From Pseudobutyrivibrio ruminis AD2017 (GTDB lineage Bacteria > Bacillota > Clostridia > Lachnospirales > Lachnospiraceae), in the NCBI RefSeq assembly GCF_000424305.1, contig NZ_KE384162.1:62001-126000 (forward strand): a stretch of DNA of 64,000 nucleotides. The letters are read 5' to 3'. This document shows, in pieces, positions 1 through 64,000 of the stretch (positions are counted from its first letter, which is position 1; each line of letters begins with the position of its first letter). Under the pieces are notes generated by a model. The model was not told the origin of the DNA, did not search any database, and worked only from the letters and a program-made list of their open reading frames with translations. The translations under genes and the position numbers were made by a program.

Positions 1-2
1 AA

Positions 3-71
3 ATCGTAGACGACTTCGCCACCATCCACGTGGCCGAGGGCTACCTAATCGTATGCGAGTCTAGAGATTAA
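3..71 (+). CDS. 3' end of an unidentified gene
   Basis: An open frame enters from the left edge and stops at the TAA at 69-71, giving a 22-residue C-terminus that ends LIVCESRD. The stop sits directly against a strong terminator, which supports this frame. The codons are GC-rich (GAC, GCC, GTG, GAG, GGC), unlike the AT-rich use in the rest of the window. That fits either a highly expressed gene or one of different origin. The fragment is too short to name. Confidence 0.5.
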   Translation: MVDDFATIHVAEGYLIVCESRD

Positions 72-109
72 AAAAACACTATGTAGGTTTTATGCTACAT
101 AGTGTTTTT
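72..109. terminator. Bidirectional terminator between unknown gene and argG
   Basis: A perfect 15-bp inverted repeat (72-86 with 95-109) has an 8-nt loop, with an A-run on the left and a T-run on the right. It therefore works as an intrinsic terminator in both directions. It serves the gene ending at 71 and the argG transcript arriving from the right, whose stop is at 113-115. Confidence 0.9.
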
Positions 110-112
110 ATT

Positions 113-1327
113 TTACTTATTTTCCTGAAGCTTGAGGGCACGAACCTTTAGTGGGAGGCCCCAGAGTGTGATGAAGCCTTCTGCGTCGTGGTGGTCGTAA
201 AGGTCACCAGTTGTGAAGGATGCAAGTGACTCTGAGTAGAGTGAGTATGGTGAAGTAGTGCCTGCTTTGATGATGTTGCCCTTGTAAAGCTTGATTTTTA
301 CTTCTCCAGTAACGTATTCCTGGGTTGATTTTACGAAGGCCTGGATAGCATCACAAAGTGGTGTGAACCATTTGCCTTCATAGCAAACCTGTGCAAGCTT
401 AGCACCCATTTCTTTCTTAACCTCTAATGTCGCGCGGTCGAGGATAAGCTCTTCAAGCTGTTCGTGAGCTTCCATAAGAATAGTTCCGCCTGGTGTTTCG
501 TACACGCCACGTGACTTCATACCAACAACACGGTTTTCTACAATGTCTATGATGCCGATTCCGTTGCGGCCACCAATAACATTAAGCTCTTTGATAATAT
601 CACTTACCTTCATTTTCTTTCCGTTTACAGATGTAGGAACACCCTTTTCAAAAGTGAGTGTAACATATTCAGGTGTTTCAGGAGCTTTCTCTGGTGGAGT
701 AGTAAGTACAAGAAGGTGATCGTAGTTTGGCTCCACAGCTGGGTCTTCAAGCTCAAGTCCCTCGTGGCTGATGTGCCATAAGTTTCTGTCACGGCTGTAG
801 GACTGGTCTGCAGAAAATGGTAAGTCAATGCCATGAGCCTTGCAGTAGTCAATCTCATCCTGACGTGACTGAAGAGTCCACTTGTCACTACGCCATGCAG
901 CAATAATCTTAATATCTGGAGCAAGTGCTTTGATACCAAGTTCGAAACGAATCTGGTCGTTTCCTTTACCTGTAGCACCATGGCAGATTGCAGTGGCGCC
1001 TTCTTTTCGGGCAATCTCTACAAGCTTTGCTGCAATACCAGGTCTAGCCATTGCAGTACCAAGTAAGTATTTGTTTTCGTAAACAGCTCCTGCCTGTACA
1101 CATGGAACGATGTAGTTATCACAGAAATCATCAACAATATCTTCAATATAAAGCTTTGATGCTCCCGAAAGCTTAGCTCGTTCTTCAAGTCCGTCCAGTT
1201 CGTCGCCCTGACCGCAATCAATACAGCAGCAGATAACTTCATAATTGTAGTTTTCCTTGAGCCATGGAATGATGGCTGTTGTGTCGAGTCCGCCTGAATA
1301 AGCTAAAATTACTTTTTCTTGTGCCAT
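113..1327 (-). CDS. argG: Argininosuccinate synthase
   Basis: Joins citrulline and aspartate using ATP to form argininosuccinate, the penultimate step of arginine synthesis, in the cytoplasm. The 404-residue length is normal for the family. The N-terminus carries the ATP-pyrophosphatase motif YSGGLDTT (about residues 10-17), and the family blocks [10 protein letters not shown] and SYSRDRNLW follow. The start at 1327 is preceded by an AGGAG ribosome site. The gene is transcribed away from argC, with a shared intergenic region holding ArgR-box-like sequences, so coordinated repression by arginine is likely. The partner enzyme argH is about 39 kb away in this window. Confidence 0.97.
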
Positions 1328-1392
1328 TTTTTATCTCCTTTATTTATGTTTTATAAAAATCTCCCTGTAAGCCTTTCGACTTGTTGATACAT

Positions 1393-1421
1393 ACTTTACT
1401 ACATTAAAGTTTGAAATTCAA
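1393..1421 (-). promoter_or_regulatory. Candidate sigma-A promoter of argG
   Basis: On the minus strand TTGAAT (1416-1421) and TAAAGT (1393-1398) are separated by 17 bp, and they lie 66 bp upstream of the argG start. Spacing is ideal and both hexamers are imperfect. Confidence 0.45.
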
Positions 1422-1441
1422 GTGCAAATATATGCAAAATA

Positions 1442-1532
1442 TATGCATAAAAATGATATTTGTTAAAATTGACATCGATTTACATGGAATCACGGTGTAT
1501 ATTTATGCAAATTTAATTTATAAAATTGCGTT
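1442..1532. promoter_or_regulatory. argG/argC intergenic control region with candidate ARG boxes
   Basis: The 1442-1459 stretch matches about 13 of 18 positions of the Bacillus ARG-box consensus, and 1515-1532 matches about 12 of 18. Both lie between the divergent argG and argC genes. A TTGACA at 1469-1474 and a TTTACA at 1479-1484 offer -35 sequences for argC, but neither has a convincing -10 at 17 bp. An ArgR-type repressor is encoded at 32501-32956. ArgR binding here is an inference from motif resemblance. Confidence 0.45.
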
Positions 1533-1533
1533 G

Positions 1534-1559
1534 CAACACTTTACTTCGTGAAAGTGTTG
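1534..1559 (+). promoter_or_regulatory. argC leader hairpin
   Basis: CAACACTTT (1534-1542) pairs perfectly with AAAGTGTTG (1551-1559), and the stem can be extended by two pairs across a bulged G. It has no T-run, so it is not a terminator. It lies 30 bp before the argC ribosome site and may stabilise the mRNA or act as a protein site. Confidence 0.5.
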
Positions 1560-1603
1560 TACTACAATTTACTCATGACATTTCATTTGGAGGACAATTC
1601 GCT

Positions 1604-2656
1604 ATGATTAAAGTTGGAATTATTGGAGCGACTGGATACGCTGGAGCGGAAATTGTAAGACTACTTTATAGTCATCCAGAAGCTGAGATAGTGTGGTACG
1701 GTTCTAAATCTTATGTAGATGAAAGATTTGCTTCTATATACAAGAACATGTTTACACTTGTTGAAGATAAGTGTTTGGACGATAACATTTTAGAGCTTTC
1801 TAAACAGGTTGATGTGATTTTCGCAGCAACACCACAGGGATATTTGGCAGGGGTTCTTACTGAAGAAATACTGAATAATTGCAAGGTTATTGATTTGTCA
1901 GCGGACTATCGTATAAAGGATGTTTCAACATATGAAAAGTGGTATGGCATCAAGCATATGAGTCCACAGTTTATAGATGAAGCAGTCTATGGACTTTGCG
2001 AAATAAACAGAGACAAAGAAAAGGGCGCAAGACTTATTGCAAATCCTGGCTGCTACACAACCTGTTCAATACTTACAGCATATCCACTTGTTAAGGCAGG
2101 TTTAATTGATCCAGCTACTTTAATCATCGATGCAAAATCTGGAACAAGCGGTGCAGGAAGAGGAGCAAAGCTTCCTAATTTGTATTGCGAAGTTAATGAA
2201 AGCATAAAAGCTTACGGAGTTGCATCACATAGACATACTCCAGAAATAGAAGAGCAGTTAGGCTACGCTTGTGGTAAGGAGATATTGATAAATTTCACAC
2301 CACATCTGGTTCCAATGAATAGAGGAATCCTTGTTACAGAATATGCATCTCTTGTTAATAAGAATGGCAAGCTTCCTACAAAAGAGGATGTGATGCAGGC
2401 ATATCACGATATGTATGATGATGAATTTTTCGTAAGAGTTTTAGATTATGGCGAGTGCCCAGAGACCAAATGGGTTGAGGGAAGCAATTTTGTAGATGTT
2501 AGTTGCAAGATTGATGAACGAACTGGTCGAATCATTATGATGGGTGCTTTAGATAATTTAGTTAAGGGTGCTGCAGGCCAGGCAGTTCAAAACATGAATA
2601 TACTGTTTGATTTAGATGAAAAAACAGGACTTGATTTTGCACCAATGTTTCCATAA
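1604..2656 (+). CDS. argC: N-acetyl-gamma-glutamyl-phosphate reductase
   Basis: NADPH-dependent reduction of N-acetylglutamyl phosphate to the semialdehyde, third step of arginine (ornithine) synthesis. The protein begins MIKVGIIGATGYAGAE, a Rossmann nucleotide-binding start. The catalytic-cysteine block NPGCYTT sits near residue 145. I chose the ATG at 1604 because it follows GGAGG (1589-1593) and gives the usual 350-residue length. An upstream in-frame start at 1526 would add 26 residues that run through the leader hairpin. It is first in the argC-GNAT-argJ-argB-argD operon. Confidence 0.96.
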   Translation: MIKVGIIGATGYAGAEIVRLLYSHPEAEIVWYGSKSYVDERFASIYKNMFTLVEDKCLDDNILELSKQVDVIFAATPQGYLAGVLTEEILNNCKVIDLSADYRIKDVSTYEKWYGIKHMSPQFIDEAVYGLCEINRDKEKGARLIANPGCYTTCSILTAYPLVKAGLIDPATLIIDAKSGTSGAGRGAKLPNLYCEVNESIKAYGVASHRHTPEIEEQLGYACGKEILINFTPHLVPMNRGILVTEYASLVNKNGKLPTKEDVMQAYHDMYDDEFFVRVLDYGECPETKWVEGSNFVDVSCKIDERTGRIIMMGALDNLVKGAAGQAVQNMNILFDLDEKTGLDFAPMFP

Positions 2657-2680
2657 AACGGCAATTAGGAGGGACCTAAT

Positions 2681-3181
2681 ATGATTACAAAAGATTCTTT
2701 TAACGTAACTTTAGATTTAGGAGTCCATATGGATTTTACAATCAGAACTATGGATATCAGCGATTATGATGAGGTCTATGATTTATGGACTACCATTCAT
2801 GGATTTGCAATGCGAAGCATTGATGATTCTAAGGAAGGTGTAAAACGTTTCTTAGACAGAAATCCAGGGCTTTCTGTTGTTGCAGTTGCGGACGGCAAAA
2901 TCGTCGGAAGCATTTTAGTGGGACATGATGGAAGACACGGCTGCTTTTATCATGTATGTGTTCACGAAAATTATCGTAAAAACGGAATCGGCAGGGCTAT
3001 GGCTACATCTGCTATGGTACGACTTAAATCTGAAGGAATCACAAAGATTCAACTGGTTGCCTTTACTGACAATCAACTTGGAAATAGTTTTTGGCAGGCA
3101 GAACAGTGGGTAGAACGAAAGGATTTGAATGTATACGATTTTACCCTGAACGATGAAAATATAATAGCATTTAATAAATAG
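2681..3181 (+). CDS. GNAT-family N-acetyltransferase in the arg operon
   Basis: A 166-residue single-domain GNAT acetyltransferase. The acetyl-CoA-binding motif A is visible as YRKNGIGRAM (about residues 104-113), with conserved VAVADGKIVGSI and YHVCVHENYR strands. It resembles small YpeA-like enzymes. The start at 2681 follows TTAGGAGGG; a second start at 2729 (MDFTIRTMDI, 150 residues) also has an AGGAG and better matches the family N-terminus. It lies 24 bp after argC and 9 bp before argJ. Its place in the operon suggests acetylation of glutamate or another arginine-related amine, but the sequence does not show the substrate. Confidence 0.85.
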   Translation: MITKDSFNVTLDLGVHMDFTIRTMDISDYDEVYDLWTTIHGFAMRSIDDSKEGVKRFLDRNPGLSVVAVADGKIVGSILVGHDGRHGCFYHVCVHENYRKNGIGRAMATSAMVRLKSEGITKIQLVAFTDNQLGNSFWQAEQWVERKDLNVYDFTLNDENIIAFNK

Positions 3182-3190
3182 GAGCAGATT

Positions 3191-4414
3191 ATGAAGGAGA
3201 TTAATGGTGGAATAACAGCAGCATCGGGGTTTAAGGCAGCAAGCCATGCAGCTGGGATTAAATATCAGGGACGTACTGATATGGCAATGGTTTATTCTGA
3301 GGTGCCATGTGTATGTGCAGGAACCTTTACCAGTAATGTGGTTAAGGCAGCTTGTGTGCAGTGGGACATGAATATTGTAAAATCAGGCAAAAATATGCAG
3401 ACGGTGGTTATCAATTCTGGAATCGCAAATGCCTGCACTGGCAAGGAAGGCTTTGATGCCTGTGAGGCAACAGCAAAAGGTGTAGAGGAAGCACTTAACA
3501 TACCATTTGATACTGTTGCAGTTGCATCTACTGGTGTAATCGGCATGCAGCTTCCAGTGGACAAGCTGGTGGATGGTGTAAAGGCAATGGCACCAAAGCT
3601 TGATGAAAGCATAGCAGCAGGCAGCGATGCTTCAAAGGCTATTATGACTACAGATACTGTTAATAAAGAAATTGCTGTAGAGTTTGAAATCGGTGGCAAG
3701 ATGGTTCATTTAGGTGGAATGAGCAAGGGCTCAGGCATGATTCATCCTAATATGTGTACTATGCTTGCTTTCTTAGGAACAGATTTATCAATCGAAAAAT
3801 CTCTTTTGCAGGAAGCGGTTAGCGAAGTGGTGGCAGACACCTTCAATATGATAACAGTAGATGGTGACACTTCTACAAATGATACTTTGCTTTGCATGGC
3901 TAATGGCTTGGCAGAAAACAAAAAGATTACTGAAAAGGACGCAGCTTACAATACTTTTAAGGAAGCCTTGTCCTTTGTATGCGAAACTCTTGCAAAGAAG
4001 ATGGCTGCTGACGGCGAAGGTGCAAGCAAGCTGTTTGAAGCTACTATCGTAAATGCGAAGTCAAAGGAAGATGCGAAAACCTTGGCAAGAGCTATTGTAG
4101 GTTCAAATCTTTCAAAGGCAGCAATCTTTGGATGTGATGCTAACTTTGGTAGATTTTTATGTGCTATGGGTTATTCTGGTGCTGATTTCAACCAGGAGGA
4201 TGTGGAGCTTTTCTTTAAGAGTGTTAATGGCACATTAAAGGTTTTTGACAAGGGTACACCTATAGTATTTGACGAGGATGAAGCTCTTAAGATTATGAAG
4301 GCAGATACAGTTACAGTTTATGTAGATATGCATGAAGGCAGGGCTTCTGCTACAGCATGGGGATGTGACTTAACTTATGATTACGTAAAGATTAACGCTG
4401 ATTATCGCAGCTAA
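3191..4414 (+). CDS. argJ: Bifunctional glutamate N-acetyltransferase / ornithine acetyltransferase
   Basis: Moves the acetyl group from N-acetylornithine to glutamate, recycling it, and can also acetylate glutamate from acetyl-CoA. The 407-residue length is typical. The self-cleavage region is present as [18 protein letters not shown] (about residues 178-195), with the nucleophilic Thr before Met-Leu; most homologues have Ala-Thr here and this one has Cys-Thr. The precursor is expected to split into alpha and beta chains at that Thr. It lies 9 bp after the GNAT gene and 13 bp before argB. Confidence 0.96.
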
Positions 4415-4427
4415 CAGGGAGGATGGT

Positions 4428-5336
4428 ATGGACGTAAGTATGCAAAAGGTAATGGATAAGGCAATGGACAAAGCTGAGGTTTTGATTGAGGCTTTGCCTT
4501 ATATTCAAAGATTTAATCGCAAGATTATCGTTGTAAAATACGGTGGAAGTGCAATGGTGGATGAGGAGCTGAAAAAGCAGGTTATCCAGGATGTTACACT
4601 TCTAAAGCTGGTTGGCTTCAAGCCTATCATTGTTCATGGTGGCGGCAAGGAGATTTCTAAGTGGGTTGAAAAAACTGGCATGACACCAGAATTTGTAAAC
4701 GGTCTTAGAAAAACAGATGAGCCTACCATGGAAATTGCTGAAATGGTGCTAAACAAGGTTAATAAGTCTCTTGTTCAAAATGTGCAGTCCCTTGGTGTAA
4801 ATGCTATTGGCATTTCTGGAAAGGACGGCGGGCTTTTAAAGGTTGAAAAGAAGCTATCTGATGGAAAGGACATTGGCTTTGTTGGAGAAATAATAGAGGT
4901 TAATCCTAAGATTATAATGGATTTGCTTGAAAAGGATTTCCTACCAATCGTTTGTCCAATCGGTATGGACGAAAATTTCGTAACCTACAATATCAATGCT
5001 GATGATGCAGCCTGCGCCATTGCAAAAGCAGTTAACGCTGAAAAGCTGGCTTTCCTTACTGATATCGAGGGAGTTTATAAGGACAAGGATGATCCTGATA
5101 CATTAATTTCGCAGCTTTCAGTGGAAGAGGCTAAGGCTTTAATTGGAGATGGATTTATCGGTGGTGGCATGCTTCCTAAATTAAATAATTGTATTGAGGC
5201 AATTGAACAGGGCGTTTCAAGAGTCCATATTTTGGATGGCAGAATTGCACACTGCTTACTTCTTGAAATCTTTACAAACAAAGGTATTGGAACAGCAATC
5301 ATAGGAGACAAGGATACGAGGTATTACAATGAATAA
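4428..5336 (+). CDS. argB: Acetylglutamate kinase
   Basis: Phosphorylates N-acetylglutamate with ATP, second step of the cyclic arginine pathway. The amino-acid-kinase fold is shown by VVKYGGSAM (about residues 36-44), [10 protein letters not shown] and, near the C-terminus, [11 protein letters not shown]. The 302-residue length fits the family. The gene overlaps argD by 8 bp, which indicates translational coupling. In many bacteria this enzyme is the arginine-feedback target; nothing here shows directly whether this copy is inhibited. Confidence 0.96.
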
Positions 5337-6528
5337 AAAGCAGATGATAGAGCAGGCCGAGGAAAGCTTGTTTCATGTATACAATAGATTCCCAGTAGTT
5401 TTTGACTATGGAAAGGGAGTACATCTATATGACGAATTGGATGAAGAATATTTGGATTTCGCATCGGGCATTGGTGTAATGGCATTTGGATATGGCAATG
5501 AAGATTATGAGAATGCATTGATCACTCAGCTAAAAAGAATTACTCATACATCTAATCTTTATTATCATCAGCCTATGATAGAGGCAGCAGAAAAACTATG
5601 TAAGGCATCACAGATGGATAAGGTGTTTTTTACAAATTCTGGTGCCGAGGCAATAGAAGGTGCATTAAAGACAGCAAAAAAATATGCATATAACAAAAAA
5701 GGCCCAGGGGATTATGAGATTATCGCTATGGAAAATTCCTTCCATGGACGTACAATTGGTTCTTTATCAGTTACAGGAACAGAGCATTATAGGGAGCCAT
5801 TTTATCCACTGATGTCTGGAGTCAAATTTGCAACCTTCAATGATTTTGGAAGCATACTTGCTAATCTTTCAGATAATACCTGCGCCATAATCATGGAGAC
5901 TGTTCAGGGAGAGGGTGGTCTATATCCAGCAGAACAGGATTTTATCTCAAAGGTAAGGGAGCTTTGCGATGATGAAGGAATCCTTCTAATTCTTGACGAG
6001 GTTCAGTGCGGAATGGGAAGAACAGGAAGCATGTACGCATATCAGCAGTACGGTATTAAGCCAGATATTCTTACTACTGCTAAGGCTTTAGGAAACGGAG
6101 TGCCTGTTGGCGCGTTTGCTGTTACTAAAGAAGTGGCCGAAAATTCCTTAGTCCCAGGAGACCACGGAACAACTTATGGCGGCAATCCTCTTTGTACCGC
6201 AGCTGTTTCGCAGGTGTTTGATATGTTTGAGGACTATAAGATAATAGATCATGTTAATGAAATCACACCTTATTTTTCAAATGCATTGGATAAGCTGGTG
6301 GAAAAATATGATTTTGTTACTGGCAAAAGAGGCTTAGGCTTGATGCAGGGACTGGTTCTTACGATTCCTGTGAAGGATGTTGTGACAAAAGCATTGTTAG
6401 AACAGCACTTGGTAGTTTTGTCTGCAGGTTCTGATGTCCTTAGATTACTTCCACCACTTGTAATCACCAAGAAGGATGTAGATGAGTTTATGGAAAAAAT
6501 ACAAAAAGTACTTGACACATTTTTGTAA
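5329..6528 (+). CDS. argD: Acetylornithine aminotransferase
   Basis: PLP-dependent transamination of N-acetylglutamate semialdehyde with glutamate to give N-acetylornithine. This is a class III aminotransferase of 399 residues. The PLP-binding lysine lies in [15 protein letters not shown] (near residue 250), and the Asp of [13 protein letters not shown] contacts the cofactor ring. It is last in the operon and no terminator follows. A good promoter for the next operon lies inside its last 17 bases and just beyond. Confidence 0.96.
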
Positions 6529-6540
6529 AACTCTTGTAAT
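6512..6540 (+). promoter_or_regulatory. Sigma-A promoter for the comEA-like operon
   Basis: TTGACA (6512-6517) and TGTAAT (6535-6540) are separated by exactly 17 bp. The -35 lies inside the end of argD, so the com operon can be transcribed independently of the arg operon. Confidence 0.75.
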
Positions 6541-6609
6541 ATATAAAAAAATTCGCTACAATAAGCAAGACGATATTGGAATCTCCTGGGTATTTTGAAA
6601 GGAGATTTA

Positions 6610-7179
6610 ATGAAAAAACTATTCTGTGTTGCTTGTTGTAGCATTTTTTTATTCGCAGGCTGCGGCAAAGCATCATATTTTCAATCAACTGAGCTTGTGG
6701 AAGCTAAAGAAGAAGCCGACGAAAACAAGGTAGTGGAGGATTTAGTTCCATCTACAATCTACGTTCAGGTGGCTGGGGCTGTTGTTAAGCCTGATGTCTA
6801 CGAACTTCCAGAAGGCTCCAGAGTCTATGCAGCAATAGAAGCTGCAGGTGGTTTACGTGATGAAGCTGATGACAGTGACATTAATCAAGCGGCACTTTTA
6901 GAAGATGGTCAAAAGCTGTACATTTATACTGAAGAGGAAGTTGTAAAAATCAAGCAACAGGAAGAACAGTCAAATGAAACAGATGATGGTCTTGTAAATA
7001 TTAATACAGCCACCGCTACAGAGCTTATGGCTTTGCCAGGTATTGGCCAGTCAAAAGCTAATCAGATTATTGCATATCGCGATGCTAACGGTTCATTTTC
7101 ATCTATTGAGGATATTAAAAACGTTACAGGCATCGGAGATGGCATTTTCAATCAAATTAATTCATTTATCAAAATTTAA
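6610..7179 (+). CDS. comEA: ComEA-like DNA-binding lipoprotein (SLBB + helix-hairpin-helix)
   Basis: A 189-residue exported protein. The N-terminus is a lipoprotein signal ending LFAGC (Cys at about 18). An SLBB-like segment follows (IYVQVAGAVVKPDVYELPEG), then an acidic linker and a C-terminal helix-hairpin-helix pair (ELMALPGIGQSKANQIIAYR and IKNVTGIGDGIFNQI). This is the ComEA layout: it binds incoming double-stranded DNA outside the membrane. ComEA of Bacillus uses a membrane helix, whereas this one looks lipid-anchored. The ATG at 6610 follows AAAGGAG. comEC is four genes downstream. Confidence 0.88.
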   Translation: MKKLFCVACCSIFLFAGCGKASYFQSTELVEAKEEADENKVVEDLVPSTIYVQVAGAVVKPDVYELPEGSRVYAAIEAAGGLRDEADDSDINQAALLEDGQKLYIYTEEEVVKIKQQEEQSNETDDGLVNINTATATELMALPGIGQSKANQIIAYRDANGSFSSIEDIKNVTGIGDGIFNQINSFIKI

Positions 7180-7199
7180 GAATGGTATAGAGGAAAGAA

Positions 7200-7895
7200 A
7201 TGGCTAAGAAGGTATTAGTTGTAGACGATGAAAAACTCATAGTAAAGGGAATTAGATTTTCTTTAGAGCAGGATGGTATGGAAGTAGATTGTGCCTATGA
7301 TGGTCAGGAGGCCTTAGATCTTGCAACAGCAAATCATTATGACATGATTTTACTAGACGTTATGCTGCCAAAGCTTGATGGGTTTGAAGTTTGTCAAAGC
7401 ATCAGAGAATTTTCTACAGTTCCTATTGTCATGCTTACAGCAAAGGGCGATGACATGGATAAGATTTTAGGATTGGAATACGGTGCTGATGATTATATTA
7501 CTAAGCCTTTCAACATTTTAGAGGTTAAAGCCAGAATAAAGGCTATTATGCGTAGAGCCGCAATAGGACAGCCAGTAGCTCCTCAGCATACAGAAGAAAA
7601 TATTATAGAGAATGGTGATTTAGTTTTAGATAAGAGCAATCGTAGACTTACTATCCTTGGAGAAGAATACAACCTTACTTCAAAGGAATTTGATATGCTT
7701 CTTCTTTTAGTTACAAATCCTAAGAAGGTGTTCTCTCGTGAGGACTTGCTTCATAAGATTTGGGGAGAGGATTATCCTGGAGATGAAAGAACAGTTGATG
7801 TTCATGTTAGAAGACTCAGAGAAAAAATTGAGCCTAATCCAAAGGAACCAAAGTACGTTCGTACTAAATGGGGCGTTGGATATTACTATATGTAA
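7200..7895 (+). CDS. OmpR/PhoB-family response regulator
   Basis: A 231-residue regulator. The receiver domain (1-120) begins KKVLVVDDEK, has the phospho-acceptor Asp in MILLDVMLPKLDG (about residue 53) and the conserved Lys in ITKPFN. A winged-helix domain (about 135-231) ends RTKWGVGYYYM. It precedes its kinase by 11 bp, so the two form a two-component pair. Position between comEA and comEC suggests control of competence or envelope genes; the target genes cannot be read from the sequence. Confidence 0.95.
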   Translation: MAKKVLVVDDEKLIVKGIRFSLEQDGMEVDCAYDGQEALDLATANHYDMILLDVMLPKLDGFEVCQSIREFSTVPIVMLTAKGDDMDKILGLEYGADDYITKPFNILEVKARIKAIMRRAAIGQPVAPQHTEENIIENGDLVLDKSNRRLTILGEEYNLTSKEFDMLLLLVTNPKKVFSREDLLHKIWGEDYPGDERTVDVHVRRLREKIEPNPKEPKYVRTKWGVGYYYM

Positions 7896-7906
7896 AGTGA
7901 GTTAAA

Positions 7907-9343
7907 ATGAAAAATAGATTAAGCTTAAGTTTTTTTCGCAGTATAGGTTTTAAGATTGCATTAATTATAATTCTCGTAGGCATCATACCATTTATGGTAT
8001 GTGTGCCTATTTCTTTGCGCGCATACGAATCTGTATCTATTCATACTGATGGTACAAATCTTATGGCACAAGCCATTTCCTATAACAATCAAATTGTAAC
8101 TAGTGGTTACGCTACAGGTGAAGATAATGAAGTGTTAGATAACGAATTTAAATCTGTTGCTGACAGTTATAATGGTAGAATTCTTATTATCAATTCCACA
8201 CTTAAAATCGTAAGAGATTCATTTATGGCTGATATTGGAAAGACGGTAATATGGGAAAATATTATCTATTCAATGCAGGGTGAATCCCTTTATTATTACG
8301 ACAAAGCCACTAATTATCTGATTGTGTCAGTGCCACTTGTTAATTCTGATGGAGAAATTGTTGGCGTTCTTGTAATGAATAAATCCATGGATTATTTAAC
8401 ACAGAATGAGGATTCCTTCATTTCCTATATGTTAATCGGAGCGGTAGTTATTTTTTCTCTTACAATAATAATTGCCGTAGTTGCTCAGATTTATTTTTCA
8501 AGACCTCTCAAGAAGATGTCAAATTCTTTGGATTCAATCATTAGAGAATATGATACCTTACTTCCAGAAGAATCATCTTTTGTTGAAATTGAAAACATTT
8601 CTTCTAAGTTTAACGAGGTTATTGGAAAGCTACATTCTATTGATGAATCCAGACAGGAGTTTGTTTCGAATGTGTCTCATGAATTAAAGACACCACTTAC
8701 TTCCATGAAGGTATTAGCAGATTCCCTTAATGGTTCTGAGGATGTGCCAATAGAAATGTATAAGGAATTTATGATGGACATTGGTGATGAAATCGATAGA
8801 GAAACCAAAATCATCAATGATCTTTTGAGTTTGGTTCGAATGGATAAGAGCGGTGCAGAGCTTAATGTTTCTGCGGTAAACATTAATGAGCTTATCGATC
8901 ATATCCTTAAAAGACTTAAGCCTATTGCTGAAAAAGCAGATGTACAGGTTGTTTACGAATCCTTCAGACCTGTTGTTGCTGAGGTAGATGAGGTTAAGTT
9001 TACACTTGTTATAACTAATCTTGTAGAGAATGCCATTAAATACAACAATCAGGGTGGCTGGGTGCATATTTCGCTGAATTCTGATCATCAATTCTTCTAT
9101 ATAAAGGTAGAGGATAATGGTCTTGGAATTCCAGAGGATTCTGTAGAGCATATATTTGAAAGATTCTATCGTGCGGATAAATCACATTCACGAGAAATAG
9201 GTGGAACAGGACTTGGACTTGCGATTACAAAGAGTTCAATTGCCATGCATAATGGTGAAATCAAGGTTCGTTCTACATTGGGAGAAGGCTCAACATTTGA
9301 TGTTAGAGTTCCTCTTAATTACATCAAGAAGGAGGTGCACTAA
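7907..9343 (+). CDS. Sensor histidine kinase, partner of the upstream regulator
   Basis: A 478-residue membrane kinase. TM1 is at about 15-37, an extracellular sensor of about 135 residues follows, and TM2 is at about 175-195, followed by a short HAMP-like linker. The HisKA box FVSNVSHELKTPLTSMK carries the phospho-accepting His258. The ATPase domain shows the N box (NLVENAIKYNN), VEDNGLGIP and GGTGLGLAI. It ends immediately before the GerMN lipoprotein with no spacer (stop at 9343, next start at 9344), so translation is probably coupled. Confidence 0.95.
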   Translation: MKNRLSLSFFRSIGFKIALIIILVGIIPFMVCVPISLRAYESVSIHTDGTNLMAQAISYNNQIVTSGYATGEDNEVLDNEFKSVADSYNGRILIINSTLKIVRDSFMADIGKTVIWENIIYSMQGESLYYYDKATNYLIVSVPLVNSDGEIVGVLVMNKSMDYLTQNEDSFISYMLIGAVVIFSLTIIIAVVAQIYFSRPLKKMSNSLDSIIREYDTLLPEESSFVEIENISSKFNEVIGKLHSIDESRQEFVSNVSHELKTPLTSMKVLADSLNGSEDVPIEMYKEFMMDIGDEIDRETKIINDLLSLVRMDKSGAELNVSAVNINELIDHILKRLKPIAEKADVQVVYESFRPVVAEVDEVKFTLVITNLVENAIKYNNQGGWVHISLNSDHQFFYIKVEDNGLGIPEDSVEHIFERFYRADKSHSREIGGTGLGLAITKSSIAMHNGEIKVRSTLGEGSTFDVRVPLNYIKKEVH

Positions 9344-10351
9344 ATGAAAAAGCTTAATCGTGTGCTTTCTGTTGTGATGGTATTTGTTCTTATGCTTTCT
9401 TTTGCTGCATGTGGAAAGAAAACAGCTATTTCAAATGGAAAGATTTATTATGTTAGAGCAGATAAGGCAGGCATCATAGCTGTAAATTATAATTTCGAAA
9501 ATGTTAGTACAGACGATTTAATCTCAGAGGCTTTAAATGAACTTTCAAAAGATACAGATGATATTGATATTATTAACACCATTCCTGTAGGAGTAACTGT
9601 TAAGAACTGGGAGCTTAGCAATAAAAGCTTAAATCTGTATTTAGTAGGAGATTATGAATCATTAGATACTTACACTGAAATATTGGTTAGGGCTGCTATT
9701 GTAAAGACATTAGTGCAGATAAAGGGCGTTAATTCAGTTTCTATATTTGTAAATGATTCACCTCTTTTAGATTCTAATGGTGAGGCAATCGGAACAATGA
9801 CTGCTGATACCTTTATTGAAGATTTTGGACAGGAAACTGATTCATTGCTTCATACAGAGCTTACTTTATATTTTGCTAGTGCAGATGGTGTATCCACTGT
9901 TCCTGAAAAGAGAGAGGTTTATTACAGTAGAAACGTTACTCTTGAAAAGCTTGTTATGGATCAGCTTCTTAAAGGACCGGAAACTGAAGGCTTGCTTTCA
10001 GCTTTACCAAATGGCTCTAAGCTTAATTCCATTACAGTATCGGAAAACGGTGTGTGCATTGTAAACTTTGATGCGGCGGTTGAGACTGCAGTAGCTGGAG
10101 TTACAGAAAATGTCACTGTTTATTCAGTAGTTAATTCACTTACTGAGCTTGATAATATTAAGCAGGTTCAGATTTTGGTTAATGGTGAAACACCTCATTT
10201 ATCTAATACGGATATGGATTTAACAAAAGCCATTTCTAGAAACGAAGATATCATCAATGAACAACCAGTTGATTATGATGATGAGCAAATGTATTTAGAT
10301 GAAGATTATTCTGAGGAATACGTTGAAGACGAGGTAGTTCCTGAAGAATAG
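9344..10351 (+). CDS. Lipoprotein with two GerMN domains
   Basis: A 335-residue lipoprotein with signal peptide and lipobox LSFAACG (Cys at about 24). Two GerMN-type repeats follow, at about 30-165 and 170-285. Each has an alternating strand/helix pattern, with SLNLYLVGDYESLD in the first and VCIVNFDAAVE in the second. An acidic tail (YDDEQMYLDEDYSEEYVEDE) ends the protein. GerMN domains occur in Bacillus GerM and in actinobacterial LpqB, a lipoprotein that works with the MtrAB two-component system. Here too the gene follows a regulator-kinase pair, so a role as an outer accessory of the kinase is plausible. Confidence 0.85.
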   Translation: MKKLNRVLSVVMVFVLMLSFAACGKKTAISNGKIYYVRADKAGIIAVNYNFENVSTDDLISEALNELSKDTDDIDIINTIPVGVTVKNWELSNKSLNLYLVGDYESLDTYTEILVRAAIVKTLVQIKGVNSVSIFVNDSPLLDSNGEAIGTMTADTFIEDFGQETDSLLHTELTLYFASADGVSTVPEKREVYYSRNVTLEKLVMDQLLKGPETEGLLSALPNGSKLNSITVSENGVCIVNFDAAVETAVAGVTENVTVYSVVNSLTELDNIKQVQILVNGETPHLSNTDMDLTKAISRNEDIINEQPVDYDDEQMYLDEDYSEEYVEDEVVPEE

Positions 10352-10370
10352 TTTTTAGGAGGAAATAAGC

Positions 10371-12704
10371 TTGCGAAGAAAGTTATGCTTAATTTCCTTG
10401 GTGTATGTTTTTATTATTGCATTTAGTGTGTATGGCCCCTTGGATTTCATAGGGGCCTACGCAAAAGTTAATACTGTTTCGTCAGTTATAGCTGATGGAG
10501 ACAGGATAGATGTACAAGGTAATATTATCCGCAAGGAAATTAAAAAAGATTCGACAATTTATTATGTTAAGGATGCCGATATTTACTGCGAAAAGGGTAC
10601 CTTAACAAACATTTCTATCATATTTAAATTAGATTCCGATAAAATTCCAAACAAAAGTAAAGTTAATATTACAGGCACTGCCAAGCTATTTCAAAAGCCC
10701 AGAAATGAAGGGGGCTTTGATGAAAGGTCATATTATAATTCGCTAGGTTATTATCTTATGGTTGATGGGGCAGATGTGAAGGCGGTTAAGGCTGGTAGAT
10801 TAATTAGCCTTGATTTGCTGTACCGATTAAACAAGGGTGTGATGTCAGTTTACAGCAAGTCTCTTCCTGGCGAGGAAGCTGGATTTCTTGGCAGTGTTTG
10901 TTTAGGAAATAAAAGTGACCTGGATAGTCAGCTGAAATTATTGTTCCAGCTTGTTGGCATTGCACATATCATGGCTGTGTCTGGATTACATATTTCAGTT
11001 GTATGTATGTCTTTTTACAGGTTCTTGAGGGCAAGAGGCATTAGCTTTTTGGCAAGTGGTATTGTAGCTGGAGTAATTGCAGTTATGTATGGCCTTTTGA
11101 CCGGTGGAAGTATTTCTTCAGTTAGGGCTATAGGCATGTTTTTGATTTATATTCTGGCTGATATTTTAGGAGAATGCTATGACAGCCTGACAGCTCTTGC
11201 AGTTATGGCGGACTTATTGTTATTTGATAATCCTTTATATTTAACAAATGCAAGTTTTATATTTTCCTTTGGAGCAATACTTGCAATAGTGCATTTGGTT
11301 ATTCCATTGAACAAAATGTATACAAGCTTTTGTAGTAGAAAAAGGAGACTACGTATAAGCGATAATGGATTTGATTACAATGAAAAGGAGCCCATTCTTA
11401 TCAGATTTAAACAGTGGATGGGTTCTAGCATTATTTTTTCATTTTCTATTACCGTGTCCATGCTTCCTTTGGTTACTTATTTTTATTACGAAGCACCTTT
11501 ATATTCAGTTATATTAAACACCTTGATTTTACCATTAATGCCAGTCCTTCTTTTGGTGGGACTTGTGGGTGGATTTGTAGGATTATTAGTCTTTCCTGCG
11601 GGTCATGGAATTCTATTACTCACTCATATAATCATTTATTTGGATGAAATGATTGCGACAATTTTTTCAAAGCTACCTTTAGCAAATGCTGTGGTTGGAA
11701 GGCATGGTATTTTGGCTGCAATTATTTATTACATTGCCCTGGCTCTTATATGCAATATGTTTAAGCTTGAGAAATATATAAGAGGCATATATGCAAATCT
11801 TAAAGAGGAATCTAATCCTAGAGTACTACTTAGAACAGCCAAAAAGCAGCTTACAGTTGTAATGGTGTTATTTTTTGTTGCAGGGATGATATGGTTGATT
11901 CCTGAAAAGCAGGGCTTTGAGGTTGATATTCTTGATGTGGGACAAGGTGATGGAATATACATCAGCTCAGGAGATGGCGTTAGATTTTTTATCGATGGTG
12001 GCAGCACAAGCTCTGATGCAGTTGGAAAATATACACTGCTTCCTTTTCTGAAATTCAAAGGGGCAGGTCATATAGACTATTGGTTTTTGTCTCATATGGA
12101 TTTGGACCATGTGTCAGGTGTGCTAGAGCTTCTTAGCACAGGCTACAGAATTGATAATATCGTACTTTCTTCTGAGATTCCTAGTGGAGATATCTTGAAC
12201 CAGCTTATTGCTTTGGCTCAGGCTAATGGAACGAATATTGTTTACATGAGTCAGGGCGACATCTGTGGCACCAAGCATTTATCATTTAAATGCGTATATC
12301 CATTTGATGGAATTACCTCTGATGATATTAACGCTTTATCACTGTCTCTTTTAATGGAATACGATAAAGACTGTGACGGAGAATGTGACTACTTAGGCTT
12401 CTTCGGAGGAGATATCGGTGCCAAACAGGAACAAGCTATAGCAGCCAGTGGTCAGGTTGGGCATGTTGATTTGCTAAAGGTCAGTCATCACGGCAGTAAA
12501 TATAGTACAAACGAGCAGTTTTTATCAGTGCTGTCACCTGATGTGGCTGTAATAAGTTGTGCTAAAGTAAATCGCTACGGCCATCCATCTGCTGAAGCTA
12601 TCGAACGACTAGAATCCGCGGCAGGCAAAGTATATTACACCATGAATTCTGGCCGCATAAAAGTAACCACAGATGTTATAGATGAATACGTAAAACCGGA
12701 TTAG
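10371..12704 (+). CDS. comEC: ComEC/Rec2-family DNA uptake channel
   Basis: A 777-residue membrane protein that should form the channel passing single-stranded DNA into the cell. It has an N-terminal membrane helix and an OB-like outer domain. The competence membrane domain (about 160-490) contains GIAHIMAVSGLHISV, and a C-terminal metallo-beta-lactamase domain (about 515-777) has DVGQGDG, SHMDLDHVSG and HHGSKYS. Translation starts at a TTG at 10371 behind AGGAGG (10358-10363). It ends the com operon; no terminator follows before the dyad array starting at 12735. Confidence 0.94.
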   Translation: MRRKLCLISLVYVFIIAFSVYGPLDFIGAYAKVNTVSSVIADGDRIDVQGNIIRKEIKKDSTIYYVKDADIYCEKGTLTNISIIFKLDSDKIPNKSKVNITGTAKLFQKPRNEGGFDERSYYNSLGYYLMVDGADVKAVKAGRLISLDLLYRLNKGVMSVYSKSLPGEEAGFLGSVCLGNKSDLDSQLKLLFQLVGIAHIMAVSGLHISVVCMSFYRFLRARGISFLASGIVAGVIAVMYGLLTGGSISSVRAIGMFLIYILADILGECYDSLTALAVMADLLLFDNPLYLTNASFIFSFGAILAIVHLVIPLNKMYTSFCSRKRRLRISDNGFDYNEKEPILIRFKQWMGSSIIFSFSITVSMLPLVTYFYYEAPLYSVILNTLILPLMPVLLLVGLVGGFVGLLVFPAGHGILLLTHIIIYLDEMIATIFSKLPLANAVVGRHGILAAIIYYIALALICNMFKLEKYIRGIYANLKEESNPRVLLRTAKKQLTVVMVLFFVAGMIWLIPEKQGFEVDILDVGQGDGIYISSGDGVRFFIDGGSTSSDAVGKYTLLPFLKFKGAGHIDYWFLSHMDLDHVSGVLELLSTGYRIDNIVLSSEIPSGDILNQLIALAQANGTNIVYMSQGDICGTKHLSFKCVYPFDGITSDDINALSLSLLMEYDKDCDGECDYLGFFGGDIGAKQEQAIAASGQVGHVDLLKVSHHGSKYSTNEQFLSVLSPDVAVISCAKVNRYGHPSAEAIERLESAAGKVYYTMNSGRIKVTTDVIDEYVKPD

Positions 12705-12734
12705 GATATCTTGCTTTTTGTTATTGTTGCAATG

Positions 12735-13089
12735 GTTACTATCCGTGGTAGAAAGAGCGCGTGTAGATAGTAGGAGGTATAGCTGTGACTACTATCTGAG
12801 CCTAAAGATTGAAATATAGATAGTAGTAGCTTTGAGAGCGACTACTATCTAAGCGGGGAGATAGCTAAATAGATAGTAGTGCTTTTTTAGAGGCTTACTA
12901 TCTATAGAATAAATTCATTTTACAGATAGTAATGGCCAGTTGGATGACTACTATCTGTGAAGAAAAAAATGGCATAGATAGTAGTTGTAGGTGATAGGGC
13001 TACTACCTGTAAGGGAAAATTAATTATAGATAGTAGTGCAGAAGAGAATGGCTACTATCTCATATGAAATATTCATTTTAGATAGTAAT
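12735..13089. repeat. Dyad array A: alternating 10-bp inverted arms upstream of the nuclease gene
   Basis: Fourteen copies of a 10-bp arm alternate in orientation: ACTACTATCT-type arms start at 12735, 12788, 12841, 12894, 12947, 12999 and 13051; AGATAGTAGT-type arms start at 12765, 12818, 12871, 12924, 12976, 13028 and 13080. Gaps alternate strictly between 19-20 nt and 13 nt, so the period is 52-53 bp (mean 52.5, five helical turns). Arms vary by 0-3 bases, while gap sequences differ freely between units. It can be read as seven 39-40-nt dyads separated by 13 nt, or as six 33-nt stem-loops plus two half sites. The last arm lies 21 bp before the nuclease start codon. The space between comEC and that gene (12705-13110) holds nothing else recognisable. 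Confidence 0.95.
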
Positions 13090-13110
13090 AATGATCGAAA
13101 GGATATATTT

Positions 13111-13902
13111 ATGAATGTTAAAGAATTAGAAGAAGAATTAGAAATTGTAAAAAAACATAAGAAAAAGGTTATGTTAGAACTTAAAAATTATTCTGACATT
13201 ATAAACCACACATTAGTGCAGAAGAAAAGTAATAAATGCTATCAATATTATTATAGGGATGATTCTAAAGATTTAATATATATTAAGGCAGATGATAAAC
13301 AATTAGCAAAGCGGTTGGCACAAAAGGAATATTATGAAAAGTTACTTGCCAATCTTTACGCACAGGAAAAATCTATTGAAAGATTTTTATGTAAGTATAA
13401 TGAAACCTATTTAAAAGAGACTTATGAGTCTTTAGCTGATGGAAAAAAGCGACTGGTGAATCCAATTGAAAAAACGGATGATGAATTTATAACTGAATGG
13501 AGAAAAAAATATATAGGAGAGCAAAATTCATATGATTTTTCAGTGTCATACACTACAAACAAAGGGGAGGAGGTTCGCTCAAAATCAGAAAAGATTTTGG
13601 CAGATTTATTTGCTAAGTATGGAGTGATTTATAAGTATGAACCAGAAATAACGTTGTACAACGGACGTAAAGCCTATCCGGATTTTGCATTATTGAATAT
13701 TAGAGAAAGAAAGACATATTTCTGGGAACATTTTGGATTGGCCTCTGATGAATCATATTCTGATAAGAATTTGGCAAAACTGGCAAAATATGAAAAATCA
13801 GGAATACTTCTAGGGGATAATCTTATAGTGTCGGTGGAAGCTGAAGGTATAGGAATTGATATTAAGCTTGTAGAAGAGAAAATAAAAAGATTACTAATGT
13901 AA
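13111..13902 (+). CDS. Putative PD-(D/E)XK-like nuclease between two dyad arrays
   Basis: A 263-residue protein of unknown function. The charged, helical N-terminal half (1-130) looks coiled-coil. The C-terminal half has the restriction-endonuclease-like pattern: E160 in VRSKSEK, E177 in YEPE, P190-D191 in YPDF and E206-H207 in FWEHFG, with His where many PD-(D/E)XK enzymes have Lys. The segment is typical of unnamed Firmicutes proteins. I chose the ATG at 13111 (ribosome site GAAAGG at 13097-13102); a start at 13036 would translate the last arms of array A. Codon use is AT-rich. The gene is flanked on both sides by copies of the same array, which suggests one functional or mobile cassette. 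Confidence 0.75.
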   Translation: MNVKELEEELEIVKKHKKKVMLELKNYSDIINHTLVQKKSNKCYQYYYRDDSKDLIYIKADDKQLAKRLAQKEYYEKLLANLYAQEKSIERFLCKYNETYLKETYESLADGKKRLVNPIEKTDDEFITEWRKKYIGEQNSYDFSVSYTTNKGEEVRSKSEKILADLFAKYGVIYKYEPEITLYNGRKAYPDFALLNIRERKTYFWEHFGLASDESYSDKNLAKLAKYEKSGILLGDNLIVSVEAEGIGIDIKLVEEKIKRLLM

Positions 13903-13935
13903 AGTTCTATGAGTTTGTATAAGTTTAAGCGTAAT

Positions 13936-14290
13936 AATACTATTTTCTAAAGAAAAATATAAATAGATAGTAACAGTTTTAGATGAGACTACTATCTGAG
14001 CCTTAAAAATGAAATATAGATAGTAGTGGTTTTGGGAGCGACTACTATCTAGACGGAGAGATAGCTGTATAGATAGTAGTGCTTTTTCAGAGGCTTACTA
14101 TCTATAGAATAAATTCCTTTTACAGATAGTAATGGCCAGTTGGATGATTACTATCTGAGAAGAAAAAAATGGCATAGATAATAGTTGTAGGTGATAGGGC
14201 TACTACCTGTAAGAGCAAAATTACTTTTAGATAGTAGACTATCTTAAAATGACTACTACCTGCGATGATAATTGATTCCTAGATAGTAAT
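13936..14290. repeat. Dyad array B: diverged copy of array A downstream of the nuclease gene
   Basis: It has the same organisation and number of arms as array A. ACTACTATCT-type arms start at 13936 (degenerate), 13988, 14041, 14094, 14147, 14199 and 14252; AGATAGTAGT-type arms start at 13965, 14018, 14071, 14124, 14176, 14229 and 14281. Corresponding arms are offset from array A by 1200 or 1201 bp. The middle gaps are nearly or exactly identical between copies (the 13-nt gaps at 12934/14134 and 12986/14186 match fully), and similarity falls towards both ends. The gene-free stretch 13903-14428 contains this array and, after it, only a terminator at 14367. Confidence 0.95.
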
Positions 14291-14366
14291 ATCAATTGGA
14301 ATAAAGAATTAAATATCTAGATGGGCCTTTAATTATGCTCCATAAAATGAATGAGTGTAGAAAAAG

Positions 14367-14405
14367 CATCACCATTGTATTAAAATATTTTGGTGATGTT
14401 TTTTT
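14367..14405 (+). terminator. Intrinsic terminator after array B
   Basis: CATCACCA (14367-14374) pairs with TGGTGATG (14391-14398), followed by seven Ts. It would end any transcript running through the nuclease gene and array B, 24 bp before the next start codon. Confidence 0.8.
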
Positions 14406-14428
14406 AGCATCCGGAAGGAGATTAATGT

Positions 14429-15502
14429 ATGAGTAAAAGACGTAAGAAGAGAATGCAAAGAAGAATAAGCATTATTTTGATAATAGTTGCTTTAGTGTTG
14501 GTGGCAGGATGTGGTGTTTATTATCTTGTGAAAAATAGTGATTCAAAAGATGAAATTACTGAGAACACTACAAAAAATACTGATGTTGGAACGGTTTCAA
14601 AGGATTCAAATAATGCTGAAGATAACAAATTAGAAAAAGTCGCAGATGATGATTCCACATTAACATTTGAGGATTTAGCACAGTATGGTTATTCGTTTTA
14701 TAGCGGTGCTGGTGGATGGGAAGATGATTTTGATATTGAAAAGGATGGCAGCTTCCACGGCAGTTATCATGATTCTGACATGGGTGATACCGGTGATGGT
14801 TATCCTGATGGAACATTTTATTACTGTGAATATGAAGGGCATTTTGAAGACATCCAAAAGGTGGATGAATTCACATATAAAATGCACATGAAGGATATTA
14901 ACATTATAAATAATGATGGTGAATACATCGCAGATGGCGTAAAATACATTCCTGTTACCCCATATGCACTTAACAATGCAGATGAAATAGAAATCTATAT
15001 GCCAGGTAAGCCTGTTTCAGAAATTGATGAGGAAGTTCAGCGCTGGATTTTTATTGAAACACAAGATCAGCAGGATACATTGGATAATCTCGCACTTGTA
15101 AATGTTAATGAAAATCAGGGTATTACAAGCTATACTAGAATGACTCCTAAGGAAGATGCTGAGAGTACTTATAATACATATAAAGAAAGCTATGATTATT
15201 ATGCAGACCAACTTTCAGAGGCTGCTACTACTGCAGATATGGTAGAGGCTACATCAAATCAGATTAGAGTTTCGGATGAGTGTCTTAATGATATCTGGAG
15301 AATAATAAAGTACAATACAGATGAAGCTACATTTAACAAAGCTCTTGAGGAGCAAAGACAGTGGCTTAAGGATAGAGACGCTAGTGCTGACAGAGCTACC
15401 GCAGAGCATTTAGGTGGTAGCCAGGCAACTGTTGATTACAATGATATCTATGCAACAATGACAATGGAACGCTGCAAGGAGCTGCTTAAGTATTTTAATT
15501 AG
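14429..15502 (+). CDS. Membrane-anchored protein with LprI-like C-terminal domain
   Basis: A 357-residue exported protein. Basic residues precede one hydrophobic segment (about 13-35); LVLVAGCG inside it resembles a lipobox, so it may be lipid-anchored. A Ser/Asp/Asn-rich linker and a unique, acidic middle domain follow (about 70-220). The last 100 residues resemble the LprI/DUF1311 family, with QIRVSDECLNDIWRII and the EEQRQWLKDRDASADR block. LprI homologues include lysozyme inhibitors, but that activity cannot be assumed here. The start follows GGAAGGAG. Confidence 0.7.
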   Translation: MSKRRKKRMQRRISIILIIVALVLVAGCGVYYLVKNSDSKDEITENTTKNTDVGTVSKDSNNAEDNKLEKVADDDSTLTFEDLAQYGYSFYSGAGGWEDDFDIEKDGSFHGSYHDSDMGDTGDGYPDGTFYYCEYEGHFEDIQKVDEFTYKMHMKDINIINNDGEYIADGVKYIPVTPYALNNADEIEIYMPGKPVSEIDEEVQRWIFIETQDQQDTLDNLALVNVNENQGITSYTRMTPKEDAESTYNTYKESYDYYADQLSEAATTADMVEATSNQIRVSDECLNDIWRIIKYNTDEATFNKALEEQRQWLKDRDASADRATAEHLGGSQATVDYNDIYATMTMERCKELLKYFN

Positions 15503-15539
15503 ACAATCTTAAAGCCCCTGACACTAAAGGATAAAATAA

Positions 15540-15830
15540 ATGGACACAACTAAATTAGAAGAACTATATAAAAAGATGACTCAGGTTCATGAGAAATCAG
15601 TTGAGATTATTGATAATCACAAGATATCCTCAATGCTTATGAACGAGTACAACAATAAGGTCAATCAATATGATGATATGTACAAATCATTAGAAACTAT
15701 GAAGGCTCTTGCTTCAAAGGAAGAGACAATAGATAATCTTATAAATCAGCAGATAGAGGCTTTGAGTGTGCGAATTAAATGGGAGCTTGATTGGCTCAAA
15801 AGGGTGGCAAGTTCTATAAATACAAAATAA
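15540..15830 (+). CDS. Small helical protein, possibly flagellar chaperone-like
   Basis: A 96-residue, charged, all-helical protein without signal or membrane segment. The AAAGGA at 15529-15534 serves the ATG at 15540. Size and heptad-like pattern recall FliT-type flagellar chaperones, but no diagnostic motif is visible, so the function is unassigned. A sigma-D-like promoter and a motility-type gene follow directly. Confidence 0.6.
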   Translation: MDTTKLEELYKKMTQVHEKSVEIIDNHKISSMLMNEYNNKVNQYDDMYKSLETMKALASKEETIDNLINQQIEALSVRIKWELDWLKRVASSINTK

Positions 15831-15851
15831 CATCATAGTGGACTTTTACTA

Positions 15852-15879
15852 TAAAGACTTATTAAAGGAGTGCCGATAC
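15852..15879 (+). promoter_or_regulatory. Candidate sigma-D (flagellar) promoter
   Basis: TAAA (15852-15855) and GCCGATAC (15872-15879) are 16 bp apart, close to the Bacillus sigma-D consensus TAAA-N15-GCCGATAT. Transcription would start near 15886, 83 bp before the EF-hand gene. Confidence 0.6.
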
Positions 15880-15939
15880 ATTTAAAGAAGACCAGGCATA
15901 GGGACGTGCAAAGGTCTTCAAGCGTTTGGCACTTTTTTA
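15869..15939 (+). terminator. Nested hairpin with T-run overlapping the sigma-D promoter
   Basis: An outer stem AGTGCC (15869-15874) / GGCACT (15928-15933) is followed by a T-run, and it encloses an inner 7-bp stem GAAGACC (15887-15893) / GGTCTTC (15913-15919). Transcripts arriving from upstream can form the whole structure and terminate. Transcripts starting at the sigma-D site would have only the inner hairpin. Confidence 0.65.
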
Positions 15940-15968
15940 TATTCTTTATTTGTGGAAAGGAGTCCGCT

Positions 15969-17159
15969 ATGAAGATTGAAAACAGCCATGTAAACATGGC
16001 ATCTAGTCACAATTCTTATTCTAGTACCCATGTAGAGCAGCTGACAATTGAACAACGAGCGAATGTGGATACGCTTGGTGCAGTTTTGAAGCTCTCGGAA
16101 GAAGGGGAAAAATCTTACAAAGAATCACTTGAACAGTTAAAGAAAAATGAAGAAGAGGCAGCTAAGGAAAGACAGAAAGAAAATTTGCAGAAAATGTTCA
16201 ATAAAATGGCAGAACATGATAAGCAGATTCGGGAAGCAAATGCTGGTATGAGTCAGTGGGACATGGAGGATTTGCAAATTAGTCTGGTAAAAAAGATTTT
16301 GGATTTGCTAAATGGAAAACGTAGTCCTGTGGAGAAGAAAATGTCTGATCAGTTGAAATCCTTTAATGCTTGGCAACGGAAGATTATAGGAAGCTGTGAA
16401 GCAGAAGGAGTAAAGTTCAGTGTAAATGGCGCTGAAGCAAAAACATTGAATTTAGCGTCCATGGCGTCAGTATCTCGTACTCAGGTGTGGCAAAGGATTA
16501 CCGCTACATCAGGCACACACTTAGAATATGAAAACACCACCTTTGCAAGTACAGGTGAGGTTCAGACATCTGATGGAAGAAGTCTAAGCTTTAATGTAGA
16601 GGTAACTCTTGGAAGAAGTCTCGTTCAAAGAATTGATTCATTAAAAGAGGAAATCTATACAAGGATTCTTACAGACCCGCTTGTTATTAACATGGATACT
16701 AATTTAACATCTATTTCAGACCAAAAATTTAAATTTGATATTGATTCAGATGGTGATGAGGATGAAATCTCATTTACAGGAAATGGAAGTGGATTTTTGG
16801 CGTTGGATAAAAATGAAGATGGCAAAATTAACGATGGCTCAGAACTATTCGGAACTAAATCTGGGGATGGTTTTAAGGACCTTTCAGAATATGATGAAGA
16901 CAAAAATGGCTGGATAGATGAAAATGATGCTATCTTTAACAAGCTTAAGGTATGGACAAAGGATGAAGAAGGTAACGACAAACTTTTGAATCTGAAGGAT
17001 GCTGATGTTGGGGCCATTTATCTTGGAAACATAGATACAGAATTCAGCTACAAGGATGGAATAGGAAATACCGATGCGGTTCTTAGAAAATCAGGAATTT
17101 ATCTAAAGGAAAGTACCGGTGCTGCTGGAACTGTAGCACATGTGGATTTAGCGTTGTAG
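15969..17159 (+). CDS. EF-hand-like calcium-binding protein
   Basis: A 396-residue protein without a clear signal peptide. The N-terminal 130 residues are coiled-coil-like and rich in Glu and Lys. Residues about 255-340 hold several Asp-rich loops of EF-hand/dockerin type: DIDSDGDEDE, DKNEDGKINDGSELFG and DEDKNGWIDENDAIF. They should bind calcium. The ATG at 15969 follows GGAAAGGAG; the longer frame from 15870 would run through the hairpin and is rejected. The sigma-D-like promoter suggests expression with motility genes. Similar proteins occur near flagellar genes in Clostridia; the exact role is unknown. Confidence 0.75.
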   Translation: MKIENSHVNMASSHNSYSSTHVEQLTIEQRANVDTLGAVLKLSEEGEKSYKESLEQLKKNEEEAAKERQKENLQKMFNKMAEHDKQIREANAGMSQWDMEDLQISLVKKILDLLNGKRSPVEKKMSDQLKSFNAWQRKIIGSCEAEGVKFSVNGAEAKTLNLASMASVSRTQVWQRITATSGTHLEYENTTFASTGEVQTSDGRSLSFNVEVTLGRSLVQRIDSLKEEIYTRILTDPLVINMDTNLTSISDQKFKFDIDSDGDEDEISFTGNGSGFLALDKNEDGKINDGSELFGTKSGDGFKDLSEYDEDKNGWIDENDAIFNKLKVWTKDEEGNDKLLNLKDADVGAIYLGNIDTEFSYKDGIGNTDAVLRKSGIYLKESTGAAGTVAHVDLAL

Positions 17160-17197
17160 TAACAAATAATCAAAGTGCCAATTTAAACAAATAATAG

Positions 17198-17233
17198 ACT
17201 GCCTTATTGTTTATAGACATTAAGGCAGTTTTT
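17198..17233 (+). terminator. Terminator after the EF-hand gene
   Basis: ACTGCCTTA (17198-17206) pairs with TAAGGCAGT (17221-17229), followed by a T-run. Confidence 0.85.
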
Positions 17234-17265
17234 GAGTTTTTATTATGGAAGTATATTAGCCCATT

Positions 17266-17274
17266 TGTTATAAT
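17266..17274 (+). promoter_or_regulatory. Extended -10 promoter for hflK
   Basis: TGTTATAAT forms an extended -10 element (TG, one base, TATAAT) 36 bp before the hflK start. No convincing -35 is present, as is common for this promoter type. Confidence 0.45.
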
Positions 17275-17309
17275 GTTTTATGTAGTTTTTTTAGGGAAAG
17301 GATAGATGT

Positions 17310-18281
17310 ATGAAAAACAAATTTAAAGAAAATGTTACGGATGGCATAAAAGACATTTCTTCGTATTGGAAGATAATCTTAATAGTTTTTGTAGTTGTCA
17401 TAGTAGCATTTCGCTCGGTTTATTTTATTTCTGAACAAAAGAATGGTGTTGTAACACAGTTTGGAAAGGTTGTAAGGGTTGATACAGCTGGAATGCACTT
17501 CAAGGCTCCATGGCAGTCACTTCAGACTGTAGATATCACAACTCATGGTACAGGAATAGGATATTACATTGATGATGACACTCAGGATTTTGCTTCTGAT
17601 GAGGATGGAATTATGATTACCTCTGATTTTAACCTGTTGAATATCGATTTTTATATGGAATACAAGGTGTCTGATCCAGTGGCTTATCTTTATAATTCAG
17701 AGGCTCCAGAAGAAATCTTAGAAAACATTGCCTTGGCAAATATCAGAACAGTGGTTTCTAACTATACTGTTGATGAAGCCATGACTACTGCAAAGGGATT
17801 AATTGAGCAAGAAGTCAAAGAGGATATGGTTAAATCCTTACAGGATACAAATATAGGTCTGTCTGTACAAAACATTACAATCCAGGATTCAGAGCCTCCA
17901 ACAGAGGATATCATAGCTGCTTTTAAGGCTGTTGAAACTGCAAAGCAGGGAGCAGACACAGCAAAAAATAATGCATTGCAGTACCAGAACGAGCAAATTC
18001 CAAAGGCAGAGGCAAAGGCAGATAAAATCGTTCAAAACGCCACTGCATCTAAGGAAGCCAGAATTGCCGAAGCAACCGGTGAGGCTTCAAAGTTTAACAA
18101 GATGTACGAGCAGTATTCAATGTATCCAGAAATCACAAAAAAGAGAATGTTCTTTGAAAAGGTTGAAGAGATTCTTCCTAACACTCGCGTAATCATTACA
18201 GATGGTCAGTCAAAGATTATCCTTAATGATGGAACAACTGCTAAGAATTCAGCAATTTCTGATGAGGTGGAAGGAGAATAA
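17310..18281 (+). CDS. hflK: HflK-like SPFH/prohibitin membrane protein
   Basis: A 323-residue protein with one N-terminal membrane helix (about 22-42) and then an SPFH domain beginning EQKNGVVTQFGKVVRVDTAG. A long charged helical region follows (about 210-260, with KAEAKADKIVQ). HflK and HflC form a large complex around the FtsH protease and modulate its activity. The paired hflC gene follows after 4 bp. No ftsH gene is in this window. Confidence 0.9.
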   Translation: MKNKFKENVTDGIKDISSYWKIILIVFVVVIVAFRSVYFISEQKNGVVTQFGKVVRVDTAGMHFKAPWQSLQTVDITTHGTGIGYYIDDDTQDFASDEDGIMITSDFNLLNIDFYMEYKVSDPVAYLYNSEAPEEILENIALANIRTVVSNYTVDEAMTTAKGLIEQEVKEDMVKSLQDTNIGLSVQNITIQDSEPPTEDIIAAFKAVETAKQGADTAKNNALQYQNEQIPKAEAKADKIVQNATASKEARIAEATGEASKFNKMYEQYSMYPEITKKRMFFEKVEEILPNTRVIITDGQSKIILNDGTTAKNSAISDEVEGE

Positions 18282-18285
18282 TATT

Positions 18286-19149
18286 ATGAAAAAGATTTTA
18301 CCAATAGTGCTTGTCATTGCAGCACTTATCATATTTGGTTCATCTACCTACAGTGTTAGAGAGGATGAGGCCATACTTATCGCTCAGTTTGGAAAGGTTC
18401 AATATGTGGAGGACAAGCCAGGCCTTCATTTCAAGGTGCCTTTCATCCAAAATACTATTTCAGTTTATACAGCAAACATTTTATATGATATTCCTACCTC
18501 TGATGTTATTACATCGGACAAGAAATCTATGATTGCTGATAATTATGTTACCTGGTACGTATCAGATCCTGTAAAGTACTATCAGACACTTAACGCTGTT
18601 AAGGGCAGAGCAGATGAACGTATTGAGGCTGCAGTTTATAATGCAACTAAAAAGACTATTTCTTCTATGACACAGGATGAGATTATCGCATCCCGCGGTA
18701 GTGCTCTCACAAAGAAGATTACAGAGGAATCTAATTCCGACATTTCTCAGTATGGAATCACAATTGGCAAGGCCGAGATAAAGGCGCTTGACCTTCCAGA
18801 GGATAATAAGAACGCTGTTTATGAAAGAATGATTTCTGAGAGAAATAATATTGCCGCAGGCTACAAGGCAAAGGGTGACGCTGAAGCTCAGAAGATTAAA
18901 AATGAGACAGACAAACAGGTTACTGTAACTGTTGCAGAAGCTAAAAAGCAGGCAGATGTCCTTGAAGGTGAAGGAGAATCTGAATATATGCGTATTCTTT
19001 CAGAGGCCTACAATGATCCAGCGAAAGCAAGCTTCTATAATTTCGTAAGAAGCCTTGATTCCTTGGATTCATTAGTTGGGGATGACAATGTAATTATCCT
19101 TGACCAAAACTCAGAGCTTGGACGTATTCTTAACGGCTCTTTATTCTAA
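18286..19149 (+). CDS. hflC: HflC-like SPFH membrane protein
   Basis: A 287-residue partner of HflK. It has an N-terminal membrane helix (about 3-20), the SPFH domain from about 21 (REDEAILIAQFGKVQYVEDK) and the helical KAKGDAEAQKIKNETDKQ segment typical of HflC. The ATG at 18286 follows GGAAGGAG; a longer in-frame start at 18202 would overlap hflK by 80 bp and is unlikely. A strong terminator closes the operon. Confidence 0.92.
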   Translation: MKKILPIVLVIAALIIFGSSTYSVREDEAILIAQFGKVQYVEDKPGLHFKVPFIQNTISVYTANILYDIPTSDVITSDKKSMIADNYVTWYVSDPVKYYQTLNAVKGRADERIEAAVYNATKKTISSMTQDEIIASRGSALTKKITEESNSDISQYGITIGKAEIKALDLPEDNKNAVYERMISERNNIAAGYKAKGDAEAQKIKNETDKQVTVTVAEAKKQADVLEGEGESEYMRILSEAYNDPAKASFYNFVRSLDSLDSLVGDDNVIILDQNSELGRILNGSLF

Positions 19150-19163
19150 ATAACGATTAGCTT

Positions 19164-19191
19164 GGGATTGCATAGCTGCAATCCCTTTTTT
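19164..19191 (+). terminator. Terminator after hflC
   Basis: A perfect 9-bp stem GGGATTGCA / TGCAATCCC with a 4-nt loop is followed by six Ts. Confidence 0.92.
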
Positions 19192-19219
19192 CTTAAACAA
19201 ATCTTAATAATTTACCCTA

Positions 19220-19248
19220 TTGGAACTTAAAATAATATACAATAAGAT
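19220..19248 (+). promoter_or_regulatory. Candidate promoter of the second two-component system
   Basis: TTGGAA (19220-19225) and TAAGAT (19243-19248) are 17 bp apart, 58 bp before the regulator start. Confidence 0.45.
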
Positions 19249-19306
19249 ATATTTGTGATTAATCATAAGGCTTATCCATAAGCCACAACATATACAGGGA
19301 GACAAC

Positions 19307-20008
19307 ATGAACAGAATTCTTATTTGTGATGACGAACCAGATATCGTTTCCGCTTTGCAGATTTATCTTAAGAGCGAGGGCTTTGATGTAATTAGCGCAA
19401 CGAATGGAAGAGAAGCGGTAGACACATTAAAGGAGCAGACAGATATAAAGCTGATTCTCATGGATGTGATGATGCCAGTGATGGATGGAATCGCTGCCAT
19501 GGCAGAAATCAGAACCTTTTCCAATGTGCCAATCATAATGCTTACAGCAAAAAGTGAGGACGCTGATAAGGTGATGGGACTTACTATCGGCGCTGATGAT
19601 TATGTAACCAAGCCTTTTAATCCAGTGGAGCTGATGGCAAGAGTGAAATCTCAGATTAGAAGATACACTTTGCTTGGCGCATCTACAGGTACAGTTAAGG
19701 ACAATGATAGTGTTCTTAAAATTGGTGGTATCGAGCTTAACGATAAATCTAAGGAAGTTACCTTGGATGGAGAACTGGTAAATCTTACACCATTAGAATT
19801 TGACATTTTAAAACTTCTTATGACCCATAAGGGGGAAGTTCTCTCACCCCGGGACATTTACGAGAAGGTTTGGAATGAGACAGTTATAGGTGCGGAAAGC
19901 ACTGTAGCAGTCCACATCAGACATCTCAGAGAAAAATTAGAATACGACAGTGCCAACCCAAGATACCTAAAGGCTGTCTGGGGGCACGGCTACAAGATTG
20001 ATGATTGA
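19307..20008 (+). CDS. OmpR/PhoB-family response regulator
   Basis: A 233-residue regulator. The receiver domain begins NRILICDDEPDIV, has the phospho-acceptor Asp in LILMDVMMPVMDG and the conserved Lys in VTKPFNPVELMARV. A C-terminal winged helix (about 140-233) carries LTPLEFDILKLL and ends YLKAVWGHGYKIDD. The kinase follows after 17 bp. The receiver resembles VanR-type regulators, but no resistance genes are nearby, so the target is unknown. Confidence 0.95.
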   Translation: MNRILICDDEPDIVSALQIYLKSEGFDVISATNGREAVDTLKEQTDIKLILMDVMMPVMDGIAAMAEIRTFSNVPIIMLTAKSEDADKVMGLTIGADDYVTKPFNPVELMARVKSQIRRYTLLGASTGTVKDNDSVLKIGGIELNDKSKEVTLDGELVNLTPLEFDILKLLMTHKGEVLSPRDIYEKVWNETVIGAESTVAVHIRHLREKLEYDSANPRYLKAVWGHGYKIDD

Positions 20009-20025
20009 TTCATCAGGAGGATGAT

Positions 20026-22533
20026 ATGAAAATATTTTATAATAATCTCAGTAAGATTTTACTTGGTATAGGATGTTCTATATTTGCATTTATCAGTGTG
20101 ATATCACTACTGGTTTGTGCATTCTTTCAAAGCTTGGGATTATATTCAAGCAGGAAGGATGAGTTTTATGATAGCGTAAACCGAATGGCAGGAAATGGAT
20201 ATGCCACTTTAGCATTGTCTGATTACAAAGATGACTTTAATAAAGATAAGCTAAAGGATATGAACTGCTATTATGGAATCATAAAGGGCGCTTATAACGA
20301 AAATACGAATTTAGATGATGAGTCCATTTATGAATATAAGAATTTTGGTAAGAACGTAGTGCCAGATAATGCCTATGTAAGAACTTTTCACATTGGTTCT
20401 GACACAGAGTTTATTTTAAGTGATAAATTTTTTGATTTATGGTCAGGCAATCAGATAGTTGATAGATATAATCAAGTTTATAATACATATCAGATTGCTG
20501 GTATCGGCTATGATTCCATTGGTCAGAAGGCGTATGTTTATAGCAATGGTAAATTCTATGGGGTAAATGATGAATATTACTATTGTGGAGTAGATGGGTT
20601 AGATGAGGAATCAGGGTTAGATGAGGAATCAGGTAATGATGATTTAAATTCAGCAGCTAATATTGTTTATAAGAAAATATGGGAAAATAATGTGCCTGAG
20701 GCAGTTACTGATTCTTCAAATGAAGAAGATGAGACAACCTATGTAATAGAGGATGAACAGGTAACTCCAGATACAAGTGGGGGCGGTCAGGATTATCTTT
20801 ATATAGATGATATGGCATTTGGTACTTTAGAGGATGTTAATTCTAAGTATGTTTTTGAGATATATACAGATGAGGGCGAGAGCGCTATGATATCTGGCAA
20901 ATATGTGGCAGATCTCTCACCGATGCATGACTCCCTATCTGAGATTGTAGATGCAAACGCTTCATTTGATAGTGTATCGGAATTTGGAGTATATGAATCT
21001 AGCTCTGATACTGAGGCGTATACTTTTGTATGCTTCCCTAAGACACCATACAATGGTAATGTTGATTTTTATGGTCAGGCCAAATGGTTTATAGGCTTTG
21101 CTGAGGATATGAAATTCGTATTTCCGATAGTGGCAGCTTTAGCATTTGTGCTTTCGATTATTTGCTATGTATTGTTTATGTGTGCCGCAGGTCACAGAAA
21201 GAATTCTTCTGAAATCCAGACAGGCTGGGTAGGATGGATGTGGACCGATGCAGCGTTTTGGCTGTTTTTAACCTTTGAATATATCATATTTGCAATTATA
21301 TATAGCTGTTCTTCTTATATGAGAGAGTGCAATCTTTCTATAGGAATGACAATTGCGGTGTTTGGAATATTTGCGGCTGTCATGATGACAATAGGGCTTA
21401 TGTGGTCTGCAAACTTAGCTGTAAATGTAAAGCTACATCGATTCTTCAAGCATACCTATGCATATAGGTTTATAATTTGGTTCAAAAGCAAGCTTGAGGT
21501 GGTACGCCAGGAGTCAATAAAAATTAGAAAGAATATCAAATGGACCAGAAGAATATGGGCTATCTTTATCGTAATTACGATAATTGAGTATTTTGTTGTC
21601 ATGACTTCAATAGATACTACTGGTATAGCCCCTTTCTGGGCAATTGAAAAGATTGCATTTGCAGTAGTATTGCATAAGCTTTTAGTTAGCTATGCAAGAA
21701 TCAAAGAAACAGCCACATCTCTTGCAGCTGGTGATTTATCTGCCAAGGTAGAGCTTAATGGAATGCCACTATTTATGGCAGAGCACGCCATGGCAATGAA
21801 TCAGATTCAGGAGGGAATCAACGTAGCCCTAGAGGAGCGAACCAAATCAGAGCGCATGAAGACAGAGCTTATTACAAATGTATCTCACGATATCAAAACT
21901 CCTCTTACATCTATAATCAACTATGTTGATTTGCTGCAAAAAGAGAAGATAGATAATGCTAAGGCTAAGGAATACTTAGAGGTATTAAGCCGCCAGTCAG
22001 CCCGCCTTAAAAAGCTCATTGAAGATTTGATTGAGGCATCAAAGGCTTCTACTGGAAATATCAAATTTACGATGGAACCTATTAACGCAGTAGTGCTTTT
22101 GAATCAATCTATAGGTGAGTTCACTGACAGACTTGAGGCAGGTAAGGTTACAGTAGTAACTGATTTCCCATCCCAGGATATATATCTAAATGCTGACAAT
22201 CGCTACCTTTGGAGAGTTTTCGATAATCTTATGTCTAACATAGTAAAATATGCCCAGGCTGACACAAGAGCCTACATCGATTTGAAAAAGGCAGAGGGCA
22301 AAATCAGATTTACCTTTAGAAATACATCTAAAAACGAGCTTAACATATCTGCGGATGAGCTTATGGAGCGTTTTGTAAGAGGAGACAGATCCAGATACAC
22401 AGATGGCAATGGACTTGGTCTTTCTATTGCAAAAAGTCTTGTGGAATCCATGGGCGGTATATTGAAGCTTGAGATAGATGGAGATTTGTTTAAGGCTATG
22501 GTTGAATTTGACGAGCTTGTAGAGTCAAAATAA
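20026..22533 (+). CDS. Large sensor histidine kinase
   Basis: An 835-residue membrane kinase. TM1 lies at about 14-36, followed by an unusually large extracellular region of about 320 residues. Several further membrane helices lie at about 365-390, 410-430, 440-465, 510-530 and 545-570. A HAMP-like segment follows, then HisKA with VSHDIKTPLTSIINYVD and an ATPase domain (NLMSNIVKYA, GNGLGLSIAKS). The multi-helix membrane module is typical of Lachnospiraceae kinases of this type. The ATG at 20026 follows AGGAGG; the alternative at 20005 overlaps the regulator. The extracellular part contains an exact 18-bp tandem duplication. Confidence 0.93.
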   Translation: MKIFYNNLSKILLGIGCSIFAFISVISLLVCAFFQSLGLYSSRKDEFYDSVNRMAGNGYATLALSDYKDDFNKDKLKDMNCYYGIIKGAYNENTNLDDESIYEYKNFGKNVVPDNAYVRTFHIGSDTEFILSDKFFDLWSGNQIVDRYNQVYNTYQIAGIGYDSIGQKAYVYSNGKFYGVNDEYYYCGVDGLDEESGLDEESGNDDLNSAANIVYKKIWENNVPEAVTDSSNEEDETTYVIEDEQVTPDTSGGGQDYLYIDDMAFGTLEDVNSKYVFEIYTDEGESAMISGKYVADLSPMHDSLSEIVDANASFDSVSEFGVYESSSDTEAYTFVCFPKTPYNGNVDFYGQAKWFIGFAEDMKFVFPIVAALAFVLSIICYVLFMCAAGHRKNSSEIQTGWVGWMWTDAAFWLFLTFEYIIFAIIYSCSSYMRECNLSIGMTIAVFGIFAAVMMTIGLMWSANLAVNVKLHRFFKHTYAYRFIIWFKSKLEVVRQESIKIRKNIKWTRRIWAIFIVITIIEYFVVMTSIDTTGIAPFWAIEKIAFAVVLHKLLVSYARIKETATSLAAGDLSAKVELNGMPLFMAEHAMAMNQIQEGINVALEERTKSERMKTELITNVSHDIKTPLTSIINYVDLLQKEKIDNAKAKEYLEVLSRQSARLKKLIEDLIEASKASTGNIKFTMEPINAVVLLNQSIGEFTDRLEAGKVTVVTDFPSQDIYLNADNRYLWRVFDNLMSNIVKYAQADTRAYIDLKKAEGKIRFTFRNTSKNELNISADELMERFVRGDRSRYTDGNGLGLSIAKSLVESMGGILKLEIDGDLFKAMVEFDELVESK
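20596..20631 (+). repeat. Exact 18-bp tandem duplication in the kinase sensor
   Basis: Two identical 18-bp units (20596-20613 and 20614-20631) encode GLDEES twice. Exact identity suggests a recent slip or a variable-length site, and the frame is kept. Confidence 0.9.
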
Positions 22534-22552
22534 ATTTATTTCCATTAGGGGT

Positions 22553-22579
22553 TAATTTGTGGCATTACTTCTCCGATAT
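22553..22579 (+). promoter_or_regulatory. Candidate sigma-D promoter
   Basis: TAAT (22553-22556) and TCCGATAT (22572-22579) are 15 bp apart, very close to the Bacillus sigma-D consensus. They lie 32 bp before the FliD-like gene. Confidence 0.6.
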
Positions 22580-22611
22580 AAGATTTAGCAAATGATGTAA
22601 GGAGGGTTTTG

Positions 22612-23247
22612 ATGAGTTCGATACATAATTCAATGGAATATTATCAAAGTAATCAAGGCTTGCTTTCGATGCTAAACAGTAAAAAGAGTGGCAATGCTCT
22701 AATTGACCAAATCATTTCAAGCAATGATTTGAAGTTTCAGCGAAAGATGGAATCTATGGGGCTTTCATCTAAGGGCTCTAACAGTAAATACAAAACAGTG
22801 GATAAATCTGCAACAAATCTATTAGATGCTCTTTCAAAAATGGATGACAAATCCTTATACGAGGCTGAAAATGGAAAAGAATATGATAATGCTGGATTGT
22901 TGAAGGGTGTTTCTAATTTTGTTACAGCCTACAACAGCGCTATAACAAACCTAACCAAATGTGGAGGGGCGTTAAATAAAAGCTTTCAGACTGAGTTTGT
23001 GGAGGCCTTCAAGGCTAAAAAGGCTGATTTTGAAAATATCGGAATCAAAATGGGAAGCGATAACAAGCTTATCGTAGACCAGGAGAAGCTATCAGCTGCA
23101 AAGCCTGAGGATGTAAAAGCTTTGCTTGGCAGCACATCCAGCTATTATAAAAATATTGCTAGTGCAGTGGATTCAATCGATACAATCATAAATAAAGCGC
23201 TTGCTATGGGCTCCGGCAATTACAATGCCAAAGGGGTAATGTTGTAA
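22612..23247 (+). CDS. FliD C-terminal-like protein
   Basis: A 211-residue protein. The half from about 95 resembles the C-terminal domain of the flagellar cap FliD: FVTAYNSAITNL, IGIKMGSDNKLIVDQEKL and a terminal EDVKALLGS block are diagnostic. The N-terminal cap and D2-D3 domains are absent, so it is not a full cap protein. The ATG at 22612 follows AAGGAGGG; the TTG directly before it is a less likely start. The sigma-D-like promoter supports a motility role. Confidence 0.7.
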   Translation: MSSIHNSMEYYQSNQGLLSMLNSKKSGNALIDQIISSNDLKFQRKMESMGLSSKGSNSKYKTVDKSATNLLDALSKMDDKSLYEAENGKEYDNAGLLKGVSNFVTAYNSAITNLTKCGGALNKSFQTEFVEAFKAKKADFENIGIKMGSDNKLIVDQEKLSAAKPEDVKALLGSTSSYYKNIASAVDSIDTIINKALAMGSGNYNAKGVML

Positions 23248-23274
23248 GAACTATTTGAATATGTAAGGAAGTTT

Positions 23275-23308
23275 AAGGTTCATGGATGAAATGCCATGAA
23301 CCTTTTTT
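23275..23308 (+). terminator. Terminator after the FliD-like gene
   Basis: An 11-bp perfect stem AAGGTTCATGG / CCATGAACCTT is followed by a T-run. The next gene starts 14 bp later. Confidence 0.9.
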
Positions 23309-23322
23309 ATTAGGAGAAGGCT

Positions 23323-23946
23323 ATGCAGATATCTTTTGATTTAGGCACAATGAAATTAAATAATGAGAGCAAATCAGGCCAGTATGTATCAAATCAGCTT
23401 ACTGATGTGGTGAGAAGACTTAAAGAACAATCTACTATGGCTAACAAAGAAGATGATTCAAAAATGATGGAAAAAATCCAGGCAAAAATAAAAAGTGGAA
23501 AAAAGCTGACTTCCAGAGAAGAATCATATCTAAAACAGCACAATCAAGAGCTGTATATGCAATATTTAAGAATAAGAAGAATGGCTGAAGCACTAGAGCA
23601 TCAGCTGGAAAATGCAAACTCTAAAGAGGAGGTAAACGATATTATCTTTCATGCTGTTAATGGAATTTCCGATAAAGATCCATATAAAGCAGCTATTGTT
23701 GCCGCACTAGATGAAGTGATAAAGGATTTCAAAAAATCGGATGGATATACTAATCTGCCTTCTAGCAATGAAGAGATTGAAGAGGGACGAAAGGCTAGGG
23801 CAAATAAAGGAAAAGAACATACAGAAGATGATGAGATAGGCTTTTTTGAAGAAGTAGAGAACCAAGAGGATGATTTTGATGCTATGGCTTGGAGCCCTTT
23901 GCAGGATGTGATAGACGCCATGCCTACCTTTGACATGCAGTCATAA
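23323..23946 (+). CDS. Hypothetical charged protein
   Basis: A 207-residue protein that I do not recognise. It has no signal or membrane segment, a Lys/Glu-rich helical middle (about 30-100, with KIKSGKKLTSREESYLKQHN) and an acidic C-terminus. The ATG at 23323 follows TAGGAGAAG. It comes right after a terminator, so it depends on read-through or a promoter I cannot see. The neighbourhood suggests a motility-associated gene. Confidence 0.65.
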   Translation: MQISFDLGTMKLNNESKSGQYVSNQLTDVVRRLKEQSTMANKEDDSKMMEKIQAKIKSGKKLTSREESYLKQHNQELYMQYLRIRRMAEALEHQLENANSKEEVNDIIFHAVNGISDKDPYKAAIVAALDEVIKDFKKSDGYTNLPSSNEEIEEGRKARANKGKEHTEDDEIGFFEEVENQEDDFDAMAWSPLQDVIDAMPTFDMQS

Positions 23947-23956
23947 TGATAGAAGC

Positions 23957-23992
23957 TTCACTTAACTAAATGGTCATTTTGGGTTAAGTGAA
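23957..23992. repeat. 10-bp inverted repeat downstream of 23323-23946
   Basis: TTCACTTAAC (23957-23966) pairs perfectly with GTTAAGTGAA (23983-23992) around a 16-nt loop. There is no T-run, only four As, so terminator function is doubtful. It could be a processing hairpin or an operator. Confidence 0.5.
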
Positions 23993-24157
23993 AATAGATT
24001 AATAAAAAATAAACTTAAGTCTAGTGTTAATGCTAAATATTTGGTGTATTTTGAATGATAAACATGGGGATTACCGAAAGAATCTGTAGATTTATAAGAG
24101 CATATTCTTTAAAATATAAGTATGAAACTAGTTAAAACGGCAAAAAGGGAGGTAGTT

Positions 24158-24916
24158 ATGAAAACAGTACTTATTACTGGGGCAACATCAGGTATAGGAA
24201 TGGAGTTTGCTAGGAGATACGCGGCAGCGGGCTACAGACTCATTATCACGGGGCGCAGAACAGATAGATTAGAGCAGCTAAAGGGAGAGCTTGAGGTTCC
24301 AGTTGAGGTTTATACCTATGATTTAGGCAAGAAGAAACAGTGTTTTGAATTGCTAGAAGCTCTTAAGGATGAGGAAATAGACGTATTCATAAATAACGCA
24401 GGCTTTGGCTTGGCTGGTGCTTTCCTTGAGACTGATATAGAAAAAGAAGTTAATATGATTAAGGTTAACGATATGGCAATGCATATTCTCTTTAAAGGGA
24501 TTCTTCAGAAGATGCATGCAAATGGTCATGGCCAGATTTTAAATGTGGCATCATCAGCGGGACTACTGCCAGCAGGACCATATATGGCAACATATTATGC
24601 AAGTAAAGCATATGTAACAAGCTTAACAAGAGCTGTTGCCAGGGAGCTTAAAGAGATGGGTAGCCCTGTTAGTGTAAGTGCTCTTTGTCCAGGACCTGTA
24701 GATACAGAGTTTAACGACAGAGCAGATGTTGTATTTGCTTTAAAGGGAATTAGCGCTAATCAATGTGTTGATGAAGCAATCAGAGGATTGGCAAAGAGGA
24801 AGCTTATTATCGTTCCATCATTTACGATGAAGCTAGCTGCTGTATTCTTACATCTTGTTCCTTATCCAATTTTAATAAAGATGACAGGACGCCAGCAGAA
24901 AAAGAAGTTAGGTTAG
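24158..24916 (+). CDS. Short-chain dehydrogenase/reductase
   Basis: A 252-residue NAD(P)-dependent oxidoreductase of the SDR family. The cofactor motif TGATSGIG is at 7-14, NNAG at about 82-85, and the catalytic Ser and YxxxK (YYASK) lie in the usual places. It resembles DltE/YqjQ-type enzymes, and the substrate is unknown. The start at 24158 follows GGGAGG; the one at 24122 lacks a ribosome site. It is 18 bp before surE. Confidence 0.88.
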   Translation: MKTVLITGATSGIGMEFARRYAAAGYRLIITGRRTDRLEQLKGELEVPVEVYTYDLGKKKQCFELLEALKDEEIDVFINNAGFGLAGAFLETDIEKEVNMIKVNDMAMHILFKGILQKMHANGHGQILNVASSAGLLPAGPYMATYYASKAYVTSLTRAVARELKEMGSPVSVSALCPGPVDTEFNDRADVVFALKGISANQCVDEAIRGLAKRKLIIVPSFTMKLAAVFLHLVPYPILIKMTGRQQKKKLG

Positions 24917-24934
24917 ATATTTTGGGAGAAATAA

Positions 24935-25654
24935 ATGAGAATATTAATTACAAATGACGATGGGATTTATTCGGATGGCATAGTGCGACTTGCCAAGGCC
25001 GCTAAGGATTTTGGAGAGGTTTGGGTGGTGGCACCAGAAAGCCAACGAAGTGCTGCAAGTCATAGTATTACTCTTCATGACACAATTGATATATATCTAT
25101 GCGATGATTTTCCAATTGATGGAGTTAAGGCATATTATTGCAGTGGAACCCCAGGAGATTGCGTAAGAGTTGGTGGACTTAACGTAATGCCACAAAAGCC
25201 AGATGTGGTTTTATCAGGAATTAATTATGGATATAATGTTGCATCAGATATTCAGTATTCTGCAACATGTGGTGCAGCATTTGAGGCAGCCTTTCAGGGG
25301 TATCATGCCATTGCATTATCTGAGGGGGCATGCGATTGTCATGAGGTCACAGACAAATATATTAAACAGGTATTGAAAGAACTTCTTGATAAGCCTCTTG
25401 AGCCAGGTTTAGTTCACAATGTGAACTTTCCAGGGTGCACATTATCAGAGTGTAAAGGCATTCTTTACGACAGAAAGATATCCAGAGGAATGTTCTTTAA
25501 GGATACCTATGATGTGGTAGAAGAGTTAGAAGACGGTGGAATACGTTATATGGTAAATGGCCATTATAACGAGGAAAATGAGCCTGATACAGATTTTAGA
25601 GCAATAACTGATAACTACGTTTCTGTAGGGGTTGTAAACAACATAGGTTTTTAG
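24935..25654 (+). CDS. surE: 5'/3'-nucleotidase SurE
   Basis: Metal-dependent phosphatase for nucleoside 5'- and 3'-monophosphates. The N-terminal metal site NDDGI (Asp8-Asp9) and the GTPGDCVRVG and SGINYGYNV blocks are diagnostic. The 239-residue length is normal. GGGAGAAAT lies before the ATG. It is co-oriented with the SDR gene, so both may share a transcript. Confidence 0.95.
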   Translation: MRILITNDDGIYSDGIVRLAKAAKDFGEVWVVAPESQRSAASHSITLHDTIDIYLCDDFPIDGVKAYYCSGTPGDCVRVGGLNVMPQKPDVVLSGINYGYNVASDIQYSATCGAAFEAAFQGYHAIALSEGACDCHEVTDKYIKQVLKELLDKPLEPGLVHNVNFPGCTLSECKGILYDRKISRGMFFKDTYDVVEELEDGGIRYMVNGHYNEENEPDTDFRAITDNYVSVGVVNNIGF

Positions 25655-25673
25655 TATAGAATCATAAAATATG

Positions 25674-25702
25674 TTTACCAATTGATGCTTCTTTGCTATA
25701 AT
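25674..25702 (+). promoter_or_regulatory. Sigma-A promoter for asp23 and the downstream operon
   Basis: TTTACC (25674-25679) and a perfect TATAAT (25697-25702) are 17 bp apart, 34 bp before the asp23-family start. Confidence 0.7.
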
Positions 25703-25736
25703 TAATCTAGTTTCTTACGAATTTTAGGAGGCAGAT

Positions 25737-26114
25737 ATGGCAGAAAATAAGAATTTTGTTATAAATGTAAATGGAGATGGTGGAGTTAACATCTCTGAAG
25801 AAGTTATTGGGATAATCGCAGGTCTTGGCGCTGTTGAAGTAGAAGGTGTTGAGTCACTTGCTGGAAATCTTACATCTGATACTATTTCAAAGGCAGGCGC
25901 TGGTAAGCTTGCAAAGGCTATAAAGGTAGTTGATAACGAGCCTGGTAAGATTGCAGTTCACATGGCTATTAACATGAAGTACGGTTACGAAATTCCAAAG
26001 GTTTCAGGCATGGTACAGGAAAAAGTTAAGTCAGCTGTTGAGACAATGACAGGTCTTGAAGTTAGTGCGGTTGATATACGTATTGCAACAGTTAGTGTTG
26101 CTGGTACAAACTAG
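25737..26114 (+). CDS. Asp23/Gls24-family envelope stress protein
   Basis: A 125-residue small protein of the Asp23/Gls24 (DUF322) family, shown by the pattern ISEEVIGIIAGLGAVEVEGV, GYEIPKVSGMVQEKVK and VDIRIATVSV at the C-terminus. The family sits at the inner face of the membrane and is linked to envelope stress. The gene is commonly found directly before nusB in Firmicutes, as here. Confidence 0.93.
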   Translation: MAENKNFVINVNGDGGVNISEEVIGIIAGLGAVEVEGVESLAGNLTSDTISKAGAGKLAKAIKVVDNEPGKIAVHMAINMKYGYEIPKVSGMVQEKVKSAVETMTGLEVSAVDIRIATVSVAGTN

Positions 26115-26147
26115 CCTACAGTTGTTTATTTTTTATGCATATTAATG

Positions 26148-26180
26148 TATAATTATGGGGTGCTATTTTAGATAGCACCC
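26148..26180 (+). promoter_or_regulatory. nusB leader: -10 element and hairpin
   Basis: TATAAT (26148-26153) is followed at once by a perfect 8-bp hairpin GGGTGCTA (26158-26165) / TAGCACCC (26173-26180). A transcript from this site would begin at or in the hairpin. There is no T-run, so it is not a terminator. The -35 (TTTATT, 26125-26130) is weak. Confidence 0.45.
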
Positions 26181-26221
26181 TATATTAGTCTAAAGTTATA
26201 GAAATTTCAGGAGTATTATTT

Positions 26222-26644
26222 ATGAATAGACATGAAATCAGAAAAGAAGTATTCAAGGCTGTATTTATGAAGGAATTCTATGATTCAGATGAAATGAATC
26301 AGGTTATCAACACATTCCTTGATGGAAGAGATAATGCAGAAGAGGAAGATCTTCTCAAAAACAACAAAACTGAAGAGGATGAAAAATACATCAAAAATAA
26401 GGCTGAGGATATTGTATCTAAGCTTACAGAAATTGATGAAATGATCAATAAGTCAGTTGATGGTTGGAAGACTACACGTATGGCTAAGGTTGATTTAACT
26501 CTTATCAGACTTGCTCTTTATGAGATTAAATATGAGAACCTTCCAGTAGGTGTTGCAATCAACGAGGCTGTATCTTTGGCTGATGAATTTGGTTCAGACA
26601 GTTCTGCAGGATTCGTTAACGGAGCATTGGCTAAGTTAGTATAA
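26222..26644 (+). CDS. nusB: Transcription antitermination factor NusB
   Basis: A 140-residue all-helical RNA-binding protein that acts in ribosomal RNA antitermination and ribosome assembly with NusE. The family C-terminal blocks are present: KVDLTLIRLALYEI and VAINEAVSLADEFG. The N-terminal REIRKEVFKAVF-like helix also fits. Its stop overlaps the xseA start (TAATG), indicating coupling. Confidence 0.95.
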   Translation: MNRHEIRKEVFKAVFMKEFYDSDEMNQVINTFLDGRDNAEEEDLLKNNKTEEDEKYIKNKAEDIVSKLTEIDEMINKSVDGWKTTRMAKVDLTLIRLALYEIKYENLPVGVAINEAVSLADEFGSDSSAGFVNGALAKLV

Positions 26645-27852
26645 TGAACAAAAATATATATAGTGTATCACAGGTAAATACATATATTGAGCGTATGTTT
26701 GCCGATGATTTTATGCTTGGAAACCTTTCCCTTAGTGGTGAGGTTTCTAATTGTAAATACAATCATACAGGTCATATTTACTTCACCCTTAAGGATGAAA
26801 AAAGTGCTATTAGCTGTGTGATGTTTGCAGGCAAACGCGCCAAGGGTCTGAAGTTTCCTATGAAGGATGGAGACCAGGTTGTTGTTAGTGGATACATTGG
26901 AATATATGCTGCTACTGGTAGATATCAGGTATACGCGAGCGAAATAGAGCTTGCAGGTGTAGGTGATTTATATCAGCGTTTTGAAGCACTGAAGCAAGAG
27001 CTTGAAGAAAGCGGAATGTTTGCTTCCATGTACAAAAAGCCACTGCCTACCCATGCTATGAAAATCGGTATTGTTACTGCCTCAACCGGTGCGGCAGTTC
27101 ATGATATTATCAGGGTATCCAAAACCAGAAATCCTTTTGTTCAGTTGATTTTGTACCCAGCCCAGGTACAGGGAGAGGGAGCAGCTGAAACTATCGTTTC
27201 TGGAATAAACTGCTTAGATCAAATGGGCTTAGATGTGATAATAGTTGGTCGAGGCGGAGGTTCCATCGAGGATTTATGGGCCTTCAACGAAGAAATAGTT
27301 GCAAGGGCTATTTTTAATGCTAACACACCTATCATATCAGCAGTGGGACATGAGACTGATTTTACTATAGCTGATTTTGTTGCAGATAAAAGAGCAGCAA
27401 CTCCTTCGCAGGCAGCAGAGCTTGCTAATTTTGTCTATGATGATTTCGCAGGTAGCATTGAAAGATATTCAGATAAGCTAAACAGGGCGTTGGATTACAA
27501 GCTTTCTAATACAGCTCAGCTTATCGAAAATTATAAGCTTCGATTAAATGCACTTAGGCCTGAAAATAAAATCAAAGCAAATGAAGAACAGGTTAAGATT
27601 TTATATCAGCGATTAGAAAACCTTATGGAAAACAAAATTGCCAGATATGAAAATCGTCTTATATCTATTTCAGGTCGATTAGATGGTCTTTCTCCAGCCA
27701 AAAAGCTTGCATCTGGTTTCGGATATATTACAGATGCTTCTGGTAAAAGAATAGATAGCGCTAGTCAGTTAGCTGTTGGTGATTCAATGCTTGTTAGAAT
27801 AAAAGATGGAACCATCAAGACTAAAGTGACTGATATTGATCTTACAAAGTAG
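26644..27852 (+). CDS. xseA: Exodeoxyribonuclease VII large subunit
   Basis: Catalytic subunit of the single-strand exonuclease ExoVII. The N-terminal OB domain (VSQVNTYIERMFADDFMLGN) is followed by the nuclease region with IGIVTASTGAAVHDI, GRGGGSIEDLWAFN and AVGHETDFTIADFVAD. It ends in a helical C-terminus and a final beta-hairpin (GDSMLVRIKDG). The 402-residue length is usual for Firmicutes. xseB follows after 8 bp. Confidence 0.96.
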   Translation: MNKNIYSVSQVNTYIERMFADDFMLGNLSLSGEVSNCKYNHTGHIYFTLKDEKSAISCVMFAGKRAKGLKFPMKDGDQVVVSGYIGIYAATGRYQVYASEIELAGVGDLYQRFEALKQELEESGMFASMYKKPLPTHAMKIGIVTASTGAAVHDIIRVSKTRNPFVQLILYPAQVQGEGAAETIVSGINCLDQMGLDVIIVGRGGGSIEDLWAFNEEIVARAIFNANTPIISAVGHETDFTIADFVADKRAATPSQAAELANFVYDDFAGSIERYSDKLNRALDYKLSNTAQLIENYKLRLNALRPENKIKANEEQVKILYQRLENLMENKIARYENRLISISGRLDGLSPAKKLASGFGYITDASGKRIDSASQLAVGDSMLVRIKDGTIKTKVTDIDLTK

Positions 27853-27860
27853 GAGTAGAA

Positions 27861-28082
27861 ATGGAAGAAAACAACACAAAGACAATCGAAGAGAGCTTTG
27901 AACAGCTTGAAGAAATCATATCAAAGCTTGAATCTTCTGATGTTTCATTAGATGAATCTTTTGCACTATATAAGAGTGGAATGGACGAATTAAAAAAAGC
28001 AAACGATAAAATCGAACAAACCAAAAAGGCTGTTATGGCTATCAGCAAGGATGGCAGCCTTCAGGTTTTTGAAGAGGAATAA
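27861..28082 (+). CDS. xseB: Exodeoxyribonuclease VII small subunit
   Basis: A 73-residue helical subunit required for ExoVII assembly. The signature SFEQLEEIISKLESSDVSLD is at about 9-28, followed by LYKSGMDELKKANDKIEQ. It lies directly between xseA and ispA, the common Firmicutes order. Confidence 0.95.
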   Translation: MEENNTKTIEESFEQLEEIISKLESSDVSLDESFALYKSGMDELKKANDKIEQTKKAVMAISKDGSLQVFEEE

Positions 28083-28084
28083 AT

Positions 28085-28987
28085 ATGGGATTAGACATAA
28101 AATCAGAACTTTCTAAAAGAGCCGAGGCCGCTGAAGAAGTTATTTATAAATTCCTTCCAGAGGTTGATGGTATGCAGCATACCATATTTGATGCCATGAA
28201 ATATTCTGTTATGGCTGGGGGCAAAAGACTTAGACCTGTTCTTATGAATGAAACCTTCAAGCTTTTTGGAGGCGCGGGTGATGCTATTAACTACTACATG
28301 GCAGCAATAGAAATGATTCATACATATTCGCTTGTTCATGATGATTTGCCATCAATGGATAACGATATGCTAAGACGTGGTAAGCCTACCACTCATGCAG
28401 TATATGGCGAAGGCATGGGAGTTCTTGCGGGGGATGCACTTTTAAACTACGCATTTGAAACAGCTCTTAAATCATTCGAAGACACTGCCACACCAACAGA
28501 ACTTAAGGTAAAGGCACTTCAGATTTTAGCTAAGAAAGCCGGAGTCTATGGAATGATTGGTGGCCAGGTTGTAGATGTTGAATCAGAAAAAAATCAGTCA
28601 GAAATGACTGAAGAGAAAATAGATTTTATATATGAACTAAAAACTGGTGCTTTAATCGAAGCATCAATGGAAATAGGTGCTATTTTAGCAGGAGCAACCG
28701 ATGAACAGGTTAAGCTTATAGAATCAGTTGCATCCAAAATTGGAATGGCATTTCAAATTCAAGATGATATTCTTGATATAGAGGGAGACGAGGCAGTTCT
28801 TGGAAAGCCAATTGGCTCAGATGAACGAAATGAAAAATCTACATATGTTACATTCAAAGGTATCGAAAAATCTAAAGAAGAGGTAAAACGTCTTACAGAT
28901 GAGGCAATTGAGATACTAAAGAAGCTTCCATACGAAAATGAATTTTTAGTGGATTTACTTCAGTACCTTGTCTATAGAGACAATTAA
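28085..28987 (+). CDS. ispA: Farnesyl/geranyl diphosphate synthase
   Basis: Builds C10-C15 isoprenoid diphosphates from IPP and DMAPP. Both Asp-rich metal sites are present: LVHDDLPSMDNDMLRRGKPT (about 81-100) and FQIQDDILDIEGD. A GGKRLRP box near residue 46 supports the assignment. Together with the downstream dxs it points to the MEP pathway for isoprenoids. The gap to xseB is 2 bp. Confidence 0.95.
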   Translation: MGLDIKSELSKRAEAAEEVIYKFLPEVDGMQHTIFDAMKYSVMAGGKRLRPVLMNETFKLFGGAGDAINYYMAAIEMIHTYSLVHDDLPSMDNDMLRRGKPTTHAVYGEGMGVLAGDALLNYAFETALKSFEDTATPTELKVKALQILAKKAGVYGMIGGQVVDVESEKNQSEMTEEKIDFIYELKTGALIEASMEIGAILAGATDEQVKLIESVASKIGMAFQIQDDILDIEGDEAVLGKPIGSDERNEKSTYVTFKGIEKSKEEVKRLTDEAIEILKKLPYENEFLVDLLQYLVYRDN

Positions 28988-28993
28988 GGGATT

Positions 28994-30856
28994 ATGGTTC
29001 TTGATAAGATAAAGCAACCTAATGATATAAAGAATTTATCAGAGGAAGAGATAAACGCTCTTCCTGGTGAAATTCGTGAATTTTTAATAGAAAACCTTTC
29101 GAAAACAGGTGGACATTTAGCTTCTAACTTAGGAACTGTGGAGCTTACTATAGCACTTCATTTGCTTATGGATTTCCCTAAGGACAAGCTTGTATGGGAT
29201 GTTGGACATCAGGCTTACACTCACAAAATTCTTACTGGAAGAGCTGCTGAATTCGAGCATCTTCGTCAGTATGGTGGCATTAGCGGTTTCCCTAAAAGAT
29301 CAGAAAGCGATTGTGATAGCTTTGATACAGGTCATAGTTCAACATCTATTTCAGCTGCACTTGGTTACTGCATGGCCAGAGATTTAGCAGGGGATGATTA
29401 CAAAGTAGCGGCTGTTATTGGAGATGGAGCTCTTACAGGTGGTCTTGCATACGAGGCATTAAACAATGCATCTCGTCTTAAGAAATCCAATTTACTCATT
29501 GTATTAAATGATAATGAAATGTCCATTTCAAAGAATGTAGGTGGTATGTCTACTAACCTTGAAAGACTTCGTACCAGCTCTAAATATGTTGGATTCAAGA
29601 ATGATGTTTTAAATTCTTTGGAATCATGGCCAAATGGAGAGCGTTTAATTCGCAAAATTAGAAGTACCAAAAATGGAATCAAATCATTAATGGTTCCAAA
29701 CATGGTTTTCGAGGATTTGGGAATTATGTATTTGGGACCAGTTGATGGTCATAACATTAAGTCTATGCTTGAGACTTTTAAGATGGCTATTAAAATCAAA
29801 GGCCCAGTGCTTGTACATGTTATTACCAAAAAGGGTAATGGTTATTTACCAGCAGAACGTCATCCATCCAGATTCCATGGAACTGATATTTTCGAAATCG
29901 AAACAGGTTTGCCAAAGAGAAATCCTAACCCAGGCTATACAGATGTTTTCTCAACTGTTATGCGTAAGATGGGCGATAGAAATCCGGAGGTTGTTGCTAT
30001 CACAGCAGCCATGGCAGAGGGAGCAGGATTAAAACGATTTAGAAATATGTTCCCAGATAGATTCTTTGATGTAGGTATCGCAGAGGAGCACGCGGTTACT
30101 TTTGCTGCAGGCCTTGCTTTAGGTGGAAGAGTACCTGTGTTTGCTGTTTACTCATCATTCCTCCAGCGTGCCTACGACCAGATATTAGAGGATGTTTGCT
30201 TACAGAATCTTCATGTGGTTTTTGCTATAGATAGAGCAGGACTTGTTGGTGCAGATGGTAGCACACACCAAGGTGTATTTGATATTTCATTCCTTACATC
30301 TATGCCTAATATGACTGTTATGGCTCCAAAGAACAAATGGGAGCTTTCAGATATGATGAAGTATGCTGTATCTGAACACACAGGACCTATTGCCATTAGA
30401 TACCCAAGAGGTGAAGCATATTGTGGCCTTAAGGAACACAGAGCACCTATTGAACTTGGCAAAGCAGAAGAAATCAAATCAGGTTCTAAGGTTATGCTTT
30501 TTGCATATGGCTCTATGGTTAAGAAGGCTGAAGAGGTTGCAGAGCTTCTTTCAAAGCAAGGAATTGATGCTGGAATTTGCAATGCCAGATTTGCAAAGCC
30601 TTTAGATGAGAACTATTTAAATAGTATCAAGAGCCAGTATGATGTGATTGTTACTATGGAAGAAAATGTTCTTGCAGGTGGCTTTGGTGAGCAGGTTCAG
30701 GCATTTTTATCAGATAATGAATACAAAGGAAAAGTGCTTAAGGTTGCAGTTCCTAACGAATTTGTTAGACATGGCAGTGTTACACTTTTATTTAAAGAAC
30801 TTAAGATGGATGCAGAATCCATTACGGAAAGAATTTTAAAAGCATTAGGAAAGTAA
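28994..30856 (+). CDS. dxs: 1-deoxy-D-xylulose-5-phosphate synthase
   Basis: Thiamine-diphosphate enzyme that condenses pyruvate and glyceraldehyde 3-phosphate, first step of the MEP pathway. The 620-residue length is normal. The ThDP/Mg motif GDGALTGGLAYEALNN (about 142-157), DVGHQAYTHKILTG and GIAEEHAVTFAAGLA are clear. It begins 6 bp after ispA with a weak ribosome site, so coupling is likely. Confidence 0.96.
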   Translation: MVLDKIKQPNDIKNLSEEEINALPGEIREFLIENLSKTGGHLASNLGTVELTIALHLLMDFPKDKLVWDVGHQAYTHKILTGRAAEFEHLRQYGGISGFPKRSESDCDSFDTGHSSTSISAALGYCMARDLAGDDYKVAAVIGDGALTGGLAYEALNNASRLKKSNLLIVLNDNEMSISKNVGGMSTNLERLRTSSKYVGFKNDVLNSLESWPNGERLIRKIRSTKNGIKSLMVPNMVFEDLGIMYLGPVDGHNIKSMLETFKMAIKIKGPVLVHVITKKGNGYLPAERHPSRFHGTDIFEIETGLPKRNPNPGYTDVFSTVMRKMGDRNPEVVAITAAMAEGAGLKRFRNMFPDRFFDVGIAEEHAVTFAAGLALGGRVPVFAVYSSFLQRAYDQILEDVCLQNLHVVFAIDRAGLVGADGSTHQGVFDISFLTSMPNMTVMAPKNKWELSDMMKYAVSEHTGPIAIRYPRGEAYCGLKEHRAPIELGKAEEIKSGSKVMLFAYGSMVKKAEEVAELLSKQGIDAGICNARFAKPLDENYLNSIKSQYDVIVTMEENVLAGGFGEQVQAFLSDNEYKGKVLKVAVPNEFVRHGSVTLLFKELKMDAESITERILKALGK

Positions 30857-30857
30857 T

Positions 30858-31655
30858 ATGAAAGAAAGACTTGATGTAGTTTTAGTAGATAGAGGGTTTG
30901 CACCTTCTAGAGAAAAAGCAAAAACAATGATAATGGAAGGCAATGTCTTTGTAAAAGGCAACAGAGAGGACAAAGCCGGAACCAAAATCGATGTAGATGC
31001 TGATATTGAAATCCACGGACAGCAGCTTAAATATGTTAGCCGTGGTGGCCTTAAGCTTGAAAAGGCAATGACACATTTTGGCATTACTCTTGATGGAAAG
31101 GTCTGTATGGATATCGGTGCATCAACAGGTGGATTTACTGATTGTATGCTTCAAAACGGAGCAATCAAGGTATTTTCTGTAGACGTTGGATATGGCCAGT
31201 TCGCATGGAAGCTTCGCCAGGATCCAAGAGTTGTTTGCATGGAAAAGACAAACATTAGATATGTCACACCAGAGGATATTGGAGAAGCTTTAGATTTTGC
31301 CTCTGTTGATGTTTCTTTTATTAGTCTTACAAAGGTTTTAGGTCCAGCAAAGGCATTACTTGCGGATGACGCAGAAATGGTTTGTCTCATCAAGCCTCAG
31401 TTCGAAGCTGGAAGAGAAAAGGTTGGTAAGAAGGGTGTAGTAAGAGACCCTGCAGTACATGAAGAAGTTATTAATACCATAATTGATTTTGTTACAGAAA
31501 TTGGTTTTTATGTTCTTCATCTTGAATACTCACCAATCAAGGGACCAGAAGGAAATATTGAATATCTTATTCATATTGCTACACAGGAAAAACAGGGGGA
31601 AGCAATTGATGTAGCTGCTACTGTAAAGGCGGCTCATGACAGCTTAGACAAATAA
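30858..31655 (+). CDS. tlyA: TlyA-family rRNA methyltransferase
   Basis: A 265-residue protein. An N-terminal S4 RNA-binding domain (KERLDVVLVDRGFAPSREKA) is followed by an FtsJ-like SAM-binding fold with DIGASTGGFTDCMLQ. Family members methylate ribosomal RNA 2'-OH positions; in Mycobacterium the targets are C1409 of 16S and C1920 of 23S. The hemolysin name is historical. The stop overlaps the nadK start by one base (shared at 31655). Confidence 0.93.
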   Translation: MKERLDVVLVDRGFAPSREKAKTMIMEGNVFVKGNREDKAGTKIDVDADIEIHGQQLKYVSRGGLKLEKAMTHFGITLDGKVCMDIGASTGGFTDCMLQNGAIKVFSVDVGYGQFAWKLRQDPRVVCMEKTNIRYVTPEDIGEALDFASVDVSFISLTKVLGPAKALLADDAEMVCLIKPQFEAGREKVGKKGVVRDPAVHEEVINTIIDFVTEIGFYVLHLEYSPIKGPEGNIEYLIHIATQEKQGEAIDVAATVKAAHDSLDK

Positions 31656-32500
31656 TGAAAAAGTTTTTAATTGTTGCAAGGTCTTTTAGCGATTTACATG
31701 AAAAATATATAAACATTATCAGAGATTATATATCTAGCCATGGAGGTATGTGCATTCTTGATCTAGACACATGCCCAGACAGCTCTGAAAATCAGGTTAC
31801 AGTTGGAGATGATATTGAATGCATCATTACTGTAGGTGGTGATGGAACTGTGGTTAGAGTGGCTCAGAATGTTAATAACAGAAAGGTACCAATAGTAGGA
31901 CTGAACTGCGGTCATTTAGGCTACCTATGCGATATGACAGTAGATAATGTTGAACATTGTCTTAATCAGCTACTTAGTGACAATTACAAAATAGATGAAA
32001 GAATGATGCTTGAGGGTGATTTATCAGGTGATGAGAAAAATCATTTCAAGGCATTAAATGATATAGTGGTGGCATCTGATGCTGCTGGATTATATGTTTT
32101 AAATATTACTGTAAAAGTAAATGGAATTCAGCTGTATTCGCATAATTGTGATGGATTGATAGTATCAACACCTACTGGTTCTACAGCTTACAATCTTTCG
32201 GCTAATGGACCAATTGTTAGTCCTCATGCAGATTGTATCATCCTTACTCCGATTAACCCTCATACCCTTAATTCAAGAAGCATAATTTTAGCTTCAACAG
32301 ATGAGGTTGAGGTTTCTATTGAAGCACGTCACGAAGAGGATGAACCAGTTGCCAACATTATTTATGATGGCACACTTAGACAAAAGCTATACAAAAAGCA
32401 GGTTTTGAAAATATATAAATCTAAATCAACTTCACATATGGTTATGTTGGAAAATGTCAATTTTCTTGAGCGAATTAGAGCACGAATGCAGGAGATTTAA
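31655..32500 (+). CDS. nadK: NAD kinase
   Basis: Phosphorylates NAD to NADP using ATP or polyphosphate. The GGDGT motif is in ITVGGDGTVVRV, the family motif appears as NCGHLGYL and the substrate loop as TPTGSTAYNLSANGP. The 281-residue length fits. It is in the usual nadK-argR-recN order of Firmicutes and is adjacent to argR without spacing. Confidence 0.95.
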   Translation: MKKFLIVARSFSDLHEKYINIIRDYISSHGGMCILDLDTCPDSSENQVTVGDDIECIITVGGDGTVVRVAQNVNNRKVPIVGLNCGHLGYLCDMTVDNVEHCLNQLLSDNYKIDERMMLEGDLSGDEKNHFKALNDIVVASDAAGLYVLNITVKVNGIQLYSHNCDGLIVSTPTGSTAYNLSANGPIVSPHADCIILTPINPHTLNSRSIILASTDEVEVSIEARHEEDEPVANIIYDGTLRQKLYKKQVLKIYKSKSTSHMVMLENVNFLERIRARMQEI

Positions 32501-32956
32501 ATGAAGATTGAAAGACAAGCTAAGATACTAGAATTGATTGTTAAAAATGAAATAGGTACACAGGAGGAGCTTACTGCTAAGCTTGAAGAAGCTGGCTTTA
32601 ACGCTACTCAGGCTACTATTTCTAGAGATATTCGTGAAATGAAGCTTACAAAAATAGCTGATAGTGCAGGTAAGCTTCGTTATGTAGCCTATAGGTCTAC
32701 AGACGATGATATGAATGAAAAATATATCCGCATTTTCCTTGATGGATTTATATCTATGGATAATGCTGGTAATATATTGGTTGTAAAGACAGTTTCTGGA
32801 ATGGCTATGGCTGTAGCAGCAGCTTTAGATCATATGGATTTTCCAGAAATTGTTGGTTCTATTGCAGGTGATGATACTATTATGTGTGCCATCCGAAGCT
32901 TAGACGATACCGTTTCTTTAATGGGGAAATTAAAGAAGCTTATAGAAAAAAGGTAA
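32501..32956 (+). CDS. argR: Arginine repressor ArgR
   Basis: A 151-residue arginine-responsive regulator. The winged-helix DNA-binding N-terminus (KIERQAKILELIVKNEIGTQ, then ATQATISRDIREMKL) is followed by the hexamerisation and arginine-binding C-terminus, whose GSIAGDDTIM block holds the ligand Asp pair. It most likely controls argG, argCJBD and argH of this window through ARG boxes. It sits between nadK and recN as in Bacillus (ahrC). Confidence 0.95.
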   Translation: MKIERQAKILELIVKNEIGTQEELTAKLEEAGFNATQATISRDIREMKLTKIADSAGKLRYVAYRSTDDDMNEKYIRIFLDGFISMDNAGNILVVKTVSGMAMAVAAALDHMDFPEIVGSIAGDDTIMCAIRSLDDTVSLMGKLKKLIEKR

Positions 32957-33005
32957 GTGCAAGTATCCTTTTATTTTGGTAAGTTGGGCGGAAAAGGAGA
33001 ATAAA

Positions 33006-34685
33006 ATGCTAGCAAGTTTGCACGTAAAAAACTTAGCCCTTATTGATGAAGAGGAGATAGTGTTTTCACATGGGCTTAACATCCTATCTGGTGAGACTGG
33101 AGCGGGTAAATCAATTATTTTGGGAGCTTTACACTTAAGTCTTGGGGATAAGGCATCAAAGGATTTTTTGAGAGATGCTGATTCAGAGGCTTTTGTCGAA
33201 GCAGTTTATTTAGTTAATGATGAGGCTACCAAGGAAGCACTAAGAGCCCTTGATGTTGAGCCATATGATGATGAAGTGATTATGAGTCGCCGCATCACTG
33301 ACACTAGAAGTGTTGGTAAAATCAATGGCGAGCAGGTTCCTGCAGCTAAGATGAAGGAGGTAGGTGCATTACTTCTTGATATCTATGGTCAAAAGGAGCA
33401 TCAGTCATTGCTAAATACTAAAAAGCATATGGAGCTTCTTGATGAGTTTGCTAAAGCAGAAATAGGAGATTTAAAGACTCAGATTGCTTCAAGCTACAAG
33501 GAATATAAAGCTCTTATGGCTGAACTTGACGAGGCGAAGCAAAGTGATGTTTCCAAGGAACGTGAAATCATCTTACTGGAGCATGAAATAGGCGAAATAG
33601 AGGCAGCTGGTTTAAAGGTTGGAGAAGATGAGGAATTAGAGGAAGAATACAAACGACTTTCTAATTTCAGTAGAACGATGGAATATTTTGGAAGAGCCCA
33701 CGAAGCAATGGCTGGGGATGGAGGCGTATCAGATGCCATCAGTTCTGCAATATCTGATATACGATATATAGAGGGCATTGATGAAAGAGCTTCTGAGTTT
33801 TTATCGATGTTAAATGACGCCGATAGTATCATTTCTGATTTTAACAGAGAACTATCTAGCTATATGTCAGATGTATCTTTTGATGCTGAAAGATTTAATG
33901 AGGTGGAGGTTCGCCTTAACGAAATTAATCGATTAAAAGACAAATATGGTTCTACTATTGAGCTTATTTTAGAGGAACTTGATAAACGCCTTGAAAAGAA
34001 AAAGAAATACGAATCATTTGACGAGTATTTATCAGAGCTTAAGGCTAAGGTAGATAAAGCCACAAAGGAATTAGATGCATTATGCCAAAAGCTTTCTGAT
34101 ATTAGAAAGAAAAAGGCGAAGGAATTATCCGAGAAAATGAAGGAAGCTATGAGTGACTTGAACTTCCTTAACAGCGAATTTGATGTTGAGCTTAGAAAAC
34201 TAGACCATTATACAGCCGAGGGCTTTGATGATGGAGAGTTTGTAATTTGTACAAATCCAGGAGAACCACTTAGACCTCTTAAGGATATAGCATCAGGTGG
34301 TGAAATGAGCCGTATCATGCTTGCTATAAAAACAGTTCTTGCATCACGTGGTGGCATTGATACACTTATTTTTGATGAGATAGATGCAGGTATTTCTGGT
34401 AGAACAGCTCAGGCTGTTTCTGAAAAGCTATCAACTGTTGCAGGCAGTCATCAGGTTATTTGTATTACACATTTACCACAGATTGCAGCTATGGCAGATA
34501 CTCATTTCTTAATAGAAAAGAGTGTAGAAAATGGTCATACAATCTCTGGAATTAAAAAGCTCTACAATGATGAAACTGTCGATGAGCTTGCAAGAATGCT
34601 TGGTGGTAGTGTCATCACTGAAGCTGTAATGAATAATGCAAAAGAGATGCTAGAGTTGGCAAAGACATACAAAAATCAATCTTGA
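33006..34685 (+). CDS. recN: DNA repair protein RecN
   Basis: SMC-like ATPase acting in double-strand-break repair. Walker A is GETGAGKSIIL (about 33-43), a long coiled-coil middle spans about 155-370, the signature is ASGGEMSRIMLAI and Walker B is LIFDEIDAGISG. I chose the ATG at 33006 (559 residues), after AAAAGGAG; the start at 32976 would add 10 residues. A terminator follows at 34712. Confidence 0.96.
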   Translation: MLASLHVKNLALIDEEEIVFSHGLNILSGETGAGKSIILGALHLSLGDKASKDFLRDADSEAFVEAVYLVNDEATKEALRALDVEPYDDEVIMSRRITDTRSVGKINGEQVPAAKMKEVGALLLDIYGQKEHQSLLNTKKHMELLDEFAKAEIGDLKTQIASSYKEYKALMAELDEAKQSDVSKEREIILLEHEIGEIEAAGLKVGEDEELEEEYKRLSNFSRTMEYFGRAHEAMAGDGGVSDAISSAISDIRYIEGIDERASEFLSMLNDADSIISDFNRELSSYMSDVSFDAERFNEVEVRLNEINRLKDKYGSTIELILEELDKRLEKKKKYESFDEYLSELKAKVDKATKELDALCQKLSDIRKKKAKELSEKMKEAMSDLNFLNSEFDVELRKLDHYTAEGFDDGEFVICTNPGEPLRPLKDIASGGEMSRIMLAIKTVLASRGGIDTLIFDEIDAGISGRTAQAVSEKLSTVAGSHQVICITHLPQIAAMADTHFLIEKSVENGHTISGIKKLYNDETVDELARMLGGSVITEAVMNNAKEMLELAKTYKNQS

Positions 34686-34710
34686 CAAAAAATATAACGT
34701 TTAGTATATT
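34682..34710 (+). promoter_or_regulatory. Sigma-A promoter overlapping the recN 3' end
   Basis: TTGACA (34682-34687) and TATATT (34705-34710) are exactly 17 bp apart, and the -35 spans the recN stop. A recN terminator begins 2 bp later, so the start point of this promoter (near 34717) falls inside its left arm. Transcripts starting here would lack half the hairpin and escape termination. Confidence 0.65.
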
Positions 34711-34711
34711 A

Positions 34712-34743
34712 GAATCCGCATTACAAGTGCGGGTTCTTTTTTT
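34712..34743 (+). terminator. recN terminator
   Basis: GAATCCGCA (34712-34720) pairs with TGCGGGTTC (34728-34736), with one G-U pair, followed by seven Ts. Confidence 0.88.
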
Positions 34744-34781
34744 ATCGTTTTTTAAATCCATTTTCATACATAATATAATAA

Positions 34782-35423
34782 ATGGCAAATGAACAATTTA
34801 ATAAAGTAAAGGACTATATAGTTTACAAGGTAGTTAATCACGATAGCAACATTAAGCTTCTAGCAGGTGTTCCACATGTAAATTATTTGGATTTGGCTAT
34901 TATTTTTTACAGGATGATGCCAGAGACTGTAGATTTGGACGAAAAGGAAGTAGTTCTTATTGGAAATGAAGAATTGTTTTTATGGGATGTTACTGTAGAA
35001 GATTTGATGAATGCTGCTGGAACTAATACATCTAGAATTTTAGGAGTGAAGATTAGGGGCATTTTATCTACCATTGCAGAATATATGGATGATATTTCGA
35101 TGCTTGAAATAGCAGAGGAGGAAGAAAAATATGTTCCTTTATATGTTGTTTCAAACAAATATAGCTATAATGGCGCTTCGGTTATTTTATATAAGGATTT
35201 GTTGAAAGCTATAGCTGCTAAGCTAAAATCTGATATATATATCATACCTAGTTCAATTCACGAGGTTATTGTTGTTAAATCAATAAAAGACTGTGAGATA
35301 GATACTGCCGGCCTCAAGGAATTGATAGCTCATATTAATGATACAAGCCTTCCAGAGAGCGAAGTATTATCTAACAGCCTTTATTTTTATTCAAGGGATA
35401 CAAATGTATTAAGCTTTGCTTAA
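34782..35423 (+). CDS. DUF5688-like protein
   Basis: A 213-residue protein resembling the C-terminal part of the Lachnospiraceae DUF5688 family: the VPHVNYLDLAIIFYRMM, YVVSNKYSYNGASVILY and IYIIPSSIHEVIVV blocks and the terminal SLYFYSRDTNVLSFA fit. Longer members carry an additional N-terminal region that is missing or very short here. No ribosome site precedes the ATG, and a TATAAT sits 2 bp before it, so the start is uncertain. The function is unknown. It ends directly against potD on the other strand. Confidence 0.7.
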   Translation: MANEQFNKVKDYIVYKVVNHDSNIKLLAGVPHVNYLDLAIIFYRMMPETVDLDEKEVVLIGNEELFLWDVTVEDLMNAAGTNTSRILGVKIRGILSTIAEYMDDISMLEIAEEEEKYVPLYVVSNKYSYNGASVILYKDLLKAIAAKLKSDIYIIPSSIHEVIVVKSIKDCEIDTAGLKELIAHINDTSLPESEVLSNSLYFYSRDTNVLSFA

Positions 35424-36491
35424 TTAGTATGCCTTAAGTTTTTTCCATAGTGTGGTGGTGTAATCTAATGTTTTGTCATCGTAGGCACTGTACAAATCAC
35501 AGCGGGAAAGTGTTTCCTTTGTAGGGAAAACAGTTTCATCGGCTAGTGTTTCAGCATCCTCGTTTGCGGCAACAGTTAGATTAGGGGTAGCATACCAAAC
35601 ATATTCAAAGTTTTCGGTTGCTGCCTCTTCCTCACACATGAAATCAATCCATTTCATTGCAGCATCGTAATGCTTGCAGGTGCGCGGTACAAACCAGGAA
35701 TCAATCCAAAGATTGCCACCTTCCTTAGGAACTGTGTAAGCTAACTTATCGTTGTATTCCATACCCATTGCAGCTTCACCAGAGTAGCAGACAGCCATTG
35801 CTGCATCTTCTGATACCATACATTCGTATGTTTCATCCATAAGATATGCATATACATATTTCTTTTCATCACAAAGCATATCAAATGCTTCGTCTAATTC
35901 CTTAGTATTTGCTGTGTTAATATCATAACCAAGCATTTTTAGTGGAACCATAAATGCATCTCTTTGAGAATTAATCATAACGATTTGATTCTTGTAAGCT
36001 GGGTCCCACAGACAATTCCATGAGCTAACAGTTTCTTCATCTACCTTTTCAGTGTTGTAGAGGATCCCAACTGTGCCGTAAAAATATGGAACGGTATATT
36101 TGTGGTTAGGATCGAAAGTTTCTGATGCTTCGATTATGGTTGGATCGATATTCTTATAATTAGTAAGAGAGTTGTAATCGATAGGGATTAATTCACCCTC
36201 TTTTCTAAGAGTTTCAACCATATAATCTGAAGTACATACAACATCATAATTGATTGAACCCGCTTTATATTTAGCATACATATCTTCAACAGATTCGTAT
36301 TCCTCGTATTTAACAGTAATACCAGTTTCCTGCTGAAAACGTTTTAAAACATCTGCTTCGATATATTTTCCGTAATTTAAAACAACAAGTGTATCAGCAC
36401 TTTCGGCGTCGTTTCCACAGGCTGTAAATGAAAAGCAGCTTGTAAGAATGAGGCAAGTCATACTGATAAAAGTTATAAATTTCTTTTTCAT
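35424..36491 (-). CDS. potD: Spermidine/putrescine-binding lipoprotein PotD
   Basis: Extracellular substrate-binding subunit of a polyamine ABC importer. The lipoprotein signal ends FTACGN (Cys at about 25), followed by LVVLNYGKYIEADVLKRFQQ. The binding pocket blocks DVVCTSDYMVETL and the GNLWIDSWFVPRTCKH region are typical of PotD. The 355-residue length is normal. It is last of potA-potB-potC-potD, touching potC by one base. Confidence 0.93.
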   Translation of the reverse strand: MKKKFITFISMTCLILTSCFSFTACGNDAESADTLVVLNYGKYIEADVLKRFQQETGITVKYEEYESVEDMYAKYKAGSINYDVVCTSDYMVETLRKEGELIPIDYNSLTNYKNIDPTIIEASETFDPNHKYTVPYFYGTVGILYNTEKVDEETVSSWNCLWDPAYKNQIVMINSQRDAFMVPLKMLGYDINTANTKELDEAFDMLCDEKKYVYAYLMDETYECMVSEDAAMAVCYSGEAAMGMEYNDKLAYTVPKEGGNLWIDSWFVPRTCKHYDAAMKWIDFMCEEEAATENFEYVWYATPNLTVAANEDAETLADETVFPTKETLSRCDLYSAYDDKTLDYTTTLWKKLKAY

Positions 36492-37276
36492 TAGAGTGCA
36501 ACCTCCTTTTTACTTATACTTTTAAAGTTAGTTGCAATAAGCATTAAAAAGGCCAGCAAGAATAATAGAGTAGAGAGAGCGTAAAGCTCAGGCTGTATAC
36601 CTTTTCTAAGCTCTGTATAAAGCATAGTTGAAAGTGTGTTTACACCAGCGCCCTTTGTGAAGTAGGTGATGGTGAAGTCATCTAATGACATAGTAAACGC
36701 CATCAAAAATCCGGATAATACACCAGGAAAAATCTCAGGCCATGTAACCTTATAAAATGCGTACCAAGGTGTGGCTCCTAAATCTAATGCAGCTTCAAGG
36801 CAGGCATCGGACATAGACTGAAGTCTAGGTAATACATTAAATATTACGTAAGGTACTGAAAATGCTATATGTGCAAGTACAACAGAAAACTCTCCAAGTG
36901 ATGTAAATCTTGTAAACAAAAGCATTAATGAGATACCTGTTACTATATCTGCATTTAAAAGAGGTATGTTTGTTGCGCCGAGCATAATAGCTGCGTGACG
37001 TTTCTTCATACGATTGATACCAATGGCTGCAGATGTACCAAGTATTGTAGCTAAGATACTAGATGATAATGTGATGCGAAGGGTAGTCCAAAGCGCATCC
37101 ATAATAGTATCGTTGCTAGGCAAGTTAAAATACCACTGTAAAGTGAATCCGCCCCAAACAGTACGAGACATAGAATTATTAAAGGATAAAACTATAAGTA
37201 CCAAAATAGGAGCATATAAAAATAAAAATATTAATCCAAGATAAGCGTAAGAGGTACCCTTTTTGATTTTTGTCAT
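36491..37276 (-). CDS. potC: Polyamine ABC permease PotC
   Basis: A 261-residue inner membrane permease with six predicted helices. The ABC-interaction loop EAALDLGATPWYAFYKVTWP (about 160-179) contacts PotA. It pairs with PotB in the heterodimeric channel. It overlaps potB by 4 bp and potD by 1 bp. Confidence 0.93.
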   Translation of the reverse strand: MTKIKKGTSYAYLGLIFLFLYAPILVLIVLSFNNSMSRTVWGGFTLQWYFNLPSNDTIMDALWTTLRITLSSSILATILGTSAAIGINRMKKRHAAIMLGATNIPLLNADIVTGISLMLLFTRFTSLGEFSVVLAHIAFSVPYVIFNVLPRLQSMSDACLEAALDLGATPWYAFYKVTWPEIFPGVLSGFLMAFTMSLDDFTITYFTKGAGVNTLSTMLYTELRKGIQPELYALSTLLFLLAFLMLIATNFKSISKKEVAL

Positions 37277-38100
37277 AGTAGCATACCTCCGTTCTCAGAA
37301 TCATCAACCTTATTCATAATGCTCATTGATGCAAGAACAAAGAGCATAAGGATGATAGAAAGGCCAGAGCCTAAGTTCCAGTTTCTTGCAAGAGTAAATT
37401 CCTGCTCGATAACATTTCCGATTAATAATACCTTTCCACCACCAAGTAGGTTTGAAACTACGAAGGATGAAAGGGCAGGAACAAATACCATGATTACTCC
37501 CGAAAGAATGCCATCCTTTGAAAGTGGAATAGTAATCTTAATAAATGTGTTAAGCCAGCTTGAACCTAAGTCGGAAGCAGCTTCTATTACTTCGTCATTA
37601 ATCTTTGATAACGAATTATAAATTGGCAAAATCATATATGGCAAAAAGTCGTATACCATACCAAGAATTACAGCAAACTTTGTATAGAGAATATGGATTG
37701 TTGGAAGTCCAACTGCTGAAAGAATGCTGTTTAGTATTCCGTTATTGGAAAGAATATTTTGCCACGCAAGGATTCTAAGCATAAAATTCATCCACATAGG
37801 AAGGATGAAAAGAAATACGATGAATCCTTTGTTAGTGATTTTCAGATTGTGAAGAATCAAAGCAACTGGATAAGCCATTATTAGGCAGATGACAGTTGTA
37901 ATGAAGGCAACCTGAATAGACAATCCAAGTGATTTAAGATGGATTGGATCTGCAATAGCCAGCAAATTGGAAAGTGTAAAGCTTCCATCTCCAGTATTAA
38001 TTGCGTAGCCCAGGATGTAAAACAAAGGTAAGATGGTGCATATTAATACCCATATAGCATAGGGAGCAGCAAGGAAGCTTGTGCGAAACCTATTAATCAT
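37273..38100 (-). CDS. potB: Polyamine ABC permease PotB
   Basis: A 275-residue permease with six membrane helices. The [20 protein letters not shown] loop (about 175-194) is the ATPase contact site. N-terminal [20 protein letters not shown] is helix 1. It overlaps potA by 8 bp and potC by 4 bp. Confidence 0.93.
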
Positions 38101-39160
38101 CCTCCTTCATTACCTCCTCGTCCTCAGATTCAGGTTTATTCATAATCTGGATGTTGAATGGAATGACATTCAATGATACATTCTGGCCAACTTCGAAATA
38201 TTTTGTTGTATGTACTAGCCATTCATAGCCGCCACACTGAACATCTAATTCGTAGTGAACACCCTTAAACAGACAATCAGTAATAACGCCGTCCATAATA
38301 CCTTTGCCAGGTGCATCAAGTTCAACATCCTCAGGTCGAATAACAACATCGACAGGCTTCATTGTGCCAAAGCCCTTATCTACGCAAGGAACCTGAACAC
38401 CAAGGAAAGAAACTAGTTCATCCTTGATCATGATACCTTCAATAATGTTACTTTCTCCGATAAAATCGGCAACGAAGGCGTTTTCTGGTTCGTTATAGAT
38501 ATCCTCAGGAGTGCCTATCTGCTGAATGTAGCCCTGGTTCATAACTACGATTGTGTCAGACATGGTAAGAGCTTCTTCCTGATCATGTGTTACATATATA
38601 AAGGTGATACCAAGCTCCTGCTTGATTTTCATAAGCTCATATTGCATGCTCTGTCTGAGCTTTAAATCAAGGGCTCCAAGTGGTTCGTCTAAAAGAAGTA
38701 CCTTTGGCTCGTTAACAATAGCTCTTGCGATAGCAATTCGCTGCTGCTGACCACCTGATAGTGAATTGATAGAACGATTTTCAAAACCATCAAGGTTTAC
38801 AAGCTTAAGAGCGTACTTAATCTTGTCAGAAATATAGTCCTTTGATTTCTTTTGGATTTTTAATCCAAATGCAATGTTTTCCTCGATAGTCATATGAGGG
38901 AAGAGGGCATATTTTTGGAAAACTGTGTTGATTGGGCGAAGATTAGCAGGCAATGCTGTAATGTCATTGCCGTTAAGATAAATCTTACCTGAATCAGGCT
39001 TTTCAAAGCCCCCTAAAAGACGTAGTGTAGTTGTTTTTCCACAGCCAGAAGGACCAAGTAAGGTAACAAAAGAGTTTTCCTTAACAGATAGGTCTAGTTC
39101 GTCAAGAACAAGCTGTTTTCCGTAGCTTTTTGATACGTGGTCGTATTGAATAAATTCCAA
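38093..39160 (-). CDS. potA: Polyamine ABC transporter ATPase PotA
   Basis: ATP-hydrolysing subunit. Walker A is [11 protein letters not shown], the signature is [14 protein letters not shown], Walker B is [11 protein letters not shown], and a C-terminal TOBE-type domain follows ([17 protein letters not shown]). I prefer the TTG at 39160, which follows GGAGG by 8 bp and gives [14 protein letters not shown]. The ATG at 39175 has no ribosome site and sits only 9 bp after a -10-like TATAAT (39184-39189); it would add five residues. A tRNA gene lies immediately upstream on the same strand. Confidence 0.93.
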
Positions 39161-39204
39161 CGTGGTATCCTCCATAAAACTTAATTATACATATATACAA
39201 AAAG

Positions 39205-39277
39205 AGCTCCGAATCAGACTCGAACTGACGACCCCCTCATTACGAGTGAGGTGCTCTACCAACTGAGCTATCGGAGC
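39205..39277 (-). tRNA. tRNA-Thr (anticodon CGT)
   Basis: The minus strand folds into a complete cloverleaf: acceptor stem GCTCCGA / TCGGAGC, D-loop AGCTCAGTTGGTAGAGC and a T-arm with GTTCGAGTC. The anticodon stem CCTCA / TGAGG holds loop CTCGTAA, so the anticodon is CGT and reads ACG (Thr). The 3' CCA is not encoded. The gene is 73 nt and ends 45 bp before potA. Confidence 0.95.
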
Positions 39278-39363
39278 GAATTGCTTGTAAAAAAGGGCTC
39301 TATTATTTTCTATAACACCAGGAAAAATTTTAATATATAAAGGGAAAAAAATCAATTATATTG

Positions 39364-39392
39364 TTGAGAAAAACAGAGGGTTTTATTATAAT
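39364..39392 (+). promoter_or_regulatory. Sigma-A promoter for the 39436-argH operon
   Basis: TTGAGA (39364-39369) and TATAAT (39387-39392) are 17 bp apart, 43 bp before the first start codon. Confidence 0.7.
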
Positions 39393-39435
39393 GACTCTTG
39401 TACAAATTTAAACATTTATTTAGGAGATATATATA

Positions 39436-39780
39436 ATGGAAGCTAAGAAGAAAAACGTACCATCAGTGGATTTTAAACATTTCTTTTCAAGAGATAATTT
39501 ACCTCTTCTATGTTTGATATTTTTAGGTGTATTTGCAGTGGTTGCAATACTTGTTTCTATTTTGGCATTTTCAATCAATCCAGTTATTGCTTGTGTAATG
39601 GTTATTTTAGAGGCAGCACTTGCGGCTACACTTAATCGAATTCCACTTTGGATTCATGGTCTTGTGTTTATAGCACAGATAGTTTGTGGAATTATGGCTT
39701 CACAGGTTCCATTTATGCTATTCATGGCGTTTATTTATGTTTTTGCAACAGTATTTTTATACGTATGGGCTAATAGATAA
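39436..39780 (+). CDS. Small membrane protein, unknown function
   Basis: A 114-residue protein with three or four hydrophobic helices (about 27-50, 52-70, 75-92 and 94-112). There is no recognisable motif. The ribosome site is TAGGAGATAT. Its stop overlaps the queH start by one base, so the two are co-translated. Confidence 0.75.
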   Translation: MEAKKKNVPSVDFKHFFSRDNLPLLCLIFLGVFAVVAILVSILAFSINPVIACVMVILEAALAATLNRIPLWIHGLVFIAQIVCGIMASQVPFMLFMAFIYVFATVFLYVWANR

Positions 39781-40424
39781 TGAATAAAGTTAATTATCAA
39801 AAGGAATTAGATAATTTAATAGCAAGCTTAACCAAAGAAGGCCAAGTGCCTTCTTTATTATTACATAGTTGCTGTGCACCATGTAGCAGCTACTGTATTG
39901 AATATCTTAGTCAGTTTTTTAATGTAACTGTATTTTATTACAATCCAAACATTTATCCTGATGAAGAATATTATCATAGGGTTAAAGAGCAGCAGCGCTT
40001 TATATCACAGTTTCCTACTAAGCATCCAGTTAAGTTTATAGAAGGGGACTATGATAAGGATAGCTTCTATGCCATCGCAAAGGGGCTTGAGAAGGAGCCG
40101 GAGAAGGGCAGAAGATGTCACAAATGCTACGACCTTAGACTTAGAAGAACTGCTACAGTTGCTAAAGAATTAGGCTTTGACTATTTTACAACAACACTTA
40201 CTATTTCCCCTATGAAGGATTCACAGGTCCTTAATGAAATAGGAATCAATATAGGAAAAGAGCTAGGCGTAAATTGGTTGCCTAGTGATTTCAAAAAGAA
40301 GGAAGGCTATAAGAGAAGTACAGAGATTTCAAAGGAATATGATATGTACAGGCAGGATTATTGTGGTTGCGTGTATTCATATAATGAGAGACAAATGTTA
40401 AAGGCACAAAATACGGAGGATTAG
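39780..40424 (+). CDS. queH: Epoxyqueuosine reductase QueH
   Basis: Reduces epoxyqueuosine to queuosine in tRNA, replacing the unrelated QueG. The family (DUF208) is recognised by the Cys-rich N-terminus HSCCAPCSSYC (Cys31, Cys32, Cys35) and the second pair RRCHKCYDLRLRRT, which hold the iron-sulfur and metal site. FTTTLTISPMKDSQ follows. The 214-residue length is normal. It is 2 bp before argH. Confidence 0.92.
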   Translation: MNKVNYQKELDNLIASLTKEGQVPSLLLHSCCAPCSSYCIEYLSQFFNVTVFYYNPNIYPDEEYYHRVKEQQRFISQFPTKHPVKFIEGDYDKDSFYAIAKGLEKEPEKGRRCHKCYDLRLRRTATVAKELGFDYFTTTLTISPMKDSQVLNEIGINIGKELGVNWLPSDFKKKEGYKRSTEISKEYDMYRQDYCGCVYSYNERQMLKAQNTED

Positions 40425-40426
40425 TT

Positions 40427-41812
40427 ATGGCACAGTTGTGGGGTGGAAGATTCACCAAGTCTACAGATCAGATGGTTTATGATTTCAATGCATCAATTAG
40501 CTTTGATAAAAAGCTCTTTGCTCAGGACTTACGTGGAAGTAGAGCGCACGTTACCATGTTGGCTTCAGTTGGCGTTATTACTGATAAAGAGCGTGATGAG
40601 ATTTTGTCAGGCCTTCAGAGTATTGAGGAGGATGTTAAATCCGGTAAGCTTGTAATTACATCTGAGTACGAGGATATACACAGCTTTGTAGAAGCTAATC
40701 TCATAGATAGAATAGGGGATGCTGGCAAGAAGCTTCACACAGGGCGTAGCCGAAATGATCAGGTGGCTCTTGATATGAGGCTTTACACTAGAGATGAAGT
40801 AGATAATACATCTAATCTTTTAGTTCATTTATTAGGTACCATTCTTTCTATTATGGAAGAAAATATTGATACTATAATGCCAGGCTTTACTCATCTTCAG
40901 AAGGCACAGCCTATTACACTTGCTCATCATATGGGCGCGTACTTTGAAATGTTTAAAAGAGATGTGTTACGTCTCCACGATATTCATGTTCGCATGAACT
41001 ATTGTCCTTTAGGCTCTGGAGCTTTGGCTGGCACCACATATCCTTTGGATAGAATGAAGACAGCTGAGCTTTTGGATTTTGATGGCCCAACCTTAAATTC
41101 TATGGACGGTGTTTCTGACAGAGACTATCTTATAGAGTTTCTTTCAGCACTTGCGACTATCCAAATGCATTTATCACGTTTTTCAGAGGAAGTTATTATC
41201 TGGAATAGTAATGAATACAGATTTGTTGAGATTGATGACGCCTATTCAACAGGGTCTTCCATTATGCCACAAAAGAAAAACCCTGATATTGCAGAGCTTG
41301 TAAGAGGAAAGACAGGCCGCGTATATGGTGCGCTTATGTCGCTTCTTACTACAATGAAGGGCATTCCTCTTGCTTATAATAAGGATATGCAGGAAGATAA
41401 GGAACAGGCTTTTGATGCCATTGAAACTGTTCAAAATTGTATTACTCTTTTTGATGGTATGCTTTCTACAATGACATTTAATAAGGATGTCATGTCTGAA
41501 AGTGCTAAAAAAGGATTCACAAACGCTACAGATGCTGCTGATTATTTGGTAAATCATGGAGTGCCATTTAGAGATGCCCATGGTATCATTGGTCAGGTAG
41601 TTCTTTATTGTATCAAAAAAGGCATTAGTATAGATGATATGACTTTAGATGAACTAAAGGCTATTTCACCTGCCTTTGAAGAGGATATCTTTGATGCAAT
41701 TTCAATGGAAACATGCGTAAATAAGAGACTTACAGTAGGAGCTCCAGGACATGACGCAATGGAAAGCGAAATAGCAAATAGCAAAAAGTTTCTTGAATTG
41801 TGGTCTAAATAG
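40427..41812 (+). CDS. argH: Argininosuccinate lyase
   Basis: Splits argininosuccinate into arginine and fumarate, the last step of arginine synthesis. The signature GSSIMPQKKNPD (about 275-286) with its catalytic Ser is clear, as is HTGRSRNDQVALDMRL. The 461-residue length is typical. It shares an operon with queH rather than with argG, which is unusual, and it is far from the other arg genes. Confidence 0.96.
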   Translation: MAQLWGGRFTKSTDQMVYDFNASISFDKKLFAQDLRGSRAHVTMLASVGVITDKERDEILSGLQSIEEDVKSGKLVITSEYEDIHSFVEANLIDRIGDAGKKLHTGRSRNDQVALDMRLYTRDEVDNTSNLLVHLLGTILSIMEENIDTIMPGFTHLQKAQPITLAHHMGAYFEMFKRDVLRLHDIHVRMNYCPLGSGALAGTTYPLDRMKTAELLDFDGPTLNSMDGVSDRDYLIEFLSALATIQMHLSRFSEEVIIWNSNEYRFVEIDDAYSTGSSIMPQKKNPDIAELVRGKTGRVYGALMSLLTTMKGIPLAYNKDMQEDKEQAFDAIETVQNCITLFDGMLSTMTFNKDVMSESAKKGFTNATDAADYLVNHGVPFRDAHGIIGQVVLYCIKKGISIDDMTLDELKAISPAFEEDIFDAISMETCVNKRLTVGAPGHDAMESEIANSKKFLELWSK

Positions 41813-41823
41813 TCAAAAACAAC

Positions 41824-41879
41824 TTGCATTTTTTAGTCAGTTTGATTATAATGCATTTTAACGACGGACAAATGTCCGT
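41824..41879 (+). promoter_or_regulatory. asd promoter and short 5' hairpin
   Basis: TTGCAT (41824-41829) and TATAAT (41847-41852) are 17 bp apart. A 7-bp perfect hairpin with a 2-nt loop, ACGGACA (41864-41870) / TGTCCGT (41873-41879), follows near the expected transcript start. It may protect the mRNA or bind a regulator. No lysine riboswitch fits in the 70 bp available. Confidence 0.6.
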
Positions 41880-41921
41880 GACAGAAAAACATTTACTTAA
41901 AATATAAAGGAGAAGTTTGAA

Positions 41922-43007
41922 ATGAGTGAGAAATTGAGAGTCGGTATTCTTGGTGGAACTGGTATGGTTGGTCAGAGATTTATTTCTCTACTTGAAAATC
42001 ATCCTTGGTTTGAGGTTACAACTATTGCAGCCAGCCCTCGTTCTGCTGGACAAAGATATGAGGATGCCGTAGAAGGTAGATGGAAGATGGATACTCCTAT
42101 TCCTAAAGCTGTAAAGAATATCATCGTAAAGAATGTTAATGAAGTTGAGGAAGTTGCAAAGGAAGTTGATTTTGTTTTCTCAGCAGTAGACATGTCAAAG
42201 GATGAGATTAAGGCAATAGAAGAAGCTTATGCTAAGACAGAGACTCCTGTTGTTTCAAACAACTCTGCACATAGATGGACACCTGATGTACCAATGGTAG
42301 TTCCAGAAATCAATCCACAGCATATGGAGGTTATTGAGTTCCAGAAGAAGAGACTTGGCACAACAAGAGGCTTTGTTGCAGTTAAGCCTAACTGCTCAAT
42401 TCAGTCTTATGCACCAGTTCTTACTGCTTGGAAGGAATTTGAACCATACGAGGTTGTTGTTACAACATATCAGGCTATCTCAGGTGCAGGTAAGACATTT
42501 AAGGATTGGCCAGAAATGGAAGGAAACATCATTCCATTTATCTCAGGTGAGGAGGAGAAGTCTGAGAAGGAGCCACTTAGAATCTGGGGTAAGATTGAAA
42601 ATGGCGTAATTGTACCAGCTGATGATGTAAAAATCACTAGCCAATGTATCCGTGTTCCAGTTCTTAATGGACATACAGCAGCTGTTTTTGTTAAGTTTAG
42701 AAAGGCTCCTACAAAGCAGCAGCTTATCGACGCTATTAACAACTTCTCTGGCGTTCCACAGGAATTAAAGCTCCCTAGTGCACCAAAGCAGTTTATCCGT
42801 TATATGGAAGAGGATAATCGCCCACAGGTTGCATTAGATGTTGACTATGAAAACGGAATGGGTATTTCTGTTGGACGTATTCGTGAAGATAGTATTTACG
42901 ACTGGAAGTTCGTTGGACTTTCACACAACACTGTTCGTGGTGCTGCTGGTGGTGCAGTTTTATGCGCAGAATTATTAAAGGCACAGGGCTATATTACAGC
43001 GAAATAG
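41922..43007 (+). CDS. asd: Aspartate-semialdehyde dehydrogenase
   Basis: Reduces aspartyl phosphate to the semialdehyde, a branch point for lysine, threonine and methionine. The Rossmann start GILGGTGMVGQRF and the catalytic Cys in KPNCSIQSYAPVL (about 149-161) are present. The 361-residue length and sequence fit the fungal/archaeal-type subgroup more than the E. coli type. A perfect terminator follows. Confidence 0.95.
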   Translation: MSEKLRVGILGGTGMVGQRFISLLENHPWFEVTTIAASPRSAGQRYEDAVEGRWKMDTPIPKAVKNIIVKNVNEVEEVAKEVDFVFSAVDMSKDEIKAIEEAYAKTETPVVSNNSAHRWTPDVPMVVPEINPQHMEVIEFQKKRLGTTRGFVAVKPNCSIQSYAPVLTAWKEFEPYEVVVTTYQAISGAGKTFKDWPEMEGNIIPFISGEEEKSEKEPLRIWGKIENGVIVPADDVKITSQCIRVPVLNGHTAAVFVKFRKAPTKQQLIDAINNFSGVPQELKLPSAPKQFIRYMEEDNRPQVALDVDYENGMGISVGRIREDSIYDWKFVGLSHNTVRGAAGGAVLCAELLKAQGYITAK

Positions 43008-43021
43008 TTAGAAGAATAATG

Positions 43022-43059
43022 ATTCCGTATCCAAATTTATTGGATACGGAATTTTTTTT
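43022..43059 (+). terminator. asd terminator
   Basis: ATTCCGTATCCA pairs perfectly with TGGATACGGAAT (12 bp), followed by eight Ts. Confidence 0.93.
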
Positions 43060-43165
43060 ATTAAATTTAAATAAAATACTTTTTTAGTGTAGTCTGCTAA
43101 AGTAAAGTGTGTTATTATATTACTCGAATTAGTATTATAAGGTATTATAATAGGGAGAAAAGATT

Positions 43166-44524
43166 ATGACACACACAACTGAATTAAAAAAATTGGAAGC
43201 CATCTACCAATCTTCAAATAATAATTTTGTATTGGTATATGGCAGAAAAGGCTGTGATAAAGAAGGACTTTTAGATGAATTTACTACTGGTAAATCCTAT
43301 TTTTATTATAGAAGTCGTCAGTGTTCTGATGCTAAACAGCTTCATTATTTGAATCAGCAAATATCTGAAACATATGATATGAATGCTTCAGATGTAAGCT
43401 TTGAAGATTCATTTAAAAAGTTTAGATCAAAGGATGGTTCTAAGCTTATTTTTATAATCGATGAGGCTCAGTATGCAATTAAAAAGACTAATGACTTATT
43501 TGAAAGTTTAGTATCTCTTAAGAATAAAAAGCTATACCCAGGCAAGGTTATGATTGTTTTAGTTAGTTCATCTATTGTATGGGGAAAAAATACATTAAAT
43601 GAAATAATACCTAATGCAAATAATGTTATTGATGAGTCAATAAAGCTTGAAAATCATTCGTTCCTAGATGTAGTAAGAGCTTTTCCTAGCTATAGTGTAG
43701 CTCAGTGTGTAAGTACCTATGGAATCATTGGTGGGGTTTCAGAATACTTAGATAGATGGAATGGTAAGAAGTCTATAAAGGCTAATGTGTGTGAAAATAT
43801 TTTATCCCCTAGTGGATTTTTATATTCTGAGGCTGAAGGATATATTTCTTCAGAATTAAGAGAGCTTTCGTGCTACGATACAATATTGGGCTCTATTGCA
43901 TCAGGTAATGAAAAGCTTAATGATTTATTTGAGGATACAGGATATTCAAGAGCAAAAATATCTGTATACATGAAAAACTTAGCAGAATTTGATGTAATTG
44001 ATAAGATTATATCCTTTGAAACGGGCGGATGGGACAATACAAAAAAAGGTATTTATAGAATTGTAGACCCTTATATTAATTTCTGGTTTACATTTATTTA
44101 CCCTCATTTGTCTGAGCTTGTTTCATATACTCCTGAAAGATTTTATGATACATTTATCGAACCAAAGCTGGATGAATATCTTCAGAATTATTTTGTTAAT
44201 GTTTGTAGTGAATATTTGCACCTTCTTAATATGGTAGGTCAGCTTCCTATTAAGTTAACTAAGATTGGTACATGGCTTGGTAAAGAAGGAACAATAGATG
44301 TTATTGGTCAAAGCAATAACAGAGAAAATGTTGTTGGCATTTGCAATTGGAAAGAAAAGACTATGGCATATGATTCATATGAAAAGCTTCTTGAATCAAT
44401 GAAGCAGGCAAGAATTACTGCTAATACCATATTCCTATTTTCTGCTACCAGATTTGACAATAAGCTTATCGAATTATCAAAAGAAAATAAATCTATTGTT
44501 CTGGTAGACATGACAGAGTTGTAA
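43166..44524 (+). CDS. ATP-binding protein, AAA_14/DUF234-like, degenerate P-loop
   Basis: A 452-residue protein of the archaeal-type ATPase family (AAA with a C-terminal DUF234-like domain). The P-loop position reads GRKGCDKEG (about 26-34), lacking the Gly-Lys-Thr/Ser core, so ATP hydrolysis is doubtful. Walker B is intact in LIFIIDEAQYAI. The C-terminal half includes GIYRIVDPYINFWFTFIYP, typical of DUF234 proteins, and the predicted nuclease-like IDVIGQ segment. Unlike most of the family it is followed by a topoisomerase. Function is unknown. Confidence 0.8.
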   Translation: MTHTTELKKLEAIYQSSNNNFVLVYGRKGCDKEGLLDEFTTGKSYFYYRSRQCSDAKQLHYLNQQISETYDMNASDVSFEDSFKKFRSKDGSKLIFIIDEAQYAIKKTNDLFESLVSLKNKKLYPGKVMIVLVSSSIVWGKNTLNEIIPNANNVIDESIKLENHSFLDVVRAFPSYSVAQCVSTYGIIGGVSEYLDRWNGKKSIKANVCENILSPSGFLYSEAEGYISSELRELSCYDTILGSIASGNEKLNDLFEDTGYSRAKISVYMKNLAEFDVIDKIISFETGGWDNTKKGIYRIVDPYINFWFTFIYPHLSELVSYTPERFYDTFIEPKLDEYLQNYFVNVCSEYLHLLNMVGQLPIKLTKIGTWLGKEGTIDVIGQSNNRENVVGICNWKEKTMAYDSYEKLLESMKQARITANTIFLFSATRFDNKLIELSKENKSIVLVDMTEL

Positions 44525-44554
44525 TTGATATAATTAAATAGTTGATAAAAGCGT

Positions 44555-44584
44555 AAAGCCTTTGCAATAATCTGCAAAGGCTTT
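44555..44584 (+). terminator. Hairpin after the ATPase gene
   Basis: AAAGCCTTTGCA pairs perfectly with TGCAAAGGCTTT (12 bp) around 6 nt; the tail GAATTTTATT is only partly T-rich. It is probably a terminator, since the topoisomerase start lies 43 bp beyond. Confidence 0.65.
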
Positions 44585-44627
44585 GAATTTTATTAAATAT
44601 AAAATTAATTTTAGGGAGTTTAGTGAT

Positions 44628-47600
44628 TTGGGAAAGAGTTTGATTATCACAGAGAAACCATCTGTTGCAAGAGATTTTGCAAGAGTTCTTAAGGTATCAG
44701 GAAATCAAAATGGTTTTATTGAGAATAACGAATATGTTATTAGCTGGTGCTACGGTCATTTGGTTCAGATGGTTTATCCTGAAGAATACGATATTAAATA
44801 CAAAAACTGGAATCTAGAGGATTTACCATTTCTTCCTAAAGATTATAAATATGGTGTGGTTGAATCTGCCAAGGATCAGTACAAGGTAGTGAATGGCTTA
44901 CTTCACAGAGAAGATATTGATACCGTATATTGGGCAGGTGACTCAGGAAAAGAAGGTCAGACAATCGAAGAAAACATACGAAACTATGGCGGCGTTCGTG
45001 AAGGAATGACCGAGCTTAGAGTATGGATTGATTCCCAAACTGATGATGAAATCCTTAGGGGTATCAAAGAAGCCAAGCCTATGAGTGACTACGCAAAGCT
45101 TGGTGCATCCGGCATTATGCGTACAATAGAAGATTATAGCTTAGGTATTAATTTCTCTAGAGCATTATCTGTTAAATATGGACGCTTAATTAACGATGCA
45201 GCTGCCACAACCAGCTATGCAGCTATTGCAATAGGACGAGTTATGACTTGTGTTCTTGGTATGGTTGTTGAGAGAGAGCGAGAAATCAGAAACTTTAATG
45301 AAGATCCTTTCTTTAAGGTTTTAGGAAAGTTCTCTGATGTTAATTTCCCTGCTGAATGGAAAGCTGTTAATGGCTCTAAATATTTTGAATCTCCATTATT
45401 ATATGGCGATAAGGGAAACGGCTTTAAAGAAAAAGTAAGCGCTGAAAAATTAATTGAAGAATTAACAAATAAAAATGCAATAATTGCTGACAAGGATACT
45501 GGTATATCAAAGAAAAAGGCTCCGTTATTGTTTAACCTGGCGGAGCTTCAGTCTGAGTGCTCAAAAAGATTTAAAATATCTCCAGCTCAAACTCTTGATA
45601 TTATTCAGGAATTATATGAAAAGAAATATACTACATATCCACGTACTGATGCCAGGGTTCTTACAACAGCTGTAGCAAAAGAGATTACTAAGAATCTTAA
45701 TAAGCTCCAGTCATATGGCCCTACATCAAAATACGTGCATGATATTCTTGCTGATAGAAAATATATTGGAATAGAGAAAACTAGTTATACTGATGATAGC
45801 AAGGTTACTGACCATTATGCCATTATTCCTACAGGTCAGTGTAATGGAATAGAGAATCTTTCGAGTCTTAGCCAAAAAGTTTATGATTTGATAGTTCGCA
45901 GATTTCTCTCTATTTTCTATCCTCCAGCCGAATATAAAAACGTCAAGATAGAAATTAAGATAGAGTCAGAAAGTTTTTTTGCTGGATCTAAATTGTTAGT
46001 CAAACCAGGCTACTTAGAAATAGCTGGTTTGCCAAAAAATAAAAATGCGGAAAATACGGATTCTGATGATGAAGAAAACGAAGAGGATGATTTTTCAAAG
46101 GAAAAATTTGTCGAATTCGTCGAGTCTTGCAACATTGGTGATGAAATCGATGTAAATGGCTTTGAATTAAAAGAGGGCAAAACATCACCGCCTAAGCGTT
46201 ATACATCAGGTTCACTTATTCTTGCAATGGAAAACGCTGGTAAGCTTATAGAGGATGAGGAACTTAGAGAACAGATAAAGACAACAGGTATCGGAACTTC
46301 TGCAACACGCGGAGAAATTCTTGAAAAGCTTGTTAGAATTGGATACTTGAATCAGAATAACAAAACTCAGGTTATTACTCCAGAAAAGTTGGGAGAAATG
46401 ATTTATGAGGTTGTCCTTCTTACCACACCAAGTCTTCTTAAACCTGAACAGACTGCAAATTGGGAAAAGGGTCTTGAAGGTATCATTAATGGTACAGTAG
46501 AATTTACGGATTATCGTAAAGAGCTTGAAGATTACATACGTACCGAAACAAAAAATATGATAGAGCAGGATTTAACTCAAACCATAGCTCTAAACATAAA
46601 TCAATTTACAGGAAAAGAATCTAAGGGGTTGGCTACAAGAAAGCCACTTGGAATTAAATGTCCTAAATGTGGTGGTGAATTAACTACTACATCATTTGGA
46701 TATGGCTGTAGTAACTATACAAATGATGAAATAAATTGTAGATTCAGCGTAGGTACAATAGCTGGTGTAGATCTTCCAGAGGAACAATTTAAAAAACTAA
46801 TTTTAGAAGGAAAAACAGATTTAATTGAAGGCTTTAAGAGTAAATCAAATAAGCCATTCAAATCTGTTCTTAAACTTGGAAAAAATGAAGACGGCGAATT
46901 TAATGTAAGCTTCGATTTTTCCGAAACACCTACTGAATATGTTGATGATTTAACTTGTCCAGTTTGCGGTGGAAGAATTGCAAAAACAGGATATGGATTT
47001 GCTTGTGAACATCGTTTCCAGGAAGAAAATCAATGTTATTTCTCAGTTGGCGAGATAGCAGGAAGAAAGCTATCAGAGGATGAGCTTAGAAAGCTTTTAA
47101 CTGATGGCATAACAGATGTTTTAGCTGGTTTCAAATCAAAGACTAATCAAAAGTTTAACGCTAAGATTCAATTAAAGGAAAACGAAGAAGGTAAAAAGGT
47201 GTTAAGCTTTAACTTTGATGGAATTGAAGCTGAAAAGCTTGAGGGCTGTAAATGCCCAGATTGTGGTGGCGATATCTTAATTCGCCCTAGTGGCTTTGGT
47301 TGTGCTAACTTTAGCTCAAAGGATGAAAGCTCCTGCAAGTTTTATATAGGAAGAACAATTGCTGGAAAGAATATCACTGGCGGAGTTGTAACAGAACTTC
47401 TTTTGAATGGTAAATCAGATACCATTAGAGGATTTAAGGGAAAATCCGGCAAGAAATTTGATGCTAGACTGGTTCTTAAAAAGAACGAAGAGACAAATAG
47501 AACAGAAGTTGTTTTTGATTTTGATGATGTAGAGCCTAACTATTTGGCGGATGTTGTTTGCCCAGATTGTGGCAACAAAATTATCAAAACAAATTTCGGC

Positions 47601-48431
47601 TTTGCATGCGAAAAATATTTTGATAAAGAAAATAAATGTAATTTTGTTATTGGCGAGATTGCTTCTAAAAAGATTGCAGATGCTGATGTAAAAGAATTAT
47701 TAACTGAAGGAAAAACTAAAACCATCCGTGGCTTCAAAGGGAAGTCAGGTAAGAAATTCGATGCATGTCTTATTCTTAAGAAGGATGAGGAAACAGGACG
47801 AAATGAAATAGCATTTGATTTTGACAATGTAGAAGCAAAGGACATAAAAGATGTTGTTTGTCCTCTTTGCGGTGGCAAGATTGTTGTTACCCCATTTGGA
47901 TATGGATGCAGCAACTACAAAAAAGACGATCCTGATAATTCCTGTGGCTTTAACATAGGTCAGGTTGCTGGTGTTAAGCTTAAAGAAGCACAGGTCAAGG
48001 AATTGTTAAAGGAAGGTATAACATCTACAATATCTGGCTTTAAATCAAAGAAGGGCACAAAATTTGATGCAAAACTGGCCCTTAATAAGGATGAAACTGG
48101 AAAGGTTACTGGTATTAAGTTCGTTTTCGAGGATGATGAAAAAGTGCTTCCTGGTTTGAAATGTCCAAAATGTGGTGAGCCAATAATAAAGAATCATTTT
48201 GGCTATCATTGTAAAAATAACGTAAGGGATAATGTAGACAGCTGCAGCTTCTATGTAGGCAAGATTGCAGGCGTTGATATACCAGAGGATCAATTCATTA
48301 AATTGATTAACGAAAAGAAAACTGATGTTATCACTGGATTTTTAAGCAAAAAAGGTTTATTCTTTGATGCGAGAATAAAGCTCAATGATGAATTCAGAAC
48401 AGAATTCGAATTTGAAAACTATAATGGCTAA
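44628..48431 (+). CDS. topB: Topoisomerase III-like protein with six C-terminal Toprim_Crpt repeats
   Basis: A 1267-residue type IA topoisomerase; ordinary TopB is about 700. The Toprim domain begins GKSLIITEKPSVARDF (catalytic Glu9). The metal site reads AGDSGKEGQ where TopB has AGDPDREGQ: Asp105 is kept but the second Asp is Gly107. The active Tyr is Tyr337 in TTYPRTD. From about residue 674, six repeats of about 97 residues follow, each with CxxCG ... C zinc-ribbon cysteines and a GFKSKKGxKFDA-type block (topoisomerase C-terminal repeat family). Translation starts at the TTG at 44628 after TAGGGAG; a start at 44583 would run through the terminator. Confidence 0.88.
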   Translation: MGKSLIITEKPSVARDFARVLKVSGNQNGFIENNEYVISWCYGHLVQMVYPEEYDIKYKNWNLEDLPFLPKDYKYGVVESAKDQYKVVNGLLHREDIDTVYWAGDSGKEGQTIEENIRNYGGVREGMTELRVWIDSQTDDEILRGIKEAKPMSDYAKLGASGIMRTIEDYSLGINFSRALSVKYGRLINDAAATTSYAAIAIGRVMTCVLGMVVEREREIRNFNEDPFFKVLGKFSDVNFPAEWKAVNGSKYFESPLLYGDKGNGFKEKVSAEKLIEELTNKNAIIADKDTGISKKKAPLLFNLAELQSECSKRFKISPAQTLDIIQELYEKKYTTYPRTDARVLTTAVAKEITKNLNKLQSYGPTSKYVHDILADRKYIGIEKTSYTDDSKVTDHYAIIPTGQCNGIENLSSLSQKVYDLIVRRFLSIFYPPAEYKNVKIEIKIESESFFAGSKLLVKPGYLEIAGLPKNKNAENTDSDDEENEEDDFSKEKFVEFVESCNIGDEIDVNGFELKEGKTSPPKRYTSGSLILAMENAGKLIEDEELREQIKTTGIGTSATRGEILEKLVRIGYLNQNNKTQVITPEKLGEMIYEVVLLTTPSLLKPEQTANWEKGLEGIINGTVEFTDYRKELEDYIRTETKNMIEQDLTQTIALNINQFTGKESKGLATRKPLGIKCPKCGGELTTTSFGYGCSNYTNDEINCRFSVGTIAGVDLPEEQFKKLILEGKTDLIEGFKSKSNKPFKSVLKLGKNEDGEFNVSFDFSETPTEYVDDLTCPVCGGRIAKTGYGFACEHRFQEENQCYFSVGEIAGRKLSEDELRKLLTDGITDVLAGFKSKTNQKFNAKIQLKENEEGKKVLSFNFDGIEAEKLEGCKCPDCGGDILIRPSGFGCANFSSKDESSCKFYIGRTIAGKNITGGVVTELLLNGKSDTIRGFKGKSGKKFDARLVLKKNEETNRTEVVFDFDDVEPNYLADVVCPDCGNKIIKTNFGFACEKYFDKENKCNFVIGEIASKKIADADVKELLTEGKTKTIRGFKGKSGKKFDACLILKKDEETGRNEIAFDFDNVEAKDIKDVVCPLCGGKIVVTPFGYGCSNYKKDDPDNSCGFNIGQVAGVKLKEAQVKELLKEGITSTISGFKSKKGTKFDAKLALNKDETGKVTGIKFVFEDDEKVLPGLKCPKCGEPIIKNHFGYHCKNNVRDNVDSCSFYVGKIAGVDIPEDQFIKLINEKKTDVITGFLSKKGLFFDARIKLNDEFRTEFEFENYNG

Positions 48432-48457
48432 CAATAATGCATGATAGGAGTATAAAT

Positions 48458-49126
48458 ATGGAACAGTGCAAAATTAAATCTATGTATAATTTAGATGAAA
48501 CTATCGCAAAGGATTTATTCGAAGGTAAGGAATATCCTTGGGAGGTTCTTCCAGAGATTTCTGATTTTATTAAGAAGCTTGGACCTACTCTTGATCCAGA
48601 AAAGTATGAAAAGAGGGGCGAAGATATTTGGGTAGCTAAATCTGCTACAGTTTTCGATTCGGCATATCTTCACGGCCCACTTATCATCGATGAGGATGCA
48701 GAGGTTAGACAGTGTGCTTTTGTTAGAGGCTCTGCAATTGTTGGTAAGAACTGTGTAGTTGGTAACTCTACTGAGCTTAAAAACGTAGTTCTTTTCAATA
48801 ATGTTCAGGTTCCACATTACAATTATGTTGGAGATTCTGTTTTAGGCTATAAGTCACATATGGGTGCTGGTTCTATTACATCTAACGTAAAGCAGGATAA
48901 GACACTTGTTGTTGTAAAATCTCGTGATGGTGAGAAAATTGAAACAGGATTAAAGAAATTTGGCGCTATGCTTGGCGACAACGTAGAGGTAGGTTGTAAC
49001 TCAGTACTTAATCCTGGTACTGTAGTTTGTCCTCGTTCAAATGTATATCCTCTTTCTCCAGTTCGTGGAGTAGTAGAGGCTGACAGCATTTTCAAGAGCC
49101 AGGATAACATTGTTAAGAAAAATTAA
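48458..49126 (+). CDS. Left-handed beta-helix (hexapeptide) protein, GlmU/LpxA-like
   Basis: A 222-residue protein built mostly of hexapeptide repeats (about 60-190: VFDSAYLHGPLIIDEDAEV, SAIVGKNCVVGNSTELKNV and VEVGCNSVLNPGTVV), as in acyl- or acetyltransferases of the GlmU C-terminal type. No uridylyltransferase domain is present. It lacks the catalytic His pattern I would expect in LpxA, so it is an acyl/acetyltransferase or sugar-binding scaffold of unknown substrate. The ATG at 48458 follows TAGGAG. A terminator follows. Confidence 0.8.
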   Translation: MEQCKIKSMYNLDETIAKDLFEGKEYPWEVLPEISDFIKKLGPTLDPEKYEKRGEDIWVAKSATVFDSAYLHGPLIIDEDAEVRQCAFVRGSAIVGKNCVVGNSTELKNVVLFNNVQVPHYNYVGDSVLGYKSHMGAGSITSNVKQDKTLVVVKSRDGEKIETGLKKFGAMLGDNVEVGCNSVLNPGTVVCPRSNVYPLSPVRGVVEADSIFKSQDNIVKKN

Positions 49127-49144
49127 TAAATTTAAGATTTTTTA

Positions 49145-49175
49145 GGACTCATTCTTTATAGGATGAGTCCTTTTT
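49145..49175 (+). terminator. Terminator after the hexapeptide gene
   Basis: GGACTCAT pairs with ATGAGTCC (8 bp, 10-nt loop), followed by five Ts. Confidence 0.85.
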
Positions 49176-49216
49176 GGTAAAATAAAAAAAGATTATTTTA
49201 TTAGGGAGGCGAAAAT

Positions 49217-50344
49217 ATGGGATTAATACAAGCATTTAAAGGTTCGGTTTCTGGCGAACTTGCAAATCAGTGGAAGGAACTTTTTGTCTCAGATTCCATG
49301 TCTGCTGATACTTTAGTTAAAAGAGCAGAACATAAGGTCTCTGGAAGAAGCTCTAACACAAAGGGGGATGCTGATGTAATTACAAAGGGCTCTGCCATAA
49401 TTGTTAATGAAGGCCAGTGTGCTCTTTTAGTTGATAGTGGAAAGATTATAGATGTGGCAGCTGAAGCTGGCGCTTATGAATGGGAAGAAAACGGCTCAGC
49501 ATCAATTTTTGCTGGAGATTTCGGAGATATTTTCAAGGAGTTTGGCCGTAGATTTACTTTTGGCGGTGAAAAGCCTGTTCAGCAGAGAGTTTATTTTGTA
49601 AACACAAAGGATATTGTTGGACTTAAGTTTGGTACACCTAGCCCAATTCCTTTTAGAATTCTTGATAATAATGTTGGCCTTGATATGGATACAACTCTTA
49701 AATGCAACGGAAATTACAGCATGAGAGTTTCTGATCCTACACAGCTATATGTTTCTTTGGCTGGCAACGTTAAAGACGAATATACAATTGAAGATATTCA
49801 GGACCAGCTTAGAGCTACATTTATTGCAGCTTTACAGCCAGCTCTTGGAAAGCTTACTAATTTAGGTGTTAGACCTTCTGCAATTCCTAGCTACACTAAG
49901 GAAATGTCTGAAGCAATGGGAGAAGAGCTTAATTCAGACTGGACTAATAAGTATGGTCTTGCAATTACATCTGTTCAGATTCTTACAACTGTAATCCCTG
50001 ATGAAGATGCGGCTACCCTTAAAGAGCTTCAGAAGACTGGTGCATTTAGAAATCAGTCTATGGCAGGTGCAGCATTAATCGGTGCACAGGCAGAGGCTAT
50101 GAAAAATGCAGCAAGCAATCCTAACGGAGCTATGATGGGCTTTATGGGAATGAATATGGCAATGCAGGCTGGTGGAGCAAACGCTCAGGATTTATTAAAT
50201 GCTGGAGCAGCTACAACAGGTGCTAATCAGATGGCAGGCGCAGCAAATGGAGGCGCAGCTGCAGGAAATAGATGGTTCTGCCCAAATTGCGGAAATGAAA
50301 ACTTTGGTAACTTCTGCGTGAACTGTGGAACTAAGAGACCATAA
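49217..50344 (+). CDS. YdjI-like SPFH protein with C-terminal zinc ribbon
   Basis: A 375-residue soluble SPFH-domain protein of the YdjI/virion-core-like family. The SPFH core lies at about 40-265 (SAIIVNEGQCALLVDSGKII). An Ala/Gly/Met-rich hinge (about 285-345) and a zinc ribbon WFCPNCG ... FCVNCGTKRP close the protein. In Bacillus YdjI recruits the membrane-stress protein PspA. It forms an operon with the two genes below (gaps 18 bp and overlapping), matching ydjI, ydjG and ydjH in content. No pspA gene is in the window. Confidence 0.85.
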   Translation: MGLIQAFKGSVSGELANQWKELFVSDSMSADTLVKRAEHKVSGRSSNTKGDADVITKGSAIIVNEGQCALLVDSGKIIDVAAEAGAYEWEENGSASIFAGDFGDIFKEFGRRFTFGGEKPVQQRVYFVNTKDIVGLKFGTPSPIPFRILDNNVGLDMDTTLKCNGNYSMRVSDPTQLYVSLAGNVKDEYTIEDIQDQLRATFIAALQPALGKLTNLGVRPSAIPSYTKEMSEAMGEELNSDWTNKYGLAITSVQILTTVIPDEDAATLKELQKTGAFRNQSMAGAALIGAQAEAMKNAASNPNGAMMGFMGMNMAMQAGGANAQDLLNAGAATTGANQMAGAANGGAAAGNRWFCPNCGNENFGNFCVNCGTKRP

Positions 50345-50362
50345 CTAGTGAGGTATTAAAAT

Positions 50363-51982
50363 ATGGCAACTATGTTTCCATGCCCAAATTGTGGTGGGCA
50401 GTTAAGGTTCAATGTTAAAAGTACAAGGCTTATTTGCACATCATGCGGTGAACCTACCAATCCATATACTTACAAACCTACGGATGATATTAATGAGACA
50501 GGTGTAAACACTAAGATTTACACCTGTCCTTGTTGTGCTGGCGAAATTCAGCTTATTGATAACGATGGTATGGAGTTTTGTCCATATTGCGGTAATCAGG
50601 CTACAATGGAGGAACGCTTTTCTACGGCTGGAGCTCCTAAATACATTATGCCCTTTAATCTGGATAAGGAAGATGCACAGAAGAAATATATAGAAAAAAC
50701 TGCTAAAATTCATTTTGCTCCAGATGGACTGAAAGATAAGAAGAATGTAGAAAAGCTTGTTGGTTTATATACACCATATTATCTATATGATTATAGTATT
50801 TATGACGAGGTAGAGTACACTGGTATTCATCGATATGATTCTGGAAGCTACGAGGTTACTGATTTAGCTAAAATTAAGGTAAAGGTAGACGTGCAGCATT
50901 TAAAGGTTCCATTTGATGCTTCAGAAACCTTAGATGATACTATTGCTTCAGAGCTTGAACCATTTCCAATGGGTGATTTAATAGATTTTAATCCGAATTT
51001 TTTAGCTGGCTTTTTTGTTGAAAATTCATCTGTCAATCAGGATTTATATTTGGAAGATTCTAGCGATAAAGCCTATGATTATGTTTATAAGAGGGTAGTG
51101 GCTAAAGCTGGAGAATATACTCTAAAAGGAGGCCAGGAAAAAGACATAAGGCAGCAAATAGACGGAAAGCTTAGCTATAAAGGCTGCGAAGGAGCTTATC
51201 TACCACTATATTTTATGACAACCAGAACTAATGACAGAGTTTCTTATTCCATAATAAATGGAGCTTCTGGCGAAACATATATTGATATGCCTATTGAAAA
51301 GAAAAAGATGTTTAATTGGGCTGTCATTGCGTCGCTTGTGATTTTTGTGGCAATGCTTATGCTTAGCTTTATATTTAGCTTTAGTTATGATGTTAAGGGA
51401 TTGTGCGCATTTGCTTGCTTAATATCATCTATAATCGCCTTCGTCGGGGCTAAAATTGCTAATGAAACCTACAGATTTGATAATCATCTGGATGACAAAG
51501 GCTATTATGGTACAGCTGAAAATGCTAAAAAGCATGAGATAAAGGCTAAAAAGAAAAAGACATTTAATACAGAAAATTTAGTTGGAGTACTTATTACAAT
51601 TGGAATCGCTGTATTAATATTTGCAGTTTTTGATTTTCAGTTTTTATTAATAATTATGTCATTCTTGTTTAGGATATTTTCATTAGTGCTTCCACCTATT
51701 ATTTATATTGCAAGCGGAGTATTATTAGTGCTTTCCTTCATTAAAATAGGTCATGGAAAAAAGCTTGTAACTTCTTTAGGAGTATTTAGCGCTATAGTTT
51801 CATTTGTAATTCATATTATGGACTTGGCAAATGATATTTATTACTACACGGCGCTTATTGTAGTATTTGCAGTTATTCTTATTTCTATAAATGCAATGGT
51901 GAATGAGTACAATCGCTTTGCAACTCATCCTTCGCCTCAGTTTGGAAAGAAGGGAGGAAAGTTGGAAAATGCGAAAAATTAG
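50363..51982 (+). CDS. YdjG-like zinc-ribbon membrane protein
   Basis: A 539-residue protein. The N-terminus holds two TFIIB-type zinc ribbons, FPCPNCGGQL ... LICTSCG (about 5-32) and YTCPCCAGEI ... FCPYCGN (about 53-80). A soluble domain with VGLYTPYYLYDYSIYDEVEY follows. Four to six membrane helices lie between about 312 and 515. The layout matches Bacillus YdjG, a partner of YdjH in envelope stress response. It overlaps the next gene by 14 bp. Confidence 0.8.
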   Translation: MATMFPCPNCGGQLRFNVKSTRLICTSCGEPTNPYTYKPTDDINETGVNTKIYTCPCCAGEIQLIDNDGMEFCPYCGNQATMEERFSTAGAPKYIMPFNLDKEDAQKKYIEKTAKIHFAPDGLKDKKNVEKLVGLYTPYYLYDYSIYDEVEYTGIHRYDSGSYEVTDLAKIKVKVDVQHLKVPFDASETLDDTIASELEPFPMGDLIDFNPNFLAGFFVENSSVNQDLYLEDSSDKAYDYVYKRVVAKAGEYTLKGGQEKDIRQQIDGKLSYKGCEGAYLPLYFMTTRTNDRVSYSIINGASGETYIDMPIEKKKMFNWAVIASLVIFVAMLMLSFIFSFSYDVKGLCAFACLISSIIAFVGAKIANETYRFDNHLDDKGYYGTAENAKKHEIKAKKKKTFNTENLVGVLITIGIAVLIFAVFDFQFLLIIMSFLFRIFSLVLPPIIYIASGVLLVLSFIKIGHGKKLVTSLGVFSAIVSFVIHIMDLANDIYYYTALIVVFAVILISINAMVNEYNRFATHPSPQFGKKGGKLENAKN

Positions 51983-52730
51983 AATTGTGCTTTATGCATT
52001 TTTAGCATGCTTATTAATTAGTACAAAAGCCTATGCTGCAGACAAGAACGTTATTATTTATGATGATGCTGAATTACTATCAAGCGATGAATATATTCAA
52101 CTGGAAAAATATTTGAAAACCTTGGATAGTAGCATTAATTATCTTGTGGTAACAACCTCTTCACATGATTATGGTGACAGCGAGGATGAAATTCTTTATA
52201 CATATTATGATGAATCCTTTGGTGAAAAATCAGATGGTATTGCATTCATAGTTGATATGTATGATAGAAGAATTCATTTATCTGGCTACGGAGAAATCCA
52301 ATATAAGATAAAGGATGCAGATTCTATTGATATTACTGATAATGTTTATAGATATGCATCAAAAGGAGACTATTATAATTGTATTTTGCATGTATTTGAA
52401 CAAGCAGATACATTGGTTCACGAAGGTGCTATTCTTAGACCTATGAGATTTGCTGTAACCTTCTTAGTTTCCATTATATTAGGTTTTTTGTTGGCGTTTT
52501 TTGTAGCAATAAAAGATAGAAAAGCACTTATAAAAAATACAGGTGAAATGGAAATGCTACTTGCTGGAGCGTCATTTGTTGGCGGCGCCACAATATATGA
52601 TTCTAAAAGAGTTTTAAGACATGAATCAAACAGCAGCGGTGGGTTCTCTTCAGGCGGTGGAGGCTCCTTCTCAGGTGGAGGAGGCTTTTCCTCAGGCGGC
52701 GGTCACTCTGGTGGCGGTCACAGCTTCTAA
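51969..52730 (+). CDS. YdjH-like TPM-domain protein with Gly-rich tail
   Basis: A 253-residue protein. A signal peptide (about 1-22, ends AYAAD) is followed by a TPM domain (about 25-150; IIYDDAELLSSDEYIQLEKY and GIAFIVDMYDRRIHLSGYG), one membrane helix at about 160-178, and a C-terminal tail of Gly, Ser and His repeats. The start at 51969 follows GGGAGG; the frame from 51903 would overlap YdjG by 80 bp. It belongs with the SPFH and zinc-ribbon genes. Confidence 0.85.
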   Translation: MRKIRIVLYAFLACLLISTKAYAADKNVIIYDDAELLSSDEYIQLEKYLKTLDSSINYLVVTTSSHDYGDSEDEILYTYYDESFGEKSDGIAFIVDMYDRRIHLSGYGEIQYKIKDADSIDITDNVYRYASKGDYYNCILHVFEQADTLVHEGAILRPMRFAVTFLVSIILGFLLAFFVAIKDRKALIKNTGEMEMLLAGASFVGGATIYDSKRVLRHESNSSGGFSSGGGGSFSGGGGFSSGGGHSGGGHSF

Positions 52731-52805
52731 GGATTTAGATAATTTTTTAACAAAATCCTAAATAAAGACTTTACTAAATCCACAGAAAGTGAGAAAATGT
52801 AATCA

Positions 52806-52825
52806 ATAACGCGCAAGTGCGCTTA
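52806..52825. promoter_or_regulatory. Palindrome upstream of the NifU-like gene
   Basis: GCGCA (52811-52815) and TGCGC (52818-52822) form a short GC-rich dyad within AT-rich sequence, 66 bp before the start codon; flanking ATAA/TTAT extends it imperfectly. It is a possible operator or hairpin. Confidence 0.4.
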
Positions 52826-52890
52826 TTTATCATGTCATTAATGTAGTAGCAATATGTTAATGGTATTTGAACGAAGAAAGGAGTTCTACA

Positions 52891-53583
52891 ATGATTTACA
52901 CAAAAGAAGTAGAAAACATGTGTCCTGTAGCAAAGGGCGCAAAGCATGAACCAGCTCCTATCCCTGAGGAGGGAAAATGGGTAAACGCTAAGCAGATTAC
53001 TGACATTAGCGGTTTCACACACGGTGTTGGCTGGTGTGCTCCACAGCAGGGTGCCTGCAAATTATCTTTAAATGTTAAGAATGGTATCATCGAGGAAGCA
53101 CTTGTTGAGACAATTGGTTGCTCAGGTATGACTCATTCAGCAGCTATGGCAGCTGAGATTCTTCAGGGTAAGACAATCCTTGAGGCTCTCAATACAGACC
53201 TTGTTTGCGATGCTATCAACACAGCTATGAGAGAGCTTTTCCTTCAGATCGTTTACGGACGTACACAGTCTGCATTCTCTGATGACGGACTTGCAATCGG
53301 TGCTGGTCTCGAGGATCTTGGAAAGGGTCTTCGTTCACAGGTTGGTACAATGTACGCAACAAAGGAAAAGGGTGTTCGTTACCTTGAGATGGCTGAAGGC
53401 TATGTAACAGGTATCGCACTTGATGATGATAACGAAGTTATCGGATATCAGTTTGTTTCTCTTGGAAAGATGACAGACTTCATTAAGAAGGGTGATGATC
53501 CTAACACAGCATGGGAAAAGGCAAAGGGCCAGTACGGTCGTGTTGACGATGCTGCTAAGATTATCGATCCACGTCAGGAATAA
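52891..53583 (+). CDS. NifU/IscU-like iron-sulfur scaffold protein
   Basis: A 230-residue protein related to iron-sulfur cluster scaffolds. Cysteines fall in NMCPVAKG, VGWCAPQQGACKL and TIGCSGMTHSAAMA, the last resembling the NifU/IscU cluster ligand block. A DGLAIGAGLEDLGKGL segment follows. The ATG at 52891 follows AAAGGAG; 52867 is too far upstream. It is followed after 21 bp by the GGGtGRT protein, a pairing seen in many anaerobes. Codon use is strongly biased to GGT, CGT, AAG and TTC, suggesting high expression. Confidence 0.85.
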   Translation: MIYTKEVENMCPVAKGAKHEPAPIPEEGKWVNAKQITDISGFTHGVGWCAPQQGACKLSLNVKNGIIEEALVETIGCSGMTHSAAMAAEILQGKTILEALNTDLVCDAINTAMRELFLQIVYGRTQSAFSDDGLAIGAGLEDLGKGLRSQVGTMYATKEKGVRYLEMAEGYVTGIALDDDNEVIGYQFVSLGKMTDFIKKGDDPNTAWEKAKGQYGRVDDAAKIIDPRQE

Positions 53584-53604
53584 AATAGGAAAGGAGAAAC
53601 AAAA

Positions 53605-54615
53605 ATGGCTTTATTTGAATCATATGAGAGAAGAATTGATCAGATCAATGCAGTTCTTAATAAGTATGGTATCAGCTCAATTGAAGAAGCTGAGAAAATC
53701 ACAAAGGACGCAGGTCTTGATGTATACGAGCAGGTAAAGAAGATTCAGCCTATCTGCTTCGAGAACGCTTGCTGGGCTTACACTGTAGGTGCTGCAATCG
53801 CTATTAAGAAAAACTGCCGCAAGGCTGCTGATGCAGCTGCAGCAATCGGAGAGGGACTTCAGTCTTTCTGTATTCCAGGTTCTGTTGCTGATCACCGTAA
53901 GGTAGGTCTTGGACATGGTAACCTTGGTAAGATGCTCCTTGAGGAGGAGACAGAGTGCTTCTGTTTCTTAGCTGGTCACGAATCATTCGCTGCAGCTGAA
54001 GGTGCTATCGGTATCGCTGAGAAGGCTAACAAAGTACGTCAGAAGCCACTTCGCGTTATTCTTAACGGTCTTGGTAAGGACGCTGCTCAGATTATTTCAC
54101 GTATCAACGGTTTCACATATGTTGAGACAAAGTACGATTACAAGGCAGCTAAGCTTAACATCGTTTCAGAGAAGGCATACTCAAATGGTCTTCGTGCAAC
54201 AGTTAAGTGCTACGGCGCTGATGATGTTCAGGAAGGTGTTGCTATCATGCACCACGAGAACGTTGGCGTTTCTATCACAGGTAACTCTACAAACCCTACA
54301 CGTTTCCAGCATCCAGTAGCTGGTACATACAAGAAGGAGTGCGTAGAACTTGGTAAGAAGTACTTCTCAGTTGCTTCAGGTGGTGGTACAGGACGTACAC
54401 TTCACCCAGATAACATGGCAGCAGGTCCTGCTTCATACGGTATGACAGATACTCTTGGACGTATGCACTCAGATGCTCAGTTCGCTGGTTCATCTTCAGT
54501 TCCTGCACACGTTGAGATGATGGGTCTTATCGGTATGGGTAACAACCCAATGGTAGGTGCTACAGTTGCTGTAGCCGTATCAGTTGAGGAAGCTGCTACT
54601 GCTGGTAAATTTTAA
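53605..54615 (+). CDS. GGGtGRT-family protein
   Basis: A 336-residue protein of the GGGtGRT family, named for the motif SGGGTGRTLHPDN (about 254-266) that is present here. Other blocks are CFENACWAYTVGAAIAI, CFLAGHESFAAAEGAIGIAE and the C-terminal NNPMVGATVAVAVSVEEAA. The biochemical function is not established. Partnership with the NifU-like scaffold suggests metal or iron-sulfur chemistry. Codon use is highly biased, as in its partner. The stop codon lies within a long dyad. Confidence 0.9.
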   Translation: MALFESYERRIDQINAVLNKYGISSIEEAEKITKDAGLDVYEQVKKIQPICFENACWAYTVGAAIAIKKNCRKAADAAAAIGEGLQSFCIPGSVADHRKVGLGHGNLGKMLLEEETECFCFLAGHESFAAAEGAIGIAEKANKVRQKPLRVILNGLGKDAAQIISRINGFTYVETKYDYKAAKLNIVSEKAYSNGLRATVKCYGADDVQEGVAIMHHENVGVSITGNSTNPTRFQHPVAGTYKKECVELGKKYFSVASGGGTGRTLHPDNMAAGPASYGMTDTLGRMHSDAQFAGSSSVPAHVEMMGLIGMGNNPMVGATVAVAVSVEEAATAGKF

Positions 54616-54647
54616 ATAAAATCTAACGAAGTTAGATTTTATTTAAA
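54611..54647. terminator. 17-bp perfect dyad over the GGGtGRT stop codon
   Basis: The 17-nt arms at 54611-54627 and 54631-54647 are exact reverse complements around a 3-nt GAA loop. The stem is AT-rich, includes the stop codon at 54613-54615 and is T-rich on its 3' side. It could terminate, protect the mRNA 3' end, or act on both strands. Confidence 0.75.
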
Positions 54648-54652
54648 CTGGA

Positions 54653-54685
54653 GACGCCATCGCGAAGCGATTTTCAAATGGCGTC
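54653..54685. repeat. GC-rich hairpin element between two terminator-like stems
   Basis: GACGCCAT (54653-54660) pairs with ATGGCGTC (54678-54685). Within it TCGC (54660-54663) and GCGA (54667-54670) can form a competing inner stem. GC content is far above the surroundings, so it may be an inserted palindromic repeat element. Confidence 0.5.
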
Positions 54686-54706
54686 GACTGTCCTTGTTAT
54701 ATTTAA

Positions 54707-54737
54707 GAGCTCTTGGTTTATCCAAGGGCTCTTTTTT
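54707..54737 (+). terminator. Terminator of the NifU-like/GGGtGRT operon
   Basis: GAGCTCTTGG (54707-54716) pairs with CCAAGGGCTC (54722-54731), with one G-U pair, followed by six Ts. Confidence 0.85.
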
Positions 54738-54907
54738 AGTTCTTAAAATGAGATTAATCAAATGTTTTATTTCATAATAATCCTTAGAATTTGTACATTA
54801 TTTAAACATTATATGTATTTTTTGTGACACCTCTTAACCAATTAAAACGTATAGGTATATAATTTTTTAAAAGCATTATTAGGCATTAATTTAAATGGAG
54901 GTGCGCA

Positions 54908-56764
54908 ATGGGAAGAGAAGAAAGGCAAGAGAAAATAAAACAGAGGCTTGATGAAAATCTTACAGCTGAGCAAAAGGAAAATCTTAAAGCTGTTGGAAAG
55001 GTTGTTGAAAATAATAAAGGCAACTTTTTCCAATCAATTTCTTTTCAAAACATAATTGTAAATGTTGTTATACTTGCTGCATTTATAATATATGCAGTGA
55101 TTTCCAACTCAGCTATGCAAAGCGTAAAGTCACAGGCTTTAAGAGCAAGTGAAAATGAACTTATTTGCGCACAGGAATCGGCTGCATTACGTCAAGATGT
55201 AGTTCATATTTCAGCTGAAATTAATCGTACATTAGGACAACTTGAGGCAGGCAAGGAAATGCCAGCTGAAGAATTTGCGGATATGGAAGGTTATATGAAT
55301 GATATTGGCGCTCATCTTGATTATATGGATGGTAGCATACTGGTTGGAAACCTACCAGATGGGCAGGAGAGAGTTGATAATCTCAGAGCTAGCGCAGAGG
55401 CATTAGTTGCTGCAGCTGGTGCTACGGAAAACTTTATAATATCAGGTGATTTTCCGGGAGCAATTGGCTGTGTAACTGGCGATTACGGAGCAAACCTTGT
55501 TGCAACAAATGATGCTTTAGATGCTATTGATGAGGGAATTAATTCTCTAAGCGAGGGCTTTAGCGCTTTTTTGGATAGGTACATTGCCCAGGTTTCTGTA
55601 AAGGGATATATAGTCATGGCAGTGGTTGTTGTCTTGATTATACTTAGCTTTGTACTTTCATTTGTTAGAATTAATAAGACTATACTTGGTATTTCATATG
55701 AATTACAAGCTATCATTAATAATATCAATAAGGGCAAGGGCGATTTAACTGCCCGAATAAACACAAAAACAAAAACAGAGCTTGCACTTATATCTGATTG
55801 TATCAATCAGTTCTTAGGAACATTGCAGGGTGTAATCAGAGATGTTAAGGATGGAGCAACAGTTCTTACATCATCTTCAGATAGTGTTATTGTAAAGATT
55901 CAAAGTGCTAGTGATAATGTAACAAATACATCTGCAGCCATGGAAGAGCTTGCAGCATCTATGGAAAATGTAGCGACAACCACAGGGGATTTATATGATA
56001 GGCTGTCATTAGTAAAAGAGGCTACAGATGCTATTGATGAAGAAGCGAGAGCGGGATCGGAAAAAGCTAATGAAATTAAGGCAGAGGCAGACAGCATTAA
56101 ACGTGAGGCAAATGCTAAGAAGGAAAACACTGGCACTAAGATGGAAGAGCTTTCGAAGGTTCTTGAGGAGTCTGTTAAGGAGTCTGAGCAGGTTAATCAA
56201 ATCGGTGATCTTACAAATGAGATTTTGGATATTGCAAGCCAAACCAATTTGCTTGCTTTAAATGCATCTATTGAAGCTGCTAGAGCTGGTGAAGCAGGTA
56301 AAGGTTTTGCTGTAGTTGCGGATGAAATAAGCACGTTGGCTGCTAATTCCCGAGATACAGCAGGCAATATTCAGGAAATATCTGCAAAGGTTACTACTGC
56401 TGTTAAGACTCTTTCTGACAACGCAGTACAGGTTATTGATTTTATTAATCAGAATGTACTTGCGGATTATGATGCGTTTGTAGATACAGGAGTGAAGTAC
56501 GAAAATACAGCCACTATGATAGATGAAATGCTGGCTACATTCACAGAAAAGGCCAATAATCTTAACGGTGTTATGGCTGAGATGTCAGATAGAATTGAAA
56601 GCATATCTAACTCAGTTAATGAAAGCTCAAATGCTATTGGAATGTCAGCTCAGGCTGCTACAGAGATTGTTGGAGAAATTCAGGGAATCAATGAAGCTAT
56701 GGATCAGAATAATGATGTTACCAAGCAATTAAATGCAAGTACCCAGAAGTTTGAAATAGTATAA
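54908..56764 (+). CDS. Methyl-accepting chemotaxis protein
   Basis: A 618-residue chemoreceptor. TM1 at about 45-65, a helical extracellular sensor of about 165 residues (four-helix-bundle-like), TM2 at about 232-255 and a HAMP domain precede the signalling domain. The signalling tip carries [20 protein letters not shown] (about 441-460) and continues [18 protein letters not shown] lies before the ATG at 54908. It has no adjacent chemotaxis genes. The ligand is unknown. Confidence 0.95.
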
Positions 56765-56772
56765 TTAAAGCC

Positions 56773-56806
56773 AAGGACCTCAGTATATTCGCTGAGGTCC
56801 TTATTT
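56773..56806 (+). terminator. Terminator after the chemoreceptor gene
   Basis: AAGGACCTCAG pairs perfectly with CTGAGGTCCTT (11 bp), followed by ATTTATTT. The stretch to 56970 is AT-rich without a clear signal. Confidence 0.85.
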
Positions 56807-56970
56807 ATTTGCAATGAACGTTTTTGATTATTTGTGATTGAAAATGTACAATATAGTTATAAATAAGATTGGAGATGACAAAAATATGTAAGAAATAACG
56901 ATTGAAACAAACTCACCGAGATTGTATTATATCTTCTGTTGTTTGAAAAACAGTTTCGAAAGGTTATATT

Positions 56971-57177
56971 ATGTTTAATATTTTAATGCTTGTAGTTTTT
57001 TCACTTGTAACTATGTTTTATGCGTTTTATATTGTTAGCCACATTCGTTCAGCAGTAGCTTCTGCAAATATTTCAGATAAAAAAGCGTTAGGAAAATCGT
57101 TTTTCGCAATTGGAATCAGCATTGTAACACTTGCAATTCTTTGGTTCCAGGCAGCATTCGTTTATTTCTATCATTAA
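56971..57177 (+). CDS. Small two-helix membrane protein
   Basis: A 68-residue protein with two hydrophobic helices (about 4-22 and 45-66) and a short basic loop (KKALGK). I do not recognise it. AAAGG precedes the start, and a strong terminator follows, which supports a real gene. Confidence 0.6.
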   Translation: MFNILMLVVFSLVTMFYAFYIVSHIRSAVASANISDKKALGKSFFAIGISIVTLAILWFQAAFVYFYH

Positions 57178-57195
57178 TTATATGCTATTCCCCTT

Positions 57196-57226
57196 GCCAA
57201 GGCTTATATAGGCCTTGGCTTTTTTT
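57196..57226 (+). terminator. Terminator after the small membrane gene
   Basis: GCCAAGGC pairs perfectly with GCCTTGGC (8 bp, 8-nt loop), followed by seven Ts. Confidence 0.92.
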
Positions 57227-57322
57227 GTAGAATACTTTATGATGTATTCGTTTGACTTTATCAATATATAAGTTTATACTTACTTTAACACTTTTAATCA
57301 CTAAAGTACCGGAGGACATAAA

Positions 57323-58300
57323 ATGAGAAAAGAAATATCCAAGCTTTTAGAAGTTAGAGAGAGCGTAAGAGTAGTTGACGCTACATTGCGTGATGGTGGC
57401 CTTGTAAATGATTTTTATTTTACAGATGAGTTTGCTAAGGCTCTTTATCTTACTAATGTAAAGGCTGGAGTTGATTATATGGAAATGGGTTATCGAGCTG
57501 ACAAGGAGCAGTTCGATGTAGATAAATTTGGCCCATGGAAGTTTTCTTCAGATGATTATATCCGTAAAATCGTAGGTGAGAATGATACTGACCTAAAGAT
57601 TGCTATTATGGCGGATGTGGGACGTTGTAACTATAAGGAAGATATTCAACCTAAAAATGAGAGTCCAGTAGACCTTATCAGAGTTGCTACATATCTTCAC
57701 CAGCTTCCTAGTGCTGTTCAGATGATTGAAGATGCTTACAATAAGGGCTATGAAACTACCTGCAACATTATGGCAATCTCAACAGCATCAATGGAAGATA
57801 TTAAATCAGCACTTAATATTATTTGCCAAACTCCAATATCTTGTATTTATATCGTTGATAGCTATGGTTCATTATATCCTGAGCAGACAGAGCGTATAGC
57901 AGATATGTATTACGAGATTGCTTCTAAATATGGCAAAAAGGTTGGTATGCATGCTCATGATAATCAGAAGCTTGCATTCGCAAATACAATTGAGGCTGTT
58001 GGTGATAACGTAGATTATTTGGATGCTACATACTGTAGTATGGGACGTGGTGCAGGAAACTGTGCTATGGAATTACTTCTTGGCTTCCTTAAGAATCCTA
58101 AGTATAAGGAAAGATATGCTATCAAGTTCGTAGAAGACTACATGCTTCCTTTAAAGGAACAGGGCATTGTATGGGGCTATGACATGCAGTATCTAACAAC
58201 AGGCCTTTTAAATCAGCACCCAAGAACTGCTATAGAATTTACAAAGCAAGGCAGAAAGGATTATTTTGCTTTCTATCAGGAAATGTTAAATTTAGATTAA
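57323..58300 (+). CDS. DRE-TIM aldolase, 4-hydroxy-2-oxovalerate aldolase-like
   Basis: A 325-residue TIM-barrel enzyme of the DRE-TIM (HMGL-like) metallolyase superfamily. The catalytic Arg-Asp lies in VDATLRDGGL (about 19-28), and the metal-binding HxH in VGMHAHDNQKLA (about 211-222). DATYCSMGRGAGNCAMELL is the family C-terminal block. It resembles 4-hydroxy-2-oxovalerate aldolases and the aldolase domains found near polysaccharide genes. The substrate is not evident. It ends 10 bp from the convergent glycosyltransferase. Confidence 0.85.
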   Translation: MRKEISKLLEVRESVRVVDATLRDGGLVNDFYFTDEFAKALYLTNVKAGVDYMEMGYRADKEQFDVDKFGPWKFSSDDYIRKIVGENDTDLKIAIMADVGRCNYKEDIQPKNESPVDLIRVATYLHQLPSAVQMIEDAYNKGYETTCNIMAISTASMEDIKSALNIICQTPISCIYIVDSYGSLYPEQTERIADMYYEIASKYGKKVGMHAHDNQKLAFANTIEAVGDNVDYLDATYCSMGRGAGNCAMELLLGFLKNPKYKERYAIKFVEDYMLPLKEQGIVWGYDMQYLTTGLLNQHPRTAIEFTKQGRKDYFAFYQEMLNLD

Positions 58301-58310
58301 ATATAAACCA

Positions 58311-59465
58311 TTATAGAGAATCCAATATTACTTTAGCTATATTATCCCAGGTGTGGTTTTTAGCAGCAATGCTATAACCCATCTGGGCTATTTCTTTGAG
58401 GGCAGATGGCTCAGAGAGGGCAGCATCAGTTTTAGTAGTTACAGCATCTATATCATCTAATTCATAAAATAAGATGTTTTCTCCATCCTTATACTCCTTT
58501 TTTAGCAAAGTGGTAGGGTCTGTTAAGGCAACTGCACCATTTAGCTGGGCTGAAAAAACTCTGTCATGACTGCCAGCTTTAAAATTAGGCATGATATTAG
58601 CACATATTTTAGCTTTAGAAAAAACAGTAAAAGTTAGATTGAATGGAATTTCTCTATGTATAGTTGCATGTTTTAAGTCTAATTCTTCCCAAAGTCCACC
58701 AAATAAATCCAGTTTATGTTCACATTTATCTAGGGCCTGAATGAGTTTCTTCCTATTTACACAGCGCACATATGTATCAGCCAGATAAAAGGTTTGGGTG
58801 TGAAGTGGCAAATCGGAATTAATATAATCATATATTTCATTCTTAGCTAACGCTTCAACTGCATCTTCTATAGTAAGTGTGCTATCTGCTAGCATCATAT
58901 CTATTAAATCCATTACATTTGAGGCTAGAAAATCTGGCAGCTTTTTTATTGCAGTTTCAATTCTTGTTGGGTCCGTATAGGTGCCAGAAAATAGAATATC
59001 GTAAGGCCTATCCTCAAAATCTGTAAAAGATAATTCATCTTTTCCAAAAGCAAGCTCACCTGTCATAGGTGTAACTGTGACAGATTTGATATGAGGGTAG
59101 TATTTTAAAATATAATCCTTGTGCTTTGAATCAAGGCAAACTACGTGAAAGTTTTTTAGTTTATTTTTTAGGGAATCGTGATGATATAGTGGATGATCTA
59201 GAATTACATCAATGAATGGGGCATCCACATGGTCTAAAAAGAATGAATCATCGTCCATAAGAGCGCGGGGCAGGTCTGAATTAAAATCAATGAGTCCGTC
59301 AAAGTGTTTTCCTATAAACTGCTCTAAATCGTCTAAGGCCTGTTCGTCTACTTTGAAATATTCCACATCATGGCCTGATTTCTTAAGGGCATTTCCGAGG
59401 GCGTCTCCAAAATACAAATAAGAATTATAACAAACGGTCTTCATTTCAAAAATTAAAAATTTCAT
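58311..59465 (-). CDS. CgeB/DUF3880-like glycosyltransferase
   Basis: A 384-residue cytosolic protein resembling the CgeB (GT1-like) glycosyltransferases: YDILFSGTYTDPTRIE begins the second half and GAVALTDPTTLLKKEYKDGE the nucleotide-sugar site, while an N-terminal DUF3880-like region (YNSYLYFGDALGNALKKSG) precedes. Related genes are common in flagellin-glycosylation and wall-polysaccharide loci. The start at 59465 has AGGGGGAAG upstream. It is monocistronic and divergent from the phosphopantetheinyl transferase. Confidence 0.75.
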   Translation of the reverse strand: MKFLIFEMKTVCYNSYLYFGDALGNALKKSGHDVEYFKVDEQALDDLEQFIGKHFDGLIDFNSDLPRALMDDDSFFLDHVDAPFIDVILDHPLYHHDSLKNKLKNFHVVCLDSKHKDYILKYYPHIKSVTVTPMTGELAFGKDELSFTDFEDRPYDILFSGTYTDPTRIETAIKKLPDFLASNVMDLIDMMLADSTLTIEDAVEALAKNEIYDYINSDLPLHTQTFYLADTYVRCVNRKKLIQALDKCEHKLDLFGGLWEELDLKHATIHREIPFNLTFTVFSKAKICANIMPNFKAGSHDRVFSAQLNGAVALTDPTTLLKKEYKDGENILFYELDDIDAVTTKTDAALSEPSALKEIAQMGYSIAAKNHTWDNIAKVILDSL

Positions 59466-59568
59466 AACTTCCCCCTCATGAAACGTTCAAAATTAATTCA
59501 TAATTATTTTATCATATCTCAAGTTCACTATGGTATACTTTGTGTATTAAAAAAATAAGGGGGAACGT

Positions 59569-60225
59569 ATGATTAAAGCCGCGGCATACAATTGTGAAGC
59601 ACTACAAAATCCATTCATATTTGATGAAGTATACAACCTCATTAGTCCTCAAAGAAGGGAACACGTAGATGAGGCTAAAACTCTCAAGGGTAAATGTGAA
59701 AGACTTGGTGCGGCTCACCTTTTGGAAAAGCTGCTTTGGGAAAATCATATTCAACGCCCTTATGTCTATACAACCACATCTCAGGGAAAACCAATTTTTA
59801 TCCAACCTAAGAATGTGGATTTTAGCATTTCTCATTCTAATTTTTTCGCTGTAGCTGCAATTTCAGATAAGCCTGTAGGAATTGATGTTGAGCGCATTAG
59901 ACCTTACGACAAGGATTTAGTAGAACGATTTTTTACTAAATCTGATTTAGAGTACCTTGAATCTTTCAAAAAGCATGAGGTTAATAAAAAATTCACTGAA
60001 GTATGGACCTTTAAAGAGGCTACTTGCAAGATGATGGATAGGCCATTGATGCAGGTTTTACAATGGATTGATTTTAGTGAATATTGTGACTGTGAAAAGG
60101 GAAAAACAACGTGGACCAAGCAGGGGTTTGAGTTTAGAGATTTTTATATTACCCTTTGCTATGAAGACAAAAGACAACCAATTCAGATGGGGTTATATAA
60201 TCCATATGATGGAAAATATTACTAA
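59569..60225 (+). CDS. Sfp-type 4'-phosphopantetheinyl transferase
   Basis: A 218-residue enzyme that transfers phosphopantetheine from coenzyme A to carrier proteins. The motifs are FSISHSN (about 86-92), GIDVERI (104-110) and WTFKEATCK (about 146-154), with the usual Mg ligands Asp and Glu. No NRPS, PKS or acyl-carrier gene is nearby, so its client is unknown. GGGGG precedes the start. Confidence 0.9.
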   Translation: MIKAAAYNCEALQNPFIFDEVYNLISPQRREHVDEAKTLKGKCERLGAAHLLEKLLWENHIQRPYVYTTTSQGKPIFIQPKNVDFSISHSNFFAVAAISDKPVGIDVERIRPYDKDLVERFFTKSDLEYLESFKKHEVNKKFTEVWTFKEATCKMMDRPLMQVLQWIDFSEYCDCEKGKTTWTKQGFEFRDFYITLCYEDKRQPIQMGLYNPYDGKYY

Positions 60226-60249
60226 CAGCAATAAAAATACAGAACTTTC

Positions 60250-60278
60250 TTGATATAAAAAAAGTATTGTGATAGAAT
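60250..60278 (+). promoter_or_regulatory. Sigma-A promoter for ilvN-ilvC
   Basis: TTGATA (60250-60255) and TAGAAT (60273-60278) are 17 bp apart, 68 bp before ilvN. A 5-bp GTGCT/AGCAC hairpin (60302-60313) lies in the leader. The leader is too short for a T-box or peptide attenuator. Confidence 0.6.
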
Positions 60279-60346
60279 GCATTATAGTTTCGTACTTCAA
60301 AGTGCTAAAGCACATTGGAGAATAAGGTTTTAGGAGAGTAATACTT

Positions 60347-60847
60347 ATGGAATCTAAAAAAGTTCTTTCTATTTTAGTAGAAAACACACCAGGTCTTACA
60401 AGCCGTATTTCCGGCTTATTTTCAAGAAGAGGATATAATATCGATAGTTTTTCAGCAGGTGTCACTGCTGATCCTAGATACACTCGTGTCACCATTGTTA
60501 CACATGGGGATGACATGATCTTGGAGCAGATTGAAAAACAGGTTTCAAAGCTTACAGAGGTTGTTGATCTTAAAGTTTTAAAGCATGGTCAATCTGTTAA
60601 GAGAGAACTTATGCTTGTAAAGATTTCTGCAAGAAGCAATGAGCGTCAGGATGTTCTTACTATTGTAGAGATTTTCCATGGTAAGGTTGTCGATGTTACA
60701 CATGATTCTATGATTCTTGAGCTTACAGGAAACCAGGATAAGCTTGAAGCATTCTTAGATATGCTAGGAGACTATGATATCTTAGAGCTTGCTCGTACAG
60801 GTCTTACAGGACTTACACGTGGCTCTGAAGATGTTGTAATCCTTTAA
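60347..60847 (+). CDS. ilvN: Acetolactate synthase small (regulatory) subunit
   Basis: A 166-residue regulatory subunit that mediates valine feedback on acetolactate synthase. The ACT domain is TPGLTSRISGLFSRRGYNI (about 13-31), and a second ACT-like half follows (LVKISARSNERQDVL). The catalytic subunit ilvB is absent from the window, so it lies elsewhere. Co-transcription with ilvC is indicated by the 33-bp gap. Confidence 0.95.
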   Translation: MESKKVLSILVENTPGLTSRISGLFSRRGYNIDSFSAGVTADPRYTRVTIVTHGDDMILEQIEKQVSKLTEVVDLKVLKHGQSVKRELMLVKISARSNERQDVLTIVEIFHGKVVDVTHDSMILELTGNQDKLEAFLDMLGDYDILELARTGLTGLTRGSEDVVIL

Positions 60848-60868
60848 ACACATATAAATTTACAATAG

Positions 60869-61909
<1,041 letters not shown>

Positions 61910-61922
61910 GATAATAAAATGA

Positions 61923-61968
61923 GCCACCCGTAGCTTCCAAGGTTTGAAAGTAACGGGTGGCGTTTTTT
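61923..61968. terminator. Terminator shared by ilvC and the AP2 gene
   Basis: GCCACCCGT (61923-61931) pairs perfectly with ACGGGTGGC (61953-61961), followed by six Ts. The convergent AP2 gene ends inside its T-run at 61967, and the opposite side is AT-rich, so it probably serves both directions. Confidence 0.88.
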
Positions 61969-62776
61969 ATGCGTCACGGAAGTTTTTATTTCGGAAAAAT
62001 TTATATAAATGGGAGGAGATTTTGATTTCTGTGTAGACATCAGCATATTCTCTAGGTGAATATTCGGTGATGTAGTTAACTGGAAAGGATTTAGTCATTC
62101 CTCGTGATCTACATAAATCAACCGCCTTGTTATATGCAATTGCTGCAGTAGCCTCATCATTATATCTTCCTACTATGAAGTCCCCATTTAAATGAATCTT
62201 TGCGGCGTAAACAGTTTTTCCCTTTTTGGTTTCTTTATAAACTCCATGATACTTATTTACAACAATGATGTTAGAGTATCGATAATCAGTATCATCACCA
62301 TTTGCAAAGATATAATCTTTACCTTTTATGCTGTATGGTTTGATGCCATATCGGCCTAAAATGTTGTATTGCATGCCATAATCACTAACAAACATGTGAT
62401 TACCACGATTTTGGATTTTGTGACTTGAATAGTAAAACAAATCGTCATTATCGAATTTTAAAGCGGTAGATTTATCTAAGTAGTATAAAAAATAGTTTTT
62501 CTGAAGATAAATCGGTGTTTTTATATAGATATGATTATCTCTCAAATTAATTAACGTAACGCACTTATCGAAAGACAGATTTTTGATTTTGGATTGACAG
62601 TTAAGTATGGAAAGCTTTTTATCTTTCAGAATTACCCAGGCCTCGTCGTAGGCATTTGCACATTCAGCTTCAGAAGAGAAGCTGCCAATGCTTATATGCT
62701 TTCCGTTATATGTAATGTTACCTCTATAATAGGTACTACCATCTTTTTTTGTAGTTTTATAAACCCCTGGTTCCAT
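61967..62776 (-). CDS. AP2-domain protein, derived from an HNH/homing-type endonuclease
   Basis: A 269-residue protein with two AP2-like DNA-binding modules: VYKTTKKDGSTYYRGNITYN with IGSFSSEAECANAYDEA (about 5-46), and YHGVYKETKKGKTVYAAKIH with VGRYNDEATAAIAYNKAVDL (about 176-222). The middle has an HNH-like arrangement (HKIQNRGNH, then IFANGDDTDYRYSNIIVVN), but the catalytic histidine pattern is incomplete. AP2-HNH proteins are typical mobile or phage endonucleases; this looks like a stand-alone, perhaps domesticated, copy. AAAGGAGGAG precedes the start. Confidence 0.7.
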   Translation of the reverse strand: MEPGVYKTTKKDGSTYYRGNITYNGKHISIGSFSSEAECANAYDEAWVILKDKKLSILNCQSKIKNLSFDKCVTLINLRDNHIYIKTPIYLQKNYFLYYLDKSTALKFDNDDLFYYSSHKIQNRGNHMFVSDYGMQYNILGRYGIKPYSIKGKDYIFANGDDTDYRYSNIIVVNKYHGVYKETKKGKTVYAAKIHLNGDFIVGRYNDEATAAIAYNKAVDLCRSRGMTKSFPVNYITEYSPREYADVYTEIKISSHLYKFFRNKNFRDA

Positions 62777-62865
62777 AAACTCCTCCTTTGACTACCTCAA
62801 TTATTATTTTACACAATTGCGAAAGGGAAAGTTTTAAAATTCAGTGAAATAAAAGGATACATTGT

Positions 62866-63597
62866 ATGAACTTTAATATTGAAAACAATACAAAGAAAGC
62901 TTTTTTATCAGGTGCCGTAGACGGATTTCCAATAGGTCTTGGATACTTTGCAGTATCCTTTTCTCTTGGAATATTTGCTAAGCAGGTGGGATGTGGTGCT
63001 ATAGCCGGAATAATTAATTCCTTCCTTAATCACGCAAGTGCAGGAGAATATGCGGTATATTCAATGATTGGAATAGGGGCATCCTATATCGAAATGGCAG
63101 TAATGACATTGATTGTTAATGCTAGATATTTGCTAATGTCCACTGCATTAAGTCAACGAATTCACCCGGATACTCCTATGATTCATAGAATTGGAATAGG
63201 CTTTCATGTGACAGACGAGCTTTTTGCCATATCGTTAAATCGGCCAGGCTATATTAACCCAATTTATTGCTACGGTGCTTTTCTAGTTGCAGTTATAGGC
63301 TGGTGTGCAGGAACTGCTACCGGAATTATAGCAGGGGGAATATTGCCAGGAAGATTAGTCAGTGCCTTATCAGTTGCTTTATACGGAATGTTTTTAGCCT
63401 GCATTATGCCAGAGGCAAGGCGACATAAGCTTGTAGGTATTCTTATTATAATAAGCTTCATTTTAAGCTACATTGCAAATGAAGCAGCTATATTTGCAAA
63501 GATATCAAGTGGTACCAAAACAATTATTCTTACTGTAGTAATAGCATCTGTTGCAGCTATTATATTCCCACATCCGGAGGTAGAAGATGACGACTAA
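62866..63597 (+). CDS. azlC: AzlC-family branched-chain amino acid exporter subunit
   Basis: A 243-residue membrane protein with the AzlC pattern: FPIGLGYFAVSFSLGIFAKQ (about 22-41), an NARYLLMSTALSQRI loop and about seven helices. With AzlD it exports branched-chain amino acids. It overlaps azlD by 11 bp. The ribosome site is weak. Location next to ilvNC fits a role in the same metabolism, but no shared promoter is visible. Confidence 0.9.
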   Translation: MNFNIENNTKKAFLSGAVDGFPIGLGYFAVSFSLGIFAKQVGCGAIAGIINSFLNHASAGEYAVYSMIGIGASYIEMAVMTLIVNARYLLMSTALSQRIHPDTPMIHRIGIGFHVTDELFAISLNRPGYINPIYCYGAFLVAVIGWCAGTATGIIAGGILPGRLVSALSVALYGMFLACIMPEARRHKLVGILIIISFILSYIANEAAIFAKISSGTKTIILTVVIASVAAIIFPHPEVEDDD

Positions 63598-63895
63598 TCC
63601 ATATATTTATATATTGGTAGCGGCAATAGTCAGTACGGTTATCAGAGTGTTGCCGGTTACAGTATTTAGAAAGCCTATCAAGAATAGATTTATAAGGTCT
63701 TTTCTGTATTATGTTCCATATGTCACCCTGGCTGTCATGACATTTCCTGCTATCATTCATGCTACTCAAAGCAAAATATCAGGAATTCTTGCCCTGGTAG
63801 TAGGAAGCGTTGCAGCATGGTTTAATTTGAGCCTGTTTAAAGTTGCCTGCATCTGCTGCGGTGTAGTTTTTATTGCAGAATTAGTTCTTTGTTAA
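63587..63895 (+). CDS. azlD: AzlD-family branched-chain amino acid exporter subunit
   Basis: A 102-residue partner of AzlC with three or four membrane helices; the family block STVIRVLPVTVFRKPIKNR lies at about 16-34, followed by LYYVPYVTLAVMTFPAI. The start at 63587 lies inside the end of azlC (GGAGG at 63575-63579). A weak 5-bp hairpin with a T-run follows at 63897-63916. Confidence 0.9.
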   Translation: MTTNPYIYILVAAIVSTVIRVLPVTVFRKPIKNRFIRSFLYYVPYVTLAVMTFPAIIHATQSKISGILALVVGSVAAWFNLSLFKVACICCGVVFIAELVLC

Positions 63896-63982
63896 TATCT
63901 TTTTATAAGATTTTTTAATTGCATAAAATCAAATTCGTATATATAATTGTGACGAAATGATTTTTATTTGGAGGAAAACATC

Positions 63983-64000
63983 ATGATTAAAGTTGGAATT
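63983..64000 (+). CDS. Start of an unidentified gene at the window edge
   Basis: An ATG at 63983 follows TTTGGAGG (63968-63975) and encodes MIKVGI before the window ends. The 18 coding bases are identical to the first 18 of argC (1604-1621). A Rossmann-type dehydrogenase is likely; more cannot be said. Confidence 0.55.

Follow-up and report, generated by a model that had tools for sequence, protein, structure and literature searches.

The window analysed here is a 64,000-nucleotide stretch of the Pseudobutyrivibrio ruminis AD2017 genome (NCBI RefSeq assembly GCF_000424305.1, contig NZ_KE384162.1, positions 62,001 to 126,000 of the forward strand). It contains a gene coding for a PD-(D/E)XK-like nuclease with an array of short inverted arms on each side, situated between a comEC-like competence gene and an LprI-domain protein gene (Table 1). 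An alternative in-frame GTG start at 13036 would fall within the left array.

Table 1. Features at the nuclease locus, in window coordinates
Feature	Coordinates	Strand	Description
comEC-like competence gene	10371..12704	+	Precedes nucleases of this clade within the genus; context only
Left (upstream) dyad array	12735..13089	.	14 alternating arms, period 52-53 bp; seven '<N19-20>' units (ACTACTATCT-N19/20-AGATAGTAGT) with 13-nt linkers between
Single '<N19>' dyad in left array	12947..12985	.	ACTACTATCT-gtgaagaaaaaaatggcat-AGATAGTAGT
Nuclease gene	13111..13902	+	263 aa, PD-(D/E)XK-like
N-terminal domain, residues 1-118	13111..13464	+	One helix, a sheet of three strands (34-57) and a long helix (60-95)
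PD-(D/E)XK-like nuclease domain, residues 158-262	13582..13896	+	Invariant motifs
Right (downstream) dyad array	13936..14290	.	14 alternating arms; diverged copy of left array
LprI-domain protein gene	14429..15502	+	Downstream neighbour; context only

The nuclease and its flanking arrays

An earlier reading made from the sequence alone (the sequence-only reading) described two arrays of fourteen arms around this gene and distinguished them from CRISPR, and both points hold. The gaps between arms are 13 and 19-20 nt in both arrays (with arms placed by spacing), and the arms alternate in orientation, making them inverted and not direct repeats. The 8-bp arm core is AGATAGTA, some of the outer arms have 2-3 mismatches (e.g. 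GTTACTATCC at 12735), and each arm-N19-arm dyad spans 39 bp. Allowing at most one mismatch, there are 21 matches to AGATAGTAGT within 12765-14290 and 23 across the window, where 4.97 are expected and none of 100 shuffles reaches 23. The two arrays are not independent; the right array is a diverged copy of the left, with 91% ungapped identity over 256 nt at an offset of 1200, and spacers in register agree at 74% of positions against a background of 33%. Tandem Repeats Finder reports no repeat at the nuclease-flanking arrays, which is consistent with the array units being old and diverged. An Rfam scan of window positions 12500-14500 gave no match near the gathering score, and a promoter scan returned 12 promoters where 9.7 are expected.

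The nuclease has the core fold and acidic motif that characterize the PD-(D/E)XK superfamily, its structural matches are of PD-(D/E)XK type, and AlphaFold models have pLDDT values of 92 and 94. The RSKSE and PDF motifs and the E..H of WEH are invariant in both alignments, W205 is almost invariant, and dN/dS for the nuclease is about 0.13-0.2. In 77 of 77 family members the catalytic domain matches the C-terminus of the candidate defence protein PDC-S68 (about 1,200 residues); there is no full-length match, and only profile positions 1074-1218 of 1221 align. A Pfam scan of the same 77 members identified no transposase family, and no Nop-domain match at E up to 0.01. Comparison of the N-terminal domain alone with solved structures gave no convincing DNA-binding-domain match, the best fold matches being prefoldin-like hairpins and chemokine-like sheets at E 0.077 or worse. 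Weak structural matches to the nuclease include phage proteins named homing endonuclease, endonuclease or DUF559, and matches in phages, plasmids and viral contigs are partial and mainly to the C-terminal domain. We note a homologue with 30% identity across residues 35-263 in a 4.2-kb faecal 'Bacteriophage sp.' record (MT839528.1:380-1063).

Arrays and nucleases across the family

Sampling of 294 genomes across the order found homologues of the nuclease in 58, representing 27 of 145 genera, and there are up to 11 per genome among 61 relatives. In the Lachnospiraceae of rumen and gut these genes usually adjoin a short inverted-site array. We examined 89 loci, consisting of the window locus, eight paralogs from the same genome and 80 other loci, some of the 89 being close relatives of each other. 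A flank was scored as carrying an array if its alternating-arm score beat all 100 shuffles, taking the best of word lengths 6-8 and treating controls alike. Among usable upstream flanks 59 of 81 pass and 22 fail, compared with 10 of 87 downstream flanks and with 3 of 68 and 1 of 80 distal controls (4 of 148 together). In a further 20 distant loci, which extend to other genera and to one more family of the order, 12 of 19 upstream and 4 of 19 downstream flanks pass; the sole pass among 19 far-upstream stretches is part of a very large array. The link between array and nuclease that the sequence-only reading proposed checking is thus supported. Flanking on both sides is not general: most homologues have an array upstream only, often stopping within about 50 bp of the assumed start codon. 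The array-nuclease-array layout is found in the window, in genomes G014 and G018, and at loci L055, L105, L124, L294 and L296. At L294 (G064 C5:165.7-169.4 kb) very large ACGGAC arrays lie to either side of the nuclease, with more than 40 alternating arms in total and a period of 53, and at L055 (L055:2447-5794; C1:587-591 kb) CTGTCACA arrays with similar spacers bound the nuclease and two ORFs without Pfam matches.

The window's own genome codes for nine homologues including the window's, eight of which have an array, each with different arms (AGATAGTA, ATCATCCC, ACTGTAAT, ACTTAACA, TACCACTA, AAAGTATA, CCGCCCAA and CTGTCACA). Seven are placed upstream and one (L054) downstream, with the window's on each side, and L055 has a second array 1.8 kb past the nuclease gene. 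The sequence-only reading noted neither these differing arms nor the same-arm arrays found elsewhere in the genome. The array sites look like binding sites of the adjacent nuclease itself. The exception is L049, which has no array, and we count this against our main reading. It directly precedes a gene that we take to code for a RecQ-like helicase (L049:3026-5695; C9:46.5-49.2 kb of the same genome), and RecQ is a neighbour at 1 of 138 nuclease loci checked (L049 only, within the stretch examined). No conserved partner gene was recognized around the own-genome paralogs in ORF listings inspected by eye, with few ORFs scanned with Pfam.

For 48 loci with clear arrays we compared arm similarity with protein identity. 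Arm similarity correlates with identity of the N-terminal domain (r 0.41, p 0.0005) and of the C-terminal nuclease domain (0.31, p 0.0005). The N-domain effect persists with the C-domain held constant (0.29, p 0.0005), and the reciprocal effect is 0.05 (p 0.10). By these comparisons arm sequence follows the N-terminal domain more than the nuclease domain, and the N-terminal domain, which arm similarity tracks, is therefore the probable arm-reading domain. In pairs with less than 50% identity the two partial effects are nearly equal (N 0.12, p 0.003; C 0.10, p 0.013), and this too counts against the main reading.

The sequence-only reading proposed selection on arms and on the distances between them, and comparison between genomes agrees with this. 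Of 640 arm-core positions 15 are changed, and of 1211 spacer positions 282, so the cores change about ten times more slowly; the final two arm positions drift in the manner of spacers (40 of 159 changed). Relative to G018, spacers differ at 44-55% of sites and cores at 4-5%, and gap lengths shift by no more than 1 base in nearly all units.

The periods of the arrays cluster near 5, 6, 7, 8 and 9 turns of 10.5 bp, mostly at 52-53 bp and then at about 63, 73, 84 and 94. Modal periods of 59 arrays are 51-54 bp in 40, 61-64 in 12, 72-76 in five, 82 in one and 106 in one, and the distant loci add periods of 60-63, 71-72, 83-84 and 94. Those of 60 and 71-72 are 1-3 bp below whole turns, and the upstream arrays at L279, L280 and L286 lack a clearly phased spacing. 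A Rayleigh statistic on array periods ignores shared ancestry. Among representatives with less than 55% identity, 25 of 32 have periods of 51-54, six of 62-64 and one of 76; because so many fall in the first class, the case for phasing rests on the other classes and on instances where one spacing within an array jumps by 9-11 bp (L134, 22 to 32; L079, 32 to 43; L051, 21 to 32; L110, 24 to 33). There are also spacing differences that fit no helical turn (L087, L101 and L055), and those of 50-53 bp represent skipped arms and are not evidence for phasing.

The sequences between arms are less irregular than first described, as the 19-nt spacers hold a central A/T tract. In the AGATAGTA family, positions 8-11 of the 19-nt spacer are 95-100% A/T, and a run of four A or T is present in 53 of 64 spacers of 19-20 nt (38 expected). 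The 13-nt linkers have no A/T centre, with such a run in 26 of 54 (22 expected). Family-wide, a significant A/T excess at the centre is limited to 18 of 52 arrays and 8 of 32 representatives, and we count the first figure against the main reading.

The arms are capable of pairing as single strands, and we considered a hairpin or cruciform. This reading is not favoured, as the variable arm positions 9 and 10 show no covariation in either the 13-gap (173) or the 19-gap (193) pairs. Partner arms agree above chance at position 4 in both pairings and at position 3 in the 13-gap pairing; since the position-4 agreement occurs in both, it probably reflects local amplification, base pairing being a less likely source.

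Gain, loss and dispersal

Wherever it is seen in 29 genomes of the genus, the nuclease of the window's clade lies downstream of comEC. It is present there in 13 of the 29, plus one broken copy and one remnant. Arrays are on both sides at this home locus in G000, G014 and G018, and upstream in G003, G011, G019, G015, G022, G005, G013 and G012 (downstream partly seen for some); G017 has an upstream array with other arms. The arms in G003 are looser, and its upstream array passes the shuffles at word lengths 6 and 7 while the downstream stretch fails. In certain genomes the arms of the comEC-side nuclease are AGGTAGTA. This comparison leaves out G001 and G026, which have no downstream sequence, and uses short downstream stretches for G004, G012, G016 and G017.

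G023, which has the closest comEC (91%), has a solo array and no nuclease, with the left-edge arm joined to the comEC end. G025 has a lone dyad with a spacer similar to that of the 12947..12985 unit, and no other piece of the cassette. There is a C-terminal remnant in G008, a broken gene in G009 and nothing in G006. The comEC-side nuclease has been lost repeatedly, in one case leaving a solo array and in another a single dyad. The sequence-only reading had suggested looking for empty sites in relatives, and these exist both at the home locus of G006 and at a clean G014 site corresponding to one of the dispersed arrays (L059, below).

The cassette is 91-96% identical to that of G014, most adjacent sequence is 59-86% identical and other blocks reach 92%; the G000-G014 identity patch has no sharp end at the arrays. 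Across window positions 9000-16500, comparison with G014 and G018 gives a mosaic of blocks of about 50-96% identity around the nuclease. Such mosaic identity suggests frequent recombination between species.

AGATAGTA arms occur at seven further places in the window's own genome, as six arrays of about 300 bp and one remnant. The six arrays begin with '<', end with '>' and carry no gene, and by eye the sites sit between divergent, convergent and co-directed genes alike with no promoter preference. No spacers are common to the own-genome arrays (identity is at background) save for left versus right at the nuclease, and there is thus no copying event visible among the dispersed arrays; copying of whole arrays was rejected on this comparison. 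Comparing 19-nt spacers within an array gives a likeness of 0.40-0.48 for five arrays and 0.70 for L057; spacers of different arrays score about 0.35. The common A/T centre accounts for part of this likeness, so growth in place is clear only for L057 and is likely for the other five. Not all of the paralogs have dispersed sites: exact TAGTGGTA..TACCACTA dyads of L052 are confined to its gene, and CTGTCACA dyads are at the gene and one other place.

The dispersed arrays vary in presence and size among relatives. The L059 array is absent from G014 and also from G006, with a single arm in G018 and G025, and the L057 array is represented by a single dyad in G006 and by a single arm in G014 and G025; neither site has a clear target-site duplication. 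G023 and G018 have a longer L062 array, G025 has a single <N19> dyad there and G014 has none. The L058 array is absent from G023 although the neighbours are the same, and has ATATTAC at both edges, which is ambiguous. Beside the L058 array is a MazE/MazF-like pair (L058:2304-2893; C2:328 kb), which lies in a stretch that is matched in G000, G014 and G023 and is missing together with the array in G018 and G025. Another dispersed repeat, at L058:1400-1462, is short, includes a GC-rich hairpin together with gaaggtgactgatgaggg, and recurs dozens of times across the genus genomes searched.

Exact dyads are present in 11 of the 29 genus genomes, in G015 solely at the home locus and in the other 10 away from it. 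Five of those 10 have a cognate gene. Of the other five, G023 and G025 have scars, the locus is empty in G006, and there is a single dyad in each of G007 and G012. In form, this is the outcome (arrays without the gene) that the sequence-only reading had named as adverse to its proposal. Away-from-home exact dyads are found in 5 of 6 genomes with exact dyads in the home array and in 5 of 23 others (p about 0.01 with relatedness ignored). In the arrays looked at, core mismatches per arm are 0.53 without the gene and 0.47 with it, which shows no clear decay in gene-less genomes and leaves upkeep of the arrays by the nuclease conjectural.

Interpretation and comparison with known systems

Our preferred reading, to which we give a little short of an even chance, is that the nuclease acts on its own cognate double-stranded DNA sites, and that these sites are semi-selfish repeats served by a vertically inherited, dispensable gene. 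The N-terminal domain would read the 8-bp arm (AGATAGTA in the window), and a dimer would grip one 39-bp dyad with the A/T tract at its centre. As dyads are close to whole helical turns apart, neighbouring dimers could lie on one face of the helix and may bind cooperatively. Such side-by-side dimers are suggested by the dyad symmetry, the near-whole-turn spacing, the co-variation with the N-terminal domain and the 39-bp unit left after contraction, a single '<N19>' being the residue in G006 and G025. The array before the gene probably holds it under its own control, as the array's frequent position immediately ahead of the start codon suggests. That arrays lengthen and shorten by whole units points to recombination, which the enzyme may plausibly trigger; if it cuts or nicks arrays, repair by recombination could expand or shrink them in 52-bp steps, founder dyads elsewhere could grow into new arrays, and the sites would persist as a repeat family as REPINs do with RAYT. 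Besides the points noted above, we weigh against this reading the 22 of 81 upstream flanks that fail, the unclear decay of arrays in gene-less genomes, the lack of common spacers among dispersed arrays (with clear growth in place in one of six), the confinement of exact L052 dyads to their gene, the lack of a convincing DNA-binding match for the N-terminal domain, and the agreement between partner arms at positions 3 and 4. It is possible, though we hold this more doubtfully, that nucleases with private dyads drive this amplification in place to phased arrays, enzyme and sites co-evolving without transposition and forming many distinct pairs per genome.

Several other explanations can be considered. 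The nuclease could be a defence enzyme that cuts invaders, with the upstream array as an operator or decoy limiting the protein and paralog arms differing through an arms race. The PDC-S68 match, the up to 11 homologues per genome with gain and loss, and the frequent end of upstream arrays no more than about 50 bp from the assumed start codon would fit this. However, no defence-type neighbours were recognized by eye at the own-genome paralogs (few ORFs were Pfam-scanned) and gene-less arrays in unrelated intergenic places would be superfluous, and we regard a defence role as unlikely, if by no means far-fetched. Helical phasing, dyads and arrays upstream of a gene are typical of cooperative regulators, and the protein could be mainly a DNA-binding regulator or chromosome organizer for which the arrays are operators and catalysis is secondary. 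Invariance of the catalytic-type motifs (RSKSE, PDF, E..H), seven dispersed arrays or remnants without promoter preference by eye, and dispensability of the gene make this distinctly unlikely.

A composite transposon, with the dispersed arrays as deletion derivatives, is close to the mobile cassette entertained by the sequence-only reading; it would account for the recurrence of the array-nuclease-array layout, the solo array kept in G023, the ATATTAC at both L058 edges and the closeness of the cassette to that of G014 relative to most adjacent sequence. Against this, the gene of this clade keeps one syntenic place downstream of comEC, which ruled out the mobile cassette as a main reading, and dispersed arrays are gene-less, share no spacers with the flanking arrays and have no clear target-site duplication at L059 and L057. 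With other blocks up to 92% identical, ordinary recombination can explain the identity patch, and we consider a transposon quite improbable. That the array, like those of CRISPR or TIGR-Tas, specifies guide RNAs, with arms for repeats and spacers for guides, is very improbable given the missing Nop-domain match in 77 members, spacers of 13 and 19-20 nt rather than 9, inverted arms, periods that change by about helical turns, spacer drift far outpacing that of arms, and gene-less dispersed arrays. Neutral tandem repeats beside an unrelated gene merit next to no credence; L057 spacers do show tandem amplification, but the association, the conservation of arms over spacers, the phasing and the co-variation with the protein all contradict this.

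Among the matches listed in searches of largely open-access literature, taken from titles and opening abstract lines, we found no description of a nuclease paired with an inverted-site array, in agreement with the sequence-only view of the layout as undescribed. In iteron and plasmid-centromere arrays, a protein binds cooperatively to repeats that are phased on the helix and adjoin its own gene; here the protein is nuclease-like, chromosomal and dispensable, and arrays are also present elsewhere without the gene. The catalytic fold is common to PD-(D/E)XK endonucleases of Type II restriction and homing systems, for which dyad-symmetric recognition is expected, whereas here the sites are 39-bp dyads in arrays abundant in the host, and no methyltransferase is found among the three window neighbours scanned with Pfam. 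Insertion sequence or MITE copies have a common inner sequence, unlike the spacers here, which are at background except between left and right nuclease arrays. CRISPR-Cas repeats are direct and in one orientation, and here arms alternate. TIGR-Tas is alike on the surface, having an array of two alternating short repeats up- and/or downstream of a single-gene effector (PMC12045711). TIGR-Tas has a Nop-domain protein, alternating repeats of 8-12 nt and spacers of 9 nt (up to 12 nt), in contrast to the lack of a Nop domain, the longer spacers, the inverted-copy repeats and the phasing by about helical turns seen here.

The system resembles REPIN-RAYT in logic, but not in enzyme. REPIN-RAYT consists of a vertically inherited gene tied to dispersed inverted repeats with the same arms, which outlast the gene and amplify and delete locally (PMC8049555). 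Likewise, same-arm repeats are dispersed beyond the nuclease gene at seven places in the window's genome (although not for paralog L052), and the gene appears vertically inherited without self-copying at the comEC side in 13 of 29 genus genomes. The departures are that the REPIN-RAYT enzyme is a Y1/HUH transposase and the one here is PD-(D/E)XK-like with no transposase Pfam family, that helically phased arrays with at least 6-7 dyads take the place of single hairpin doublets, and that there are several paralogs per genome with their own arms and arrays at different places without common inner sequence. If our reading is correct, this would be a second bacterial gene-plus-repeat partnership beside REPIN-RAYT, one that relies on a PD-(D/E)XK enzyme and on sites in double-stranded DNA, and would account for a class of Lachnospiraceae intergenic arrays. 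Each array would repeat its binding motif beside the gene that reads it, providing dozens of natural protein-site pairs from which to learn a DNA-reading code.
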